A stretch of 39,983 nt of DNA, taken from Microbacterium soli. Its GTDB lineage: Bacteria > Actinomycetota > Actinomycetes > Actinomycetales > Microbacteriaceae. The position numbers and the translations under genes are program-made. The notes beneath the pieces were generated by a model. It was not told the DNA's origin. It saw only the letters and a list, made by a program, of their open reading frames with translations, and made no database searches. Below, piece after piece: positions 1 through 39,983 of this stretch. Position 1 is the stretch's first letter; each line of letters begins with the position of its first letter. The stretch lies in assembly GCF_039539005.1 (NCBI RefSeq), contig NZ_BAABCP010000003.1:1-39983 (forward strand). Direction: 5' to 3'.

Positions 1-127
1 CCTAATAGTACTAATACCGTCACCGGAGGTAGTGAGATGGCCCGCAAGATCAAGACCACCAAGAGCCCCGAGGAGCGTCGCGCCGAGGCCGAAGGGCTGC
101 ACGCCACGATCGCGGAACAGGTCGAGG
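1..127. repeat. Terminal direct repeat (circular contig overlap)
   Basis: Bases 1-127 are repeated without mismatch at 39857-39983. A 127-base overlap is a common assembly k-mer size and the two ends join in the middle of ardC, so I read it as the closure mark of a circular molecule of about 39,856 bp and not as a biological repeat. Confidence 0.9.
3..16 (+). promoter_or_regulatory. Palindromic promoter-operator 1 (ardC)
   Basis: TAATAGTACTAATA, one member of the repeated AATAGTACTATT family. The -10 candidate is TACTAA at 9-14. The -35 would lie across the contig join, about 17 bases upstream, and is weak. ATACCGT follows the box, as in other family members. The gene starts at 37 after a GGAGG ribosome site. 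Confidence 0.65.
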
Positions 128-921
128 AGCTGCGCACCTCGGAAGCCTGGTCGCGGTTCCTCACGTTCGCGCAGGCGTTCCACCGCTACAGCCTGAACAA
201 CCTGCTGCTGATCCTCGCGCAGAAGCCCGAGGCGACCAGCGTCGCCGGTTACCGCACGTGGCAGAAGCTCGGCCGCCAGGTGCGCAAGGGATCGCGCGGC
301 ATCCGCATCTTCGGCGGCCGCGACGTGCGCGAGACGGTCGAGGACGAGCAGAGCGGCGAGGAGAAAGAACAGCGCCGCGTGCGATTCTTCCCCGTGTCCG
401 TGTTCGACATCTCGCAGACCGACCCCATCGACCCCGAGGCGGACGACCCCAGCACCCTCGCGCAGCCGCTCACCGGCAACGACCCCGCAGGCATCTTCGA
501 CGCCGTAGCGGATTACCTCACCGGCAAGGGCTGGACGGTCGAGCGCGAGCCCATCGATGGAGCTGCCAACGGCTACACCGACCCCGAGGCGCGGCGCGTT
601 GTGATCGACGCCGACCTCTCCCCCGCCCAGGCCGCCAAGACCGCCCTGCACGAGGCCGCACACGTCGAGCTGCACGCCGAGGAAGATCACGCCGAGTACG
701 TCGAGCACCGCGGCGTGAAAGAGACCGAAGCCGAGAGCGTCGCCTACATCGTCGCGGGCATCCTCGGACTCGACACCAGCGCCTACAGCGTCGGCTACAT
801 CGCCGGGTGGAGCAAGTGCGAACCCGAGACGATCAAGGCCACCGCCGCAAACGTGCTGCGCGCCGCGCACACCCTGGCCGACGCCATCACCGAGCCCGCC
901 GAGGCAGCCGACGCAGCCTAA
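37..921 (+). CDS. ardC: ArdC-like antirestriction protein with zinc-protease domain
   Basis: A 294-residue protein with the two-part ArdC layout. Residues about 12-135 match the N-terminal DUF1738-type single-strand DNA-binding domain (YSLNNLLLI, the GYRTWQKLGR region, KGSRGI). The C-terminal zincin-like part has HEAAH at 205-209, with a likely third zinc ligand in KETEAES near 232. Known ArdC proteins protect incoming plasmid DNA from host restriction early in conjugation, and this role is inferred here. The ATG at 37 is set by GGAGG eight bases upstream. It is the first gene of the small-gene region, with its own palindromic promoter, and a structured repeat ends 59 bases before its start. 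The family call is firm; the molecular target is not visible. Confidence 0.88.
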   Translation: MARKIKTTKSPEERRAEAEGLHATIAEQVEELRTSEAWSRFLTFAQAFHRYSLNNLLLILAQKPEATSVAGYRTWQKLGRQVRKGSRGIRIFGGRDVRETVEDEQSGEEKEQRRVRFFPVSVFDISQTDPIDPEADDPSTLAQPLTGNDPAGIFDAVADYLTGKGWTVEREPIDGAANGYTDPEARRVVIDADLSPAQAAKTALHEAAHVELHAEEDHAEYVEHRGVKETEAESVAYIVAGILGLDTSAYSVGYIAGWSKCEPETIKATAANVLRAAHTLADAITEPAEAADAA

Positions 922-925
922 CCCG

Positions 926-971
926 AATAGTACTATTGCCGTTGCTACATCGTAACGGCAATAGTACTATT
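926..971 (+). promoter_or_regulatory. Double palindromic promoter-operator 2
   Basis: AATAGTACTATT occurs twice (926-937 and 960-971). The pair forms a perfect inverted repeat with 18-base arms, AATAGTACTATTGCCGTT and its complement, around a 10-base loop at 944-953. A promoter reads TTGCTA (942-947), 17 bases, TACTAT (965-970). The hairpin may also end ardC transcription. It lies between ardC and the 66-aa gene at 999. Confidence 0.75.
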
Positions 972-998
972 AGAGGTAGAGAGCGAGAGGAACCCACC

Positions 999-1199
999 AT
1001 GACCGAGACCGTCACCATCGAGACCAGGGCGTGCATGTTCTGCGGCGCATCGAGCCGCGTCGAGCTGACCGCCCGCCAGGCGGCAGCCCTGGCCGCCCGC
1101 CGCCCCGTGCAGGACGTCCTGCCGGACGTCGAGCCCGCCCGCCGCGAGCTGCTGATATCCGGCACGCACCCCGACTGCTGGGCGCGAGCTTTCGGATAG
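999..1199 (+). CDS. Small cysteine-motif protein, 66 aa
   Basis: The real gene here is the last 66 codons of a longer open frame. The ATG at 999 follows GAGAGGA at the right spacing and the palindromic promoter at 926-971. The protein begins MTETVTIETRACMFCGASS, with a CxxC pair at residues 13-16 and a further Cys near the C-terminus (HPDCWARAF). This looks like half of a small zinc ribbon, and a metal-binding or nucleic-acid-binding role is only a guess. I do not recognise the family. Its own promoter of the shared type suggests co-regulation with ardC, ssb and parAB. Confidence 0.6.
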   Translation: MTETVTIETRACMFCGASSRVELTARQAAALAARRPVQDVLPDVEPARRELLISGTHPDCWARAFG

Positions 1200-1206
1200 T
1201 AACCCC

Positions 1207-1219
1207 TAATAGTACTGTT
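1207..1219 (+). promoter_or_regulatory. Palindromic promoter-operator 3
   Basis: TAATAGTACTGTT, one mismatch from the shared palindrome. The -10 candidate is TACTGT (1213-1218), or TACTCA just downstream. It lies eight bases after the stop of the preceding gene and 27 before the ATG at 1246. Confidence 0.6.
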
Positions 1220-1245
1220 AGTACTCATAGAGTCAGGATTCAGAC

Positions 1246-1629
1246 ATGACCGACCTTGCCAACCTCGGAACGCGCCGCCAGCCCATGCCCCGGCCCGCGA
1301 CGCTCGACGAGTACCTGCGCATCCGGCCCCAGATGATCGACACCACGGGCGCGCCCCTCGTGCTCACGAGCTGCGAGAGCTGCAAGCGGCAGCACTTCAC
1401 CGTCGAGCCCTGCGCCGCCGAAGCCCCCTGCCCGCGCTGCGGCTCGGCCGCCGGCAGATGCCGGCGGCCCTCCGGCCACGCGGCCGCGAGCTGGCACGCC
1501 GAGCGCGCGGCCGCGTTCGAGGAGCTGTGCAACACCCGCGAAGCCGCCGGACTCCCCCAGGTGGCCCGCTGGCCCGAGCCCACGCAGCCGCCAGCAGCGC
1601 CGACGCTGTTCGAGTGGGATCAGCCATGA
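1246..1629 (+). CDS. Zinc-ribbon protein, phage-type zinc finger, 127 aa
   Basis: A 127-residue protein with CESC near residue 43 and then CPRCGSAAGRCRRPSGHAA near 64-83, followed by WHAERAAAF. The CPxCG...CxxPSGHxxxxxHxxR pattern is seen in small zinc-finger proteins of actinobacterial phages and plasmids; that match is from memory of the motif, and the binding partner is unknown. The ATG at 1246 has AGGA upstream and the shared palindromic promoter at 1207. The stop overlaps an ATG (1626) that opens an in-frame path through the downstream structured repeat into the NrdH gene. I consider that path accidental, but it is noted in the findings. Confidence 0.6.
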   Translation: MTDLANLGTRRQPMPRPATLDEYLRIRPQMIDTTGAPLVLTSCESCKRQHFTVEPCAAEAPCPRCGSAAGRCRRPSGHAAASWHAERAAAFEELCNTREAAGLPQVARWPEPTQPPAAPTLFEWDQP

Positions 1630-1751
1630 ACGAGCCGAGCTGCGCCCGGCGCGAAGGGCCGCGCCCCTCGCACTCCCCCGGCTCAGGCGCGACGGAGCGC
1701 GCCCGAGCTGATCGACGGCCACCTACGGCGGCCGAGCGCCTACGGCACACT

Positions 1752-1925
1752 CGTTTTCTTGCCGTGAAGCCTTCGGCAGCATACGGTCGGCCAGCCTCCG
1801 CACAAGCGCTTTCGCGGCATATCCTCGCGTCTTTCGCTGCGCTCGGCCGCTCCGGTATTCCACGGTCGCTTGTGCTCCGGCCGGCTCTCCCTAGCGGCGA
1901 CAAGTCGCCTTCACGGCAAAAAACG
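1752..1925 (+). repeat. Structured repeat element, copy 1
   Basis: A 174-bp non-gene block sharing most of its sequence with 39669-39834. The outer arms are CGTTTTCTTGCCGTGAAG (1752-1769) and CTTCACGGCAA plus AAAACG (1909-1925). An inner stem pairs GCACAAGCG (1800-1808) with CGCTTGTGC (1867-1875). Small hairpins sit at 1769-1777 (GCC-TTC-GGC) and 1896-1909 (GGCGAC-AA-GTCGCC). It ends 21 bases before the NrdH start. The nested pairing suggests a folded RNA or folded single-stranded DNA. Weaker similarity to copy 2 extends upstream to about 1660. Together with it, the 317-base gap 1630-1946 is accounted for. Confidence 0.7.
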
Positions 1926-1946
1926 TGGGGATGGGAGGATTCCAAG

Positions 1947-2201
1947 ATGTTGACAGTCACCGTGTACACCACCGGCCCGAGCTGCATCCGCTGCAAGATG
2001 ACCAAGGACGTCATGGGCCGCAAGGGCGTCGAGTTCGTCGAGGTCGACATCCGCGAGAACACCGCCGCACGCGAGTACGTGGTCGAGGAGCTGGGATACA
2101 CCGAGGCACCCGTCGTCGTCGTCGAGGACGGCACCGGCGAAGATCACTGGTCGGGATTCCGGCCCGATCAGATCGACCGCATCGCCGCCGTAAATGCTTG
2201 A
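1947..2201 (+). CDS. nrdH: NrdH-type glutaredoxin-like redoxin
   Basis: An 84-residue thioredoxin-fold protein. The redox pair is CIRC at residues 13-16 (MLTVTVYTTGPSCIRC), and the C-terminal WSGFRPDQID matches the NrdH signature. NrdH normally donates electrons to class Ib ribonucleotide reductase, so a plasmid copy could support dNTP supply during replication or after transfer; that role is inferred. The ATG at 1947 is chosen because GGGAGGA (1933-1939) sits just upstream and the fold starts there. The longer open frame upstream is repeat sequence. No shared palindrome precedes it; instead structured repeat copy 1 does. Confidence 0.85.
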   Translation: MLTVTVYTTGPSCIRCKMTKDVMGRKGVEFVEVDIRENTAAREYVVEELGYTEAPVVVVEDGTGEDHWSGFRPDQIDRIAAVNA

Positions 2202-2227
2202 CATGCACTAACGGTAATAGTACTATT
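2198..2227 (+). promoter_or_regulatory. Palindromic promoter-operator 4
   Basis: The clearest member of the family: consensus TTGACA (2198-2203), 17 bases, TACTAT (2221-2226), with AATAGTACTATT at 2216-2227 centred on the upstream edge of the -10. The flank TAACGG precedes the palindrome. The -35 overlaps the stop codon of the NrdH gene. Confidence 0.8.
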
Positions 2228-2256
2228 AGAGTTAGAACGAGAGAAGGGAAACCGCC

Positions 2257-2604
2257 ATGAACGACTGCACGATCGCCAGCCCCGAGGGAGCGGTCATCGC
2301 CCAGGTGAGCCACAGCGACATCACCGAGCACACCGGCACGCCGTACGACACCGGAGCCCGGCTCGAACCGCACCCCTGGGTGCGCGACGGCATCACCGGC
2401 CACGAATATCAGCGCCCCGCCGAGGCAGACGACTACGGTCGCGTCGACTTCGACGACGACGAGGGAACCACGATCGCCACGCTGCACATCGAGGGCGACC
2501 CCCTGCGCCCCGAGGGCGCATTCCTGCTCAAGCTCGACGTGAACGCCCCCGTCATCATCCACGGCCCCGGCGGCGAGTACATCGGCCGCGTCCGCCCCAT
2601 GTGA
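2257..2604 (+). CDS. Hypothetical protein, 115 aa
   Basis: A 115-residue acidic protein, no membrane segment, no cysteine cluster beyond one Cys near the N-terminus (MNDCTIASPEG). It has an acidic stretch near residues 60-72 and ends in short beta-like segments (VIIHGPGGEYIGRV). I do not recognise the family. The ATG at 2257 follows AGAAGGGA at good spacing and promoter 4. Its place between the NrdH and SSB genes, with a family promoter, suggests the same early-expression program, which is inference. Confidence 0.6.
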   Translation: MNDCTIASPEGAVIAQVSHSDITEHTGTPYDTGARLEPHPWVRDGITGHEYQRPAEADDYGRVDFDDDEGTTIATLHIEGDPLRPEGAFLLKLDVNAPVIIHGPGGEYIGRVRPM

Positions 2605-2612
2605 CCACGAGC

Positions 2613-2642
2613 GGCCCTAATAGTACCATTACCGTTAGGGCC
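2613..2642 (+). promoter_or_regulatory. Palindromic promoter-operator 5
   Basis: AATAGTACCATT (2619-2630), with -10 TACCAT (2624-2629) and -35 GTGACC (2601-2606) at 17 bases. The palindrome is enclosed by a second perfect inverted repeat, GGCCCTAA (2613-2620) and TTAGGGCC (2635-2642). ACCGTTA follows, as the mirror of the TAACGG flank in operator 4. Confidence 0.7.
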
Positions 2643-2660
2643 GCTCCGAAAGGAGAACCC

Positions 2661-2978
2661 ATGAACGCCACAGTCCAAGACCTCGCAGCCCGCTACTCGG
2701 CACTTCCCGAGAGTATCCGCAGCAAGTGCCCCCGGCCCACCGGGGCCGTCACCCCGGAGAGGGTGCGCGGCTGGCTGATCGAGCTGCGCGACACCTGCCT
2801 CGCGGCCGCCGCAACGGCCACAGACCTCGCGCTCGACACGGCCCAGGCCGGAGACCTCGACGCCGCAACCTCGCTGAAGCACGAGGCGCGCGCGACGCTC
2901 TCATTTGCAGCAGCGATCGGAGACCTCATCGGCTACCCGCCGATCGACGCCGACAACCGATCGGAGGAGAACAACTAA
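2661..2978 (+). CDS. Hypothetical helical protein, 105 aa
   Basis: The ATG at 2661 follows AAAGGAGA and gives a 105-residue protein rich in alanine and predicted helix (LAARYSALPESIRSKC..., then DTCLAAAATATDLALDTAQAGDLDAATSLKHEARATL). The spaced charged and alanine-rich helices resemble a small helical hairpin. No family is recognised. It is transcribed from promoter 5 and followed directly by the ssb promoter. Confidence 0.6.
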   Translation: MNATVQDLAARYSALPESIRSKCPRPTGAVTPERVRGWLIELRDTCLAAAATATDLALDTAQAGDLDAATSLKHEARATLSFAAAIGDLIGYPPIDADNRSEENN

Positions 2979-2984
2979 GACCCC

Positions 2985-3015
2985 TTGCAACCCCATTACC
3001 GCTAACAGTACTATT
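2985..3015 (+). promoter_or_regulatory. Palindromic promoter-operator 6 (ssb)
   Basis: TTGCAA (2985-2990), 18 bases, TACTAT (3009-3014), with AACAGTACTATT at 3004-3015. The upstream flank ATTACCGCTAAC resembles the flank of operator 4. The ssb ATG follows at 3043 after GGAGGAAA. Confidence 0.75.
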
Positions 3016-3042
3016 AGAGTCACCATCCAACAGGAGGAAACC

Positions 3043-3426
3043 ATGAGCTACATCACCCGCACCGGCAACCTGGCCGAGACCCCGACCCTGCGCGAGGGCG
3101 ACAACGGGCCGTACACCTACGCCCGCGTCCTCGTCAGCGACCGGCTGCGCCAGGAGGACGGCAGCTACACCGACGGCCCGACCATCGGCTACGACGTCGC
3201 CGTGAGCGGCAACCAGGCTGTGAACCTCATCGAGGCGGCCGAGCGCAGCGGGAACATCCGCGTGACGTTCTCGGGCCGCTACCGCGTCACCGAGTACAAG
3301 GGCGAGCAGGGCACCCGCATGCAGCACGAGGTGCGCGCCGACGAGGTGAGCGTGAGCCTGCGCGGCCAGAGCGTCACCGTCGAGCGGGCCGCCCGCGCGG
3401 ACGAGCCCGACAGCACGCCGTTCTGA
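3043..3426 (+). CDS. ssb: Single-stranded DNA-binding protein
   Basis: A 127-residue OB-fold protein. It begins MSYITRTGNLAETPTLR, with the typical SSB strand order (YARVLVSDRLRQ, YDVAVSGNQA, GNIRVTFSGRYRV), and ends with a short acidic tail, DEPDSTPF. Chromosomal SSBs end in DDDIPF; the final PF needed for partner binding is kept. It coats single-stranded DNA during plasmid replication or entry. The ATG at 3043 is set by GGAGGAAA. A strong hairpin terminator follows, so it is a single-gene unit driven by promoter 6. Confidence 0.88.
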   Translation: MSYITRTGNLAETPTLREGDNGPYTYARVLVSDRLRQEDGSYTDGPTIGYDVAVSGNQAVNLIEAAERSGNIRVTFSGRYRVTEYKGEQGTRMQHEVRADEVSVSLRGQSVTVERAARADEPDSTPF

Positions 3427-3434
3427 CCGACCCA

Positions 3435-3468
3435 GGGGTGCGGTGCCGATTCGCTGGCACCGCACCCC
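3435..3468 (+). terminator. Hairpin terminator after ssb
   Basis: Perfect 13-base arms GGGGTGCGGTGCC (3435-3447) and GGCACCGCACCCC (3456-3468) with an 8-base loop, nine bases after the ssb stop. There is no T-run, which is usual in high-GC actinobacteria. It abuts promoter 7. Confidence 0.75.
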
Positions 3469-3469
3469 C

Positions 3470-3481
3470 AACAGTACTATT
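3470..3481 (+). promoter_or_regulatory. Palindromic promoter-operator 7 (parAB)
   Basis: AACAGTACTATT, with -10 TACTAT (3475-3480). The -35 would fall inside the ssb terminator hairpin and is poor. A further ACTATT follows at 3485-3490. This operator controls parAB and could also be part of the partition site. Confidence 0.65.
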
Positions 3482-3503
3482 AGCACTATTGGAGGTATTA
3501 CCC

Positions 3504-4301
3504 GTGACCGCTCGAATCATCGCCCTCTGCAACCAGAAGGGCGGCGTCGGTAAGTCGACGACGACGTTCCACCTCGCGCGCGCGGCCGTGCTGCGCGGGC
3601 AGCGCGTGCTCGTCGTCGACAACGACCCGCAAGGCAACCTGACCTCAGTCGCGGCCGCCGAGACGGTCGGAGACGACCAGGCAGGGCTTGCCGACGCCCT
3701 CAGCTCACGCGCGCCCGAGAGCATCCGAGACGTGATCGTGCGCGGCGTATGGCCCGGCCTCGACGTCGTGCCGACGTCGGGCGTGATCCTCGGTTCCGTG
3801 CGCGACGAGCTCGTGGTCGCCGGAGCGGGCCGAGAAGGTCGCCTGCGCGCGGCGCTGGCCGCCGTGGCGGCCGACTACGACCTGATCCTGATCGACTGCG
3901 CACCGAGCCTCGACCAGCTCACCATCAACGGCCTCACCGCCGCCGATGCCGTGACGATCGTCACCCACTCCAAGCTGTTCAGCGCCAACGGGCTCGCGCA
4001 GCTCCTCGACACGATCGACAACGTGCGCCAGTACTACAACCCCGCGCTGCGCGTGGCAGGCGTCATCGTCAACCAGCACGAGGAGCAGACCGTCAGCGGC
4101 CGCACCTGGCTCGACGAGCTGCACGCGGCCGCCGGAGCCCGCGAGTTGCGCGTGCTCACGCCACCGATCCCCAAGCGCGTCGTCATCAGCGACGCCACCG
4201 AGGCCGCTCGCGGCCTCGACGAGTGGGGGAGCGCCGAGGCGACCGCGCTCGGCGCGATCTACACCGACCACCTGACCGCCATCGAAGGAGTCACGTCATG
4301 A
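3504..4301 (+). CDS. parA: ParA-family partition ATPase
   Basis: A 265-residue Walker-type ATPase. The deviant Walker A box KGGVGKST is at residues 12-19 and the Walker B region YDLILIDCAPSLD near 120-132. It has no N-terminal DNA-binding extension, so it resembles the short type Ib ParA proteins. It would move plasmid copies using ATP with its ParB partner. The GTG at 3504 is chosen because GGAGG lies eight bases upstream and Walker A then sits at the usual distance. It overlaps parB by four bases (ATGA), which indicates coupled translation. Confidence 0.9.
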   Translation: MTARIIALCNQKGGVGKSTTTFHLARAAVLRGQRVLVVDNDPQGNLTSVAAAETVGDDQAGLADALSSRAPESIRDVIVRGVWPGLDVVPTSGVILGSVRDELVVAGAGREGRLRAALAAVAADYDLILIDCAPSLDQLTINGLTAADAVTIVTHSKLFSANGLAQLLDTIDNVRQYYNPALRVAGVIVNQHEEQTVSGRTWLDELHAAAGARELRVLTPPIPKRVVISDATEAARGLDEWGSAEATALGAIYTDHLTAIEGVTS

Positions 4302-4696
4302 GCACCCGTCCCGCCCCGCGTAAGTCCAGCCTCGCCGGATCGAGCCCGGTCGCCCCGCCGGCACAGCCGGCACAGCCGGCGACGCCCGAACCCGACGTCG
4401 TGCCGGCGGCCGCGCAGCCCGCGGCACCGAAGCCGGCACGCGCCACCAGCTCAACGAGCGACAAGACGAAGTACCGGCACAAGGTGAGCTTCTACCAGCA
4501 CCCCGACGACACGGCGCGCGTGCGCGGTGCGATCCTGCACACCCAGGTCTCGGAGGGAGCGCGCACGCTCAGCCAGTTCGTCAACGACGCCGTGCTGGCC
4601 GAGGTCGAGCGGCTGGAAGCCAAGTACAACAACGGCCAGCCGTTCCCGGCTGTGGGAGCCCGCGAGCTGCCACAGGGCCGACCGATGGGGGAGTGA
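4298..4696 (+). CDS. parB: Ribbon-helix-helix ParB-like partner
   Basis: A 132-residue protein. Residues 1-57 are a flexible Pro/Ala linker; residues about 58-110 (KYRHKVSFYQHPDDTARVRGAI...LSQFVNDAVLAEVERLE) have the strand-helix-helix pattern of ribbon-helix-helix DNA-binding proteins. Type Ib partition systems pair a short ParA with such a protein, which binds repeats near the operon and also represses it. The repeated AATAGTACTATT sites around parAB are therefore natural candidate targets; this is inference. The start is fixed by the ATGA overlap with parA. It lacks the HTH-ParB domain of chromosomal ParB. Confidence 0.78.
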   Translation: MSTRPAPRKSSLAGSSPVAPPAQPAQPATPEPDVVPAAAQPAAPKPARATSSTSDKTKYRHKVSFYQHPDDTARVRGAILHTQVSEGARTLSQFVNDAVLAEVERLEAKYNNGQPFPAVGARELPQGRPMGE

Positions 4697-4701
4697 GCAT
4701 C

Positions 4702-4880
4702 ATGGCCAACCTCGCACGAGACATGCGCCTCGCGTGGCGACTGCTCACAGACTGGGAGCGGTGGGCTCTCATCGGCGCACCGCTGGCCCTTATCAGCGCC
4801 TACACGTTGTATCAGCTCTCCGATGCACTAGGGGTCGTCTGGTTCGTGCTGATCGGCTTGTTCGTCGGGATCGTCGGCGG
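4702..4880 (+). pseudogene. Small membrane protein truncated by IS6100
   Basis: The ATG at 4702, after GGGGGAG, opens a gene for a protein with two membrane segments (ALIGAPLALISAYTLYQLS and VVWFVLIGLFVGIVGG). After 60 native codons the frame runs into the IS6100 end at 4881 and stops at 4995 in foreign sequence. The 3' part is absent from the window, so the gene is broken. It followed parB closely, like small membrane genes often found after plasmid partition loci. No family is recognised. Confidence 0.7.
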
Positions 4881-4941
4881 GGCTCTGTTGCAAAGATTGG
4901 CGGCAGTCAGAGGTAGGCTGTCGCTCTGCGCCGATCAGGCG
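4881..4941. mobile_element. IS6100 end remnant, 61 bp
   Basis: GGCTCTGTTGCAAAG and the following bases match the left end of the complete IS6100 at 7503-7563 base for base over 61 positions, then diverge into the integron 3' conserved segment. It marks the left edge of the resistance block and disrupts the membrane gene at 4702. The rest of this IS copy has been deleted. Confidence 0.9.
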
Positions 4942-4973
4942 ACCCGAACGTTCGGAGGCTCCTCGCTGTCCAT
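4942..4973 (-). pseudogene. orf5 remnant of the integron 3' conserved segment
   Basis: On the minus strand an ATG at 4973 reads MDSEEPPNVRV, which I recognise as the start of orf5, the GNAT-like gene that follows sul1 in class 1 integrons. Only about 11 codons remain before the IS6100 fragment. The junction has AGGCG common to both sides (4937-4941). Confidence 0.75.
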
Positions 4974-5100
4974 TCGCTCCCCTGGCGCGGTATGAACCGC
5001 CGCCTCATAGTGCAGTTTGATCCTGACGAGCCCAGCATGTCTGCGCCCACCTTCGCGGAACCTGACCAGGGTCCGCTAGCGGGCGGCCGGAAGGTGAATG

Positions 5101-5940
5101 CTAGGCATGATCTAACCCTCGGTCTCTGGCGTCGCGACTGCGAAATTTCGCGAGGGTTTCCGAGAAGGTGATTGCGCTTCGCAGATCTCCAGGCGCGTGG
5201 GTGCGGACGTAGTCAGCGCCATTGCCGATCGCGTGAAGTTCCGCCGCAAGGCTCGCTGGACCCAGATCCTTTACAGGAAGGCCAACGGTGGCGCCCAAGA
5301 AGGATTTCCGCGACACCGAGACCAATAGCGGAAGCCCCAACGCCGACTTCAGCTTTTGAAGGTTCGACAGCACGTGCAGCGATGTTTCCGGTGCGGGGCT
5401 CAAGAAAAATCCCATCCCCGGATCGAGGATGAGCCGGTCGGCAGCGACCCCGCTCCGTCGCAAGGCGGAAACCCGCGCCTCGAAGAACCGCACAATCTCG
5501 TCGAGCGCGTCTTCGGGTCGAAGGTGACCGGTGCGGGTGGCGATGCCATCCCGCTGCGCTGAGTGCATAACCACCAGCCTGCAGTCCGCCTCAGCAATAT
5601 CGGGATAGAGCGCAGGGTCAGGAAATCCTTGGATATCGTTCAGGTAGCCCACGCCGCGCTTGAGCGCATAGCGCTGGGTTTCCGGTTGGAAGCTGTCGAT
5701 TGAAACACGGTGCATCTGATCGGACAGGGCGTCTAAGAGCGGCGCAATACGTCTGATCTCATCGGCCGGCGATACAGGCCTCGCGTCCGGATGGCTGGCG
5801 GCCGGTCCGACATCCACGACGTCTGATCCGACTCGCAGCATTTCGATCGCCGCGGTGACAGCGCCGGCGGGGTCTAGCCGCCGGCTCTCATCGAAGAAGG
5901 AGTCCTCGGTGAGATTCAGAATGCCGAACACCGTCACCAT
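5101..5940 (-). CDS. sul1: Sulfonamide-resistant dihydropteroate synthase
   Basis: A 279-residue DHPS that I recognise as Sul1: it starts [15 protein letters not shown] and carries [13 protein letters not shown] and VSRKSFLGA. It makes dihydropteroate from the pterin and p-aminobenzoate substrates but discriminates against sulfonamides, so it confers resistance. The start at 5940 gives the known length; the frame is open further upstream because it overlaps qacE-delta-1. It belongs to the 3' conserved segment and is expressed with the cassette from the integron promoter or a local one. It appears intact. Confidence 0.97.
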
Positions 5941-6281
5941 GGCGTCGGCCTCCGCAGCGACTTCCACGATGGGGATCGGGCGAGCAAAAAGGCAGCAATT
6001 ATGAGCCCCATACCTACAAAGCCCCACGCATCAAGCTTTTGCCCATGAAGCAACCAGGCAATGGCTGTAATTATGACGACGCCGAGTCCCGACCAGACTG
6101 CATAAGCAACACCGACAGGGATGGATTTCAGAACCAGAGAAAGAAAATAAAATGCGATGCCATAACCGATTATGACAACGGCGGAAGGGGCAAGCTTAGT
6201 AAAGCCCTCGCTAGATTTTAATGCGGATGTTGCGATTACTTCGCCAACTATTGCGATAACAAGAAAAAGCCAGCCTTTCAT
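5934..6281 (-). CDS. qacEdelta1: Truncated quaternary ammonium efflux protein
   Basis: A 115-residue SMR-family transporter ([22 protein letters not shown]...). The first three membrane segments are normal, but the C-terminus is replaced by [15 protein letters not shown], the known fusion that defines qacE-delta-1. It gives low or no biocide tolerance in known cases. The last codons overlap sul1 by seven bases. It is a standard marker of the class 1 integron 3' conserved segment. Confidence 0.97.
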
Positions 6282-6382
6282 GATATATCTCCCAATTTGT
6301 GTAGGGCTTATTATGCACGCTTAAAAATAATAAAAGCAGACTTGACCTGATAGTTTGGCTGTGAGCAATTATGTGCTTAGTG

Positions 6383-6443
6383 CATCTAACGCTTGAGTTA
6401 AGCCGCGCCGCGAAGCGGCGTCGGCTTGAACGAATTGTTAGAC
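6383..6443 (-). other. attC site of the aadA1 cassette
   Basis: About 60 bp bounded by TCTAAC and GTTAGAC. It has an imperfect inverted structure around GCCGCGCCGCGAAGCGGCG, typical of the aadA attC (59-base element). The integrase recognises it as folded single-stranded DNA. The cassette/3' segment junction falls between 6389 and 6390. Confidence 0.9.
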
Positions 6444-7245
6444 ATTATTTGCCGACTACCTTGGTGATCTCGCCTTTCACGTAGTGAACAAATTCTTCCA
6501 ACTGATCTGCGCGGGAGGCCAAGCGATCTTCTTCTTGTCCAAGATAAGCCTGTCTAGCTTCAAGTATGACGGGCTGATACTGGGCCGGCAGGCGCTCCAT
6601 TGCCCAGTCGGCAGCGACATCCTTCGGCGCGATTTTGCCGGTTACTGCGCTGTACCAAATGCGGGACAACGTAAGCACTACATTTCGCTCATCGCCAGCC
6701 CAGTCGGGCGGCGAGTTCCATAGCGTTAAGGTTTCATTTAGCGCCTCAAATAGATCCTGTTCAGGAACCGGATCAAAGAGTTCCTCCGCCGCTGGACCTA
6801 CCAAGGCAACGCTATGTTCTCTTGCTTTTGTCAGCAAGATAGCCAGATCAATGTCGATCGTGGCTGGCTCGAAGATACCTGCAAGAATGTCATTGCGCTG
6901 CCATTCTCCAAATTGCAGTTCGCGCTTAGCTGGATAACGCCACGGAATGATGTCGTCGTGCACAACAATGGTGACTTCTACAGCGCGGAGAATCTCGCTC
7001 TCTCCAGGGGAAGCCGAAGTTTCCAAAAGATCGTTGATCAAAGCTCGCCGCGTTGTTTCATCAAGCCTTACGGTCACCGTAACCAGCAAATCAATATCAC
7101 TGTGTGGCTTCAGGCCGCCATCCACTGCGGAGCCGTACAAATGTACGGCCAGCAACGTCGGTTCGAGATGGCGCTCGATGACGCCAACTACCTCTGATAG
7201 TTGAGTCGATACTTCGGCGATCACCGCTTCCCTCATGATGTTTAA
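6390..7245 (-). mobile_element. aadA1 gene cassette, 856 bp
   Basis: From the attI1 junction (G followed by TTAAAC on the minus strand, at 7245) to the attC cleavage point (6390) is 856 bp, the known size of the aadA1 cassette. It is the only cassette present. Its base composition is clearly lower in GC than the plasmid backbone. Confidence 0.9.
6445..7236 (-). CDS. aadA1: Aminoglycoside (3'')(9)-nucleotidyltransferase AadA1
   Basis: A 263-residue adenylyltransferase starting MREAVIAEVSTQLSEVVGV, recognised as AadA1 and not AadA2. The nucleotidyltransferase core GSAVDGGLKPHSDIDLLV holds the metal-binding Asp pair. It adenylylates streptomycin and spectinomycin. The ATG at 7236 is nine bases inside the cassette edge; upstream in-frame codons belong to attI1. 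Expression depends on the Pc promoter at 7468-7496. No damage is seen. Confidence 0.96.
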   Translation of the reverse strand: MREAVIAEVSTQLSEVVGVIERHLEPTLLAVHLYGSAVDGGLKPHSDIDLLVTVTVRLDETTRRALINDLLETSASPGESEILRAVEVTIVVHDDIIPWRYPAKRELQFGEWQRNDILAGIFEPATIDIDLAILLTKAREHSVALVGPAAEELFDPVPEQDLFEALNETLTLWNSPPDWAGDERNVVLTLSRIWYSAVTGKIAPKDVAADWAMERLPAQYQPVILEARQAYLGQEEDRLASRADQLEEFVHYVKGEITKVVGK

Positions 7246-7310
7246 CTTTGTTTTAGGGCGACTGCCCTGCTGCGTAACATCGTTGCTGCTCCATAACATC
7301 AAACATCGAC
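7246..7310 (-). other. attI1 integration site
   Basis: The segment next to the cassette (from CAAAG at the junction outward to about 7310) is the class 1 integron attI1 site recognised by IntI1. The exact outer border is from known attI1 length and not directly visible. Confidence 0.85.
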
Positions 7311-7380
7311 CCACGGCGTAACGCGCTTGCTGCTTGGATGCCCGAGGCATAGACTGTACAAAAAACAGTCATAACAAGCC

Positions 7381-7502
7381 ATGAAAACCGCCACTGCGCC
7401 GTTACCACCGCTGCGTTCGGTCAAGGTTCTGGACCAGTTGCGTGAGCGCATACGCTACTTGCATTACAGCTTACGAACCGAACAGGCTTATGTCCACTGG
7501 GT
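7381..7502 (+). pseudogene. intI1: intI1 5' remnant, cut by IS6100
   Basis: The ATG at 7381 reads [20 protein letters not shown] and on to EQAYVHW, the start of the class 1 integrase IntI1. The normal protein is 337 residues; here about 40 remain before IS6100 begins at 7503. The integrase is therefore inactive, and the cassette can no longer be excised or exchanged by a plasmid-borne integrase. Confidence 0.95.
7468..7496 (-). promoter_or_regulatory. Integron cassette promoter Pc, weak type
   Basis: On the minus strand TGGACA (complement of 7491-7496), 17 bases, TAAGCT (complement of 7468-7473). This is the PcW variant. It lies inside the intI1 remnant and points toward aadA1, so truncating the integrase did not remove cassette expression. 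The second promoter P2 lacks its activating GGG insertion. Confidence 0.9.
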
Positions 7503-8382
7503 GGCTCTGTTGCAAAGATTGGCGGCAGTCAGAGGTAGGCTGTCGCTCTGCGCCGATCAGGCGGCTGCTGCGAAATGGTGGTTGAGCATGCCCATGGCCT
7601 CCGTCAGCGCCGAGGGCCCAATGCCAAAAGCTCTCTCCACAAGGCGCACCTCGCCCCTGATGCCGGGCTGCAGGCACCAGGGGCGAGCCTGTCCTTTGCG
7701 CAGGGCTCGCATGACTTCGAATCCCTTGATCGTGGCATAGGCCGTGGGGATCGATTTGAAACCGCGCACCGGCTTGATCAGTATCTTGAGCTTTCCGTGA
7801 TCGGCCTCGATCACGTTATTGAGATACTTCACCTGCCGGTGGGCCGTCTCCCGGTCCAGCTTTCCTTCGCGCTTCAATTCGGTGATCGCTGCACCATAGC
7901 TCGGCGCTTTGTCGGTATTGAGCGTGGCAGGCTTTTCCCAGTGCTTCAGGCCTCGCAGGGCCTTGCCCAGGAACCGCTTCGCTGCCTTGGCGCTGCGGGT
8001 CGGCGACAGGTAGAAATCGATCGTGTCGCCCCGCTTGTCGACTGCCCGGTACAGGTAGGTCCACTTGCCCCGCACCTTGACGTAGGTTTCATCCAGGCGC
8101 CAGCTCGGATCAAAGCCACGCCGCCAGAACCAGCGCAGCCGCTTCTCCATCTCCGGGGCGTAGCACTGGACCCAGCGATAGATCGTCGTATGGTCGACCG
8201 AAATGCCGCGTTCCGCCAGCATTTCCTCAAGGTCGCGATAGCTGATCGGATAGCGACAATACCAGCGCACCGCCCACAGGATCACATCACCCTGGAAATG
8301 GCGCCACTTGAAATCCGTCATCGTTCCGTCCGTCCAATCTCCGCCAAGCATGCTCAAGCTTCACGATTTTTGCAACAGAGCG
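7503..8382 (-). mobile_element. IS6100: Complete IS6100
   Basis: The span is 880 bp, the standard IS6100 length. Left end GGCTCTGTTGCAAAG at 7503; right end TTTGCAACAGAGC then G at 8382, one base off a perfect terminal repeat. It is an IS6-family element that moves by replicative cointegrate formation. The left side cuts intI1 and the right side abuts the erm unit. The flanks show no 8-base target duplication, which fits later rearrangement. Confidence 0.93.
7557..8321 (-). CDS. tnpA: IS6100 transposase
   Basis: A 254-residue IS6-family DDE transposase starting [20 protein letters not shown]. Catalytic residues are visible in [18 protein letters not shown] and [10 protein letters not shown]. 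The frame is open 12 codons further upstream, but the known start is the ATG at 8321. It is intact, so it could drive further cointegrates and deletions around the resistance block. Confidence 0.95.
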
Positions 8383-8387
8383 ACGTG

Positions 8388-8446
8388 CCTCACCTAATAT
8401 GCCCGCGAAACAGTTCCGGTGACTCACATAAATATGCCCGCGAAAC
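8388..8446 (+). repeat. Left inverted end of the erm unit
   Basis: Unit one, CCTCACCTAATATGCCCGCG with AAAC, is at 8388-8411; unit two, GACTCAC then ATAAATATGCCCGCGAAAC, is at 8421-8446. The CCGGT between the units is also conserved on the right side. Confidence 0.7.
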
Positions 8447-8449
8447 GGA

Positions 8450-9309
8450 ATCATCTATTTCATGGGAAGTGGGCTATCAATGCGAGCCAAACACGAGATA
8501 ACCAGGTAGCCGAGCGCGCCAAGGAGCAGGCAGACCGGTGGGAGCAAAAAGCCGCGCGCCTCGACGCCCAACGAGACGCCCACCGTGCCGAAGATGAGCA
8601 AGCCGACGCCGTAATCCACGCTGCTGAGGACGCAGCCGAGCACGTCCGTACCGAAGTCACCAGGCCACTCGTCCAACGAGCAGAGCAGGACGGCGCGACC
8701 TACCTTGCCGCTGTCGAGGACGAAGCCGCCGCCAGCACCCGACTCTCGGCCGTCGGCAGGTTCGGTCGGCGCAAAGCCCGCGCCGAGCACCAGGCCGCGA
8801 AGGAACAGACGCAGACTCAACGGGCGCGAGTGCGCGACAACTGGGGCAGCGCACCGCCCCGTAATCACCAAGCACTCCCCGGATGGGCAGCCCAGACAGC
8901 GGCACAGAAAGCGAAAGGTGACCCCCGCGTGGCCGAAGCCGCCCGCGCCGCCGACGCTGCGCGCACCGACCGAGGAAAAACCTCGCGGCGACACAAGCAA
9001 GAACGGTTCGCATTGTTGGCTCGTGAAATTGGAACCGAGCAAGCACGCAGCGATCAGTTCGGAATGCGCACCGTCAACCCACAGCGTGCCGCCCGAGACG
9101 CCCTCACGCGAGCAACATTGGCGCGCGCCGAAGCCGACGAACTCCGCAACCTCTCAGTCAACGACGCTGCACGAATCATTGCAGCCAAGCGGGCCGAGCA
9201 GGAACAGACACGACGGCTGTTGGAGCAGCGAGAGCGGCAACTCAACCCGTTCCAGCGCACCACCCCCGGCAGCGACCCAGGTCGTGACGGGCCAGCACGC
9301 GGCCTGTGA
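8450..9309 (+). pseudogene. TraA relaxase C-terminal fragment
   Basis: The open frame continues from inside the left repeat, so no proper start exists. From about 8490 it encodes NQVAERAKEQADRWEQKAARLDAQRDAHRAE and onward, a charged coiled-coil tail like the C-terminus of large actinobacterial TraA (MOBF relaxase-helicase) proteins. It ends normally at 9309. The relaxase and helicase domains are missing, so it cannot nick DNA. It appears to be the part of a traA gene left on one side of erm. Confidence 0.65.
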
Positions 9310-9335
9310 TTCCCGGGTTTGCTGCTCCGATGAAC

Positions 9336-9358
9336 TCTGTGCTGCGATCGGGTAAGAT
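9336..9358 (+). promoter_or_regulatory. erm promoter
   Basis: -10 TAAGAT (9353-9358) with a weak -35 TGAACT about 16 bases upstream. The leader peptide ATG is only seven bases after the -10, so the transcript probably starts at or next to it and the leader is translated without a 5' leader. Confidence 0.5.
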
Positions 9359-9365
9359 GATCGGC

Positions 9366-9431
9366 ATGGGTAACTTGATTTGCGTGTTCGCTGTGACGCA
9401 CACGCTTGCTGTTCGCGACCGCCGCGCCTGA
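9366..9431 (+). CDS. erm attenuator leader peptide, 21 aa
   Basis: A short open frame reading MGNLICVFAVTHTLAVRDRRA, placed 145 bases before erm. The LICVFAVT stretch resembles the IFVI type of stalling peptide known from erm attenuators. By analogy, macrolide-bound ribosomes would stall here and free the erm ribosome site. Downstream hairpin arms include CCGAGA (9469-9474) with TCTCGG (9486-9491) and GCGCGCC-rich repeats around 9425-9440. The function is inferred from position and motif. Confidence 0.6.
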   Translation: MGNLICVFAVTHTLAVRDRRA

Positions 9432-9576
9432 CGGCGCGCCTCGCTGAACGCTTCGCGCGTCGTCCATCCGAGAGACCATTCGCGTCTCGGAACGGCGATT
9501 TTGCGCATCCATTTTCTCCGTCTGCGCTCTGCCCTGTTTCCGAGGCGTTCCATCCTTTCTTTCTTGGAGCGCGAAC
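9432..9576 (+). promoter_or_regulatory. erm translational attenuator region
   Basis: 145 bases between leader peptide and erm with several pairing segments, including the CCGAGA/TCTCGG stem and GC-rich repeats near the leader stop. A ribosome site (GGAGCG, 9567-9572) sits just before the erm ATG. Folding the two alternative states would test the mechanism. Confidence 0.5.
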
Positions 9577-10338
9577 ATGCCTCGTTCATCCCACGGTGGC
9601 CGCCACGAACTCGGCCAAAACTTCCTCATCCACACACCCACAATCAGCAAGATCACCGCTCTAGTCACCGCGACGAAAGGGCCGATACTCGAACTTGGCG
9701 CTGGAGACGGCGCACTCACGAGACCTCTCGCCCAGCTCGGCAGGCCGGTGACCGCGATTGACCTCGATGAGCACCGGATCGCTGGCCTCCGCCGCGCGCT
9801 GCCGGATGTGAAAATCAATCACGCCGACGCGCTCACCGTCCCTCTCGACCACCCCGTGATCGTGGGGAACATCCCCTTCCATCTCACCACCCCGATCCTG
9901 CGCCGACTTCTCCGCGTCGGCACCTGGACTCAGGCGGTGCTCCTTACGCAATGGGAGGTCGCCCGCAAACGCTGCGGGATCGGTGGCTCCACCATGTTGA
10001 CCGCACAAACCGCGCCCTGGTTCACCTTCGACCTCCACGGCCGGGTTCCCTCCTGGGGTTTCCGACCACGCCCCAGCGTCGATGGCGGCATCATCCAGAT
10101 CAGCAGGCGCAAAGATCCGCTGATTCCCGGCTCGCAGCGCACCCGGTACCAACAGTTCGTACGCGCGGTATTCACCGGCCGAGGCAGAACCCTCGACCGT
10201 GTCATCGCGAACGCGAGCCACATCGACCCCGGCCGAGCCCGGCAACTCCTGAGGCAGTGCGGCGTCGATACACGCGCACTGCCGAGGGACCTGACACCGG
10301 AGCAGTGGGCCGGAATCTGGAACGCGATACCTGAGTAG
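9577..10338 (+). CDS. erm: Erm 23S rRNA adenine-N6 methyltransferase
   Basis: A 253-residue rRNA methyltransferase. N-terminal HELGQNFLIH, the S-adenosylmethionine motif LELGAGDGALT near residues 38-48, and the catalytic VIVGNIPFHLTTPIL near 91-105 are all present. It dimethylates A2058 of 23S rRNA and gives MLS resistance. The pattern looks closest to the actinobacterial Erm(X)/Erm(46) branch, but it is not Erm(X) as I remember it; the subclass needs a database comparison. It is shorter than Erm(X), which is about 284 residues. The ATG at 9577 is preceded by GGAGCG. It lies between two TraA fragments, as if inserted into or captured with a conjugative plasmid traA. Confidence 0.92.
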   Translation: MPRSSHGGRHELGQNFLIHTPTISKITALVTATKGPILELGAGDGALTRPLAQLGRPVTAIDLDEHRIAGLRRALPDVKINHADALTVPLDHPVIVGNIPFHLTTPILRRLLRVGTWTQAVLLTQWEVARKRCGIGGSTMLTAQTAPWFTFDLHGRVPSWGFRPRPSVDGGIIQISRRKDPLIPGSQRTRYQQFVRAVFTGRGRTLDRVIANASHIDPGRARQLLRQCGVDTRALPRDLTPEQWAGIWNAIPE

Positions 10339-10475
10339 CCACCCCCAGAGCCACCATGCACGACACAACTTTCGCGATTCGTGGTCTCTCGGCCCGCGAT
10401 GACGAGTCGGTCGCGTGAGCGTCCTCACGGCGACCGGTAGAATAGAACCGCGCGCACGCGCACGTTCACAGGTGA

Positions 10476-11048
10476 GTGTGTTTGGGGAACCTCGGCTACG
10501 CCGTGACCGCCCACCGCGCACAAGGGTCCACCGTCGACGCTGCGCACACGGTCGTCCACTCACCGGAAGTGACGCGCGAATCCCTCTACGTCGCGATGAC
10601 CCGCGGCCGCGAGTCCAAGAACAACCAGATCGTACGCAGGTATGGCTTCTACTGGCGGTACGACACTCCCGCACAGTTGCGGCTTCTGGGCGAGCTCTGG
10701 CCGCTGGTAAACGACCGGCATAACTTCCTCACCCCGACGAAGAAACCCATCGGCTGGGACACCGACGGCAAAGGCCGACGCAGACGTGTCTATGACACGC
10801 TTGCGACCCCGTTCGACCGGCTCTTACGTTCCGGTGTCCTCACCAGCGAGAGAACTGCAGAGCTCACCGCGTACCGGGACAGTTTGAATCCCGCGCATAT
10901 CGCCCGTGAGATCGACCGGATCCAGCAGCGCCTCACCTGGCTCGCCGCCGACAAGACCCGCAAACTCGAAGCCGCCGAACTTGCGAAGCAGCCCGACCCG
11001 ACCGCCGGGGTCAAACCCGCCCGAACAAGGAAGAAACAAGCCAGCTAA
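10476..11048 (+). pseudogene. TraA relaxase-helicase fragment
   Basis: From about 10488 the frame reads NLGYAVTAHRAQGSTVDAAH and then LYVAMTRGRESKN, the late helicase motifs of TraA/RecD-like proteins. It continues through a C-terminal helical region to a natural stop at 11048. A stop codon lies immediately upstream (10473), so the relaxase domain and most of the helicase are gone. The GTG at 10476 is not a convincing start. Together with the fragment at 8450 it shows that a traA gene was broken up around erm. Confidence 0.75.
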
Positions 11049-11057
11049 ACTCAGGGA

Positions 11058-11117
11058 TTACGCGGGCATTCCTTCGTGAGTCACCGGGGCTGTTTCGCGG
11101 GCATATTTAAATGAGTC
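11058..11117 (-). repeat. Right inverted end of the erm unit
   Basis: Minus-strand units GACTCATTTAAATATGCCCG with CGAAAC (complement of 11092-11117) and GACTCAC-GAAGG-AATGCCCGCG (within 11058-11082) mirror the two units of the left end, including the CCGGT between them. Confidence 0.7.
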
Positions 11118-11432
11118 CCCTCGCAGAGCCCCCGCGTCCTCGATGACGCGACGGCGCTGCACGCTGTACTGAGGCGTACGGCCGGTGCGCAGTTCGGGAG
11201 GTATGTCGGCGTCGACGTACCCATGCTCGGCCAGCTCGCGGCCTGGCATGAGCGCGTCGTCGACGGGACGCACTACAACGGCGAGGACGGGCGCGGCGAC
11301 GGCGCAACTGGCACCGTCACCACGGCGGCAGAGCTGCACCGTGCCGCCGCAGCGTTCGATGCCGCCTCGGCCGCGCTGCGCGAAGCGCACGCAGCCAACG
11401 GCGTCGTGCGCTGGTACGACGATCCCCAGTGA
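11115..11432 (+). pseudogene. 3' remnant of an interrupted gene
   Basis: Directly after the right end of the erm unit an open frame encodes about 105 residues in normal high-GC codon use (PRVLDDATALHAVLRRTAGA..., then LGQLAAWHERVVDG, ending NGVVRWYDDPQ). It has no start of its own at a good ribosome site; an internal ATG at 11223 would give 69 residues. I read it as the 3' part of a gene cut by the erm unit. I do not recognise the protein and the 5' part is not in the window. Confidence 0.55.
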
Positions 11433-11530
11433 GTCACGACGTGGACGGCCCGGATGCCGACACCGAGGAGCGCACCCGCATCGGGCAGGTGCTCGATGCA
11501 GCTCTGCCGCCGACGAGCGCCGACCGATAA
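11429..11530 (+). CDS. Possible 33-aa protein coupled to the remnant
   Basis: A GTG at 11429 overlaps the stop of the preceding frame (GTGA) and gives VSHDVDGPDADTEERTRIGQ and so on, ending at TAA 11528-11530. The overlap style and codon use fit a coupled small gene, but it may be a decayed tail. Its stop lies inside the palindrome at 11524-11543. Confidence 0.35.
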   Translation: MSHDVDGPDADTEERTRIGQVLDAALPPTSADR

Positions 11531-11543
11531 CGATCGTTTACGG
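11524..11543. repeat. AACGATCGTTT palindrome, left side of the copper island
   Basis: CCGATAACGATCGTTTACGG, sharing 16 of 20 bases with CCGGAAACGATCGTTTCCGG at 18727-18746. The core AACGATCGTT is a perfect palindrome with a central AT, the form of a serine recombinase crossover site. The 220 bases from here to 11752 contain no gene I can support. Confidence 0.55.
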
Positions 11544-11752
11544 CGCGGTCCAGATATCGGGCTCGGAACGGTCGCCACAAACGCTCGTCATAAGCACCAA
11601 ACGGCAAGGGTTTCCGGCTGATCCTGTGAAGACGCGCTGAGCGCCTTACGCGCGTGGCAAGGCGACGGCAGCTTTCTCGTAACCCATGGGATACGAGACC
11701 GACCTTGCGGTTCGGAACAGTGTCAGCGATCAATCGACGTTGGCGAGGCGAC

Positions 11753-12073
11753 TCAGCGAACGAGGCGGGCGATCGCCTGAGACGCTTCCCGGACCTTCTC
11801 TTCGGCGATGTCGCTGCCGGCGCGAGCTGCATCTGCCACACAGTGGCGCAGGTGGTCTTCGAGGAGCCCGACGGCAACGCTCTGCAAGGCGCTGGTCAGT
11901 GCGGAGATCTGAGTGAGGATGTCAATGCAGTACTTCTCGTCCTCGACCATGCGGTGGATGCCGCGTGATTGTCCTTCGATGCGCTTGAGGCGAGCAAGGT
12001 AGCGGGCTTTGTCCGTGATGTACCCGTGCTCTGCGTGGTTGCAGGATGTTGTAGCGACGGCGGTATCAGTCAT
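11753..12073 (-). CDS. csoR: CsoR-family copper-sensing repressor
   Basis: A 106-residue all-helical regulator of the CsoR/RcnR (DUF156) family. The copper ligand set Cys49, His74, Cys78 has exactly the spacing of characterised CsoR (Cys-x24-His-x3-Cys), in DEKYCIDIL and LEDHLRHC. Copper binding releases it from a GC-flanked operator; a matching operator lies at 14693-14709. The ATG at 12073 has GGAGA upstream. It is the last gene of the minus operon YHS-copB-csoR, 21 bases after copB, so it would control its own expression. Confidence 0.9.
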   Translation of the reverse strand: MTDTAVATTSCNHAEHGYITDKARYLARLKRIEGQSRGIHRMVEDEKYCIDILTQISALTSALQSVAVGLLEDHLRHCVADAARAGSDIAEEKVREASQAIARLVR

Positions 12074-12094
12074 CTGGATCTCCGGCGGTTGTGG

Positions 12095-14305
12095 TCAGCG
12101 GTTCAGGATGACGCGGGTCGTGGTGTCGGGGCGGAGGTCGAGTCGGCGCAGCAGTTGGGCGTTGAGAGCGACGACGATGGTGGATAGTGACATGAGAATC
12201 GCTCCGACCGACATCGGGAGCACGAATCCGATGGGGGCGAGGACGCCGGCGGCGAGGGGGACGGAGATGATGTTGTATCCGGCAGCCCACCAGAGATTCT
12301 GCTTCATCTTCCGGTACGAAGCCCGTGACAGTTCGATCACGGAGAGTACCGAGCGGGGGTCGTCGCTTGCGAGGATGACACCAGCCGACGCGATCGCGAC
12401 ATCTGTGCCTGCACCGATCGCCAGCCCAACGTCGGCCTGCGCGAGGGCAGGGGCGTCGTTGACGCCGTCGCCGACCATTGCGACCTTACGGCCCTCGTTC
12501 TGGAGTTGTTGGACCTTTGCGGCCTTGTCCTCCGGGCGTACTCCGGCGAAGACGCGGTCGATGCCGAGGTCTTGCGCGACAGCCCGAGCCACGGCATCCG
12601 CATCGCCGGTGATCATCACGACCTGCACGCCGAGCGCGTGAAGGGCGTCGACGGCTTCCCGGGACTCCGAACGCACCTCGTCGGCGAGCTTCAGGGCTCC
12701 GACGACGCGCCCGTCCTGGATGACATGGAGGATGATCGCGCCATCCGCACGCCACTGATCGGCGACCGGAAGCTCATCGGCGTTCTCCTCGGACAGCAGG
12801 TGAGGTCCCCCGACTCGGATGATCTTCCCCTCAACGGTCGCCGTAACGCCCACAGCAGGTGACGAGGTGAACTCGACGCTTCGGGGGACGGTGAGCTTCC
12901 TGTCGGCGGCCGCGCGGACGATGGCCTTCGCGAGCGGGTGCTCGCTGTCGGCCTCTGCGGCGGCCGCCAGCGCGAGCACCCGGTCAGGGTCGGCGCCATC
13001 GGCAACGGAGACCTCGGAGACGACGGGCTCGCCCTTGGTGAGGGTGCCGGTCTTGTCGAACAGCACTGTATCGACGGTGCGCATGCTCTCGAGAGCGAGC
13101 CGGTCCTTGACGAGCACGCCGCCCCGGGCGGCGCGCTCGGTGGCGATGGAGACGACCAGCGGGATGGCCAGGCCCAGGGCGTGCGGGCACGCGATGACGA
13201 GCACCGTGATCGTGCGGATGACAGCAGCGTCAGGCAAGCCGACCAACGTCCAGACGATCGCGGTGATCGCCGCAGCACCCAGGGCGAACCAGAACAGCCA
13301 TCCGGCGGCGGTGTCAGCGAGGCGCTGAGCACGAGAAGACGAGCTTTGCGCTTCAGTGACGAGACGTTGGATGCCGGCGAGGGTCGTGTCGTCGCCGGTC
13401 GCGGTGATCTCGACGCGAAGCCCGGAATCGGTGGCAACGGTGCCGGCTGTGACGTGGTCGCCGCTGCCGCGTTCCACGGTGCGGGACTCGCCCGTGACCA
13501 TGGACTCGTCCATCGAAGCCCGTCCGTCGACGATGCGCCCGTCCGCGGGGACGCTACCACCCGGCCGTACGATGACGACGTCACCGACGACGAGATCGGA
13601 CGGTGAGACCGTGACGACCTGGTCATTCTCGACGCGCTCTGCCTCATCCGGGAGAAGAGCGGCGAGTGAGTCCAGGGCGGAAGTCGTCTGGGCGAGGGAG
13701 CGCATCTCGATCCAGTGCCCGAGAAGCATGATGACAATGAGGAGGGCGAGCTCCCACCAGAAGTCGAGTTCGTGATGGAGCACCCCGAGCGTCGCGCCCC
13801 AGGAGGCGGCGAACGCGACGGTGATCGCGAGGCCAATGAGCAGCATCATGCCGGGCTTGCGAGCGCGGAGCTCGCTGACTGCACCGACGAGGAACGGCTT
13901 TCCACCCCACGCGTACATGACAGTGCCCAGCACCGGGGATACCCATGACAGACCCGGAATATCGGGGAGGGTGTAGCCCAGGATCATCGAGAACATGCCC
14001 GACAACGCGACCGTGGGGACAGCGAGGACGAGCATGATCCAGAACAGGCGACGGAACTGCCCGACGTGGTCGCCATGGCCTGCATGACCGCCGTGTCCAG
14101 CGTGGGTGTTGTGACCGGAGGGCGCGTTGTCGCTTCCGTGGTCCCTATGACTGTGCGCGGCCGCGTCTGACTGCGGTGCATGCGCCATTGCTTGATGTCC
14201 CGCGTGCGCATCGTGGTCAGTTTCGGTCGTCACTGCGGGGGTCGACGCCGCGTGGTCGTGGTGTGCGTGGGTGTGCTCTGCGCCGTCGTTACGCGGGTGG
14301 CTCAT
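12095..14305 (-). CDS. copB: CopB-type copper-exporting P1B ATPase
   Basis: A 736-residue heavy-metal ATPase. The first 80 residues are a His-rich cytosolic tail (HTHAHHDH, HAGHGGHAGHGDH) in place of a CxxC metal domain. The membrane metal site is CPH at 373-375, the CopB or P1B-3 type; TGES is at 271-274, the phosphorylation site DKTGT at 417-421, the nucleotide HP motif near 456, and GDGVND at 612-617. It pumps copper out of the cytosol. The ATG at 14305 follows GAGGAGG. The gene is full length with no visible damage. Confidence 0.93.
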   Translation of the reverse strand: MSHPRNDGAEHTHAHHDHAASTPAVTTETDHDAHAGHQAMAHAPQSDAAAHSHRDHGSDNAPSGHNTHAGHGGHAGHGDHVGQFRRLFWIMLVLAVPTVALSGMFSMILGYTLPDIPGLSWVSPVLGTVMYAWGGKPFLVGAVSELRARKPGMMLLIGLAITVAFAASWGATLGVLHHELDFWWELALLIVIMLLGHWIEMRSLAQTTSALDSLAALLPDEAERVENDQVVTVSPSDLVVGDVVIVRPGGSVPADGRIVDGRASMDESMVTGESRTVERGSGDHVTAGTVATDSGLRVEITATGDDTTLAGIQRLVTEAQSSSSRAQRLADTAAGWLFWFALGAAAITAIVWTLVGLPDAAVIRTITVLVIACPHALGLAIPLVVSIATERAARGGVLVKDRLALESMRTVDTVLFDKTGTLTKGEPVVSEVSVADGADPDRVLALAAAAEADSEHPLAKAIVRAAADRKLTVPRSVEFTSSPAVGVTATVEGKIIRVGGPHLLSEENADELPVADQWRADGAIILHVIQDGRVVGALKLADEVRSESREAVDALHALGVQVVMITGDADAVARAVAQDLGIDRVFAGVRPEDKAAKVQQLQNEGRKVAMVGDGVNDAPALAQADVGLAIGAGTDVAIASAGVILASDDPRSVLSVIELSRASYRKMKQNLWWAAGYNIISVPLAAGVLAPIGFVLPMSVGAILMSLSTIVVALNAQLLRRLDLRPDTTTRVILNR

Positions 14306-14376
14306 GGGCCTATCCTCCTCGGAATTGAGAACCGTGGGGCCGACTTGTGTGGTGTGCCTCGCACGGTGAAACAGTG

Positions 14377-14637
14377 TCAGGCAGCAGCGGTGGCGTACTT
14401 AGCCGGGTCGGCGTCGAACGCGGGCCCGCATCCGGCGCAGCAGAAGTAGTACCGGGTGCCGTCGTAATCTCGGTACAGGCCGGCAACTTCTGCATCCGCC
14501 TTGATGACGGTGCTGCCTACCATCACAGGACATTCGGCGAGATCCTCCGCGGGCGGGGTGAGGAGATCCTTGCGTCCTTCGGCGTCGACGGAACCGTGGC
14601 TGTTGCGGCTGCAGCAGGATCCAGTGGAGTCGGACAT
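14377..14637 (-). CDS. YHS-domain metal-binding protein
   Basis: An 86-residue protein with a Cys pair near the N-terminus (GSCCS) and a YHS domain: AECPVMVGSTV then YYFCCAGCGPAFDADPAKY. YHS domains often accompany copper or silver ATPases and are thought to bind or pass the metal. The ATG at 14637 has AAAGAGGA upstream. It is the first gene of the CsoR-regulated minus operon, 71 bases before copB. Confidence 0.85.
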   Translation of the reverse strand: MSDSTGSCCSRNSHGSVDAEGRKDLLTPPAEDLAECPVMVGSTVIKADAEVAGLYRDYDGTRYYFCCAGCGPAFDADPAKYATAAA

Positions 14638-14692
14638 GTTTTGTTCCTCTTTCTCTCAAACACCGGAGTCCGGCGGCGGTATGCCTAACGAT

Positions 14693-14709
14693 ATACCCCC
14701 TAGGGGTAT
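14693..14709. promoter_or_regulatory. CsoR operator between divergent copper genes
   Basis: ATACCCCCTAGGGGTAT: perfect 7-base arms ATACCCC and GGGGTAT with a 3-base spacer, the known CsoR operator form. It sits between the minus YHS-copB-csoR operon and the plus DUF6153 gene and could control both. Confidence 0.85.
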
Positions 14710-14806
14710 TCCGCACTAGGATGTACATGGCGGCGCTGAAGGATCAGGGCGGGTGGCCGCATAGATCGTGGTGTTAGCATCCTGGACGGAATGGAGGAGG
14801 CCGAGC

Positions 14807-15250
14807 ATGCACGTCGCAGTTCGTGGCGCACGTCCGCAGCTGTCGTTGCGCGCGTTGTTGATGCTCGGCGGGGCCACGCTGATGGTTATCGTCGGCTTGC
14901 TGGCGATGCATACCTTCACCTCCGAACCTGCGGGACACGGATCCGTCGGACTCACCCACTCCGCAGCTGGGGAGGAGCACGCCACCGCAGCGGCGTCAAC
15001 CGTCGCGAGCGAGTCCACCGCGTGTGAGGGTGCGTGTCATGTGAGCACCGGACATGGGCAGGGTCACAACGAGATGCTGACTGCGTGCGTGCTGGCGTTG
15101 CTTGCCGGTCTGCTTCTCCTCCTCCCTCCGATATTGATTCATCGTCACGGGCTGCCCCCTCACCGTGGTGTAAGCCTGGTGAGGTGGGAAGCGATCGGGA
15201 TCCCTCCCCGGGCACCCTCGCTGACGATCCTTTCGATAAGTCGCACCTGA
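14807..15250 (+). CDS. DUF6153-like membrane protein
   Basis: A 147-residue protein with an N-terminal membrane segment (LSLRALLMLGGATLMVIVGLLAM), a His/Cys-containing outer loop (CEGACHVSTGHGQGH) and a second segment (LTACVLALLAGLLLLLPPILI). It resembles DUF6153 proteins found beside actinobacterial copper genes; their function is not established. The ATG at 14807 is preferred because GGAGGAGG lies just upstream; the open frame extends 13 codons further. It is the first plus-strand gene after the CsoR operator. Confidence 0.7.
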   Translation: MHVAVRGARPQLSLRALLMLGGATLMVIVGLLAMHTFTSEPAGHGSVGLTHSAAGEEHATAAASTVASESTACEGACHVSTGHGQGHNEMLTACVLALLAGLLLLLPPILIHRHGLPPHRGVSLVRWEAIGIPPRAPSLTILSISRT

Positions 15251-15341
15251 GTAGTCGCCGCCGACCCTGATAGGTCGGATTCCTGGCGCCGTCTGGCGCC
15301 ATCATTTGCGAACCCTCACACGACGTATCGAAGGAACAACC

Positions 15342-15950
15342 ATGAATAAGAAGATTCCCGTTGCTGTCAGTACGGGTGTACTGACCCTTGCACTGGTTCT
15401 CACCGGCTGCGCTGACAACACCACGGCACCGTCCAGCGAATCCACCTCCCCGTCTCAGTCGTCGTCGACTTCGGCAGCGAACGAGGCTGACGAGATGTTC
15501 GTCACGATGATGATCCCTCATCACGAGCAGGCGATCGAGATGGCCGACATGCTGCTCGCTAAAGACGGTGCCGACGCACGCGTGGTGGAACTTGCCGAGG
15601 AGATCAAGGCGGCGCAGGGCCCCGAGATCGACAAGATGCTCGGATGGCTCGAAGACTGGGGTGTGGAGTATGACCCCGACTCCATGGGAGGCATGGATCA
15701 CGGTTCGATGGGCGGTGACGACAGCATGATGTCCGAAGAGGACATGACCATGTTGGAGAGCGCGGATGCTGTCGAGGCGAACAGCCTGTTCCTGGAGCAG
15801 ATGATCGTGCACCACGAAGGTGCCGTCGACATGGCGCAGACGGCGCTTGATGATGCGCAGAACCCGGACGTCCTCGAGCTCGCGCAACAGGTGATCGACG
15901 ACCAGACGGCGGAGATCGCCACGATGCAGGAACTCCTCGGCCAGCTGTAG
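15342..15950 (+). CDS. DUF305 lipoprotein
   Basis: A 202-residue exported protein. Signal peptide with lipobox VLTGC (Cys23), then a Ser/Thr-rich linker. The DUF305 domain holds two similar ferritin-like halves with MMIPHHEQAIEMADM and MIVHHEGAVDMAQ, and a Met/His-rich insert (GGMDHGSMGGDDSMM) that could bind copper. DUF305 proteins are common in copper islands, and an extracellular copper-binding role is likely but inferred. The ATG at 15342 gives the signal peptide; AAGGAA lies upstream. Confidence 0.88.
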   Translation: MNKKIPVAVSTGVLTLALVLTGCADNTTAPSSESTSPSQSSSTSAANEADEMFVTMMIPHHEQAIEMADMLLAKDGADARVVELAEEIKAAQGPEIDKMLGWLEDWGVEYDPDSMGGMDHGSMGGDDSMMSEEDMTMLESADAVEANSLFLEQMIVHHEGAVDMAQTALDDAQNPDVLELAQQVIDDQTAEIATMQELLGQL

Positions 15951-16096
15951 GAATCCTCCGGGCGGGCCGGTATCCGATCGTCCCGCCCGGATCTGTGTCA
16001 TCCGTGCTGCCCCATTGCGGCAGCAGTCAGACGTCGGCGTGCTCTTGCTGCGCGTCGTGAAGCCAGGCCCGCTTGAGGCCACTAACGGAAACCATC

Positions 16097-16936
16097 ATGA
16101 AACGCTCACTCCTTCTCGCAACCGTCACTGTGACCGTCCTGGCGACTGTCGCCACCGGATGCACCGCGACACCGCTCGGCAACCCGGACTCAGCTCCCCG
16201 CATCGACCACATCCACGGCATCGCTGAAGATCCCCGGGGCGATGATCTGCTGGTGGCCACGCACAACGGAATCTTCACTCTCACACCCGATGGGGATATC
16301 TCCGGCCCGATCGGCGGTCACGCCTTCGACGCCATGGGATTCACGGTCTCGGGAGACGCGCTGTTCGCCTCCGGGCATCCCGGCGAAAAGACCCCGGCCG
16401 AACTCGGATCGCCCAACCTCGGCATCATCCGCAGCGACGACTACGGGAACACGTGGTCGCCTATTGCTCTCAACGGAACCACCGACTTCCACATCCTCAC
16501 CGCGGCCCCGGACGGCACCCTCTACGGCGTCCCCTCTAGCCAAGTGAACCTGCTCACCAGCACAGACGAGGGCAACAACTGGACGGAGCGTGCGTCCCTC
16601 GGCGCCGCTGATCTCGCGGTCACCGAATCCGGTTTATACGCTGCAGCCGAAGAAGGCGTTCTCTTCAGCAGCGACGGCGGTAACACATTCACTCCAGTCG
16701 ACGGAACACCTGTGCTCTACGCGCTGGAGGCTCGCACTGACGGCACTCTTCTCGGCGCAGGCACCGATGGCGTCCTGTGGACAGAGGATGAAAATGGAAC
16801 CTGGCATCAGCTCGAATCGCTCCAAGGCGCCGTTCAAGCCCTCACTGTCATCGACGACCGCGTCATCCTCGTCGATGACCGGGGCATCGTTGAAGTCTCA
16901 CCGGACAGCACCACTGTGCTGAGTCCCGCCCAATAA
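16097..16936 (+). CDS. BNR-repeat (F510_1955-like) lipoprotein
   Basis: A 279-residue lipoprotein with lipobox VATGC (Cys22). It begins its mature part with IDHIHGIAEDPRG and contains repeated Asp-box-like segments (SDDYGNTWSP, STDEGNNWTE, SSDGGNTFTP) of a beta-propeller. Similar proteins labelled exo-sialidase-like or F510_1955 are often found in actinobacterial copper clusters, so enzymatic glycoside cleavage should not be assumed. The ATG at 16097 sets the signal peptide. Confidence 0.8.
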   Translation: MKRSLLLATVTVTVLATVATGCTATPLGNPDSAPRIDHIHGIAEDPRGDDLLVATHNGIFTLTPDGDISGPIGGHAFDAMGFTVSGDALFASGHPGEKTPAELGSPNLGIIRSDDYGNTWSPIALNGTTDFHILTAAPDGTLYGVPSSQVNLLTSTDEGNNWTERASLGAADLAVTESGLYAAAEEGVLFSSDGGNTFTPVDGTPVLYALEARTDGTLLGAGTDGVLWTEDENGTWHQLESLQGAVQALTVIDDRVILVDDRGIVEVSPDSTTVLSPAQ

Positions 16937-16961
16937 CGCGGCCCGTGCCCAAGGATTCCTC

Positions 16962-17074
16962 GTGAAAGCGCCCAAGACCCCTTTCGGAACCTCGTGTTGT
17001 TCGTCATCGTGGCGACGATCGCCGTTGTCCTCCTCGCCGCTGCTAGTTTTCTCGCGATTGGAGCGATCTTCTGA
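16962..17074 (+). pseudogene. Frameshifted small membrane protein
   Basis: The GTG at 16962 starts KAPKTPFG in one frame, but the hydrophobic segment RNLVLFVIVATIAVVLLAAA lies in the next frame and stops at TGA 17072-17074, overlapping the next ATG. One extra C in the CCCC run near 16980 would join them into a 37-residue single-pass membrane protein. Either the gene is broken or the run was miscounted. The stop-start overlap (TGATG) supports a formerly intact gene in this operon. Confidence 0.55.
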
Positions 17075-17388
17075 TGACCCCCACCGGCTCCAGATCACCC
17101 TTCGACCCGCTACACCATCTGACGGCCGTGCACTCGTCCTCACCCGGCGCGCCTTCGCCTCGCAGTCCCGCGGAGCGGACGCATCGAAGGCTCGTGCGTC
17201 TTGGATATATGCTCTTGATCTGCGGTCCAGCCCTCGCGCTCGCGCATCTGATCAATGATGCCCAATCGACCGACGTCGCTTGGTGGACGTACACGATCGC
17301 CAGCTTTGACATCGCCGTAATCATGGTCATTGCCGCCCTGGCTCTGATCCTTCGAACTCCACCCAGTCACGCTGCAGAAACGGAATAA
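17074..17388 (+). CDS. Small two-helix membrane protein, 104 aa
   Basis: A 104-residue protein: a Ser/Pro-rich N-terminal 45 residues, then two membrane segments (LGYMLLICGPALALAHLI and IASFDIAVIMVIAALALIL). The ATG at 17074 overlaps the TGA of the preceding frameshifted gene. No family is recognised. Its position between copper-island lipoproteins and the copper storage protein suggests an accessory copper role, without direct evidence. Confidence 0.6.
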   Translation: MTPTGSRSPFDPLHHLTAVHSSSPGAPSPRSPAERTHRRLVRLGYMLLICGPALALAHLINDAQSTDVAWWTYTIASFDIAVIMVIAALALILRTPPSHAAETE

Positions 17389-17437
17389 TCGTCACCGCAC
17401 AGCAATCGCTGCGACGATGATCTGCCGCTGAACTACC

Positions 17438-17454
17438 ATGCCCTCCCGGGGTAT
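17438..17454. promoter_or_regulatory. Possible second CsoR operator
   Basis: ATGCCCTCCCGGGGTAT matches the 14693 operator fully in the right arm (GGGGTAT) and in 5 of 7 bases in the left arm, with the same 3-base spacer. It lies 69 bases before the copper storage gene. Confidence 0.55.
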
Positions 17455-17522
17455 TCAACGGGGTCCTCGGGAGCGAGGTGCGGTCGTAGTTTGAAGACTC
17501 CACAATGACGAGAGGAGCCACT

Positions 17523-17924
17523 ATGACTGTCGCGGCGGAAATGCTCCGCACCTACCCGAAGGACCTTGGTCAGGCTGACCGGAAGGTGCTGGTGGAGTGT
17601 ATCGAGGCGTGCGTTGAGTGCGCGCAATCATGCACCGCATGCGCCGACGCGTGCCTGAGCGAGGAAATGGTTGCCGAGCTGACGAAGTGCATCCGCACGA
17701 ACCTGGACTGCGCCGACCTCTGCGAAACCACCGGACGCATCCTGTCCAGGCACACCGGGTACGACGCCAACCTCACCCGCGCGACCCTCGAAGCGTGCCG
17801 CACGGCATGCGCGAGCTGCGCCGACGAGTGCGAGAAGCACACGATGCACGAACACTGCACGGTGTGTGCTGCGGCCTGCCGGCGATGCGAAGACGCCTGC
17901 GCCGCGCTCCTCGCAACGCTCTGA
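17523..17924 (+). CDS. Cytosolic four-helix copper storage protein (Csp-like)
   Basis: A 133-residue protein with 18 cysteines in repeated CxxxC and CxxC spacing (ECIEACVECAQSCTACADAC, then CRTACASCADEC and CTVCAAACRRC). This is the four-helix-bundle copper storage family (DUF326, Csp). There is no signal peptide, so it fits the cytosolic Csp3 type, which loads many Cu(I) ions inside the bundle. The ATG at 17523 follows GAGGAG; the longer frame upstream is ignored. A possible CsoR site precedes it. Confidence 0.88.
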   Translation: MTVAAEMLRTYPKDLGQADRKVLVECIEACVECAQSCTACADACLSEEMVAELTKCIRTNLDCADLCETTGRILSRHTGYDANLTRATLEACRTACASCADECEKHTMHEHCTVCAAACRRCEDACAALLATL

Positions 17925-18080
17925 ATAGCCACCTCGACGGCGTCGTGCAGTTCTTCGCTACCCGCATCAATCCAGTGATGCCCGTTGACCGAGCCGAAGC
18001 AGACTAGCGAGCGCTCTTGCGCCACACGTCGTCATCAATCGCGCTACCGCGCAACGAGCTGAGACGAACAGGTGAGGCAT

Positions 18081-18677
18081 ATGTCGAAGGACACGCACGA
18101 AACAAGTGGACGACAAGCGGGGACGAAAAAGCACGGATCGCTGACGATGTACTTGCGATTCGCGGCGATGATTCTCACCGGCATGGTCGTGATGTATTGG
18201 ACGATGTTCGCTGGAGTGTGGGAATGGGGGCACATACGCTTCAGCGAAAGCCGCGTCTTCATGGCGCTCACTATGGGCGGCGCCATGGGGCTGGTCATGC
18301 TGGCCTGGATGCTCAACATGTACAAGCACAGGAAAGCGAACATTGCGGTCATCATCGTCAGCGTTCTCCTCCTCGGAGGAGGCATCGCCCTCGACCGCAG
18401 CCAGATCACCGTCGACGACACCGCGTACATGCGCGCAATGATTCCGCATCCCTCGCTCGCGATCACCCGATCCGAGCGAGCACAGCTGCAGGATGTCCGC
18501 GTCTGCGAACTTGCGGTTGAAATCAGTGAAGCGCAGCGCCGGGAGATCCTCGAAATGGACTGGCTCATCGCCGACATCGAAAGCAACGGACTCGCGCTGA
18601 CGGCCGAGGACGCGCAAGACCGACCCGTTCCAGACTTCGAACGGGCAGCCGACCGCCAGTGCTCGGACGACGGATGA
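18081..18677 (+). CDS. DUF305 membrane protein
   Basis: A 198-residue protein with three membrane segments (LRFAAMILTGMVVMYWTMF, FMALTMGGAMGLVMLAWML, IAVIIVSVLLLGGGI), then a DUF305-type outer domain with the AMIPHPSLAITRSERA variant of the metal-binding helix. The usual double His is reduced to one (IPHP), so metal binding may differ from the lipoprotein at 15342. The ATG at 18081 is chosen; GTG at 18072 is possible. The 155 bases between the Csp gene and this one hold nothing I can support. Confidence 0.75.
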   Translation: MSKDTHETSGRQAGTKKHGSLTMYLRFAAMILTGMVVMYWTMFAGVWEWGHIRFSESRVFMALTMGGAMGLVMLAWMLNMYKHRKANIAVIIVSVLLLGGGIALDRSQITVDDTAYMRAMIPHPSLAITRSERAQLQDVRVCELAVEISEAQRREILEMDWLIADIESNGLALTAEDAQDRPVPDFERAADRQCSDDG

Positions 18678-18726
18678 CGATTGGTAGCGATAATCGGCCT
18701 ATCATGGCTTGTGCTCCGAGAGCCTG

Positions 18727-18746
18727 CCGGAAACGATCGTTTCCGG
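18727..18746. repeat. Perfect 20-bp palindrome, right side of the copper island
   Basis: CCGGAAACGATCGTTTCCGG is a perfect palindrome with a central AT. A close relative sits at 11524-11543. It lies 171 bases before a toxin-antitoxin-resolvase operon and could be the crossover subsite of a resolution site. Confidence 0.65.
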
Positions 18747-18796
18747 TGCCCTCGGCCGAGAGGTCGGCACAGCTCCGACACGCCGAGGTGGAGCGC

Positions 18797-18856
18797 ACCG
18801 AAACCCACCACCGAAACCCGAGCCAACCGAAACCTAAGACCTATCGTTTTCGGTGG
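18797..18856. repeat. ACCGAAACC repeat array (res or operator)
   Basis: ACCGAAACC occurs at 18797, 18810 and 18826, and inverted as CGTTTTCGGTGG at 18845-18856. Together with the palindrome at 18727 it has the layout of a serine resolvase res site (crossover site plus accessory sites). It could equally be the operator of the antitoxin operon. A -10 candidate TAGACT lies at 18865-18870. Confidence 0.55.
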
Positions 18857-18897
18857 CTCTCTGGTAGACTGGAGCCACCTCACGAAAGGGGCACATC

Positions 18898-19137
18898 ATG
18901 GCTGCCGAGTTCAACATCGAGGCGCGCTGGCCCGAGCTGTTCGCGCAGCTCGGCGCAGCCGACCGCGAGGCCGTCGTGAACGCCCTCGCGTCGAGCTGGC
19001 ACGAGGGTTGGGTGCCGAACCGCGAGGATGTCGAGAACCTGACCGACTACGCCCGCGGCGTCATCGACAAGGCCGAGTACGACCGCCGCGCAGCGGGTGC
19101 CGTCGAGCGCGCTCACGCCCTCGCTGTCGCTGGCTGA
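18898..19137 (+). CDS. VbhA-like Fic antitoxin
   Basis: A 79-residue protein with the Fic-inhibitory motif S-x3-E-G in SSWHEG (Ser32 to Gly37). In characterised VbhA-type antitoxins the Glu blocks ATP gamma-phosphate binding in the partner Fic active site. The C-terminal part (TDYARGVIDKAEYDRRA) is helical. The ATG at 18898 has AAAGGGG upstream. It overlaps fic by one base (TGATG), typical of class I Fic modules. Confidence 0.85.
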   Translation: MAAEFNIEARWPELFAQLGAADREAVVNALASSWHEGWVPNREDVENLTDYARGVIDKAEYDRRAAGAVERAHALAVAG

Positions 19138-19976
19138 TGGCCACACGCTTCAACTCCTGGGATTCGTACTTCTGGGAGCCTGGCGGCCCCGTCCTGCGCA
19201 ACCTCTACGGTCTGCGCGACGGGGCCGACCTGTCCCGGCGTGAGTACGCCGAGACGAACGCGCAGCAGTTCGACATCGAGCGCGGCGCTATCTCGATCCC
19301 ACGCACCTATGACGCCGAGCACCTGCGCACGATCCACCGCGAGCTGTTCAAGAACGTCTACGAGTGGGCGGGAGAGTACCGCAGCGTCGGCATGTTCAAG
19401 CCGCCGCTTGAGTTCGCCCAGCCCGAGGACATCGGGCGTTACCTGGCCGATGCCTCGCGCCTCGTGCGCGGTGCGGAGTGGGCCGGGATGGATCGGCAGC
19501 AGTTCGCGATGGCGGCCGCCGACGTGTTCGCGCACGTAAATCAGGCGCACCCGTTCCGCGAGGGGAACGGCCGAGCGGGCAAGCTGTTCATGCAGCACGT
19601 CGCGGAGCTGAGCGGCTTCAAGCTTGACTACAGTCCCGAGCGCACAGGCATCACCGCGGAGGTATGGAACAACGCCAGCGCGATGTCACGCCCCGACATC
19701 GGCAGCTACCGGCCGGTGCCCGACAGCCTCGTGCCGGTGTTCGAGCGCCTGGCCGTCGACAGGTCAGCAGGCTCGAAGGGCGCGCAACAGGGGCCGGCGG
19801 TGCGCAGGCTTCGAGATGAGTCGCGCGGCCGTGTTTCCGACCTGATCGATGAGAAGGTCGAGGAGCTGCGACGTGCGAGCTTTCCGACCCCACCCACGCC
19901 GGGAGTAGAGCGCAGTACTGAGGCGCGACGGAGCACACCGCCCATGCAAGATCGCTACCGGGGGAGAGGACGATGA
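19137..19976 (+). CDS. fic: Fic-domain AMP transferase toxin
   Basis: A 279-residue protein. The Fic core includes IHRELFKNVYEWAGEYR near 66-82 and the active-site motif HPFREGNGRAGK at 138-149, with catalytic His138. The last residue of the motif is Lys where Arg is usual, a conservative change that should keep phosphate binding. Residues after about 205 form an extra charged tail. Fic toxins attach AMP to host targets such as DNA gyrase or topoisomerase IV subunits; the target here is unknown. It overlaps its antitoxin and the next gene (ATGA), so the module is translationally coupled. Confidence 0.9.
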   Translation: MATRFNSWDSYFWEPGGPVLRNLYGLRDGADLSRREYAETNAQQFDIERGAISIPRTYDAEHLRTIHRELFKNVYEWAGEYRSVGMFKPPLEFAQPEDIGRYLADASRLVRGAEWAGMDRQQFAMAAADVFAHVNQAHPFREGNGRAGKLFMQHVAELSGFKLDYSPERTGITAEVWNNASAMSRPDIGSYRPVPDSLVPVFERLAVDRSAGSKGAQQGPAVRRLRDESRGRVSDLIDEKVEELRRASFPTPPTPGVERSTEARRSTPPMQDRYRGRGR

Positions 19977-20140
19977 AGCGTGATGACGCCGAGCGAGTGA
20001 TAGAGCGCGTGCTGCGCGGGTCAGGGGCTCCTCATGCTCAGTTCCTCGTGCGCGACATCGCTGCCGCTCTCGTCGACGCTGGCCTTATTCCGTCCGAACA
20101 GGACGAGTTGCGCATGGCACTCGAAGGGAGTGGACGATGA
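19973..20140 (+). CDS. Small protein, 55 aa, between fic and resolvase
   Basis: ATG at 19973 overlaps the fic stop by four bases, and its own stop overlaps the resolvase ATG by four bases. It reads MKRDDAERVIERVLRGSGAP, then FLVRDIAAALVDAGLIPSEQ, and ends ALEGSGR. It is helical and charged, with no recognised family. The tight overlaps on both sides argue that it is translated. It could be a third toxin-antitoxin component or a resolvase accessory protein. Confidence 0.65.
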   Translation: MKRDDAERVIERVLRGSGAPHAQFLVRDIAAALVDAGLIPSEQDELRMALEGSGR

Positions 20141-20739
20141 GCCAGGTCGGTTACGCACGGGTGAGCACCCGCGATCAGAATCCCGGCTCGCAGGAGGCTG
20201 CGCTGCGCGAGGCTGGCTGCGAGCGTGTGTTCGTCGACCGGGGCGAGTCGAGCAGGATCGCTGACCGGCCCGAGTGGGTCGCGTGCCTCGACTACTTGCG
20301 CGAGGGCGACACGCTCGTGATCCTCGCGCTTGATCGGATCGCCGGTACGGAGCTGATGGCTATCGAGCTGATCCGTGACCTCGGTCGGCGCGGCGTCCGG
20401 CTGCGCAGCCTCACAGAACCGTTCCTCGACGTGGACACGTCGACGCCGATGGGCGAGGCCATCGTCGGCATTATGGCGGTGCTCGCGCAGCTCCGAGTCT
20501 CGACGATCCGGGAGAACACACGCCGCGGGCTGGCCCATGCTCGCGCTCAGGGCCGCGTCGGCGGCCGCCCCTCGGTGATGACACCCGAGCGCATCAAAGC
20601 TGCTGTGAAGATGCGCGACCAGGACATGAGCATTGCGGAGATCGCGCGCACGTTCGGCGTCGGCGCATCCAGCGTGTCCCGCGCGCTCGCCAAGCACGAC
20701 GTAGGCGGTCATGACCGTTCTTCCCCATCCCCCCGATAG
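20137..20739 (+). CDS. Serine recombinase of the resolvase/invertase family
   Basis: A 200-residue small serine recombinase. The catalytic domain starts VGYARVSTRDQNPGSQ with Ser10 as nucleophile; GDTLVILALDRIAG and the Arg-rich active-site segments follow. The C-terminus (IAEIARTFGVGASSVSRAL) is a helix-turn-helix. On plasmids such enzymes resolve multimers at a res site, and candidate sites lie upstream at 18727-18856. It is the last gene of the antitoxin-fic operon. Size and domains are complete. Confidence 0.9.
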   Translation: MSQVGYARVSTRDQNPGSQEAALREAGCERVFVDRGESSRIADRPEWVACLDYLREGDTLVILALDRIAGTELMAIELIRDLGRRGVRLRSLTEPFLDVDTSTPMGEAIVGIMAVLAQLRVSTIRENTRRGLAHARAQGRVGGRPSVMTPERIKAAVKMRDQDMSIAEIARTFGVGASSVSRALAKHDVGGHDRSSPSPR

Positions 20740-20751
20740 ATAGCCGCTCTG

Positions 20752-20834
20752 CATACGAGAGAGCCCTGTCAAGGGGGCGGCGCAGCCGCATCACGAAGTG
20801 ACGCGAAGCGCCCTTGACAGGGCTCTGGCGTATG
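20752..20834. terminator. Long inverted repeat between convergent genes
   Basis: Arms CATACG plus AGAGCCCTGTCAAGGG (20752-20775) and CCCTTGACAGGGCTCT plus CGTATG (20811-20834), with two mismatched bases, around a 35-base loop that itself folds. It sits between the resolvase gene (+) and the gene ending at 21034 (-), so a two-way terminator is likely. A role in DNA processing is possible. Confidence 0.55.
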
Positions 20835-20882
20835 TGACCATCACGGCATCGGGGGGAGGGGGAGCGCACCCAGTGAGGCCGT

Positions 20883-21020
20883 CCACAGGCCGCACAGACG
20901 AAGCCGCACCGTGCGTCGTGAACGCCACGGTGCGGCCTGTGGGCGGGCGGACAAGTGGGGCCCCGCTGTCCACCTGTGGGCGGGTTCGGCCCGGCGATAG
21001 CCGGAGCCGTCCACAGGTGG
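20883..21020. repeat. Cluster of CCACAGG palindromes
   Basis: Perfect arms CCACAGGCCGCAC (20883-20895) and GTGCGGCCTGTGG (20930-20942), with an inner GCACCGTG/CACGGTGC stem (20906-20913, 20926-20933). Then CCACCTGTGG (20970-20979) pairs with CCACAGGTGG (21011-21020). CTGTGGGCGGG occurs twice. This 138-bp block has no gene and may be an origin, an oriT or a condensed terminator region. Confidence 0.5.
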
Positions 21021-21033
21021 TCAGAGGGTAGCG

Positions 21034-21420
21034 TTACGCATTCACATGCTGCGCATTGGCGGAGACCTCGACCGGCTTGGGCGCGGGCGCAGCGGGAGCG
21101 GCCGGCGCGGCAGGCTTGCGCGCGGCTCGACGCTTCGCGCGCACCTTCTTATCAGGCTCAGTGAAGCCGATCTTGCGCAGCTCGTCGGATGACCAACCGG
21201 CGCTCAACGCGGCGTTGTATGCCTTGACGTCCTCGCGCTCGGCGTCACCGACGCGCTGCGCGACGCTGGCCTGTAGATCGGCCAACTCGCGCGCGGTCTC
21301 CTCGCGCACATCGGCTACTCCCTGACGTGCCTCCGCGAGCTGCCGAATCGCGACGATCCGATCCTCTTGTGCGCGCTTGGCGCGCTCGACTGCTTCCTCG
21401 ATGCTCAGTTCCTTAGCCAT
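21034..21420 (-). CDS. Coiled-coil protein, 128 aa, divergent from mobC
   Basis: A 128-residue protein. Residues 1-65 form a charged coiled coil (SIEEAVERAKRAQEDRIVAIRQLAEARQG...), then a short AYNAALSAGWSSDELRKIGF segment. The tail is Lys/Arg/Ala/Pro-rich (KKVRAKRRAARKPAAPAAP) and may bind DNA. No family is recognised. It is divergent from the mob genes and shares their probable oriT-containing upstream region (21421-21678), which fits a relaxosome accessory protein, but this is inference. Confidence 0.6.
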   Translation of the reverse strand: MAKELSIEEAVERAKRAQEDRIVAIRQLAEARQGVADVREETARELADLQASVAQRVGDAEREDVKAYNAALSAGWSSDELRKIGFTEPDKKVRAKRRAARKPAAPAAPAAPAPKPVEVSANAQHVNA

Positions 21421-21557
21421 GCCTCCATCCTACGAAGAAGTGCATTTCGGCGTCGACGTTCATCGACGCACAGAAGAACCGTCGCGGCGTGGCCGCGATC
21501 ACTCCCGGTTGTCACCGTGAGTGATCCTGAAAGGTGCCCCAGACGGAGCAAGCTATA

Positions 21558-21605
21558 GACTTAGCACGGCTAAGTCGGCTTGATCCTCGACACGGGGTCA
21601 AGGAT
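21558..21605 (+). other. Candidate oriT upstream of mobC-mobA
   Basis: Two adjacent inverted repeats: GACTTAGC-ACG-GCTAAGTC (21558-21576, perfect) and ATCCTCGAC-ACGGG-GTCAAGGAT (21583-21605, one mismatch). They lie about 75-120 bases before mobC in a 258-base gene-free region, the usual place and form of an origin of transfer. The nick site is not identified. The first repeat could instead be a mob repressor operator. Confidence 0.5.
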
Positions 21606-21678
21606 GCGGCACACTAGAAGTGTGATCCCCGCACGGGGCGGGGTCGCTGCGCTGGGCCAGGAAGGGCAGGTGATTCTA

Positions 21679-22074
21679 ATGAGCGACGAGGCTCCCGAGG
21701 ATCGCCGCCTCGCACGCAAGCGGCGCGCGAACGTCGCGGGCGGCCGCCATCACCGTCACGAGGTGAAGGTGTCGCCGGAAGAAGAGGGCGCGTTGCTGCT
21801 GCGCGCGAAGGCGCAGCGCGTGACGATCCCGCGTCTGCTCGTCGAGTCGGCGCTGTCGGCAGCGGGGGAGACGCCAACCGAACGCCGTCAGGCGATGGCC
21901 GAGCTGTTCGGTCTGCACCGGCTGCTCGCGGCCATCTCGAACAACGTCAACCAGATCGCCAAGGCCACGAACGCGACCGGCGAGCTACAGGCTGAGACGG
22001 TGGCGACGCTGGCCAAGGTGCGCGAGGTTGCCGAGCGGATCGACGAGACGATCGACGGGCTGAGCCTGCCATGA
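21679..22074 (+). CDS. mobC: MobC-family mobilization protein
   Basis: A 131-residue protein. N-terminal KRRANVAGGRHHRHEVKVSPEEEGALLLRAKA resembles a ribbon-helix-helix region; the C-terminal part has NNVNQIAKATNATGEL, the MobC signature. MobC proteins bind oriT and help the relaxase open the strands. The ATG at 21679 gives the expected start; the open frame extends 33 codons upstream, with a GTG at 21670 possible. It overlaps the relaxase start by four bases. Confidence 0.85.
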   Translation: MSDEAPEDRRLARKRRANVAGGRHHRHEVKVSPEEEGALLLRAKAQRVTIPRLLVESALSAAGETPTERRQAMAELFGLHRLLAAISNNVNQIAKATNATGELQAETVATLAKVREVAERIDETIDGLSLP

Positions 22075-23795
22075 TGCCGAACGTTGTTCGCGGCGATCGC
22101 ATGGCTGGCCTGATGACCTACCTCACCGGGCCGGGGCGCGCGAACGAGCACACCGAACCGCACCTCGTCGCAGGCGACGCAGCGCTGCTTGCGTGGCACG
22201 ATGACGCCGAGCTGGGACGCGACGCGGCGCTTTCGATCGCGCGGCACCTCGACCGCCCGCGCACTGCGTACGACGTCGACGTGAACGGCGGGCACGTCTG
22301 GCACTGCTCACTATCGCTGCGCGCCGACGAGGGCATGCTGACCGACGAGAAGTGGGGACAGATCGCCAACGACTTCATCACCGCGATGGAGTTCGACGAC
22401 GCCGAGGGCACGAAGGCACCGTGCCGCTGGGTTGCCGTCCGACACGGTGTGTCGAAGAACGGCAACGACCACATCCATATCGCTGTGAACCTCGTGCGCG
22501 AGGACGGCACCAAGGCGTCGATTCACAACGACTTCCACCGGGCACAGAAGGCCGCGCGCGCGCTCGAAGTGAAGTACGGCTTGGAGCAGTTGGAGTCGGC
22601 ACAGGCAGAGCGATCGACGCGCGGCTACCACCCCGCCGAGCGCGAGGCTCAGGCACGCGCCCGAGCACGCGCGAAGTACGAGCGCACCCGTCCGAAGCTC
22701 GGCCCGGATGCACCCACTTGGGAGCGGCTGACCGGCCCCGACCGGCAGGCCCGGATCACCGCCGAGCTGCGCACGGACGAGCCGCGCTATGCGCTCGCCC
22801 GGACGGTTCGCGCCAGCGCCGCAGCCAGCGAGTCCGAGTCCGAGTTCGTGCGCAGGATGCGCCGCTCGGGACTGCTCGTGCGACCGCGCTACGCGGACGG
22901 CCGCACCGACGTCATCACCGGCTACTCGGTCGCAGCTCGACCCGAAGCCGGCGAGCGACCCATCTGGTACGGCGGGGGGCACCTCGGCCGCGACCTCACC
23001 CTGCCCCGGCTGCGCGCGGGGTGGCCCGACACCCCAACCGACGCGACCGAAGCGGCAGCCGAGTGGAACGCAGCCAAGCGCGGCCGCCGCGTCGTGGCAC
23101 CCGGCCGGGAGAACACGACACCCGACCCCGAGTTGTGGGAACGGTACTCGCGCGAGGTCAGCGAGCTGCGCGAGAAGCTGCGCGATGTTCCCCTCGACGA
23201 CCGGGACACGTGGAGCACCCTCGCACGTCAGACCGCCGGAGCTTTCGCCGCCTGGTCGAACGCCGTCGAGGATGCGCCCGGAGACCTCGCCGCGGCATCC
23301 GATGCGCTCGCCCGATCCGCGCAGACGTTCCGCCGCCCGGTGCAGCCGCAGAAGGCCGGCATGGTTGCCATGTCCGGCGCTGCGATGCTGCTGGCCAGCG
23401 CGGCCAAGGGCGGCCAGGGGCGCGCCGCCCAGCTCATCATGCTGCGCCAGCTCGTGCGGCTCTCACAGGCCGTTTACGACGCTGCGAAGGCGGCCGGGGA
23501 GAAGCGGCAGGCTGACCTCATCCTGAGCGACGTGAAGGCGCGGATGGATCGGCTGCGCCATGACCTCGCCCCCACCAGTCAGACCCCGGTGGCCGCGGCG
23601 GCCGGCGCGCAGCAGGGCACGGCCACGGCGACGCTCGACCCGGAGACGCGCGCGATGCTCGACCGGATGAACGCCAGCCAGGGCAAGCCCGCGACCGAGG
23701 CGACATCGCCCGTACCGAACAAGATCGATCCCGACGAGCGGGCGCGGCCACGACAGACCACACGACCGGGCGCAGATCGCGGCCCGGAGCGATAG
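22071..23795 (+). CDS. mobA: Relaxase (mobilization nuclease)
   Basis: A 574-residue relaxase. The N-terminal segment GLMTYLTGPGR carries the likely catalytic Tyr at residue 17. The metal-binding three-His type motif is HGVSKNGNDHIHIAVN near 125-140. Long charged regions follow, without a helicase domain. It would cut oriT, stay linked to the 5' end and lead the strand through the conjugation channel. The motif order fits the MOBP/relaxase PF03432 group; the exact MOB class needs comparison. It starts ATG ATG at 22071 and overlaps mobC. It is followed after 15 bases by a coiled-coil gene. Confidence 0.88.
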   Translation: MMPNVVRGDRMAGLMTYLTGPGRANEHTEPHLVAGDAALLAWHDDAELGRDAALSIARHLDRPRTAYDVDVNGGHVWHCSLSLRADEGMLTDEKWGQIANDFITAMEFDDAEGTKAPCRWVAVRHGVSKNGNDHIHIAVNLVREDGTKASIHNDFHRAQKAARALEVKYGLEQLESAQAERSTRGYHPAEREAQARARARAKYERTRPKLGPDAPTWERLTGPDRQARITAELRTDEPRYALARTVRASAAASESESEFVRRMRRSGLLVRPRYADGRTDVITGYSVAARPEAGERPIWYGGGHLGRDLTLPRLRAGWPDTPTDATEAAAEWNAAKRGRRVVAPGRENTTPDPELWERYSREVSELREKLRDVPLDDRDTWSTLARQTAGAFAAWSNAVEDAPGDLAAASDALARSAQTFRRPVQPQKAGMVAMSGAAMLLASAAKGGQGRAAQLIMLRQLVRLSQAVYDAAKAAGEKRQADLILSDVKARMDRLRHDLAPTSQTPVAAAAGAQQGTATATLDPETRAMLDRMNASQGKPATEATSPVPNKIDPDERARPRQTTRPGADRGPER

Positions 23796-23810
23796 GAAGG
23801 AGGGTCGATC

Positions 23811-24656
23811 ATGGCCGAGGAGACAGACGGCATCGAGGAGGCGTTCGACGGGCAGATACGAGTGCTCGTCACCGCCGCCGGCCAGGTCGGAGAGCGCATC
23901 GCGCGCGCCCGCGAGGACGCGCTGCGCCGAGCACAGGCGGCGACCGAGCAGGAGGCGCGCGAGCTGCGATCGCGGATCGAGGCCGAGCACCGCACCGCGC
24001 GCGTCGAGCTGGGGAACGTGCATCGCTCGGACTGGTGGGATCGTGCCACCCCCGAGCAGATCGCCAACACGTACCAACTCGCCCGCGCATGGTCGCAGGA
24101 CGACCCCGAGGCGGTACGCGCCGAGCAGCGCATCCGCGACGAGGTGCGCACCCGGTACGGCGTCGACGTCAACGACACCAGCGCCGACCCCCAGGCGGTG
24201 CGTGAGGCCGTCGAGCGTGCCGAGGCGCTGCGCCAGCAGGCGGATGCTCAGCAGCAGCGCTCGGCGGCCGAGGAGGCCGAGGCGGCCCGCCTGATGGCTG
24301 AGGCCGATCGCGCCGACCGGGCGGCCGAGCACCACCGCGACGCGGCGGAGCATGAGCCCGACCCGGAGCAGCGGGCCGAGGCGCGCGAACAAGCCGAGCA
24401 GCACCAGGCGCACGCCGATGCAGCTCGTGCGGATGCTCAGCCGTTGTACGACTCGGCCGAGCGCCGCGAGGCGACGGCCCGCGACCTCGAAAGCAAGGGC
24501 ATCGACCGTGAGGTGGTGGCGACGAAGATGCAGGCCGACGTCAGCCAGGCCAAGCCCGCAACCGAGGCGACCAAGGCGACCTCGGCACGGGCACCGAGGG
24601 CGCGCAAGAACCGCGGCCGCGGCGTCCAGGTGCAGCGCACCGGCCTGCAACGATGA
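23811..24656 (+). CDS. Long coiled-coil protein downstream of the relaxase
   Basis: A 281-residue, highly charged helical protein. After residue 45 it is largely coiled coil, with repeated AEEAEAARLMAEADRADRAAEHHRDAAEHEPD-like stretches, and it ends in a basic tail (RAPRARKNRGRGVQVQR). No enzyme motif is visible. It is the last gene of the mobC-mobA unit (ATG after GGAGGGTCG) and is closed by a perfect terminator. A relaxosome scaffold or DNA-packing role is a guess from composition and position. Confidence 0.65.
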   Translation: MAEETDGIEEAFDGQIRVLVTAAGQVGERIARAREDALRRAQAATEQEARELRSRIEAEHRTARVELGNVHRSDWWDRATPEQIANTYQLARAWSQDDPEAVRAEQRIRDEVRTRYGVDVNDTSADPQAVREAVERAEALRQQADAQQQRSAAEEAEAARLMAEADRADRAAEHHRDAAEHEPDPEQRAEAREQAEQHQAHADAARADAQPLYDSAERREATARDLESKGIDREVVATKMQADVSQAKPATEATKATSARAPRARKNRGRGVQVQRTGLQR

Positions 24657-24674
24657 CCGGCCGCCGGCACACAC

Positions 24675-24712
24675 GAGAGAGGGATCGCACCAGGTGGTGC
24701 GATCCCTCTCTC
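24675..24712. terminator. Perfect 18-bp-arm two-way terminator
   Basis: GAGAGAGGGATCGCACCA (24675-24692), GG, then the exact complement (24695-24712). It lies between the convergent mob and tra operons and serves both directions. Confidence 0.85.
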
Positions 24713-24720
24713 CTTGCTTG

Positions 24721-25209
24721 TCAGTCCGTACCGGCGGTCTCACGCACGTCGGGGAACAGCCCCTCGGGCGGCGGTGCGTAAGGCAGCGGCTCGCCACGCT
24801 TGGACGAGTTCAGCTCGCCCTCAGCGCCCGCGAACGGGCCATCGGGATCGAGCAGGATCGGCATGTGATGGTCGGCGTGGTCACGCCACCACACGCTCAT
24901 GCCGGTTGAGGCGTCGAGGCGCAGGTGCTCCCACGCCCGCCACAGCGAGTCGAGCCGGCTCACGGCCTCGGCGTATCGCCACCACTCGGCCGCCCACACT
25001 CGGCTGCGCCCGTCCCCGGCGATGCGCCGCCGGTAGACGTAGCGCAGGTGCTTGCGCACGAACTCGTCGACGGAGCCGTAGTACAGCGGCGGCGTCTCCG
25101 GCGCTGCGCTCTCGTCGACGTCGCCGGTAACCTCGCCGGTCTCCTCGTCGACGTCGATCGGCACGGCCTCGATGCCGTCCTCGTCGTAGTCATCGCCCCA
25201 GTCGCTCAC
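24721..25209 (-). CDS. DUF4913 protein, last gene of the tra operon
   Basis: A 162-residue protein with an acidic N-terminus (DDYDEDGIEAV), then a DUF4913-type domain (FVRKHLRYVYRRRI, RVWAAEWWRYAEAVSRLDSLWRAWEHLRLD, MSVWWRDHADHHMPILLDPDGPF). DUF4913 genes are regularly found with actinobacterial conjugation genes; the function is unknown. Its ATG overlaps the coupling-protein stop. Its stop is just beyond the perfect terminator, which ends the operon. Confidence 0.8.
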   Translation of the reverse strand: MSDWGDDYDEDGIEAVPIDVDEETGEVTGDVDESAAPETPPLYYGSVDEFVRKHLRYVYRRRIAGDGRSRVWAAEWWRYAEAVSRLDSLWRAWEHLRLDASTGMSVWWRDHADHHMPILLDPDGPFAGAEGELNSSKRGEPLPYAPPPEGLFPDVRETAGTD

Positions 25210-26996
25210 GATGCCTCCTCCTGTGCCGGCTCGGCCGCCGCGACGGCAGCGACCTCTTGCTGTGCTTCACGGATCGTCCGCTCAGCCTGCGGGTCATGCG
25301 CCGCGATCGACGCCCGCACGGCATCCGCGTGCGGGCCGGTCATCCACGGCTGTGTGCGGATCAGCGTCGGGCGCGAGCCCGACGCGAGCACGATGGCACG
25401 GCCCTTCGGGAGCGCGCCGAGGTCGGACACGTCGAGGATGCGTTCGCGGTGGAGCTGCGAGGATACGCCGCGGCCGCCGCGGCCCGTGGAGACGGTCGAC
25501 GCGATGCGGTCGTAGTCTCCGATGAGCTTGGAGATGCTTTCGAGAAAAGCATCCTCCGCGACGCCGCCACCGTAGACCTTGATGTTGCTGGCGCTCCACA
25601 GTTTCTTCATGCCGGACTCGCCCCACACGTCGACGCCCTGAGACCAGCTCTGCAAGATCGTCATGAGGATGATGCCGCGCGACCCGTAGTGCGAGTACAG
25701 GTTCGGCAGCTCGCGCCACCGGCACACGTTCGCCGCTTCATCGAGTACCCCTACGAGGGGCGTCGACAGGCGGCCGCCGGAGGACTGCGAGGCCAGCTCC
25801 TCGGCCGCCTCGACGACGGCGACGGTGAGCGCCGTCACGAGCGGCCCGGCCGTGCCTCGGCCCTCCTTGGAGAGGCTGTAGAGCGTGCCGAAGTGCCTCA
25901 CGAACGCTGCGGGGTCGAAGTGCGGCCGAGGGTCGGCAGCACCCTGCGGAGTGACCCACGCGGCTACCTGGCGGTTCGTGAGGCACGACGCCATCTGCTG
26001 CGCCGTGCCGAACACGCCGCCGCGCTGCTTCTCGGGCGCGGAGACGACGCCGGCCACCTGATCGGCGGTCAGCGTGAAGCCGTGCTCTCGGAGGATGTCA
26101 ACGGCGCTCTCATCGGTCGGCCGCGTCAGCCACGTGTACACGTCGGTGATCGGTCGGTGATCGAGCGCAGCGGCCAGCAGGAGGCCGGCGAGCAGGTCTT
26201 GGCCTGCCGGGTCGAAGTACGCATCCGTCTTGGCCCCCGGATCGCGGGAGCCGGCGGCGAAGTGCTCGGCTAGCCGGGCCGCTTTCACCTCGTCGGTGAC
26301 GTAGCTGAGCGGGTTCCACCACCAGGTCGGATTCTCGAGCGCGATCGCCTGCGGGTCGAACACCCACACCGGGCCGACCGCTGCGCGCACGTCCCTCGTC
26401 GCGTCGACGACATCGCGCTTGTTCGAGGTGACGAGCACCCCGCCCGGCGCAGCGAGGATCGCCGGCACGGCCCGGCTCGTCGTCTTACCCGTGCGCGGCC
26501 CCCAGATGTCTACGTGCATGTCCTCCCAGGAGCCGTAGAGCGGCTGCCCGCCGATCGTCTTGCCGATCGGCACACCGGGAGAGTCCTGCACGCCGAGTCG
26601 CTGCGCGGTCGCCTCGGCGTTGCGGCGGCTCAGCGCCTCAACATCCTTGCCGCGGCCCATGTAGGACGCGGCGCGATCGACACGTGAGCTGCGCTTGCGG
26701 TAGCGGGCGACCGCAAGCAGGATGAGCACCACCAGGGCGAGGACGAGCACGCCTACCCCGGCGATGATCCAGGTGCCTGCGGCTGGCCACGGCACCTTGC
26801 CGCTAAAGAGCTGGAACACGAGCCCGAACGGGTCGGAGGTCAGCTCGACGCCGGAGCCGTCGAGCTGGTGACCGAGGCGAACCGCGAGGTTCAGCCCGGC
26901 CACACCGACGATGACGATCACGATGCCGGCGGCTAGCAGGATCGTCTCGGCCGAGAACCCGCCCGGATCGCGGCGGCGGTTGTTCTGAGTGCTCAC
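25206..26996 (-). CDS. Type IV coupling protein (VirD4/TraG-like)
   Basis: A 596-residue ATPase. Two membrane segments lie near residues 18-38 and 75-98. Walker A GPRTGKTT is at 166-173 and Walker B VGVLDEAANV near 420, with a TraM-recognition-type C-terminal region. It brings the relaxase-DNA complex to the secretion channel and powers transfer. It overlaps the VirB4-like gene upstream and the DUF4913 gene downstream by four bases each. It is full length, and the best single evidence that the plasmid is conjugative and not only mobilizable. Confidence 0.9.
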   Translation of the reverse strand: MSTQNNRRRDPGGFSAETILLAAGIVIVIVGVAGLNLAVRLGHQLDGSGVELTSDPFGLVFQLFSGKVPWPAAGTWIIAGVGVLVLALVVLILLAVARYRKRSSRVDRAASYMGRGKDVEALSRRNAEATAQRLGVQDSPGVPIGKTIGGQPLYGSWEDMHVDIWGPRTGKTTSRAVPAILAAPGGVLVTSNKRDVVDATRDVRAAVGPVWVFDPQAIALENPTWWWNPLSYVTDEVKAARLAEHFAAGSRDPGAKTDAYFDPAGQDLLAGLLLAAALDHRPITDVYTWLTRPTDESAVDILREHGFTLTADQVAGVVSAPEKQRGGVFGTAQQMASCLTNRQVAAWVTPQGAADPRPHFDPAAFVRHFGTLYSLSKEGRGTAGPLVTALTVAVVEAAEELASQSSGGRLSTPLVGVLDEAANVCRWRELPNLYSHYGSRGIILMTILQSWSQGVDVWGESGMKKLWSASNIKVYGGGVAEDAFLESISKLIGDYDRIASTVSTGRGGRGVSSQLHRERILDVSDLGALPKGRAIVLASGSRPTLIRTQPWMTGPHADAVRASIAAHDPQAERTIREAQQEVAAVAAAEPAQEEAS

Positions 26997-28561
26997 GAGG
27001 CGGCCCCCTCAGACTCGACGGCGCGCAGCCTGCGGCCGACGCGAGACTGCGCGTGCCACCGCTTGTTCGTGTCGTTCGTGGCTCGCTCGGTCTCGGTCAG
27101 CTTGACGCTGATCGGGATGCCTGGCCGGCCACCGACCTTGATGAGGAACTTCCCGCGCCCCGGAGGCTCGGTCTCCTTGCCCGTCGTGGCATCCCACGAC
27201 GGCGGGGCCGACCATCCGGTGAGCAAGTTCTGCTCGGCCTGCGAGAACGGCACCGCGGCCGTCAGCAGCGGCATCTCAGCCTGCGGGAGCCCGCCGACCA
27301 CGATCATGCCGGCACGCTCGACGAAGCCGCGGGCCTTCATCCGATCTTCCTCGGTCGGCAAGGCGTCGAGGTCGCGCATGGTGTGCGTAATCATCGCCTG
27401 CCCGACACCGAACTGTCGGTTCAGACGAGTGAGCGCATCCACGCGGTCGACCATGCCTGTACCGGAGCGCAGCGCCTGCCACAGCTCGTCCATGATGACG
27501 AAGTAGTGCCGCTGCGGCTCCAACCCAGCCTCGGCCAGCGCGTTCGCCACGTTCACCGTGGCAAAGCCATTCGACCAGCACGCCAGGAGCGTCGCAGCTC
27601 GCAGATCGACGTCGGTCTCTTTGAGCCCTGAGACGTCGTACACCACGGGGCGATCGCGCATCATCGGGTTCGAGGTCGGCTGCGCGAACGTCTCCCCGAG
27701 GCGGCCGCCGCGCGCGAGGCTGATAAGCGAGGCTTCCAGCCCGCGCGTCGTGCGCTGATACTCGTCGAAGTCGCCACGGTCGACCGCGACCTCGCGCAGC
27801 TCGGTCGGCCCCTCCTGCACGACCTGCAAGAGGTCAGCCAGGAGCGGCACACGGTCGAGCTTGCGGTCGAGAACGCGCAGCGCTTGGTCGACGATCGACT
27901 CCTCGACATCGGACGGCGGCTGCTTACGCAGGATCGTCAGCAGAGCCGAGACGATCGTGAGCCTGCGCCCGTGGGCGTCGGCTTCAATCTCCTCGGCCTC
28001 TTTCACGAACCCGGCGGCCCGGAGCTGCGCTGCGGCCTCCGCCGACTCGCCAGGGTCGAGCACGTTCAGGTGCCCGCGGCCGCGGCCCAGACGGATCACC
28101 TGACCGCCGAGGGCTTCGATCAGGTCGAGGTAGTCGGGCTTCAAGTCCCCGAGGATGAACGGGATCGACCCGAAGCCGGCGAGCCCGGCCGCCATACGGC
28201 GGATCGTCGTCGACTTCCCGAGCGCCGGCAGCCCGAGCACGAACACGCTCGGGTTGCTGATGAGCTTGGCACGCTGGAACCACGAGATAGGGTCGGCGCA
28301 CACGGTCGCACCCGTGAACAGGTGCCGGCCGAGCGGCACGCCCACCAGGGGCGCGCCCGTGCCGACGGAGAACGGCCACAGGCCGCACACCTGAACGCTC
28401 GTGCCGCGGTACTCGACGGGAGCCTGCACGTAGGCGGCAGCACCGCGACCGCGGCCGAGCCAGCCGCGGCCGGTCGGCCGAACGGGGCGCAGCTCGGCCG
28501 ACGTCTCGACGGGAGTCGCCTTCTTGCTCTTGCGAGCCTTCTGTTTGGTCGCCATCATCAT
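26993..28561 (-). CDS. VirB4-like conjugation ATPase
   Basis: About 522 residues. Walker A LGLPALGKSTT is near 110-119, Walker B YFVIMDELWQ near 355, and a C-terminal VirB4/TraC-like segment follows (NLLTGWSAPPSWDATTGKE). It powers assembly of the type IV secretion channel. The start region is GTG ATG ATG ATG (28564 to 28553); the ATG at 28561 overlaps the SCO6880 stop (TGATG) and is preferred. It is soluble, with no signal or membrane segment. VirB4 proteins of Gram-negatives are about 800 residues, so this is the short actinobacterial form, which works beside SCO6880. Confidence 0.87.
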   Translation of the reverse strand: MMMATKQKARKSKKATPVETSAELRPVRPTGRGWLGRGRGAAAYVQAPVEYRGTSVQVCGLWPFSVGTGAPLVGVPLGRHLFTGATVCADPISWFQRAKLISNPSVFVLGLPALGKSTTIRRMAAGLAGFGSIPFILGDLKPDYLDLIEALGGQVIRLGRGRGHLNVLDPGESAEAAAQLRAAGFVKEAEEIEADAHGRRLTIVSALLTILRKQPPSDVEESIVDQALRVLDRKLDRVPLLADLLQVVQEGPTELREVAVDRGDFDEYQRTTRGLEASLISLARGGRLGETFAQPTSNPMMRDRPVVYDVSGLKETDVDLRAATLLACWSNGFATVNVANALAEAGLEPQRHYFVIMDELWQALRSGTGMVDRVDALTRLNRQFGVGQAMITHTMRDLDALPTEEDRMKARGFVERAGMIVVGGLPQAEMPLLTAAVPFSQAEQNLLTGWSAPPSWDATTGKETEPPGRGKFLIKVGGRPGIPISVKLTETERATNDTNKRWHAQSRVGRRLRAVESEGAAS

Positions 28562-30072
28562 CACAACCGATCCCGAATCTCTGCCGGCACCGCGACATGC
28601 TTGCTCGGCACCAGGCCCAGCGGCAACGCCATCGCAAACGCCGAATCCTGCGAGCCGTACACCGGCCGCACACGCAAGCGAGCCGACGCCGAGAGGTTGT
28701 CGATCGCCGCGGCCGCCTCAGCGGCAGCAGCCGGGTCAACGACCGTGGCCGTCACCAGCAGCCCGAAGTTCACCAGGCCCGCGCCGGCAGCCTCCTCGGC
28801 CGCCGTCGATGCCGCGGCACGCACCGCCAGGGTGTCGCGCGCCTGCGGTTTACGGGTCGCCGTCGCACGGAACTGCGCCGCTGTCAGATCAGCCTCGACG
28901 AGCCCAGCAGCTCGCGCCGGGTCGATCGGCTTGTAGAGCAGCGTCACCCGCTTGCGCGCGATGTCACGGTGCGGGGCGAGGAGGCGTGCCAGCACGCCCG
29001 ACTGCACCGTACCGCGCGGCGCTTGCGTCATCGCCCAGGTGACCGACGTCGCGGAGTCGTGCCGGTAGTCCGACCACGACGCCTGATGCGCCGTCGGGCC
29101 GACGTCCGGCCAGCTCAGCTCGGGCACCTCACCCTGAGCGTGTGCCTCTTCGATGAGCACCGCGGCCGCTGGGTCGTAGGCGACCCGGATCGTCTCGCAT
29201 AGCTCTTGCGCCGACAGCGGGTGCGCTGCACCCGCCCCGGTCGCCTGCAAGTTGCCCGTCAGGCCGGGCAGACGCGCCGCGAGCTCGCGCGCCATCTCGT
29301 CAGGCTTGCGAGGTGGTGCACCCTTGCGAGGGACAGCGGAGAACGTCAGCGACACGAACGCCTTGACCGTCGACGACCCGGCCGGGTAGGTCTCGACGAC
29401 CTCGCGCAGCATGTCCTGCGCGAACGCGGGCGCGTCGGGGTCGAGGTTCAGCTCGACCTCACGACGCAGCCGCGTGCCCGACTCGGGCGCGGTCTCAATC
29501 GTGACCGAGGCGGCCTCGATGCCCGGCTCGTCCGAGAGGTTCGCCAGCCAGTGACCCCAATCGGCTACCCACGTGTCGACCTGTAGCGGGTCGACGAGCG
29601 ATGCCCCGTCGGGCTCGGTGCCGATCACCACGGCGTACGTCTTGCTGATCGGCGTGTAGACAAGCGCGAACGGACGCCCATAGGAGTCCGTGTGCTCGCT
29701 GAGGCGGGTCGCCGCGGCAACACCGGGGAGCTGATACGTGCCCCACTCAGTGCGACCCAGCGGCCCCGAACGGTACAGATGCGAGCCGCGGGAACGTGCC
29801 GACATCCACCCGATCCGATTGGATGCCCGCGAGAGTACGCTGCGACCGTCCGCATTCTTCACGATCAGCAGCAGGATCACCCCGGCCGAGACCACCGCGG
29901 CGATGAACGCCGCGAGCAGCCCACCGGACATGAGCGAGATAAGGATGATGAACAGCGCCACGAACAGCAGCAGTGTTCCGAGCGTCCCCAGACCGAGCAG
30001 GCCCGGCGACGTCGGCCGCCGCCAGTTGCCGTAGGTGCGAGGGGCGTCCTGTGTTGGGTCAACGGCCACCAC
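28561..30072 (-). CDS. SCO6880-family conjugation protein
   Basis: About 503 residues. It begins AVDPTQDAPRTYGNWRRPTSPGL, followed by two membrane segments (LGTLLLFVALFIILISLM and LLAAFIAAVVSAGVILLLIV), then a large cytosolic part. SCO6880 proteins regularly accompany VirB4 and TrbL-like genes in actinobacterial elements and may supply the N-terminal half missing from the short VirB4. GTG at 30072 or 30069 is chosen because AAGGAGG lies just upstream; a longer open frame to 30138 overlaps the previous gene and lacks a ribosome site. It overlaps that gene by about 14 bases. Confidence 0.82.
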   Translation of the reverse strand: MVAVDPTQDAPRTYGNWRRPTSPGLLGLGTLGTLLLFVALFIILISLMSGGLLAAFIAAVVSAGVILLLIVKNADGRSVLSRASNRIGWMSARSRGSHLYRSGPLGRTEWGTYQLPGVAAATRLSEHTDSYGRPFALVYTPISKTYAVVIGTEPDGASLVDPLQVDTWVADWGHWLANLSDEPGIEAASVTIETAPESGTRLRREVELNLDPDAPAFAQDMLREVVETYPAGSSTVKAFVSLTFSAVPRKGAPPRKPDEMARELAARLPGLTGNLQATGAGAAHPLSAQELCETIRVAYDPAAAVLIEEAHAQGEVPELSWPDVGPTAHQASWSDYRHDSATSVTWAMTQAPRGTVQSGVLARLLAPHRDIARKRVTLLYKPIDPARAAGLVEADLTAAQFRATATRKPQARDTLAVRAAASTAAEEAAGAGLVNFGLLVTATVVDPAAAAEAAAAIDNLSASARLRVRPVYGSQDSAFAMALPLGLVPSKHVAVPAEIRDRL

Positions 30073-31690
30073 TGGGGCCTCCTTCCGTAGATTGCTCACC
30101 GACGCTCTGAACGGCCTGTGCGCCCTTCTTCGCGCCATCTGCCGCGATGCCTACCGCGGCACCCGCGGCCATGCCGATCGGGCCGCCAGCAGCGCCCGCG
30201 CTGGCCCCGGACGCCGCGCCTCCCGCAGCGGCTCCACCGCCTGCGGCTGCGCCACCTCCTGCGGCTGCGCCACCACCAGCAGATGCGGCCGCACCGGAGC
30301 CTGTCGAGGCCGCGGCACCCGAGCTGGATGCGCCGCTACCTGACGAGGCCGGTGCAGGACTGCCGCTGCTGCCGGACGAGCTGCCCGACGGGGAACCCGA
30401 CGAGCCGGGCGAGCCCGTCGACCCGGTACTGCCCGAAGCGCCGTCCGACCCGGAACCGCTGCCGGTTCCCAGGCGGCCCAGCGCAGCAGCACCCGTCGGC
30501 AGCGATGCCAGCGCTGCGATGCCAAGAGCACCGCCGGCACCGCCAGCCATCGAGCCGACCAGCGGCGTCACAAACCGCATTAGAGCCGGCAGAGCGAACA
30601 GGGCGATAATCATCAGCATCAGCCCCGTGAGGATCGAGATAAGCCCGGTGCCGTCGTCGGAGAACACGTCAGTGCCGAGCAAGTGGAACGCTGCGGCGTA
30701 GACGATCGCGGCCGCCGGCTTGTAGAGGATGAATGCGAGCAGCCACCCGATGTTCTTCTTGAACCAGCTCGCGCCCATCTCTGTGTTTGTGAACGATGCC
30801 GAAAGCGGCAGGATGCCCGCGAGGATCACGAGCATTCCGCCGCGGGCGACCATGAGCACGATCTGGAACGCTGCCGCGAGGATCGCGATCAGCCCCAGGA
30901 TGATGATGAGCAACGGGCCGAGCCCGCCAGTTGTGGCGGGGTTCGATGTGAGAGCGATGAGCGTCAGCATGTTGCTGCCGAAGCACGCCCCATCGCCCTC
31001 GACGTCGCACTCTAGCGAGCCGTTGATGACCCACACTGAGAAGGAGTCGGCCGCCGTTACGAGCAAGCCCGTGACCGTGACGCCCATCGCTGATACCACG
31101 ATGAGCGTCAGCAGGCTCTTGATCGTTTGGCGGCCCGGCTCGGCGCGCTGTTCCCAAGCCATCTTGACGCCGCCGATGATGACCGACAGGACTACGAGAC
31201 CGCCGACGAGCCACCAGACCGCGGACTGTAGGAACAGCACCGTACCGGCCGCGCCCGAAGGCCCGGTCGGCATGAGCCCCGCTGCGAGTCCACCAGCGCC
31301 GCCAATGAGGATGACGCCGCCCAGGATCACGCCAATACGGCCGACCGCGGCGATGCCCTCGCCCTGCCGGAGCTTCGAGGCGATCAGCATCCCGAGGATG
31401 ATGATCGACAATCCCGCGATAGCGAGGCCAATCCACTGAACGTAGCTGAGCATCGTCGTCACGTTCCCCGAGTACGCGGGCGCGTCGCCCGCGCTGATCG
31501 GTGACGATCCGCCGCCACCCGTCAGGTTCGGTGTGCCGATGTTGACCCACATCGTGCCGAGCGAAGCGATCGCCTTGCCGTACGCCTCCATGACGGCGTT
31601 CGCCATGTTCTCGATCGCATCACCGACAGCGGACTCAAGCCAGTTGCCCGCGTTGCACCCAATATCCCACCACGCGCAGTCATCAGCCAT
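30059..31690 (-). CDS. TrbL/VirB6-like channel protein with Gly/Ser/Ala tail
   Basis: About 543 residues with eight or so membrane segments between residues 75 and 400, and an outer loop with Cys residues (SLECDVEGDGACFGSN). The final 140 residues are low complexity: GSGSGSDGASGSTGSTGSPG, then Ala/Gly repeats (GGAAAGGGAAAGG). VirB6/TrbL proteins form the inner-membrane part of the channel. The ATG at 31690 has GGGGGGAG at correct spacing; the GTG at 31699 sits on that ribosome site and is less likely. The tail may be disordered and exposed to the cytosol or cell wall. Confidence 0.82.
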   Translation of the reverse strand: MADDCAWWDIGCNAGNWLESAVGDAIENMANAVMEAYGKAIASLGTMWVNIGTPNLTGGGGSSPISAGDAPAYSGNVTTMLSYVQWIGLAIAGLSIIILGMLIASKLRQGEGIAAVGRIGVILGGVILIGGAGGLAAGLMPTGPSGAAGTVLFLQSAVWWLVGGLVVLSVIIGGVKMAWEQRAEPGRQTIKSLLTLIVVSAMGVTVTGLLVTAADSFSVWVINGSLECDVEGDGACFGSNMLTLIALTSNPATTGGLGPLLIIILGLIAILAAAFQIVLMVARGGMLVILAGILPLSASFTNTEMGASWFKKNIGWLLAFILYKPAAAIVYAAAFHLLGTDVFSDDGTGLISILTGLMLMIIALFALPALMRFVTPLVGSMAGGAGGALGIAALASLPTGAAALGRLGTGSGSGSDGASGSTGSTGSPGSSGSPSGSSSGSSGSPAPASSGSGASSSGAAASTGSGAAASAGGGAAAGGGAAAGGGAAAGGAASGASAGAAGGPIGMAAGAAVGIAADGAKKGAQAVQSVGEQSTEGGPSGGR

Positions 31691-31695
31691 AACGA

Positions 31696-32439
31696 TCACT
31701 CCCCCCAGGTGATGTAGCCCGAGAGGTCAGGGAGCTGAGTCGTCTGCAACGGGTTGCTGCTGTCCTTCGGTAGGAGCTTCCAGTCGCCGTTCTCCCACAC
31801 GAGGTTGTAGATCACCGAGCCGTACACGGCTTGCCCCGAAGCTGCGCCACGGACGGCAATCTCGACTCGCGCAGCAGCCCCGTCGTATGCCAGCAGTCGG
31901 AAACCGGCAACGCTAAGCCGCGTGTCCGAGGTCGCGCCGGAACCGACATCGGTCACGAGCTGACTGCGATTTGGCGCGGACTCGGCCAGGAAGTACTCGA
32001 TCCAGGCCGGTGCGATCGTGGGATCGCTACCCTGCGCCACGGCGTTCGTTGCTGCGAACAGGGCTCCCTCGGGCGAGTGCTGGAAGCAGTACCGCACGCC
32101 CTCGGGCGAGGCTTGGCCCGGCCCGAACTCGGATGAGGTCGGGTAGGCCACCGTGTCCTGATAGGCCCACTCGGCCGCCGGGGCGGTCGAGAGCCGGCCG
32201 GACAGCTCGACACCATCGAGGCCGCACACGCTTGCGCCGCCCTCGTCTCCTGTCGGTTCAGGGGACGGGGCGGCGTCAGTGGGCTGGCTCGTCGACGTCG
32301 GCGCGGGATCGGAGCCGTCACGGTTCAAGTTGAGAACCGTGACGATCACTCCCACGACGACGATAAGCGCGATGACCACGGCCGCGGCGATGAAGCCTGG
32401 CCGTGTCCACGGGCTCTGCTCGTTCTCCTCGTCAGCCAT
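31696..32439 (-). CDS. VirB8-like single-pass membrane protein
   Basis: A 247-residue protein: short cytosolic start, one membrane segment (PGFIAAAVVIALIVVVGVIVTVL), a Thr/Ser/Pro linker, then an outer domain with a Cys pair (SVCGLDGVE, VRYCFQHSP) and an NTF2-like pattern (ARVEIAVRG, YNLVWENGDWKLLP). This is the layout of VirB8/TraH-type proteins that nucleate the secretion channel. The assignment is by layout and position; no strong signature motif is seen. Its stop overlaps the start region of the VirB6-like gene. Confidence 0.65.
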   Translation of the reverse strand: MADEENEQSPWTRPGFIAAAVVIALIVVVGVIVTVLNLNRDGSDPAPTSTSQPTDAAPSPEPTGDEGGASVCGLDGVELSGRLSTAPAAEWAYQDTVAYPTSSEFGPGQASPEGVRYCFQHSPEGALFAATNAVAQGSDPTIAPAWIEYFLAESAPNRSQLVTDVGSGATSDTRLSVAGFRLLAYDGAAARVEIAVRGAASGQAVYGSVIYNLVWENGDWKLLPKDSSNPLQTTQLPDLSGYITWGE

Positions 32440-32450
32440 GCCGAGCCTCC

Positions 32451-32756
32451 TCAGCCGCCTGCGATGGTGCCGATCCAGGCAGCACCCGCGCCGATGACGA
32501 TCGCGCCGGCCATAGGCCAGAGAACCTTGGGTAGAGAGTCGTGGCCCTCACCGCGGCGGAAGCTCACCGCGATCAGGATTCCGCCGACGATGATCGCACC
32601 GCCGACGACGGCGTAGCCGATCCACTTGAGCCACGACATGATCGTGGTCACCCCCTCAGTACCGGGCGGCTGCACCGGGTCGGGGTTGGGGATGTCGGCA
32701 GGGACGATGGCGGCGAGGTGAGTCGCCGCCGTGATGAGGGTATCCAGAACCGTCAT
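32451..32756 (-). CDS. VirB2/TrbC-like small membrane protein
   Basis: A 101-residue protein with an N-terminal hydrophobic region, a Pro-rich stretch (PADIPNPDPVQPPG), then two membrane segments (LKWIGYAVVGGAIIVGGILIAV and VLWPMAGAIVIGAGAAWIGTI) separated by a short charged loop (SFRRGEGHD). This is the shape of VirB2/TrbC pilin-like subunits. The ATG at 32756 follows AAAGGAAG; five extra upstream codons are ignored. Confidence 0.7.
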   Translation of the reverse strand: MTVLDTLITAATHLAAIVPADIPNPDPVQPPGTEGVTTIMSWLKWIGYAVVGGAIIVGGILIAVSFRRGEGHDSLPKVLWPMAGAIVIGAGAAWIGTIAGG

Positions 32757-32767
32757 CGGACTTCCTT

Positions 32768-33391
32768 TCACTGAGTGGTGCCGGCGGCACCGGGTCGGAG
32801 GAGAGTGCTCAGCTCGTCGACGAGTCGACGCACCTCGCGCGGAGCGTCAGGTAGGGCGATCGCCTCACCTAGACGCCACGATTCGATCCACGGGACGTTC
32901 CACGTCCTCGGGAAGCCACCGGCCACAACCTGCGCAAGATCGCGCAGCGGCCGCGGAAGGCGACCCGGTGCATCAGCAACGATGACCAGTCCCACGACCT
33001 CGACGAACGGCACCAGGCCCGCAGCCCACTGTGTAGCGGCGGCCTGCGCGGCGCGGAGGCCTCGCACGTTCGACCGTGCCGTGAGAACGACCTTTGCGGG
33101 AGCCTGCGCCTGCACGCGCGGCCATGCATGATCGGCCGCCCGCCACTCAGGGACGAGAGCGGACAGTGACGATTCACCGGAGCCGCCATGCACGCCAACC
33201 CACCAGAGAGTAGCCGGCGGCCGGTCGTACGCCGGTAGCTGGTCGACATGATCGGGTGCAGGTACGCCTCGCTGGGGTGCGACCGGCCCACGCGGCGGAG
33301 CCACCCCGACGGATTGCTGCGCAACGCTCGGCACCTCTGTAGGGGTCTGTGGGCGTGAGACCCACGGATTGCTTCCCTCTGTCATCGCCAT
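32768..33391 (-). CDS. DUF6668-like protein, first gene of the tra operon
   Basis: A 207-residue protein resembling DUF6668 proteins of actinobacterial conjugative elements. A Pro-rich N-terminal 50 residues is followed by an ATPase-like fold without an intact P-loop: LWWVGVHGGSGESSLSALVP stands where KGGxGKT would be, then VVLTARSNVRGLRAAQAAA and VGLVIVADAPGRLP. It may be a degenerate MinD/ParA-type protein. It is led by the promoter at 33429-33457 and starts the eight-gene operon ending at 24721. Confidence 0.75.
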   Translation of the reverse strand: MAMTEGSNPWVSRPQTPTEVPSVAQQSVGVAPPRGPVAPQRGVPAPDHVDQLPAYDRPPATLWWVGVHGGSGESSLSALVPEWRAADHAWPRVQAQAPAKVVLTARSNVRGLRAAQAAATQWAAGLVPFVEVVGLVIVADAPGRLPRPLRDLAQVVAGGFPRTWNVPWIESWRLGEAIALPDAPREVRRLVDELSTLLRPGAAGTTQ

Positions 33392-33428
33392 GTCCCTCGA
33401 TATCGTTGATGTAGTCGCCTACCCGACC

Positions 33429-33457
33429 AGACTACCCTTCCACTCTACAAGGAGCAA
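33429..33457 (-). promoter_or_regulatory. Promoter of the tra operon
   Basis: On the minus strand TTGCTC (complement of 33452-33457), 17 bases, TAGTCT (complement of 33429-33434). It lies 38 bases before the DUF6668 start and faces away from the regulator gene at 33527. Confidence 0.6.
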
Positions 33458-33491
33458 TAGAATGCGGCAGACATATTTGGACATGTACAGC

Positions 33492-33520
33492 TTCCCACAG
33501 CCCGCCATATCGTCTACACT
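33492..33520 (+). promoter_or_regulatory. Promoter of the regulator operon, probably leaderless
   Basis: TTCCCA (33492-33497), 17 bases, TACACT (33515-33520). The ATG at 33527 is seven bases after the -10, so the transcript probably begins at the start codon. CCGCC and GGCGG flank the -10 as an inverted repeat (33501-33505, 33521-33525) and may be an operator. Confidence 0.6.
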
Positions 33521-33526
33521 GGCGGT

Positions 33527-33796
33527 ATGCGTACACGTCTCCCGGTGCATCCCGTGACCTCGGGGCTCGATGCGCTCTTTCAGGGGCGCAAGGAGACGCT
33601 GACCGTTCCCGAGGTGGCCGAGATGTTGAACGTCACCAAGCCGGGCATCTACAAGTGGCTCAAAGACGGGGTGATCCCCGGCTACAAGATCGGCTCGACG
33701 TGGTTCATCCTCCGAGATGAGCTGAAAGAGGCGCTAGAGGCCGGTGCGAACGCACGTCGGGTCATCCCGCACGACGAAGGAGGCGAGGAGCGATGA
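33527..33796 (+). CDS. Helix-turn-helix (excisionase-type) regulator
   Basis: An 89-residue protein with a MerR/excisionase-like HTH (TVPEVAEMLNVTKPGIYKWLKDGVIPGYKIGSTWFILRDEL, residues about 25-68). Such proteins bind DNA as small regulators. It is divergent from the tra operon with only 135 bases between, so control of transfer gene expression is likely but inferred. The ATG at 33527 has no ribosome site and sits at the expected transcript start. It overlaps the next gene by four bases. Confidence 0.75.
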   Translation: MRTRLPVHPVTSGLDALFQGRKETLTVPEVAEMLNVTKPGIYKWLKDGVIPGYKIGSTWFILRDELKEALEAGANARRVIPHDEGGEER

Positions 33797-34344
33797 GGGC
33801 GCGAGGTCTGGCAACAGTCACGACGGCGATCGCCGTGGCGATCGCCCTTGCAGGGTGCACAGGCTCGGCCGAGCCTGACCCGTCGACCCCGGCACCTACG
33901 CCGAGCGCTACCGGGCCGACGATGCCAGACCTCGACAAGCTCACACCGGCCCCGACGGATGCAATCGACACCGAAACCGGGGAGAAGATCACGCCGAACG
34001 TCCTCCCCTCGTGGGACGATGCCGCGCGCGCGGCCGCTGTCGAGCTGGCCACGAAGGCCATGAGCGCGTTCGCGCACCCCGAACTCGACTACGACACGTG
34101 GTGGAAGGCCGTCGAGCCGCTGCTGACGCAGCAGGCCGCTGAGGACTATGCGTACGTCGACCCCGTGAACATTCCCGCCCGTAAGGTGACCGGCCCGGCG
34201 CAGCTCGTCGACGAGACCAGCGCCTACATTGCGGGCGTCGAGGTGCCTACCGACGCTGGCGTGTACACGGTCATTCTCTCGCGCGTCGACGGAGCCTCGC
34301 CGTGGCTCGTTGAGCGCTTCACACCGCCGGAGGGAACGCACTGA
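33793..34344 (+). CDS. Lipoprotein of the conjugation region
   Basis: A 183-residue lipoprotein with lipobox ALAGC (Cys22), a Pro/Thr-rich linker, then an NTF2-like outer domain (AAVELATKAMSAFAHPELDYDTWWKAVEPLLTQQAAEDY, VPTDAGVYTVILSRVDG). This pattern is usual for actinobacterial conjugation proteins that act outside the membrane. The ATG overlaps the regulator stop (ATGA). The exact role is unknown. Confidence 0.7.
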   Translation: MRARGLATVTTAIAVAIALAGCTGSAEPDPSTPAPTPSATGPTMPDLDKLTPAPTDAIDTETGEKITPNVLPSWDDAARAAAVELATKAMSAFAHPELDYDTWWKAVEPLLTQQAAEDYAYVDPVNIPARKVTGPAQLVDETSAYIAGVEVPTDAGVYTVILSRVDGASPWLVERFTPPEGTH

Positions 34345-34346
34345 CC

Positions 34347-35414
34347 ATGTCTGCGCAGAAGCCGAGCGGAGCACTCGCCATCGCCATCGTCCCCCTGTTG
34401 GTGATTGGTGTCGTGTTCAGCATCATGTTGCTCGGCGCGGATGACAACTGTGCTCCTATGTCGGGATCGGTCTCGATCGACCCGGCCTCGGTGCCCGATA
34501 CGACTATCGCCGGATACGGGCACGAGCAGCTCGTCAACGCCGCCCACGTTATCCAGGCGGGCAAAGACCTCGGCCTCACCGCGAGAGATCAGACCATCGG
34601 TGTCATGACCGCGATGGGTGAATCTTCCCTGCGCAACATCGACTACGGCGACTGGGAGACCGGCGGGGTGACCAATCCCGACGGTAGCCGTACGACCAGC
34701 ATCGGCCTGTTCCAGCAGCAGGAGTGGTGGGGTACGAGGGAGGAACGCCTCGATCCGTACATCGCCTCCAAGAAGTTCTTCGAGGCGATGACGCGCGCCG
34801 TCCCCGAAGCCGAACGCCAGACGCTAGCGCCGACGATCGTCGCTCACCGCACCCAGGGCAACGATGACCCGTACCACTACACGAAGTTCTGGGATGCGGC
34901 TGTGGAGGTCGTCGAGGGACTGTCGGGCGTGACCACCGGCCTCAATGGCGGCGGGAGTTGCGGCCTTGTTCCTGGCGAGGTGAACAAGGACGGCTGGGCC
35001 GCCCCGGCGCAAGGCCCGATCACGAGCCGCTTCGGGCCGCGCGAGCCCGTCATGACGCCCGAAGGGCCTTCCAGCAGCTTCCACCGAGGCACCGACCTCG
35101 CGCCCGGCTGTGACGAGCCCATTTGGGCCGCGCAGAGCGGCACCGTCACCGCGACGGGCTTCGGCACCCGCTACGGCTCGAACGGCACCATCATCATCGA
35201 CCACGGCGGCGGCGTCGAGACGGTCTACCTTCATATGTTCGACTCGGGCATTCTCGTCAAGCCCGGCGACAAGGTGACCGGCGGCCAGCAGATCGGCAAA
35301 GTCGGCAATAGCGGCCAGTCTCACGGCTGCCACCTCCACTTTGAGACCCACGTCAACGGCGAAGCCGTCGACGCCGAGAAGTTCATGGCCGAGGTTGGCA
35401 TCACCCTCGGATAG
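34347..35414 (+). CDS. Peptidoglycan hydrolase with lysozyme-like and M23 domains
   Basis: A 355-residue protein. Membrane anchor at residues 8-30; a lysozyme-like region near 60-190 with the putative catalytic Glu in MGESSLRN (Glu92); then an M23 metallopeptidase with zinc ligands in SSFHRGTDL (His246, Asp250) and HGCHLHFE (His329, His331). It would open the cell wall locally for the conjugation channel, like VirB1 or Gram-positive conjugation hydrolases. All M23 ligands are present. It starts two bases after the lipoprotein stop. Confidence 0.9.
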   Translation: MSAQKPSGALAIAIVPLLVIGVVFSIMLLGADDNCAPMSGSVSIDPASVPDTTIAGYGHEQLVNAAHVIQAGKDLGLTARDQTIGVMTAMGESSLRNIDYGDWETGGVTNPDGSRTTSIGLFQQQEWWGTREERLDPYIASKKFFEAMTRAVPEAERQTLAPTIVAHRTQGNDDPYHYTKFWDAAVEVVEGLSGVTTGLNGGGSCGLVPGEVNKDGWAAPAQGPITSRFGPREPVMTPEGPSSSFHRGTDLAPGCDEPIWAAQSGTVTATGFGTRYGSNGTIIIDHGGGVETVYLHMFDSGILVKPGDKVTGGQQIGKVGNSGQSHGCHLHFETHVNGEAVDAEKFMAEVGITLG

Positions 35415-35434
35415 TGACACAGCAAGGAGACAGC

Positions 35435-36817
35435 ATGAGCATCACAGACACCGTGCCGACGTGGCCACGTATCGAGGCCATCACTCGCGCCGACGGTTCG
35501 GGAGAGGTCGTCATCAACGGAACCTCGCATGCGATCGACACCAGCGATATCAGCGAGGCCCGCGCTGCGATCATCGCCGTTGTTACCGAGACTGCCGATA
35601 AGGTGGCACGTCCTGTACGTCTTATGACGACCGGCCCCGATGGACAGTGGCCGCTCATCGTCCACCCCGACGGCACCGTAGAGGAGGACACCGCCCCGCC
35701 GACACAGGCGCAGGCCGCGCCGACGGAGCCCGAGCAGGAGGTCATCGACCAAGTGCCCGCACCCGACGCCGACGCTGAGGAGATCGTGACCGTGGCGACC
35801 GGGCCCCGCACCCTTGTCGAGCCGCCGAGCGCCGACCCGTGGGTGCGCACAGCGCACGCCCAGACGCCGGCGACCTCGGTCGAGCCGCGCACCCGGCGCG
35901 AGGTGCGGCAGTCGTTCTTGAAGCAGCAGCAGATTGAGAAGCCCGCGACGAAAGGCTGGCGCGGCATCGCCGCCCGTGCCGGCGTCCGCCTCGCCCCCAG
36001 CGAGGCCGAGCGCGCAGAGCGCGCCGACGTGCGCTCCGTCTCGCAGCATTGGCCTGGCCCCCGCACGATCGCCATCGTGAACGGTAAGGGCGGCGTCGGC
36101 AAGACCATGACCACGATCAACCTCGCCGCGATCTTCGCCCGTTACGGCGGTGCCGGCGTCCTGGCATGGGATAACAACCAGACGAGGGGCACTCTCGGTT
36201 GGTCGACCGAGCAGGGGCCGCATGATGCGAGCATCCTCGACCTCCTGCCCCAGGTGCCGACCTTTCTCGGCCCGGCCGCTCAGGCGTCCGACCTCGCTCG
36301 GTACGTCCACCACCAGACCGGCGACCGATTCGACGTGCTGCGCAGCAAGCCCGAAGTGCTCGCCACTCAGCAGCGCTTCGACGACGAGACCGTGAACGCG
36401 ATCCACGACGTCGCCGCGAAGTTCTACCGCATGATCCTGATTGACAGCGGCAATGACGAGACCGACCCCATGTGGTTGCGCGCCGTCGAGCTGTCCTCGC
36501 AGCTCGTCGTGCCAACGATCGGAGAGGCCAAGGCGGCCGAGTCAGCCGCGCTCCTCCTTGAAGGACTGGCGGAGCGGGGCGGTCGGTTTGCGCAGCTCGC
36601 CGCGCAGGCCGTCGTCGTGGTGAGCAAGCACAAGCACGACCTACCCGACCGCGACGTGCAAGCACTCCGCGACGGGTTCGGGCCGCTCGCCCGTGAAGTC
36701 GTTACGATCCCCTACGACCCCGCGCTCGGGGCCGACATGCTCTCCTATGAGGCGCTGCGGCCATCGACGCAGCGAGCGTGGCTCGCTGCGGGCGCAGCCG
36801 TCGCTCGCGGGCTATGA
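35435..36817 (+). CDS. MinD/ParA-like ATPase with long N-terminal extension
   Basis: A 460-residue protein. The first 210 residues hold a small beta-rich region and a Pro/Glu-rich linker. The ATPase domain has deviant Walker A KGGVGKT near 217-223 and Walker B MILIDSGND near 335. It resembles MinD-like ATPases beside actinobacterial conjugation and type VII systems more than plasmid ParA. Since a separate parAB exists at 3504-4696, this one likely positions or powers the transfer machinery. The ATG at 35435 has AAGGAGA upstream. Confidence 0.8.
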   Translation: MSITDTVPTWPRIEAITRADGSGEVVINGTSHAIDTSDISEARAAIIAVVTETADKVARPVRLMTTGPDGQWPLIVHPDGTVEEDTAPPTQAQAAPTEPEQEVIDQVPAPDADAEEIVTVATGPRTLVEPPSADPWVRTAHAQTPATSVEPRTRREVRQSFLKQQQIEKPATKGWRGIAARAGVRLAPSEAERAERADVRSVSQHWPGPRTIAIVNGKGGVGKTMTTINLAAIFARYGGAGVLAWDNNQTRGTLGWSTEQGPHDASILDLLPQVPTFLGPAAQASDLARYVHHQTGDRFDVLRSKPEVLATQQRFDDETVNAIHDVAAKFYRMILIDSGNDETDPMWLRAVELSSQLVVPTIGEAKAAESAALLLEGLAERGGRFAQLAAQAVVVVSKHKHDLPDRDVQALRDGFGPLAREVVTIPYDPALGADMLSYEALRPSTQRAWLAAGAAVARGL

Positions 36818-36954
36818 ACAGCGGCCGTCATCCAGCCCGGCACGATCCTGCTCGTCGGCGGCGTCAGGCTGAACATCAGTGTTGTCGAATGATTCACGAC
36901 GACACGCCGAACTTCGTCCGCGCCTGTATGCATAATCCCTGCGAGGATAACGCC

Positions 36955-37212
36955 ATGAGTGACTACGGCCGACGCGCGCGCCGCGCGAACGATGCGCCCA
37001 CGGTCTTGCTACAAGGCCGTGTTTCACCGAGGGCACGAGCTGATGTACGACAGGCGGCAGAAGCCTCCGGCGTCACGATGTCTTACTACCTCGAAGCGCT
37101 CATCACGAAGCTCGTTGAGGACTTCGGTGGCATGCCCCTCGTCGACCCGCCGGCACGCGATCGGGCGAACCAACTTGACTTGCCCGAGGAGGCCGCCACG
37201 AGAGCCGCATAG
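36955..37212 (+). CDS. Ribbon-helix-helix protein, 85 aa
   Basis: An 85-residue protein. Residues 15-55 (APTVLLQGRVSPRARADVRQAAEASGVTMSYYLEALITKLV) fit a strand-helix-helix DNA-binding fold. It lies just before the replication gene, separated from it by a terminator, so it may control copy number in the style of CopG, or recognise other plasmid operators. GAGGA precedes the ATG at 36955. The 137 bases upstream hold no supported gene; a weak -10 CATAAT is near 36930. Confidence 0.65.
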   Translation: MSDYGRRARRANDAPTVLLQGRVSPRARADVRQAAEASGVTMSYYLEALITKLVEDFGGMPLVDPPARDRANQLDLPEEAATRAA

Positions 37213-37218
37213 AACGAG

Positions 37219-37250
37219 GAAATCCCCGCCCTTGGCGGGGCGGGGATTTC
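37219..37250. terminator. Terminator before the replication gene
   Basis: GAAATCCCCGCC (37219-37230) pairs perfectly with GGCGGGGATTTC (37239-37250), loop of 8. It separates the RHH gene from the rep leader. Confidence 0.8.
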
Positions 37251-37372
37251 GGAAGCTAAGGGCCTGATCTGTCGAAGTTGGCAGCTAGTCAGATTGGCCG
37301 GGGTGAAGAACCTGGTTGGCGCCAGGAGCTTCGCTGTACCTACCAGGGTCACCAGGAGGTGAGTTCATCATA
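37251..37372 (+). promoter_or_regulatory. Structured leader of the replication gene
   Basis: About 120 bases with several short inverted repeats: GGAAGCT near 37250 with AGCTTC (37328-37333), CCTGG-TTGGCG-CCAGG (37311-37326) and CACC-AGGA-GGTG (37350-37361). The last one encloses a strong ribosome site AGGAGG (37354-37359) that is followed by no normal in-frame start codon. This suggests control of Rep translation by RNA folding. Confidence 0.45.
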
Positions 37373-39472
37373 GCAGGATCACCCGTTTCCGTAACGGATA
37401 CTCCCCGCGGCGTTTCTCCGTGGGCGTTCACGCGCGCGTTGAGCCCGCGCCCGAGCGTGCGCGTCGCTACCGTCGACGACCGTGGCGACGTGATGAACCT
37501 CTACACCGGCCGCGCGCGCGTCGATGGGACGGAGCCCGCCCGGCCGTGGGCGGTCTACCTCGCCGGCACCGATGCCCGGTTCCGGCTGCTGGCGTTCGAC
37601 CTCGACGCGAAGGCCGAGGGAGCGAACGCCGCGGCGGAGCGCGACGCCGCAACGATCGCCGGCGTCCTCACGGATGCCGGCATCGAGCACGTCGTGTGCC
37701 AGTCCGGGCCGTCCGGCGGCCGCCACGTATGGGCGGCGCTGGCCGAGAGCGTCGACGCCGAGACGATCGCCACCCTGGCGCGCCTGACGCGCCACTTGTG
37801 CCCCTCGCTTGACCTCTCGCAGCTCACGAACCCCGCTACGGGTTGCGTGCGGCCGCCAGGAGCACCGCACCGTGCCGGCGGTGCCTCCACGGTGCTCACC
37901 GGCACGCTGGACGCGCTCACGAACCCCACGACGACCGCCGCTCAGGTGCGTCAGCTCGTCGAGCGCCTGGCGCAGCTCGTCGACCTCGACGAGCCCGCCG
38001 TAGCTGCCGACCCGCACACGCCGCTGCCTCTCGACGAGCACGGTCACCTGTACCTGCCCGGCCGCCGCCGCGAGCTGCCGGCATCGAGCGCGGCCGCGCT
38101 GCGCGAGGACGCTGCCAGCGGCGACGCCTCGGCCGTGCTCTGGCGCGTCCTGATCGGAGCCGCGGCCGCCAGGTGGCGGCACGCCGACATCGCAGCTCTC
38201 GTTGAGACCTCACCCGGTCTCGAACACGTGCGCAGCTCGCGCGATCGCTCAGGACGCCGCACACGGCCCATCAGCGGCCCCAACAGCGCCGCCGCGGTGC
38301 TGCGCCGCCAGTGGCGCAAGGCCGTGCGCTACGTCGCCACCAGCGACCGCCAGATTGGGGACGATCCCACGTTCGATGCCCGCGCCGACGCGATCGCCGC
38401 TCACGTGCGCGACGTGCAGACCCGCGCCGACGCCAGCGTAGGCCGCTGGACGCGCGGAGGCGGCCCAGCCGACCGCCGGGTGCTCGACGTTCTCTGCCTC
38501 CTCGCCCTACAAGCCCTCAGCGGCCCTGTGGAGGCCGATACCCGCCGCCTGGCCCTACTAGCCGGGATCGGCCGCGAAACCGCGCGCACGGCCCTCCTCC
38601 GGCTCGCCGCTGACGGGTGGATCGCCCAAGCCGGCGCGGCCGATGGCCCGCACGGAGCCCGCTGGACGATCGACCCACAGGGCGTTCTCCACAGGGAACC
38701 GAGTACAAGTCGGTCACAAGCGGACCCGCGCCCCGGAGGGGCCGGGGCCGCCGAACGCACCACGCTCATTACGATCCTGACCGCGCGAACCTTGGACGCT
38801 GCGCACGACGTGTTCACCCTCTCCCCCGGCATCGGACTGCACGCAGGGAACCTCTACGCGAGAACCACCGAGGATGCTCAGGACGTCGACGAGCTAGCCC
38901 GCGCCACTGGATCAGACCCCGCCCGCACGCTGCGCTCCCTCGACCGGCTCGTGTCGGCGGGTCTGCTCTTGCAGCGTGGCACCCGTTGGGCTCGGCCGAG
39001 CCAGGATCGACGCCGAGCCGCCGCTGAAAGCCTCGGCGTCGACGGCCGGCTACAGCGTCGAGCCGCCGCCTACGCCGTCGAGCGCGAGCTGTGGGCGTGG
39101 TGGCAGGCCGAACAGACATGGATGCAAGCACCACGGCGACCCGGTGCCGGCCGCCGACCCGGCCGAGGCCAGCTCACGTTGCTACCCGAGTTCGGCACGA
39201 GCGCCTACGGTGCGCACCCACGTCGAGCCGACGGCCGAGCCGACTACCGTGCAGCTCGCGCCGAGGTCGAGCAGGAGCGCGGCGGCCGCGCGATCGCGCC
39301 CCGCCGCTCCCCCGCACCCGCCGTCGTCGCTGTCGAGCCGCCCAGCGACGCCGAGCGCATCATCACCGACATTCTCGGAGCCCGCCTGATCGCCGTCGAG
39401 TCCTACGCCCCAGCACAACCGGACGGGCGCAGCGACGGCGAAGTGCCCGAGCTGGTCGAAGCGATCGCCTGA
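37316..39472 (+). CDS. rep: Replication initiator with primase (AEP) domain
   Basis: Up to 718 residues. The N-terminal part is an archaeo-eukaryotic-type primase: metal-binding FDLDAK near 94-99, the QSGPSGGRHVW motif near 128-138 and RPPGAPHR near 181-188. The middle is helical. Two winged-helix segments follow (RLALLAGIGRETARTALLRLAADGW and VDELARATGSDPARTLRSLDRLVSAG) for origin binding. Primase-type Rep proteins of this kind start theta replication of actinobacterial plasmids. The start is uncertain: TTG 37316, an unusual ATC/ATA near 37367-37370 behind AGGAGG, or ATG 37493. No other replication gene is present. Confidence 0.85.
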   Translation: MAPGASLYLPGSPGGEFIIAGSPVSVTDTPRGVSPWAFTRALSPRPSVRVATVDDRGDVMNLYTGRARVDGTEPARPWAVYLAGTDARFRLLAFDLDAKAEGANAAAERDAATIAGVLTDAGIEHVVCQSGPSGGRHVWAALAESVDAETIATLARLTRHLCPSLDLSQLTNPATGCVRPPGAPHRAGGASTVLTGTLDALTNPTTTAAQVRQLVERLAQLVDLDEPAVAADPHTPLPLDEHGHLYLPGRRRELPASSAAALREDAASGDASAVLWRVLIGAAAARWRHADIAALVETSPGLEHVRSSRDRSGRRTRPISGPNSAAAVLRRQWRKAVRYVATSDRQIGDDPTFDARADAIAAHVRDVQTRADASVGRWTRGGGPADRRVLDVLCLLALQALSGPVEADTRRLALLAGIGRETARTALLRLAADGWIAQAGAADGPHGARWTIDPQGVLHREPSTSRSQADPRPGGAGAAERTTLITILTARTLDAAHDVFTLSPGIGLHAGNLYARTTEDAQDVDELARATGSDPARTLRSLDRLVSAGLLLQRGTRWARPSQDRRRAAAESLGVDGRLQRRAAAYAVERELWAWWQAEQTWMQAPRRPGAGRRPGRGQLTLLPEFGTSAYGAHPRRADGRADYRAARAEVEQERGGRAIAPRRSPAPAVVAVEPPSDAERIITDILGARLIAVESYAPAQPDGRSDGEVPELVEAIA

Positions 39473-39668
39473 GCCGGCGTTGACGCCGAACGACCGCCCC
39501 CAATGTGCACAGCCCAGCTATCGCCGGGCTGGCCTGCACACAGTGGGGACGGATCGAGGCCGGCCAGCAGCCGACCGACGAGAGCTGCGCCCTCGCGCTC
39601 CCCCGCGGCCCTGCGGGCCGTGCCCGACGGCCGCTGCGCGGCCGACAGCTCCTCACGCCTGCGGCGCT
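39473..39668. other. Gene-free GC-rich region after rep
   Basis: Nearly 200 bases without a supported gene. It holds a likely rep terminator (AGCCC 39511-39515 with GGGCT 39526-39530, within longer imperfect arms around TGTGCA/TGCACA). From about 39588 it shows weak similarity to 1660-1750 upstream of structured repeat copy 1. Confidence 0.5.
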
Positions 39669-39834
39669 CGTTTTCTAGCCGTGAAGCCTTCGGCAGCATA
39701 CGGTCGGCCGGCCTCCGCACAAGCGCTTTCGCGGCATATCCTCCCTCGCTCCGCTCAGTCCGGTATTCCACGGTCGCTTGTGCTCCATCCGGCTCTCCCT
39801 AGCGGCGACAAGTCGCCTTCACGGCAAGAAAACG
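39669..39834 (+). repeat. Structured repeat element, copy 2
   Basis: A 166-bp block matching 1752-1925. Outer arms CGTTTTCTAGCCGTGAAG (39669-39686) and CTTCACGGCAAGAAAACG (39817-39834) pair at 17 of 18 positions; the inner stem GCACAAGCG (39717-39725) / CGCTTGTGC (39775-39783) is unchanged, and both small hairpins are kept. The middle is 9 bases shorter than in copy 1. It ends 22 bases before the ardC operator. Confidence 0.7.
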
Positions 39835-39856
39835 TGAAGGGGGTCAGGATCAAGAC

Positions 39857-39983
39857 CCTAATAGTACTAATACCGTCACCGGAGGTAGTGAGATGGCCCG
39901 CAAGATCAAGACCACCAAGAGCCCCGAGGAGCGTCGCGCCGAGGCCGAAGGGCTGCACGCCACGATCGCGGAACAGGTCGAGG
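39857..39983. repeat. Second copy of the terminal overlap, with the ardC start
   Basis: Identical to 1-127. It contains the ardC promoter palindrome, the ribosome site and the first 30 codons of ardC (ATG at 39893). It should not be counted as a second gene. Confidence 0.9.

What the first reader, a model, noticed from the sequence alone, without database searches (positions are those of the whole stretch)
1752..1925. Twin 170-bp structured repeats upstream of two early genes
The copies at 1752-1925 and 39669-39834 share nested pairing: outer 17-18 base arms, an invariant 9-base inner stem and two small hairpins. The change C-GAGAAAAC to AAAAAAC in one arm and the 9-base middle deletion leave the structure intact. 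Both copies end shortly before a gene start (NrdH, ardC). Neither is an IS or known plasmid site that I recognise. It may be a regulatory RNA, a single-strand origin or a folded promoter.
Basis: seen in the sequence. Interest (0 to 1): 0.75.

Follow-up and report, generated by a model that had tools for sequence, protein, structure and literature searches.

The report
Likely folded single-strand plasmid promoters
Two near-identical 170-base folded DNA elements on an actinobacterial plasmid look like promoters that work only while the plasmid enters a new cell as a single strand, and the same folded tip sits on plasmids of very different bacteria, including the classic F plasmid.

Summary
The window is a circular plasmid (127-base terminal overlap), so the two copies lie 1.94 kb apart, flanking ardC. 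They belong to a widespread element: a nearly invariant apical hairpin on a strongly covarying stem, found on actinobacterial, Pseudomonas, Burkholderia and Klebsiella plasmids and on F and ColIb-P9 before their leading-region methylase gene. On 47 diverse copies 93.5% of structure cells pair (shuffled 76.9%; slid 28-45%), and all nine lower-stem pairs show compensatory changes. G.T/A.C asymmetry points to the minus strand, opposite to the gene-coding strand, as the folded one; by oriT geometry this is the transferred strand. Its 3' arm carries TTGTGC-N16-TATGCT; the right arm shows no -10 enrichment. Best reading: an Frpo-like single-stranded-DNA promoter that fires toward oriT in the recipient and gives early, transient expression of ArdC, NrdH and SSB. 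F's Frpo2 shows no significant sequence match, and my searches found no paper on such promoters in Actinobacteria. Against it: the tip also occurs in an IS66-like insertion sequence and, inverted, beside oriT; the -10 evidence is modest once relatedness is removed (p=0.03; left versus right arm p=0.15). No transcription was measured.

The parts
1752..1925 (-). Element copy 1 (folded strand is minus); ends 21 nt before the NrdH/glutaredoxin ATG
   Evidence: cap matched by CM R1 at 1796-1879, 76.9 bits, E 2.9e-20 (the copy is in the model's alignment)
39669..39834 (-). Element copy 2; ends 58 nt before the ardC ATG at 39893 (= 37)
   Evidence: cap matched by CM R1 at 39713-39787, 85.3 bits, E 7.4e-23 (also in the model's alignment)
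1800..1805 (-). -35-like TTGTGC on the minus-strand 3' arm, inside the covarying stem 1800-1808/1867-1875
1778..1783 (-). -10-like TATGCT, 16 nt from the -35; its pairing with the other arm is imperfect
39717..39722 (-). -35-like TTGTGC of copy 2
39695..39700 (-). -10-like TATGCT of copy 2
1810..1866 (-). Conserved apical hairpin (cap) of copy 1: ACCGTGGAATACCG ... GAGGATATGCCGCGAAA
39727..39774 (-). Conserved apical hairpin (cap) of copy 2
1896..1909 (+). GGCGACAAGTCGCC, expected near the 5' end of the predicted transcript
   Evidence: sequence; the transcript start is my estimate
37..921 (+). ardC (ArdcN + M78 peptidase domains), downstream of copy 2
1947..2201 (+). NrdH-like glutaredoxin, downstream of copy 1
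3043..3426 (+). ssb (start chosen by me inside ORF 2905-3426)
3438..4301 (+). parA-like ATPase
21545..21576 (-). Proposed oriT core: GGAGCAAGCTA block beside an 8-bp inverted repeat, upstream of mobC
21679..22074 (+). mobC/NikA-like accessory protein (start chosen by me inside ORF 21580-22074)
22071..23795 (+). Relaxase (PF03432)

Best explanation
Each element is a promoter that exists only while the plasmid is single-stranded. The transferred (minus) strand enters the recipient and folds; the lower stem makes a duplex whose 3' arm (apex to base) reads TTGTGC-N16-TATGCT. Host RNA polymerase binds there, uses the 5' arm and the strand beyond the stem as template, and transcribes toward oriT, making mRNA for ArdC, NrdH, SSB and neighbours before the second strand exists. 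Once duplex, the right arm offers no -10 in the gene direction, so expression should stop. The RNA may also prime second-strand synthesis, as reported for Frpo. Shown here: a covarying fold, strand bias, promoter-like hexamers on one arm in the actinobacterial group, gene adjacency, co-orientation with the relaxase gene on complete or large plasmid stretches. Inferred: identity of the transferred strand in the window, use by RNA polymerase, transient expression.
For: (1) Covariation: 47 sequences, 19 pairs, 93.5% of 893 cells paired vs 76.9% shuffled (0/500) and 28.1-45.0% slid; 139 double-change cells vs 44.3 (0/500); score 0.397 vs 0.106 (0/500); 9 of 9 lower-stem pairs compensatory. On 89 non-redundant copies: 745 of 979 Watson-Crick; shuffled partners 362 on average, maximum 405 in 200. 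(2) Strand: plus-strand A.C 54 vs G.T 23; invariant U.G pair on the minus strand, 47 of 47. (3) In my class 'leading-type and other' the -10 score on the minus-strand 3' arm is 1.44 vs -2.92 shuffled (p=1e-7), right arm p=0.21; 30 of 62 vs 2 of 62 score >=3. (4) Genes found by tblastn just downstream on the plus strand: glutaredoxin in 22 loci, methyltransferase 12, SSB 11, ArdC 10, ParB 10 (within 9 kb; many 57-120 nt from the core). (5) On the 8 actinobacterial plasmids whose fetched stretch has an annotated or detected relaxase, all full and partial copies found are co-oriented with it. (6) An oriT-like block identical in 10 of 10 aligned regions has its inverted repeat on the side that makes minus the transferred strand. 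(7) The core lies in the leading regions of F and ColIb-P9 before the methylase gene; PMC7736820 says such genes are oriented for transcription from the transferred strand (passage).
Against: The -10 signal rests mainly on one related actinobacterial cluster (29 of 62): over 21 clusters left arm vs shuffle p=0.032, left vs right p=0.15, 5 of 21 score >=3. Enterobacterial copies (L001, L003, L130) show no good -10 at 15-18 nt. One covariation measure is not beyond shuffles: 10 pairs with double changes vs 8.6, reached by 62 of 500. The Lachnospiraceae-type class has no -10 enrichment (p=0.42) and 29 loci have the cap in or beside an IS66-like transposase gene. In all 19 contig loci with a relaxase hit within reach, relaxase lies on the opposite strand and the element is inverted relative to the inferred transferred strand; 4 of 4 tested copies of one such group still have the -10. 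The oriT block is absent from 3 of the 8 co-oriented plasmids (L007, L008, L142). Computed DNA folds of the two copies do not form the comparative cap pairing. F Frpo2 has no significant similarity (best E 0.11). No expression data.
Confidence: 0.68

Rival explanations
1. A single-strand origin: RNA polymerase makes only a primer for second-strand synthesis and the position near genes is incidental.
For: The same folded-promoter anatomy would serve; Frpo RNA is reported to prime too (PMC7736820, passage). Some loci gave no leading-type gene hit.
Against: Up to five strict cores in one plasmid, each followed by a plus-strand gene; one origin would do.
Confidence: 0.13
2. A duplex-DNA or supercoil-dependent (cruciform) promoter that normally fires leftward, e.g. 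for mobC in the inverted group.
For: In duplex DNA the same -35/-10 points left; next to mobC in 18 contig loci that is the mob operon direction.
Against: In the window the genes left of both copies are on the plus strand, and a duplex promoter does not need nine compensatory pairs.
Confidence: 0.11
3. A structured RNA: either the 5' leader of the downstream mRNA or an antisense RNA from the minus strand.
For: Stable folds on either strand; in the IS66-like elements the minus strand is the transposase mRNA strand.
Against: Mismatch asymmetry and the invariant pair disfavour the plus-strand RNA. A minus-strand RNA would be antisense to the leading genes in the window. No Rfam match at gathering scores.
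Confidence: 0.08

Closest known systems
Frpo1/Frpo2 (ssi) of plasmid F and ssi2/ssi3 of ColIb-P9
   Same: Imperfect hairpins on the transferred strand in the leading region, upstream of ssb and other early genes, with -35/-10 boxes in the stem (PMC9849209, PMC11541004, PMC7736820: passages only).
   Different: No significant sequence similarity of our 89-copy set to F Frpo2 (Frpo1 is 89% identical to Frpo2 over 478 aligned bases, and was not searched separately). About 170 nt; nearly invariant cap ACCGTGGAATACCG...GAGGATATGCCGCGAAAG; found in Actinobacteria. F and ColIb-P9 carry our element as a separate site before the methylase gene.
EGeRS1 of Bacillus pLS20-family plasmids
   Same: Repeated structured sequences before ardC and other establishment operons in a Gram-positive plasmid (PMC8708921: abstract, passages, first of three parts of Results).
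   Different: 420-750 bp; no core match in the 50.8 of 65.8 kb of pLS20 examined; its authors exclude an ssDNA promoter because the transferred strand there is the non-template strand.
ssoA-type single-strand origins
   Same: Recalled: folded ssDNA bound by RNA polymerase to make a primer.
   Different: Recalled RSB/CS-6 motifs were not tested; here several copies per plasmid can sit before genes.

Membership tests
Frpo/ssi single-stranded promoter | Lies in the leading region upstream of early genes | tested here: met
   F and ColIb-P9 positions; window inferred from oriT position and gene content
Frpo/ssi single-stranded promoter | Transferred strand is the template of the downstream genes | tested here: inconclusive
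   Supported by oriT geometry (block in 5 of 8 plasmids) and 8 of 8 co-orientation; nick not mapped; inverted in 19 of 19 contig loci with a nearby relaxase
Frpo/ssi single-stranded promoter | -35 and -10 reconstituted in the hairpin stem | tested here: met
   Window TTGTGC-N16-TATGCT; supported in the actinobacterial group, weak elsewhere
Frpo/ssi single-stranded promoter | Sequence homology to known Frpo | tested here: not met
   F Frpo2 against the 89-copy set, best E 0.11
Frpo/ssi single-stranded promoter | Transcription by RNA polymerase from ssDNA, transient in recipients | not testable with these tools
   needs experiments
EGeRS1 | Sequence similarity to pLS20 EGeRS1 | tested here: not met
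   No nhmmer hit of the core profile at E<=10 in 50.8 kb of pLS20; 30,001-44,999 not fetched
Insertion sequence part | Element lies inside a transposase-bearing IS | tested here: not met
   29 loci have IS66-type transposase hits beside the cap; in the window ardC, a small ORF and NrdH flank it

The most novel reading that the evidence does not exclude
A second, cross-phylum family of single-stranded-DNA promoters, without detectable sequence similarity to Frpo, whose nearly invariant cap is a portable module recognised by a host factor conserved from Actinobacteria to Enterobacteria (RNA polymerase or a partner). The cap can be swapped for a different hairpin on the same promoter base (seen in Microbacterium, Clavibacter and Cryobacterium plasmids) and also occurs in an IS66-like element. 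F itself would carry a third site, of this family, before its methylase gene.
Probability: 0.4. Interest if true: 0.9.

Novelty: new variant of a known kind. Interest (0 to 1): 0.78.

Why it matters
Single-stranded promoters are known from enterobacterial plasmids. The two surveys I saw passages of searched by BLAST (E 1e-6) with known or putative Frpo sequences, one adding a consensus-and-structure search in four islands; neither text mentions Actinobacteria. If the reading is right, it explains how actinobacterial plasmids could switch on anti-restriction genes on entry, gives a covariance model to look for such sites in unstudied plasmids, and poses a sharp question: what reads a cap conserved across phyla?

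Tried and rejected
Rfam at gathering and permissive thresholds: nothing relevant. Phage collection: one weak hit (E 0.2), not followed. Frpo2 homology: not significant. pLS20 EGeRS1 as the same thing: no core found. P-type nick consensus YATCCTGY (recalled; YATCYTGY also allowed) upstream of mobC: not found in 12 regions, so the proposed oriT rests on conservation and on a recalled rule that the inverted repeat lies 5' of the nick; L007 and L008 were left out of the 10-sequence alignment and lack the exact block. A pure leading-region story was rejected as complete because of the IS66-like and mobC-proximal contexts. Plus-strand leader RNA rejected on mismatch asymmetry. Pfam tallies of downstream ORFs chosen by script as the longest ORF are noisy in GC-rich DNA. 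The last literature search was too broad to be informative: it needed two of six terms and the 10 of 1,811 papers listed matched only on taxon names.

Full report
What is there. Bases 1-127 of the window equal 39857-39983: the window is a closed circular plasmid of 39,856 bp. The two copies, 1752-1925 and 39669-39834, are therefore 1.94 kb apart in the same orientation and flank ardC and one small ORF. As single-stranded DNA the minus strands fold 4.2 and 4.9 standard deviations below dinucleotide shuffles. Copy 1 ends 21 nt before an NrdH-like glutaredoxin gene, copy 2 ends 58 nt before ardC; ssb and parA follow. No Rfam family matches it at gathering scores.

How widespread. blastn at E<=1e-3 found 201 of 72,556 plasmid records: Burkholderia 104, Pseudomonas 27, Curtobacterium 19, Clavibacter 13 and others. 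At E<=10 the 5000-record limit was reached (Escherichia 2119, Klebsiella 1964 of the 5000); the rows shown from these match either a 26-base stretch or query bases 52-117, at E 0.04-6. nhmmer seeded with only the two window copies reached all seven actinobacterial plasmids fetched by then (five copies on L009, four on L008), and Burkholderia, Pseudomonas, Klebsiella, an F-like plasmid and, at E 2e-4, plasmid F. The 80 titles shown include many Actinobacteria and Lachnospiraceae, and Marivita, Epibacterium, Burkholderia, Erwinia, Vibrio, Alicyclobacillus, Paenibacillus and one Bacteroidia MAG; 3 viral contigs matched too. Misbinned or contaminant contigs are possible for single MAGs. With a covariance model, 38 of 299 sampled genomes of the window's family match at E<=1e-4 (25 of 85 genera), but only the window's own among 396 sampled across the phylum; both searches used filters that lose weak matches. 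That suits a mobile-element feature.

The fold. In 89 non-redundant copies the stem below the cap is Watson-Crick in 745 of 979 cells; slid registers give 251-308 and shuffled partners 362 on average (maximum 405 in 200). On 47 diverse copies the 19-pair structure is 93.5% paired vs 76.9% shuffled, with covariation score 0.397 vs 0.106 (0/500 each) and 139 double-change cells vs 44; all nine lower-stem pairs have compensatory changes. The count of pairs with any double change, 10 vs 8.6, is not beyond shuffles (62/500). In the cap eight of ten pairs never vary, so its pairing is tested only by pair 25-58, with five compensatory cells. Computed DNA folds do not show that cap pairing: copy 1 pairs otherwise and the copy 2 centroid leaves the cap open. 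Cap conservation among pattern hits is partly by selection; nhmmer, CM and blastn hits were not required to match exactly.

Which strand. Non-Watson-Crick cells read on the plus strand are A.C 54 and G.T 23. By class, over nine pairs: 29:14 ('leading-type and other', n=62, p=0.03), 7:0 (Lachnospiraceae type, n=19, p=0.016), 4:0 and 2:0 (two relaxase-adjacent groups, n=4 each). A.C on plus is G.T on minus, so the minus strand is the one kept foldable. The invariant pair that is U.G in the minus-strand model would be A.C on plus. This argues against a leader RNA of the downstream genes.

Promoter signature. Reading the minus-strand 3' arm from apex to base, many copies show TTGNNN in the covarying stem and TANNNT about 16 nt on: the window has TTGTGC-N16-TATGCT; others TAGAAT, TACGAT, TATCAT. 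In the 62 'leading-type and other' copies the -10 score is 1.44 vs -2.92 for shuffles (p=1e-7); the right arm is not enriched (p=0.21); 30 of 62 vs 2 of 62 score at least 3. Relatedness inflates these p values: over 21 clusters the left arm is p=0.032, the right 0.59, left vs right 0.15, and 5 of 21 vs 0 of 21 score at least 3. The Lachnospiraceae class shows no enrichment (p=0.42); of the two relaxase-adjacent groups one has 0 of 4 and the other 4 of 4. Enterobacterial copies (L001, L003, L130) have no good -10 at that spacing. So the promoter claim is best supported for the actinobacterial group and only suggestive elsewhere.

Transfer strand. Upstream of mobC (ATG taken as 21679) a block GGAGCAAGCTA next to an inverted repeat (21545-21576) is conserved; GAGCAAGCTA is identical in the 10 regions aligned. 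It is present in 5 of the 8 plasmids counted below and absent, as an exact match, from L007, L008 and L142. If the inverted repeat lies 5' of the nick, the usual geometry (recalled), the nicked strand is minus and transfer runs leftward through parA, ssb, NrdH and ardC. That makes the minus strand both the transferred strand and the template of these genes. On the 8 actinobacterial plasmids with a relaxase gene in the fetched stretch (window, L006, L007, L008, L139, L141, L142, L143) all full and partial copies that blastn finds are co-oriented with it (annotations). L009-L012, L140 and L144 had none annotated there; L010 has copies on both strands. In F and ColIb-P9 the element lies in the leading region with the methylase gene 105 nt after the core; that their genes there read from the transferred strand is from PMC7736820 (passage) and recall.

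Contexts that complicate. By tblastn on the fetched loci: an IS66-type transposase on the minus strand to the right in 29 loci; in the pairs compared, the shared segment is about 1.9 kb and in L065 holds one 487-aa transposase gene, so an insertion sequence carries the cap. A relaxase lies on the minus strand to the left in 19 loci, all those contig loci with a relaxase hit; five also have a glutaredoxin gene on the right (L083, L090, L098, L124, L126). There the element is inverted relative to the inferred transferred strand and its -35/-10 may simply serve mobC in duplex DNA. Of 21 loci with more than one strict core, 16 have all on one strand and 5 (L010, L042, L047, L098, L124) are mixed. 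So the cap has a life beyond leading-region promoters.

A modular design. Elements in Microbacterium (L140, L144), Clavibacter (L142) and Cryobacterium (L141) share the base of the window element (outer stem, -35, -10 region, small hairpins) but carry a different apical hairpin; the covariance model finds no cap there. A blastn with one of them found 77 plasmid records, which include type-A elements through the shared base. A promoter base with exchangeable caps fits the anatomy.

What is known. Frpo folds on ssDNA into a stem with -10/-35 boxes and is needed for early leading-gene expression in F (PMC9849209, passages). Samuel and colleagues report 13,089 Frpo-homologous promoters by BLAST at 1e-6 and, in a Streptococcus and an insect-metagenome island, no significant similarity, followed by a more sensitive candidate search (PMC11541004, passages). 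pLS20 has structured repeats before ardC of unknown mechanism (PMC8708921, abstract, passages and first part of Results). PMC7736820 mentions an Frpo (ssi) upstream of ecoGIXM; whether that is the present element I could not tell. My searches (listings only, some broad) showed no paper on such promoters in Actinobacteria; supplements and most subscription papers were out of reach, so absence in print is not proven.

Verdict. Observation confirmed; best explained as a single-stranded-DNA promoter that works like Frpo. By sequence it is not a member of the classical Frpo family. Confidence 0.68 for the mechanism in the window; I lowered it slightly on review because the oriT block is missing from 3 of the 8 plasmids.

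Noticed in passing
window 1-20, 923-979, 1205-1233, 2213-2232, 2616-2635, 3001-3020, 3467-3486: Palindromic repeat CTAATAGTACTATTAG (8 matches to AATAGTACTATT with up to 2 changes) between leading-region genes; also on L006 (7), L139 (6), L141 (9), L143 (5), L012 (7), L008 (2), L009 (1), but 0 on L007, L010, L142, L144. Possibly an operator or an mRNA element of the leading genes.
   Followed up: partly
L002 5996-6075 (plasmid F) and L136 23708-23787 (ColIb-P9): A site of this family upstream of the leading-region DNA methylase, separate from the Frpo1/Frpo2 regions.
   Followed up: partly
L140 4152-4373, L144 15229-15450, L142 1156-1376, L141 11559-11799 and 13591-13845: Same promoter base with a different apical hairpin (GAGAGAATTTCGG...CCGAAA in L140, L144, L142; close variant in L141) (the 11559 copy seen only as a blastn match).
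   Followed up: partly
L065 about 3793-5721 and relatives: IS66-like insertion sequence with a single 487-aa transposase gene and the cap between its stop codon and the left end of the shared segment.
   Followed up: partly
L009 13476-18121: Five strict cores in one Glutamicibacter plasmid, each before a plus-strand gene, including DprA, ArdC and NrdH; also a partial reverse match at 37425-37515.
   Followed up: no
window 5101-8357: Sulfonamide-resistance-like, SMR-exporter-like and aminoglycoside-adenylyltransferase-like ORFs with an AAC_AAD leader/attI match at 7214-7292 and an IS6-type transposase ORF (gene names are my reading of the translations).
   Followed up: no
window 37316-39472: 718-aa protein with weak, below-cut-off archaeo-eukaryotic primase similarity just before copy 2.
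   Followed up: no
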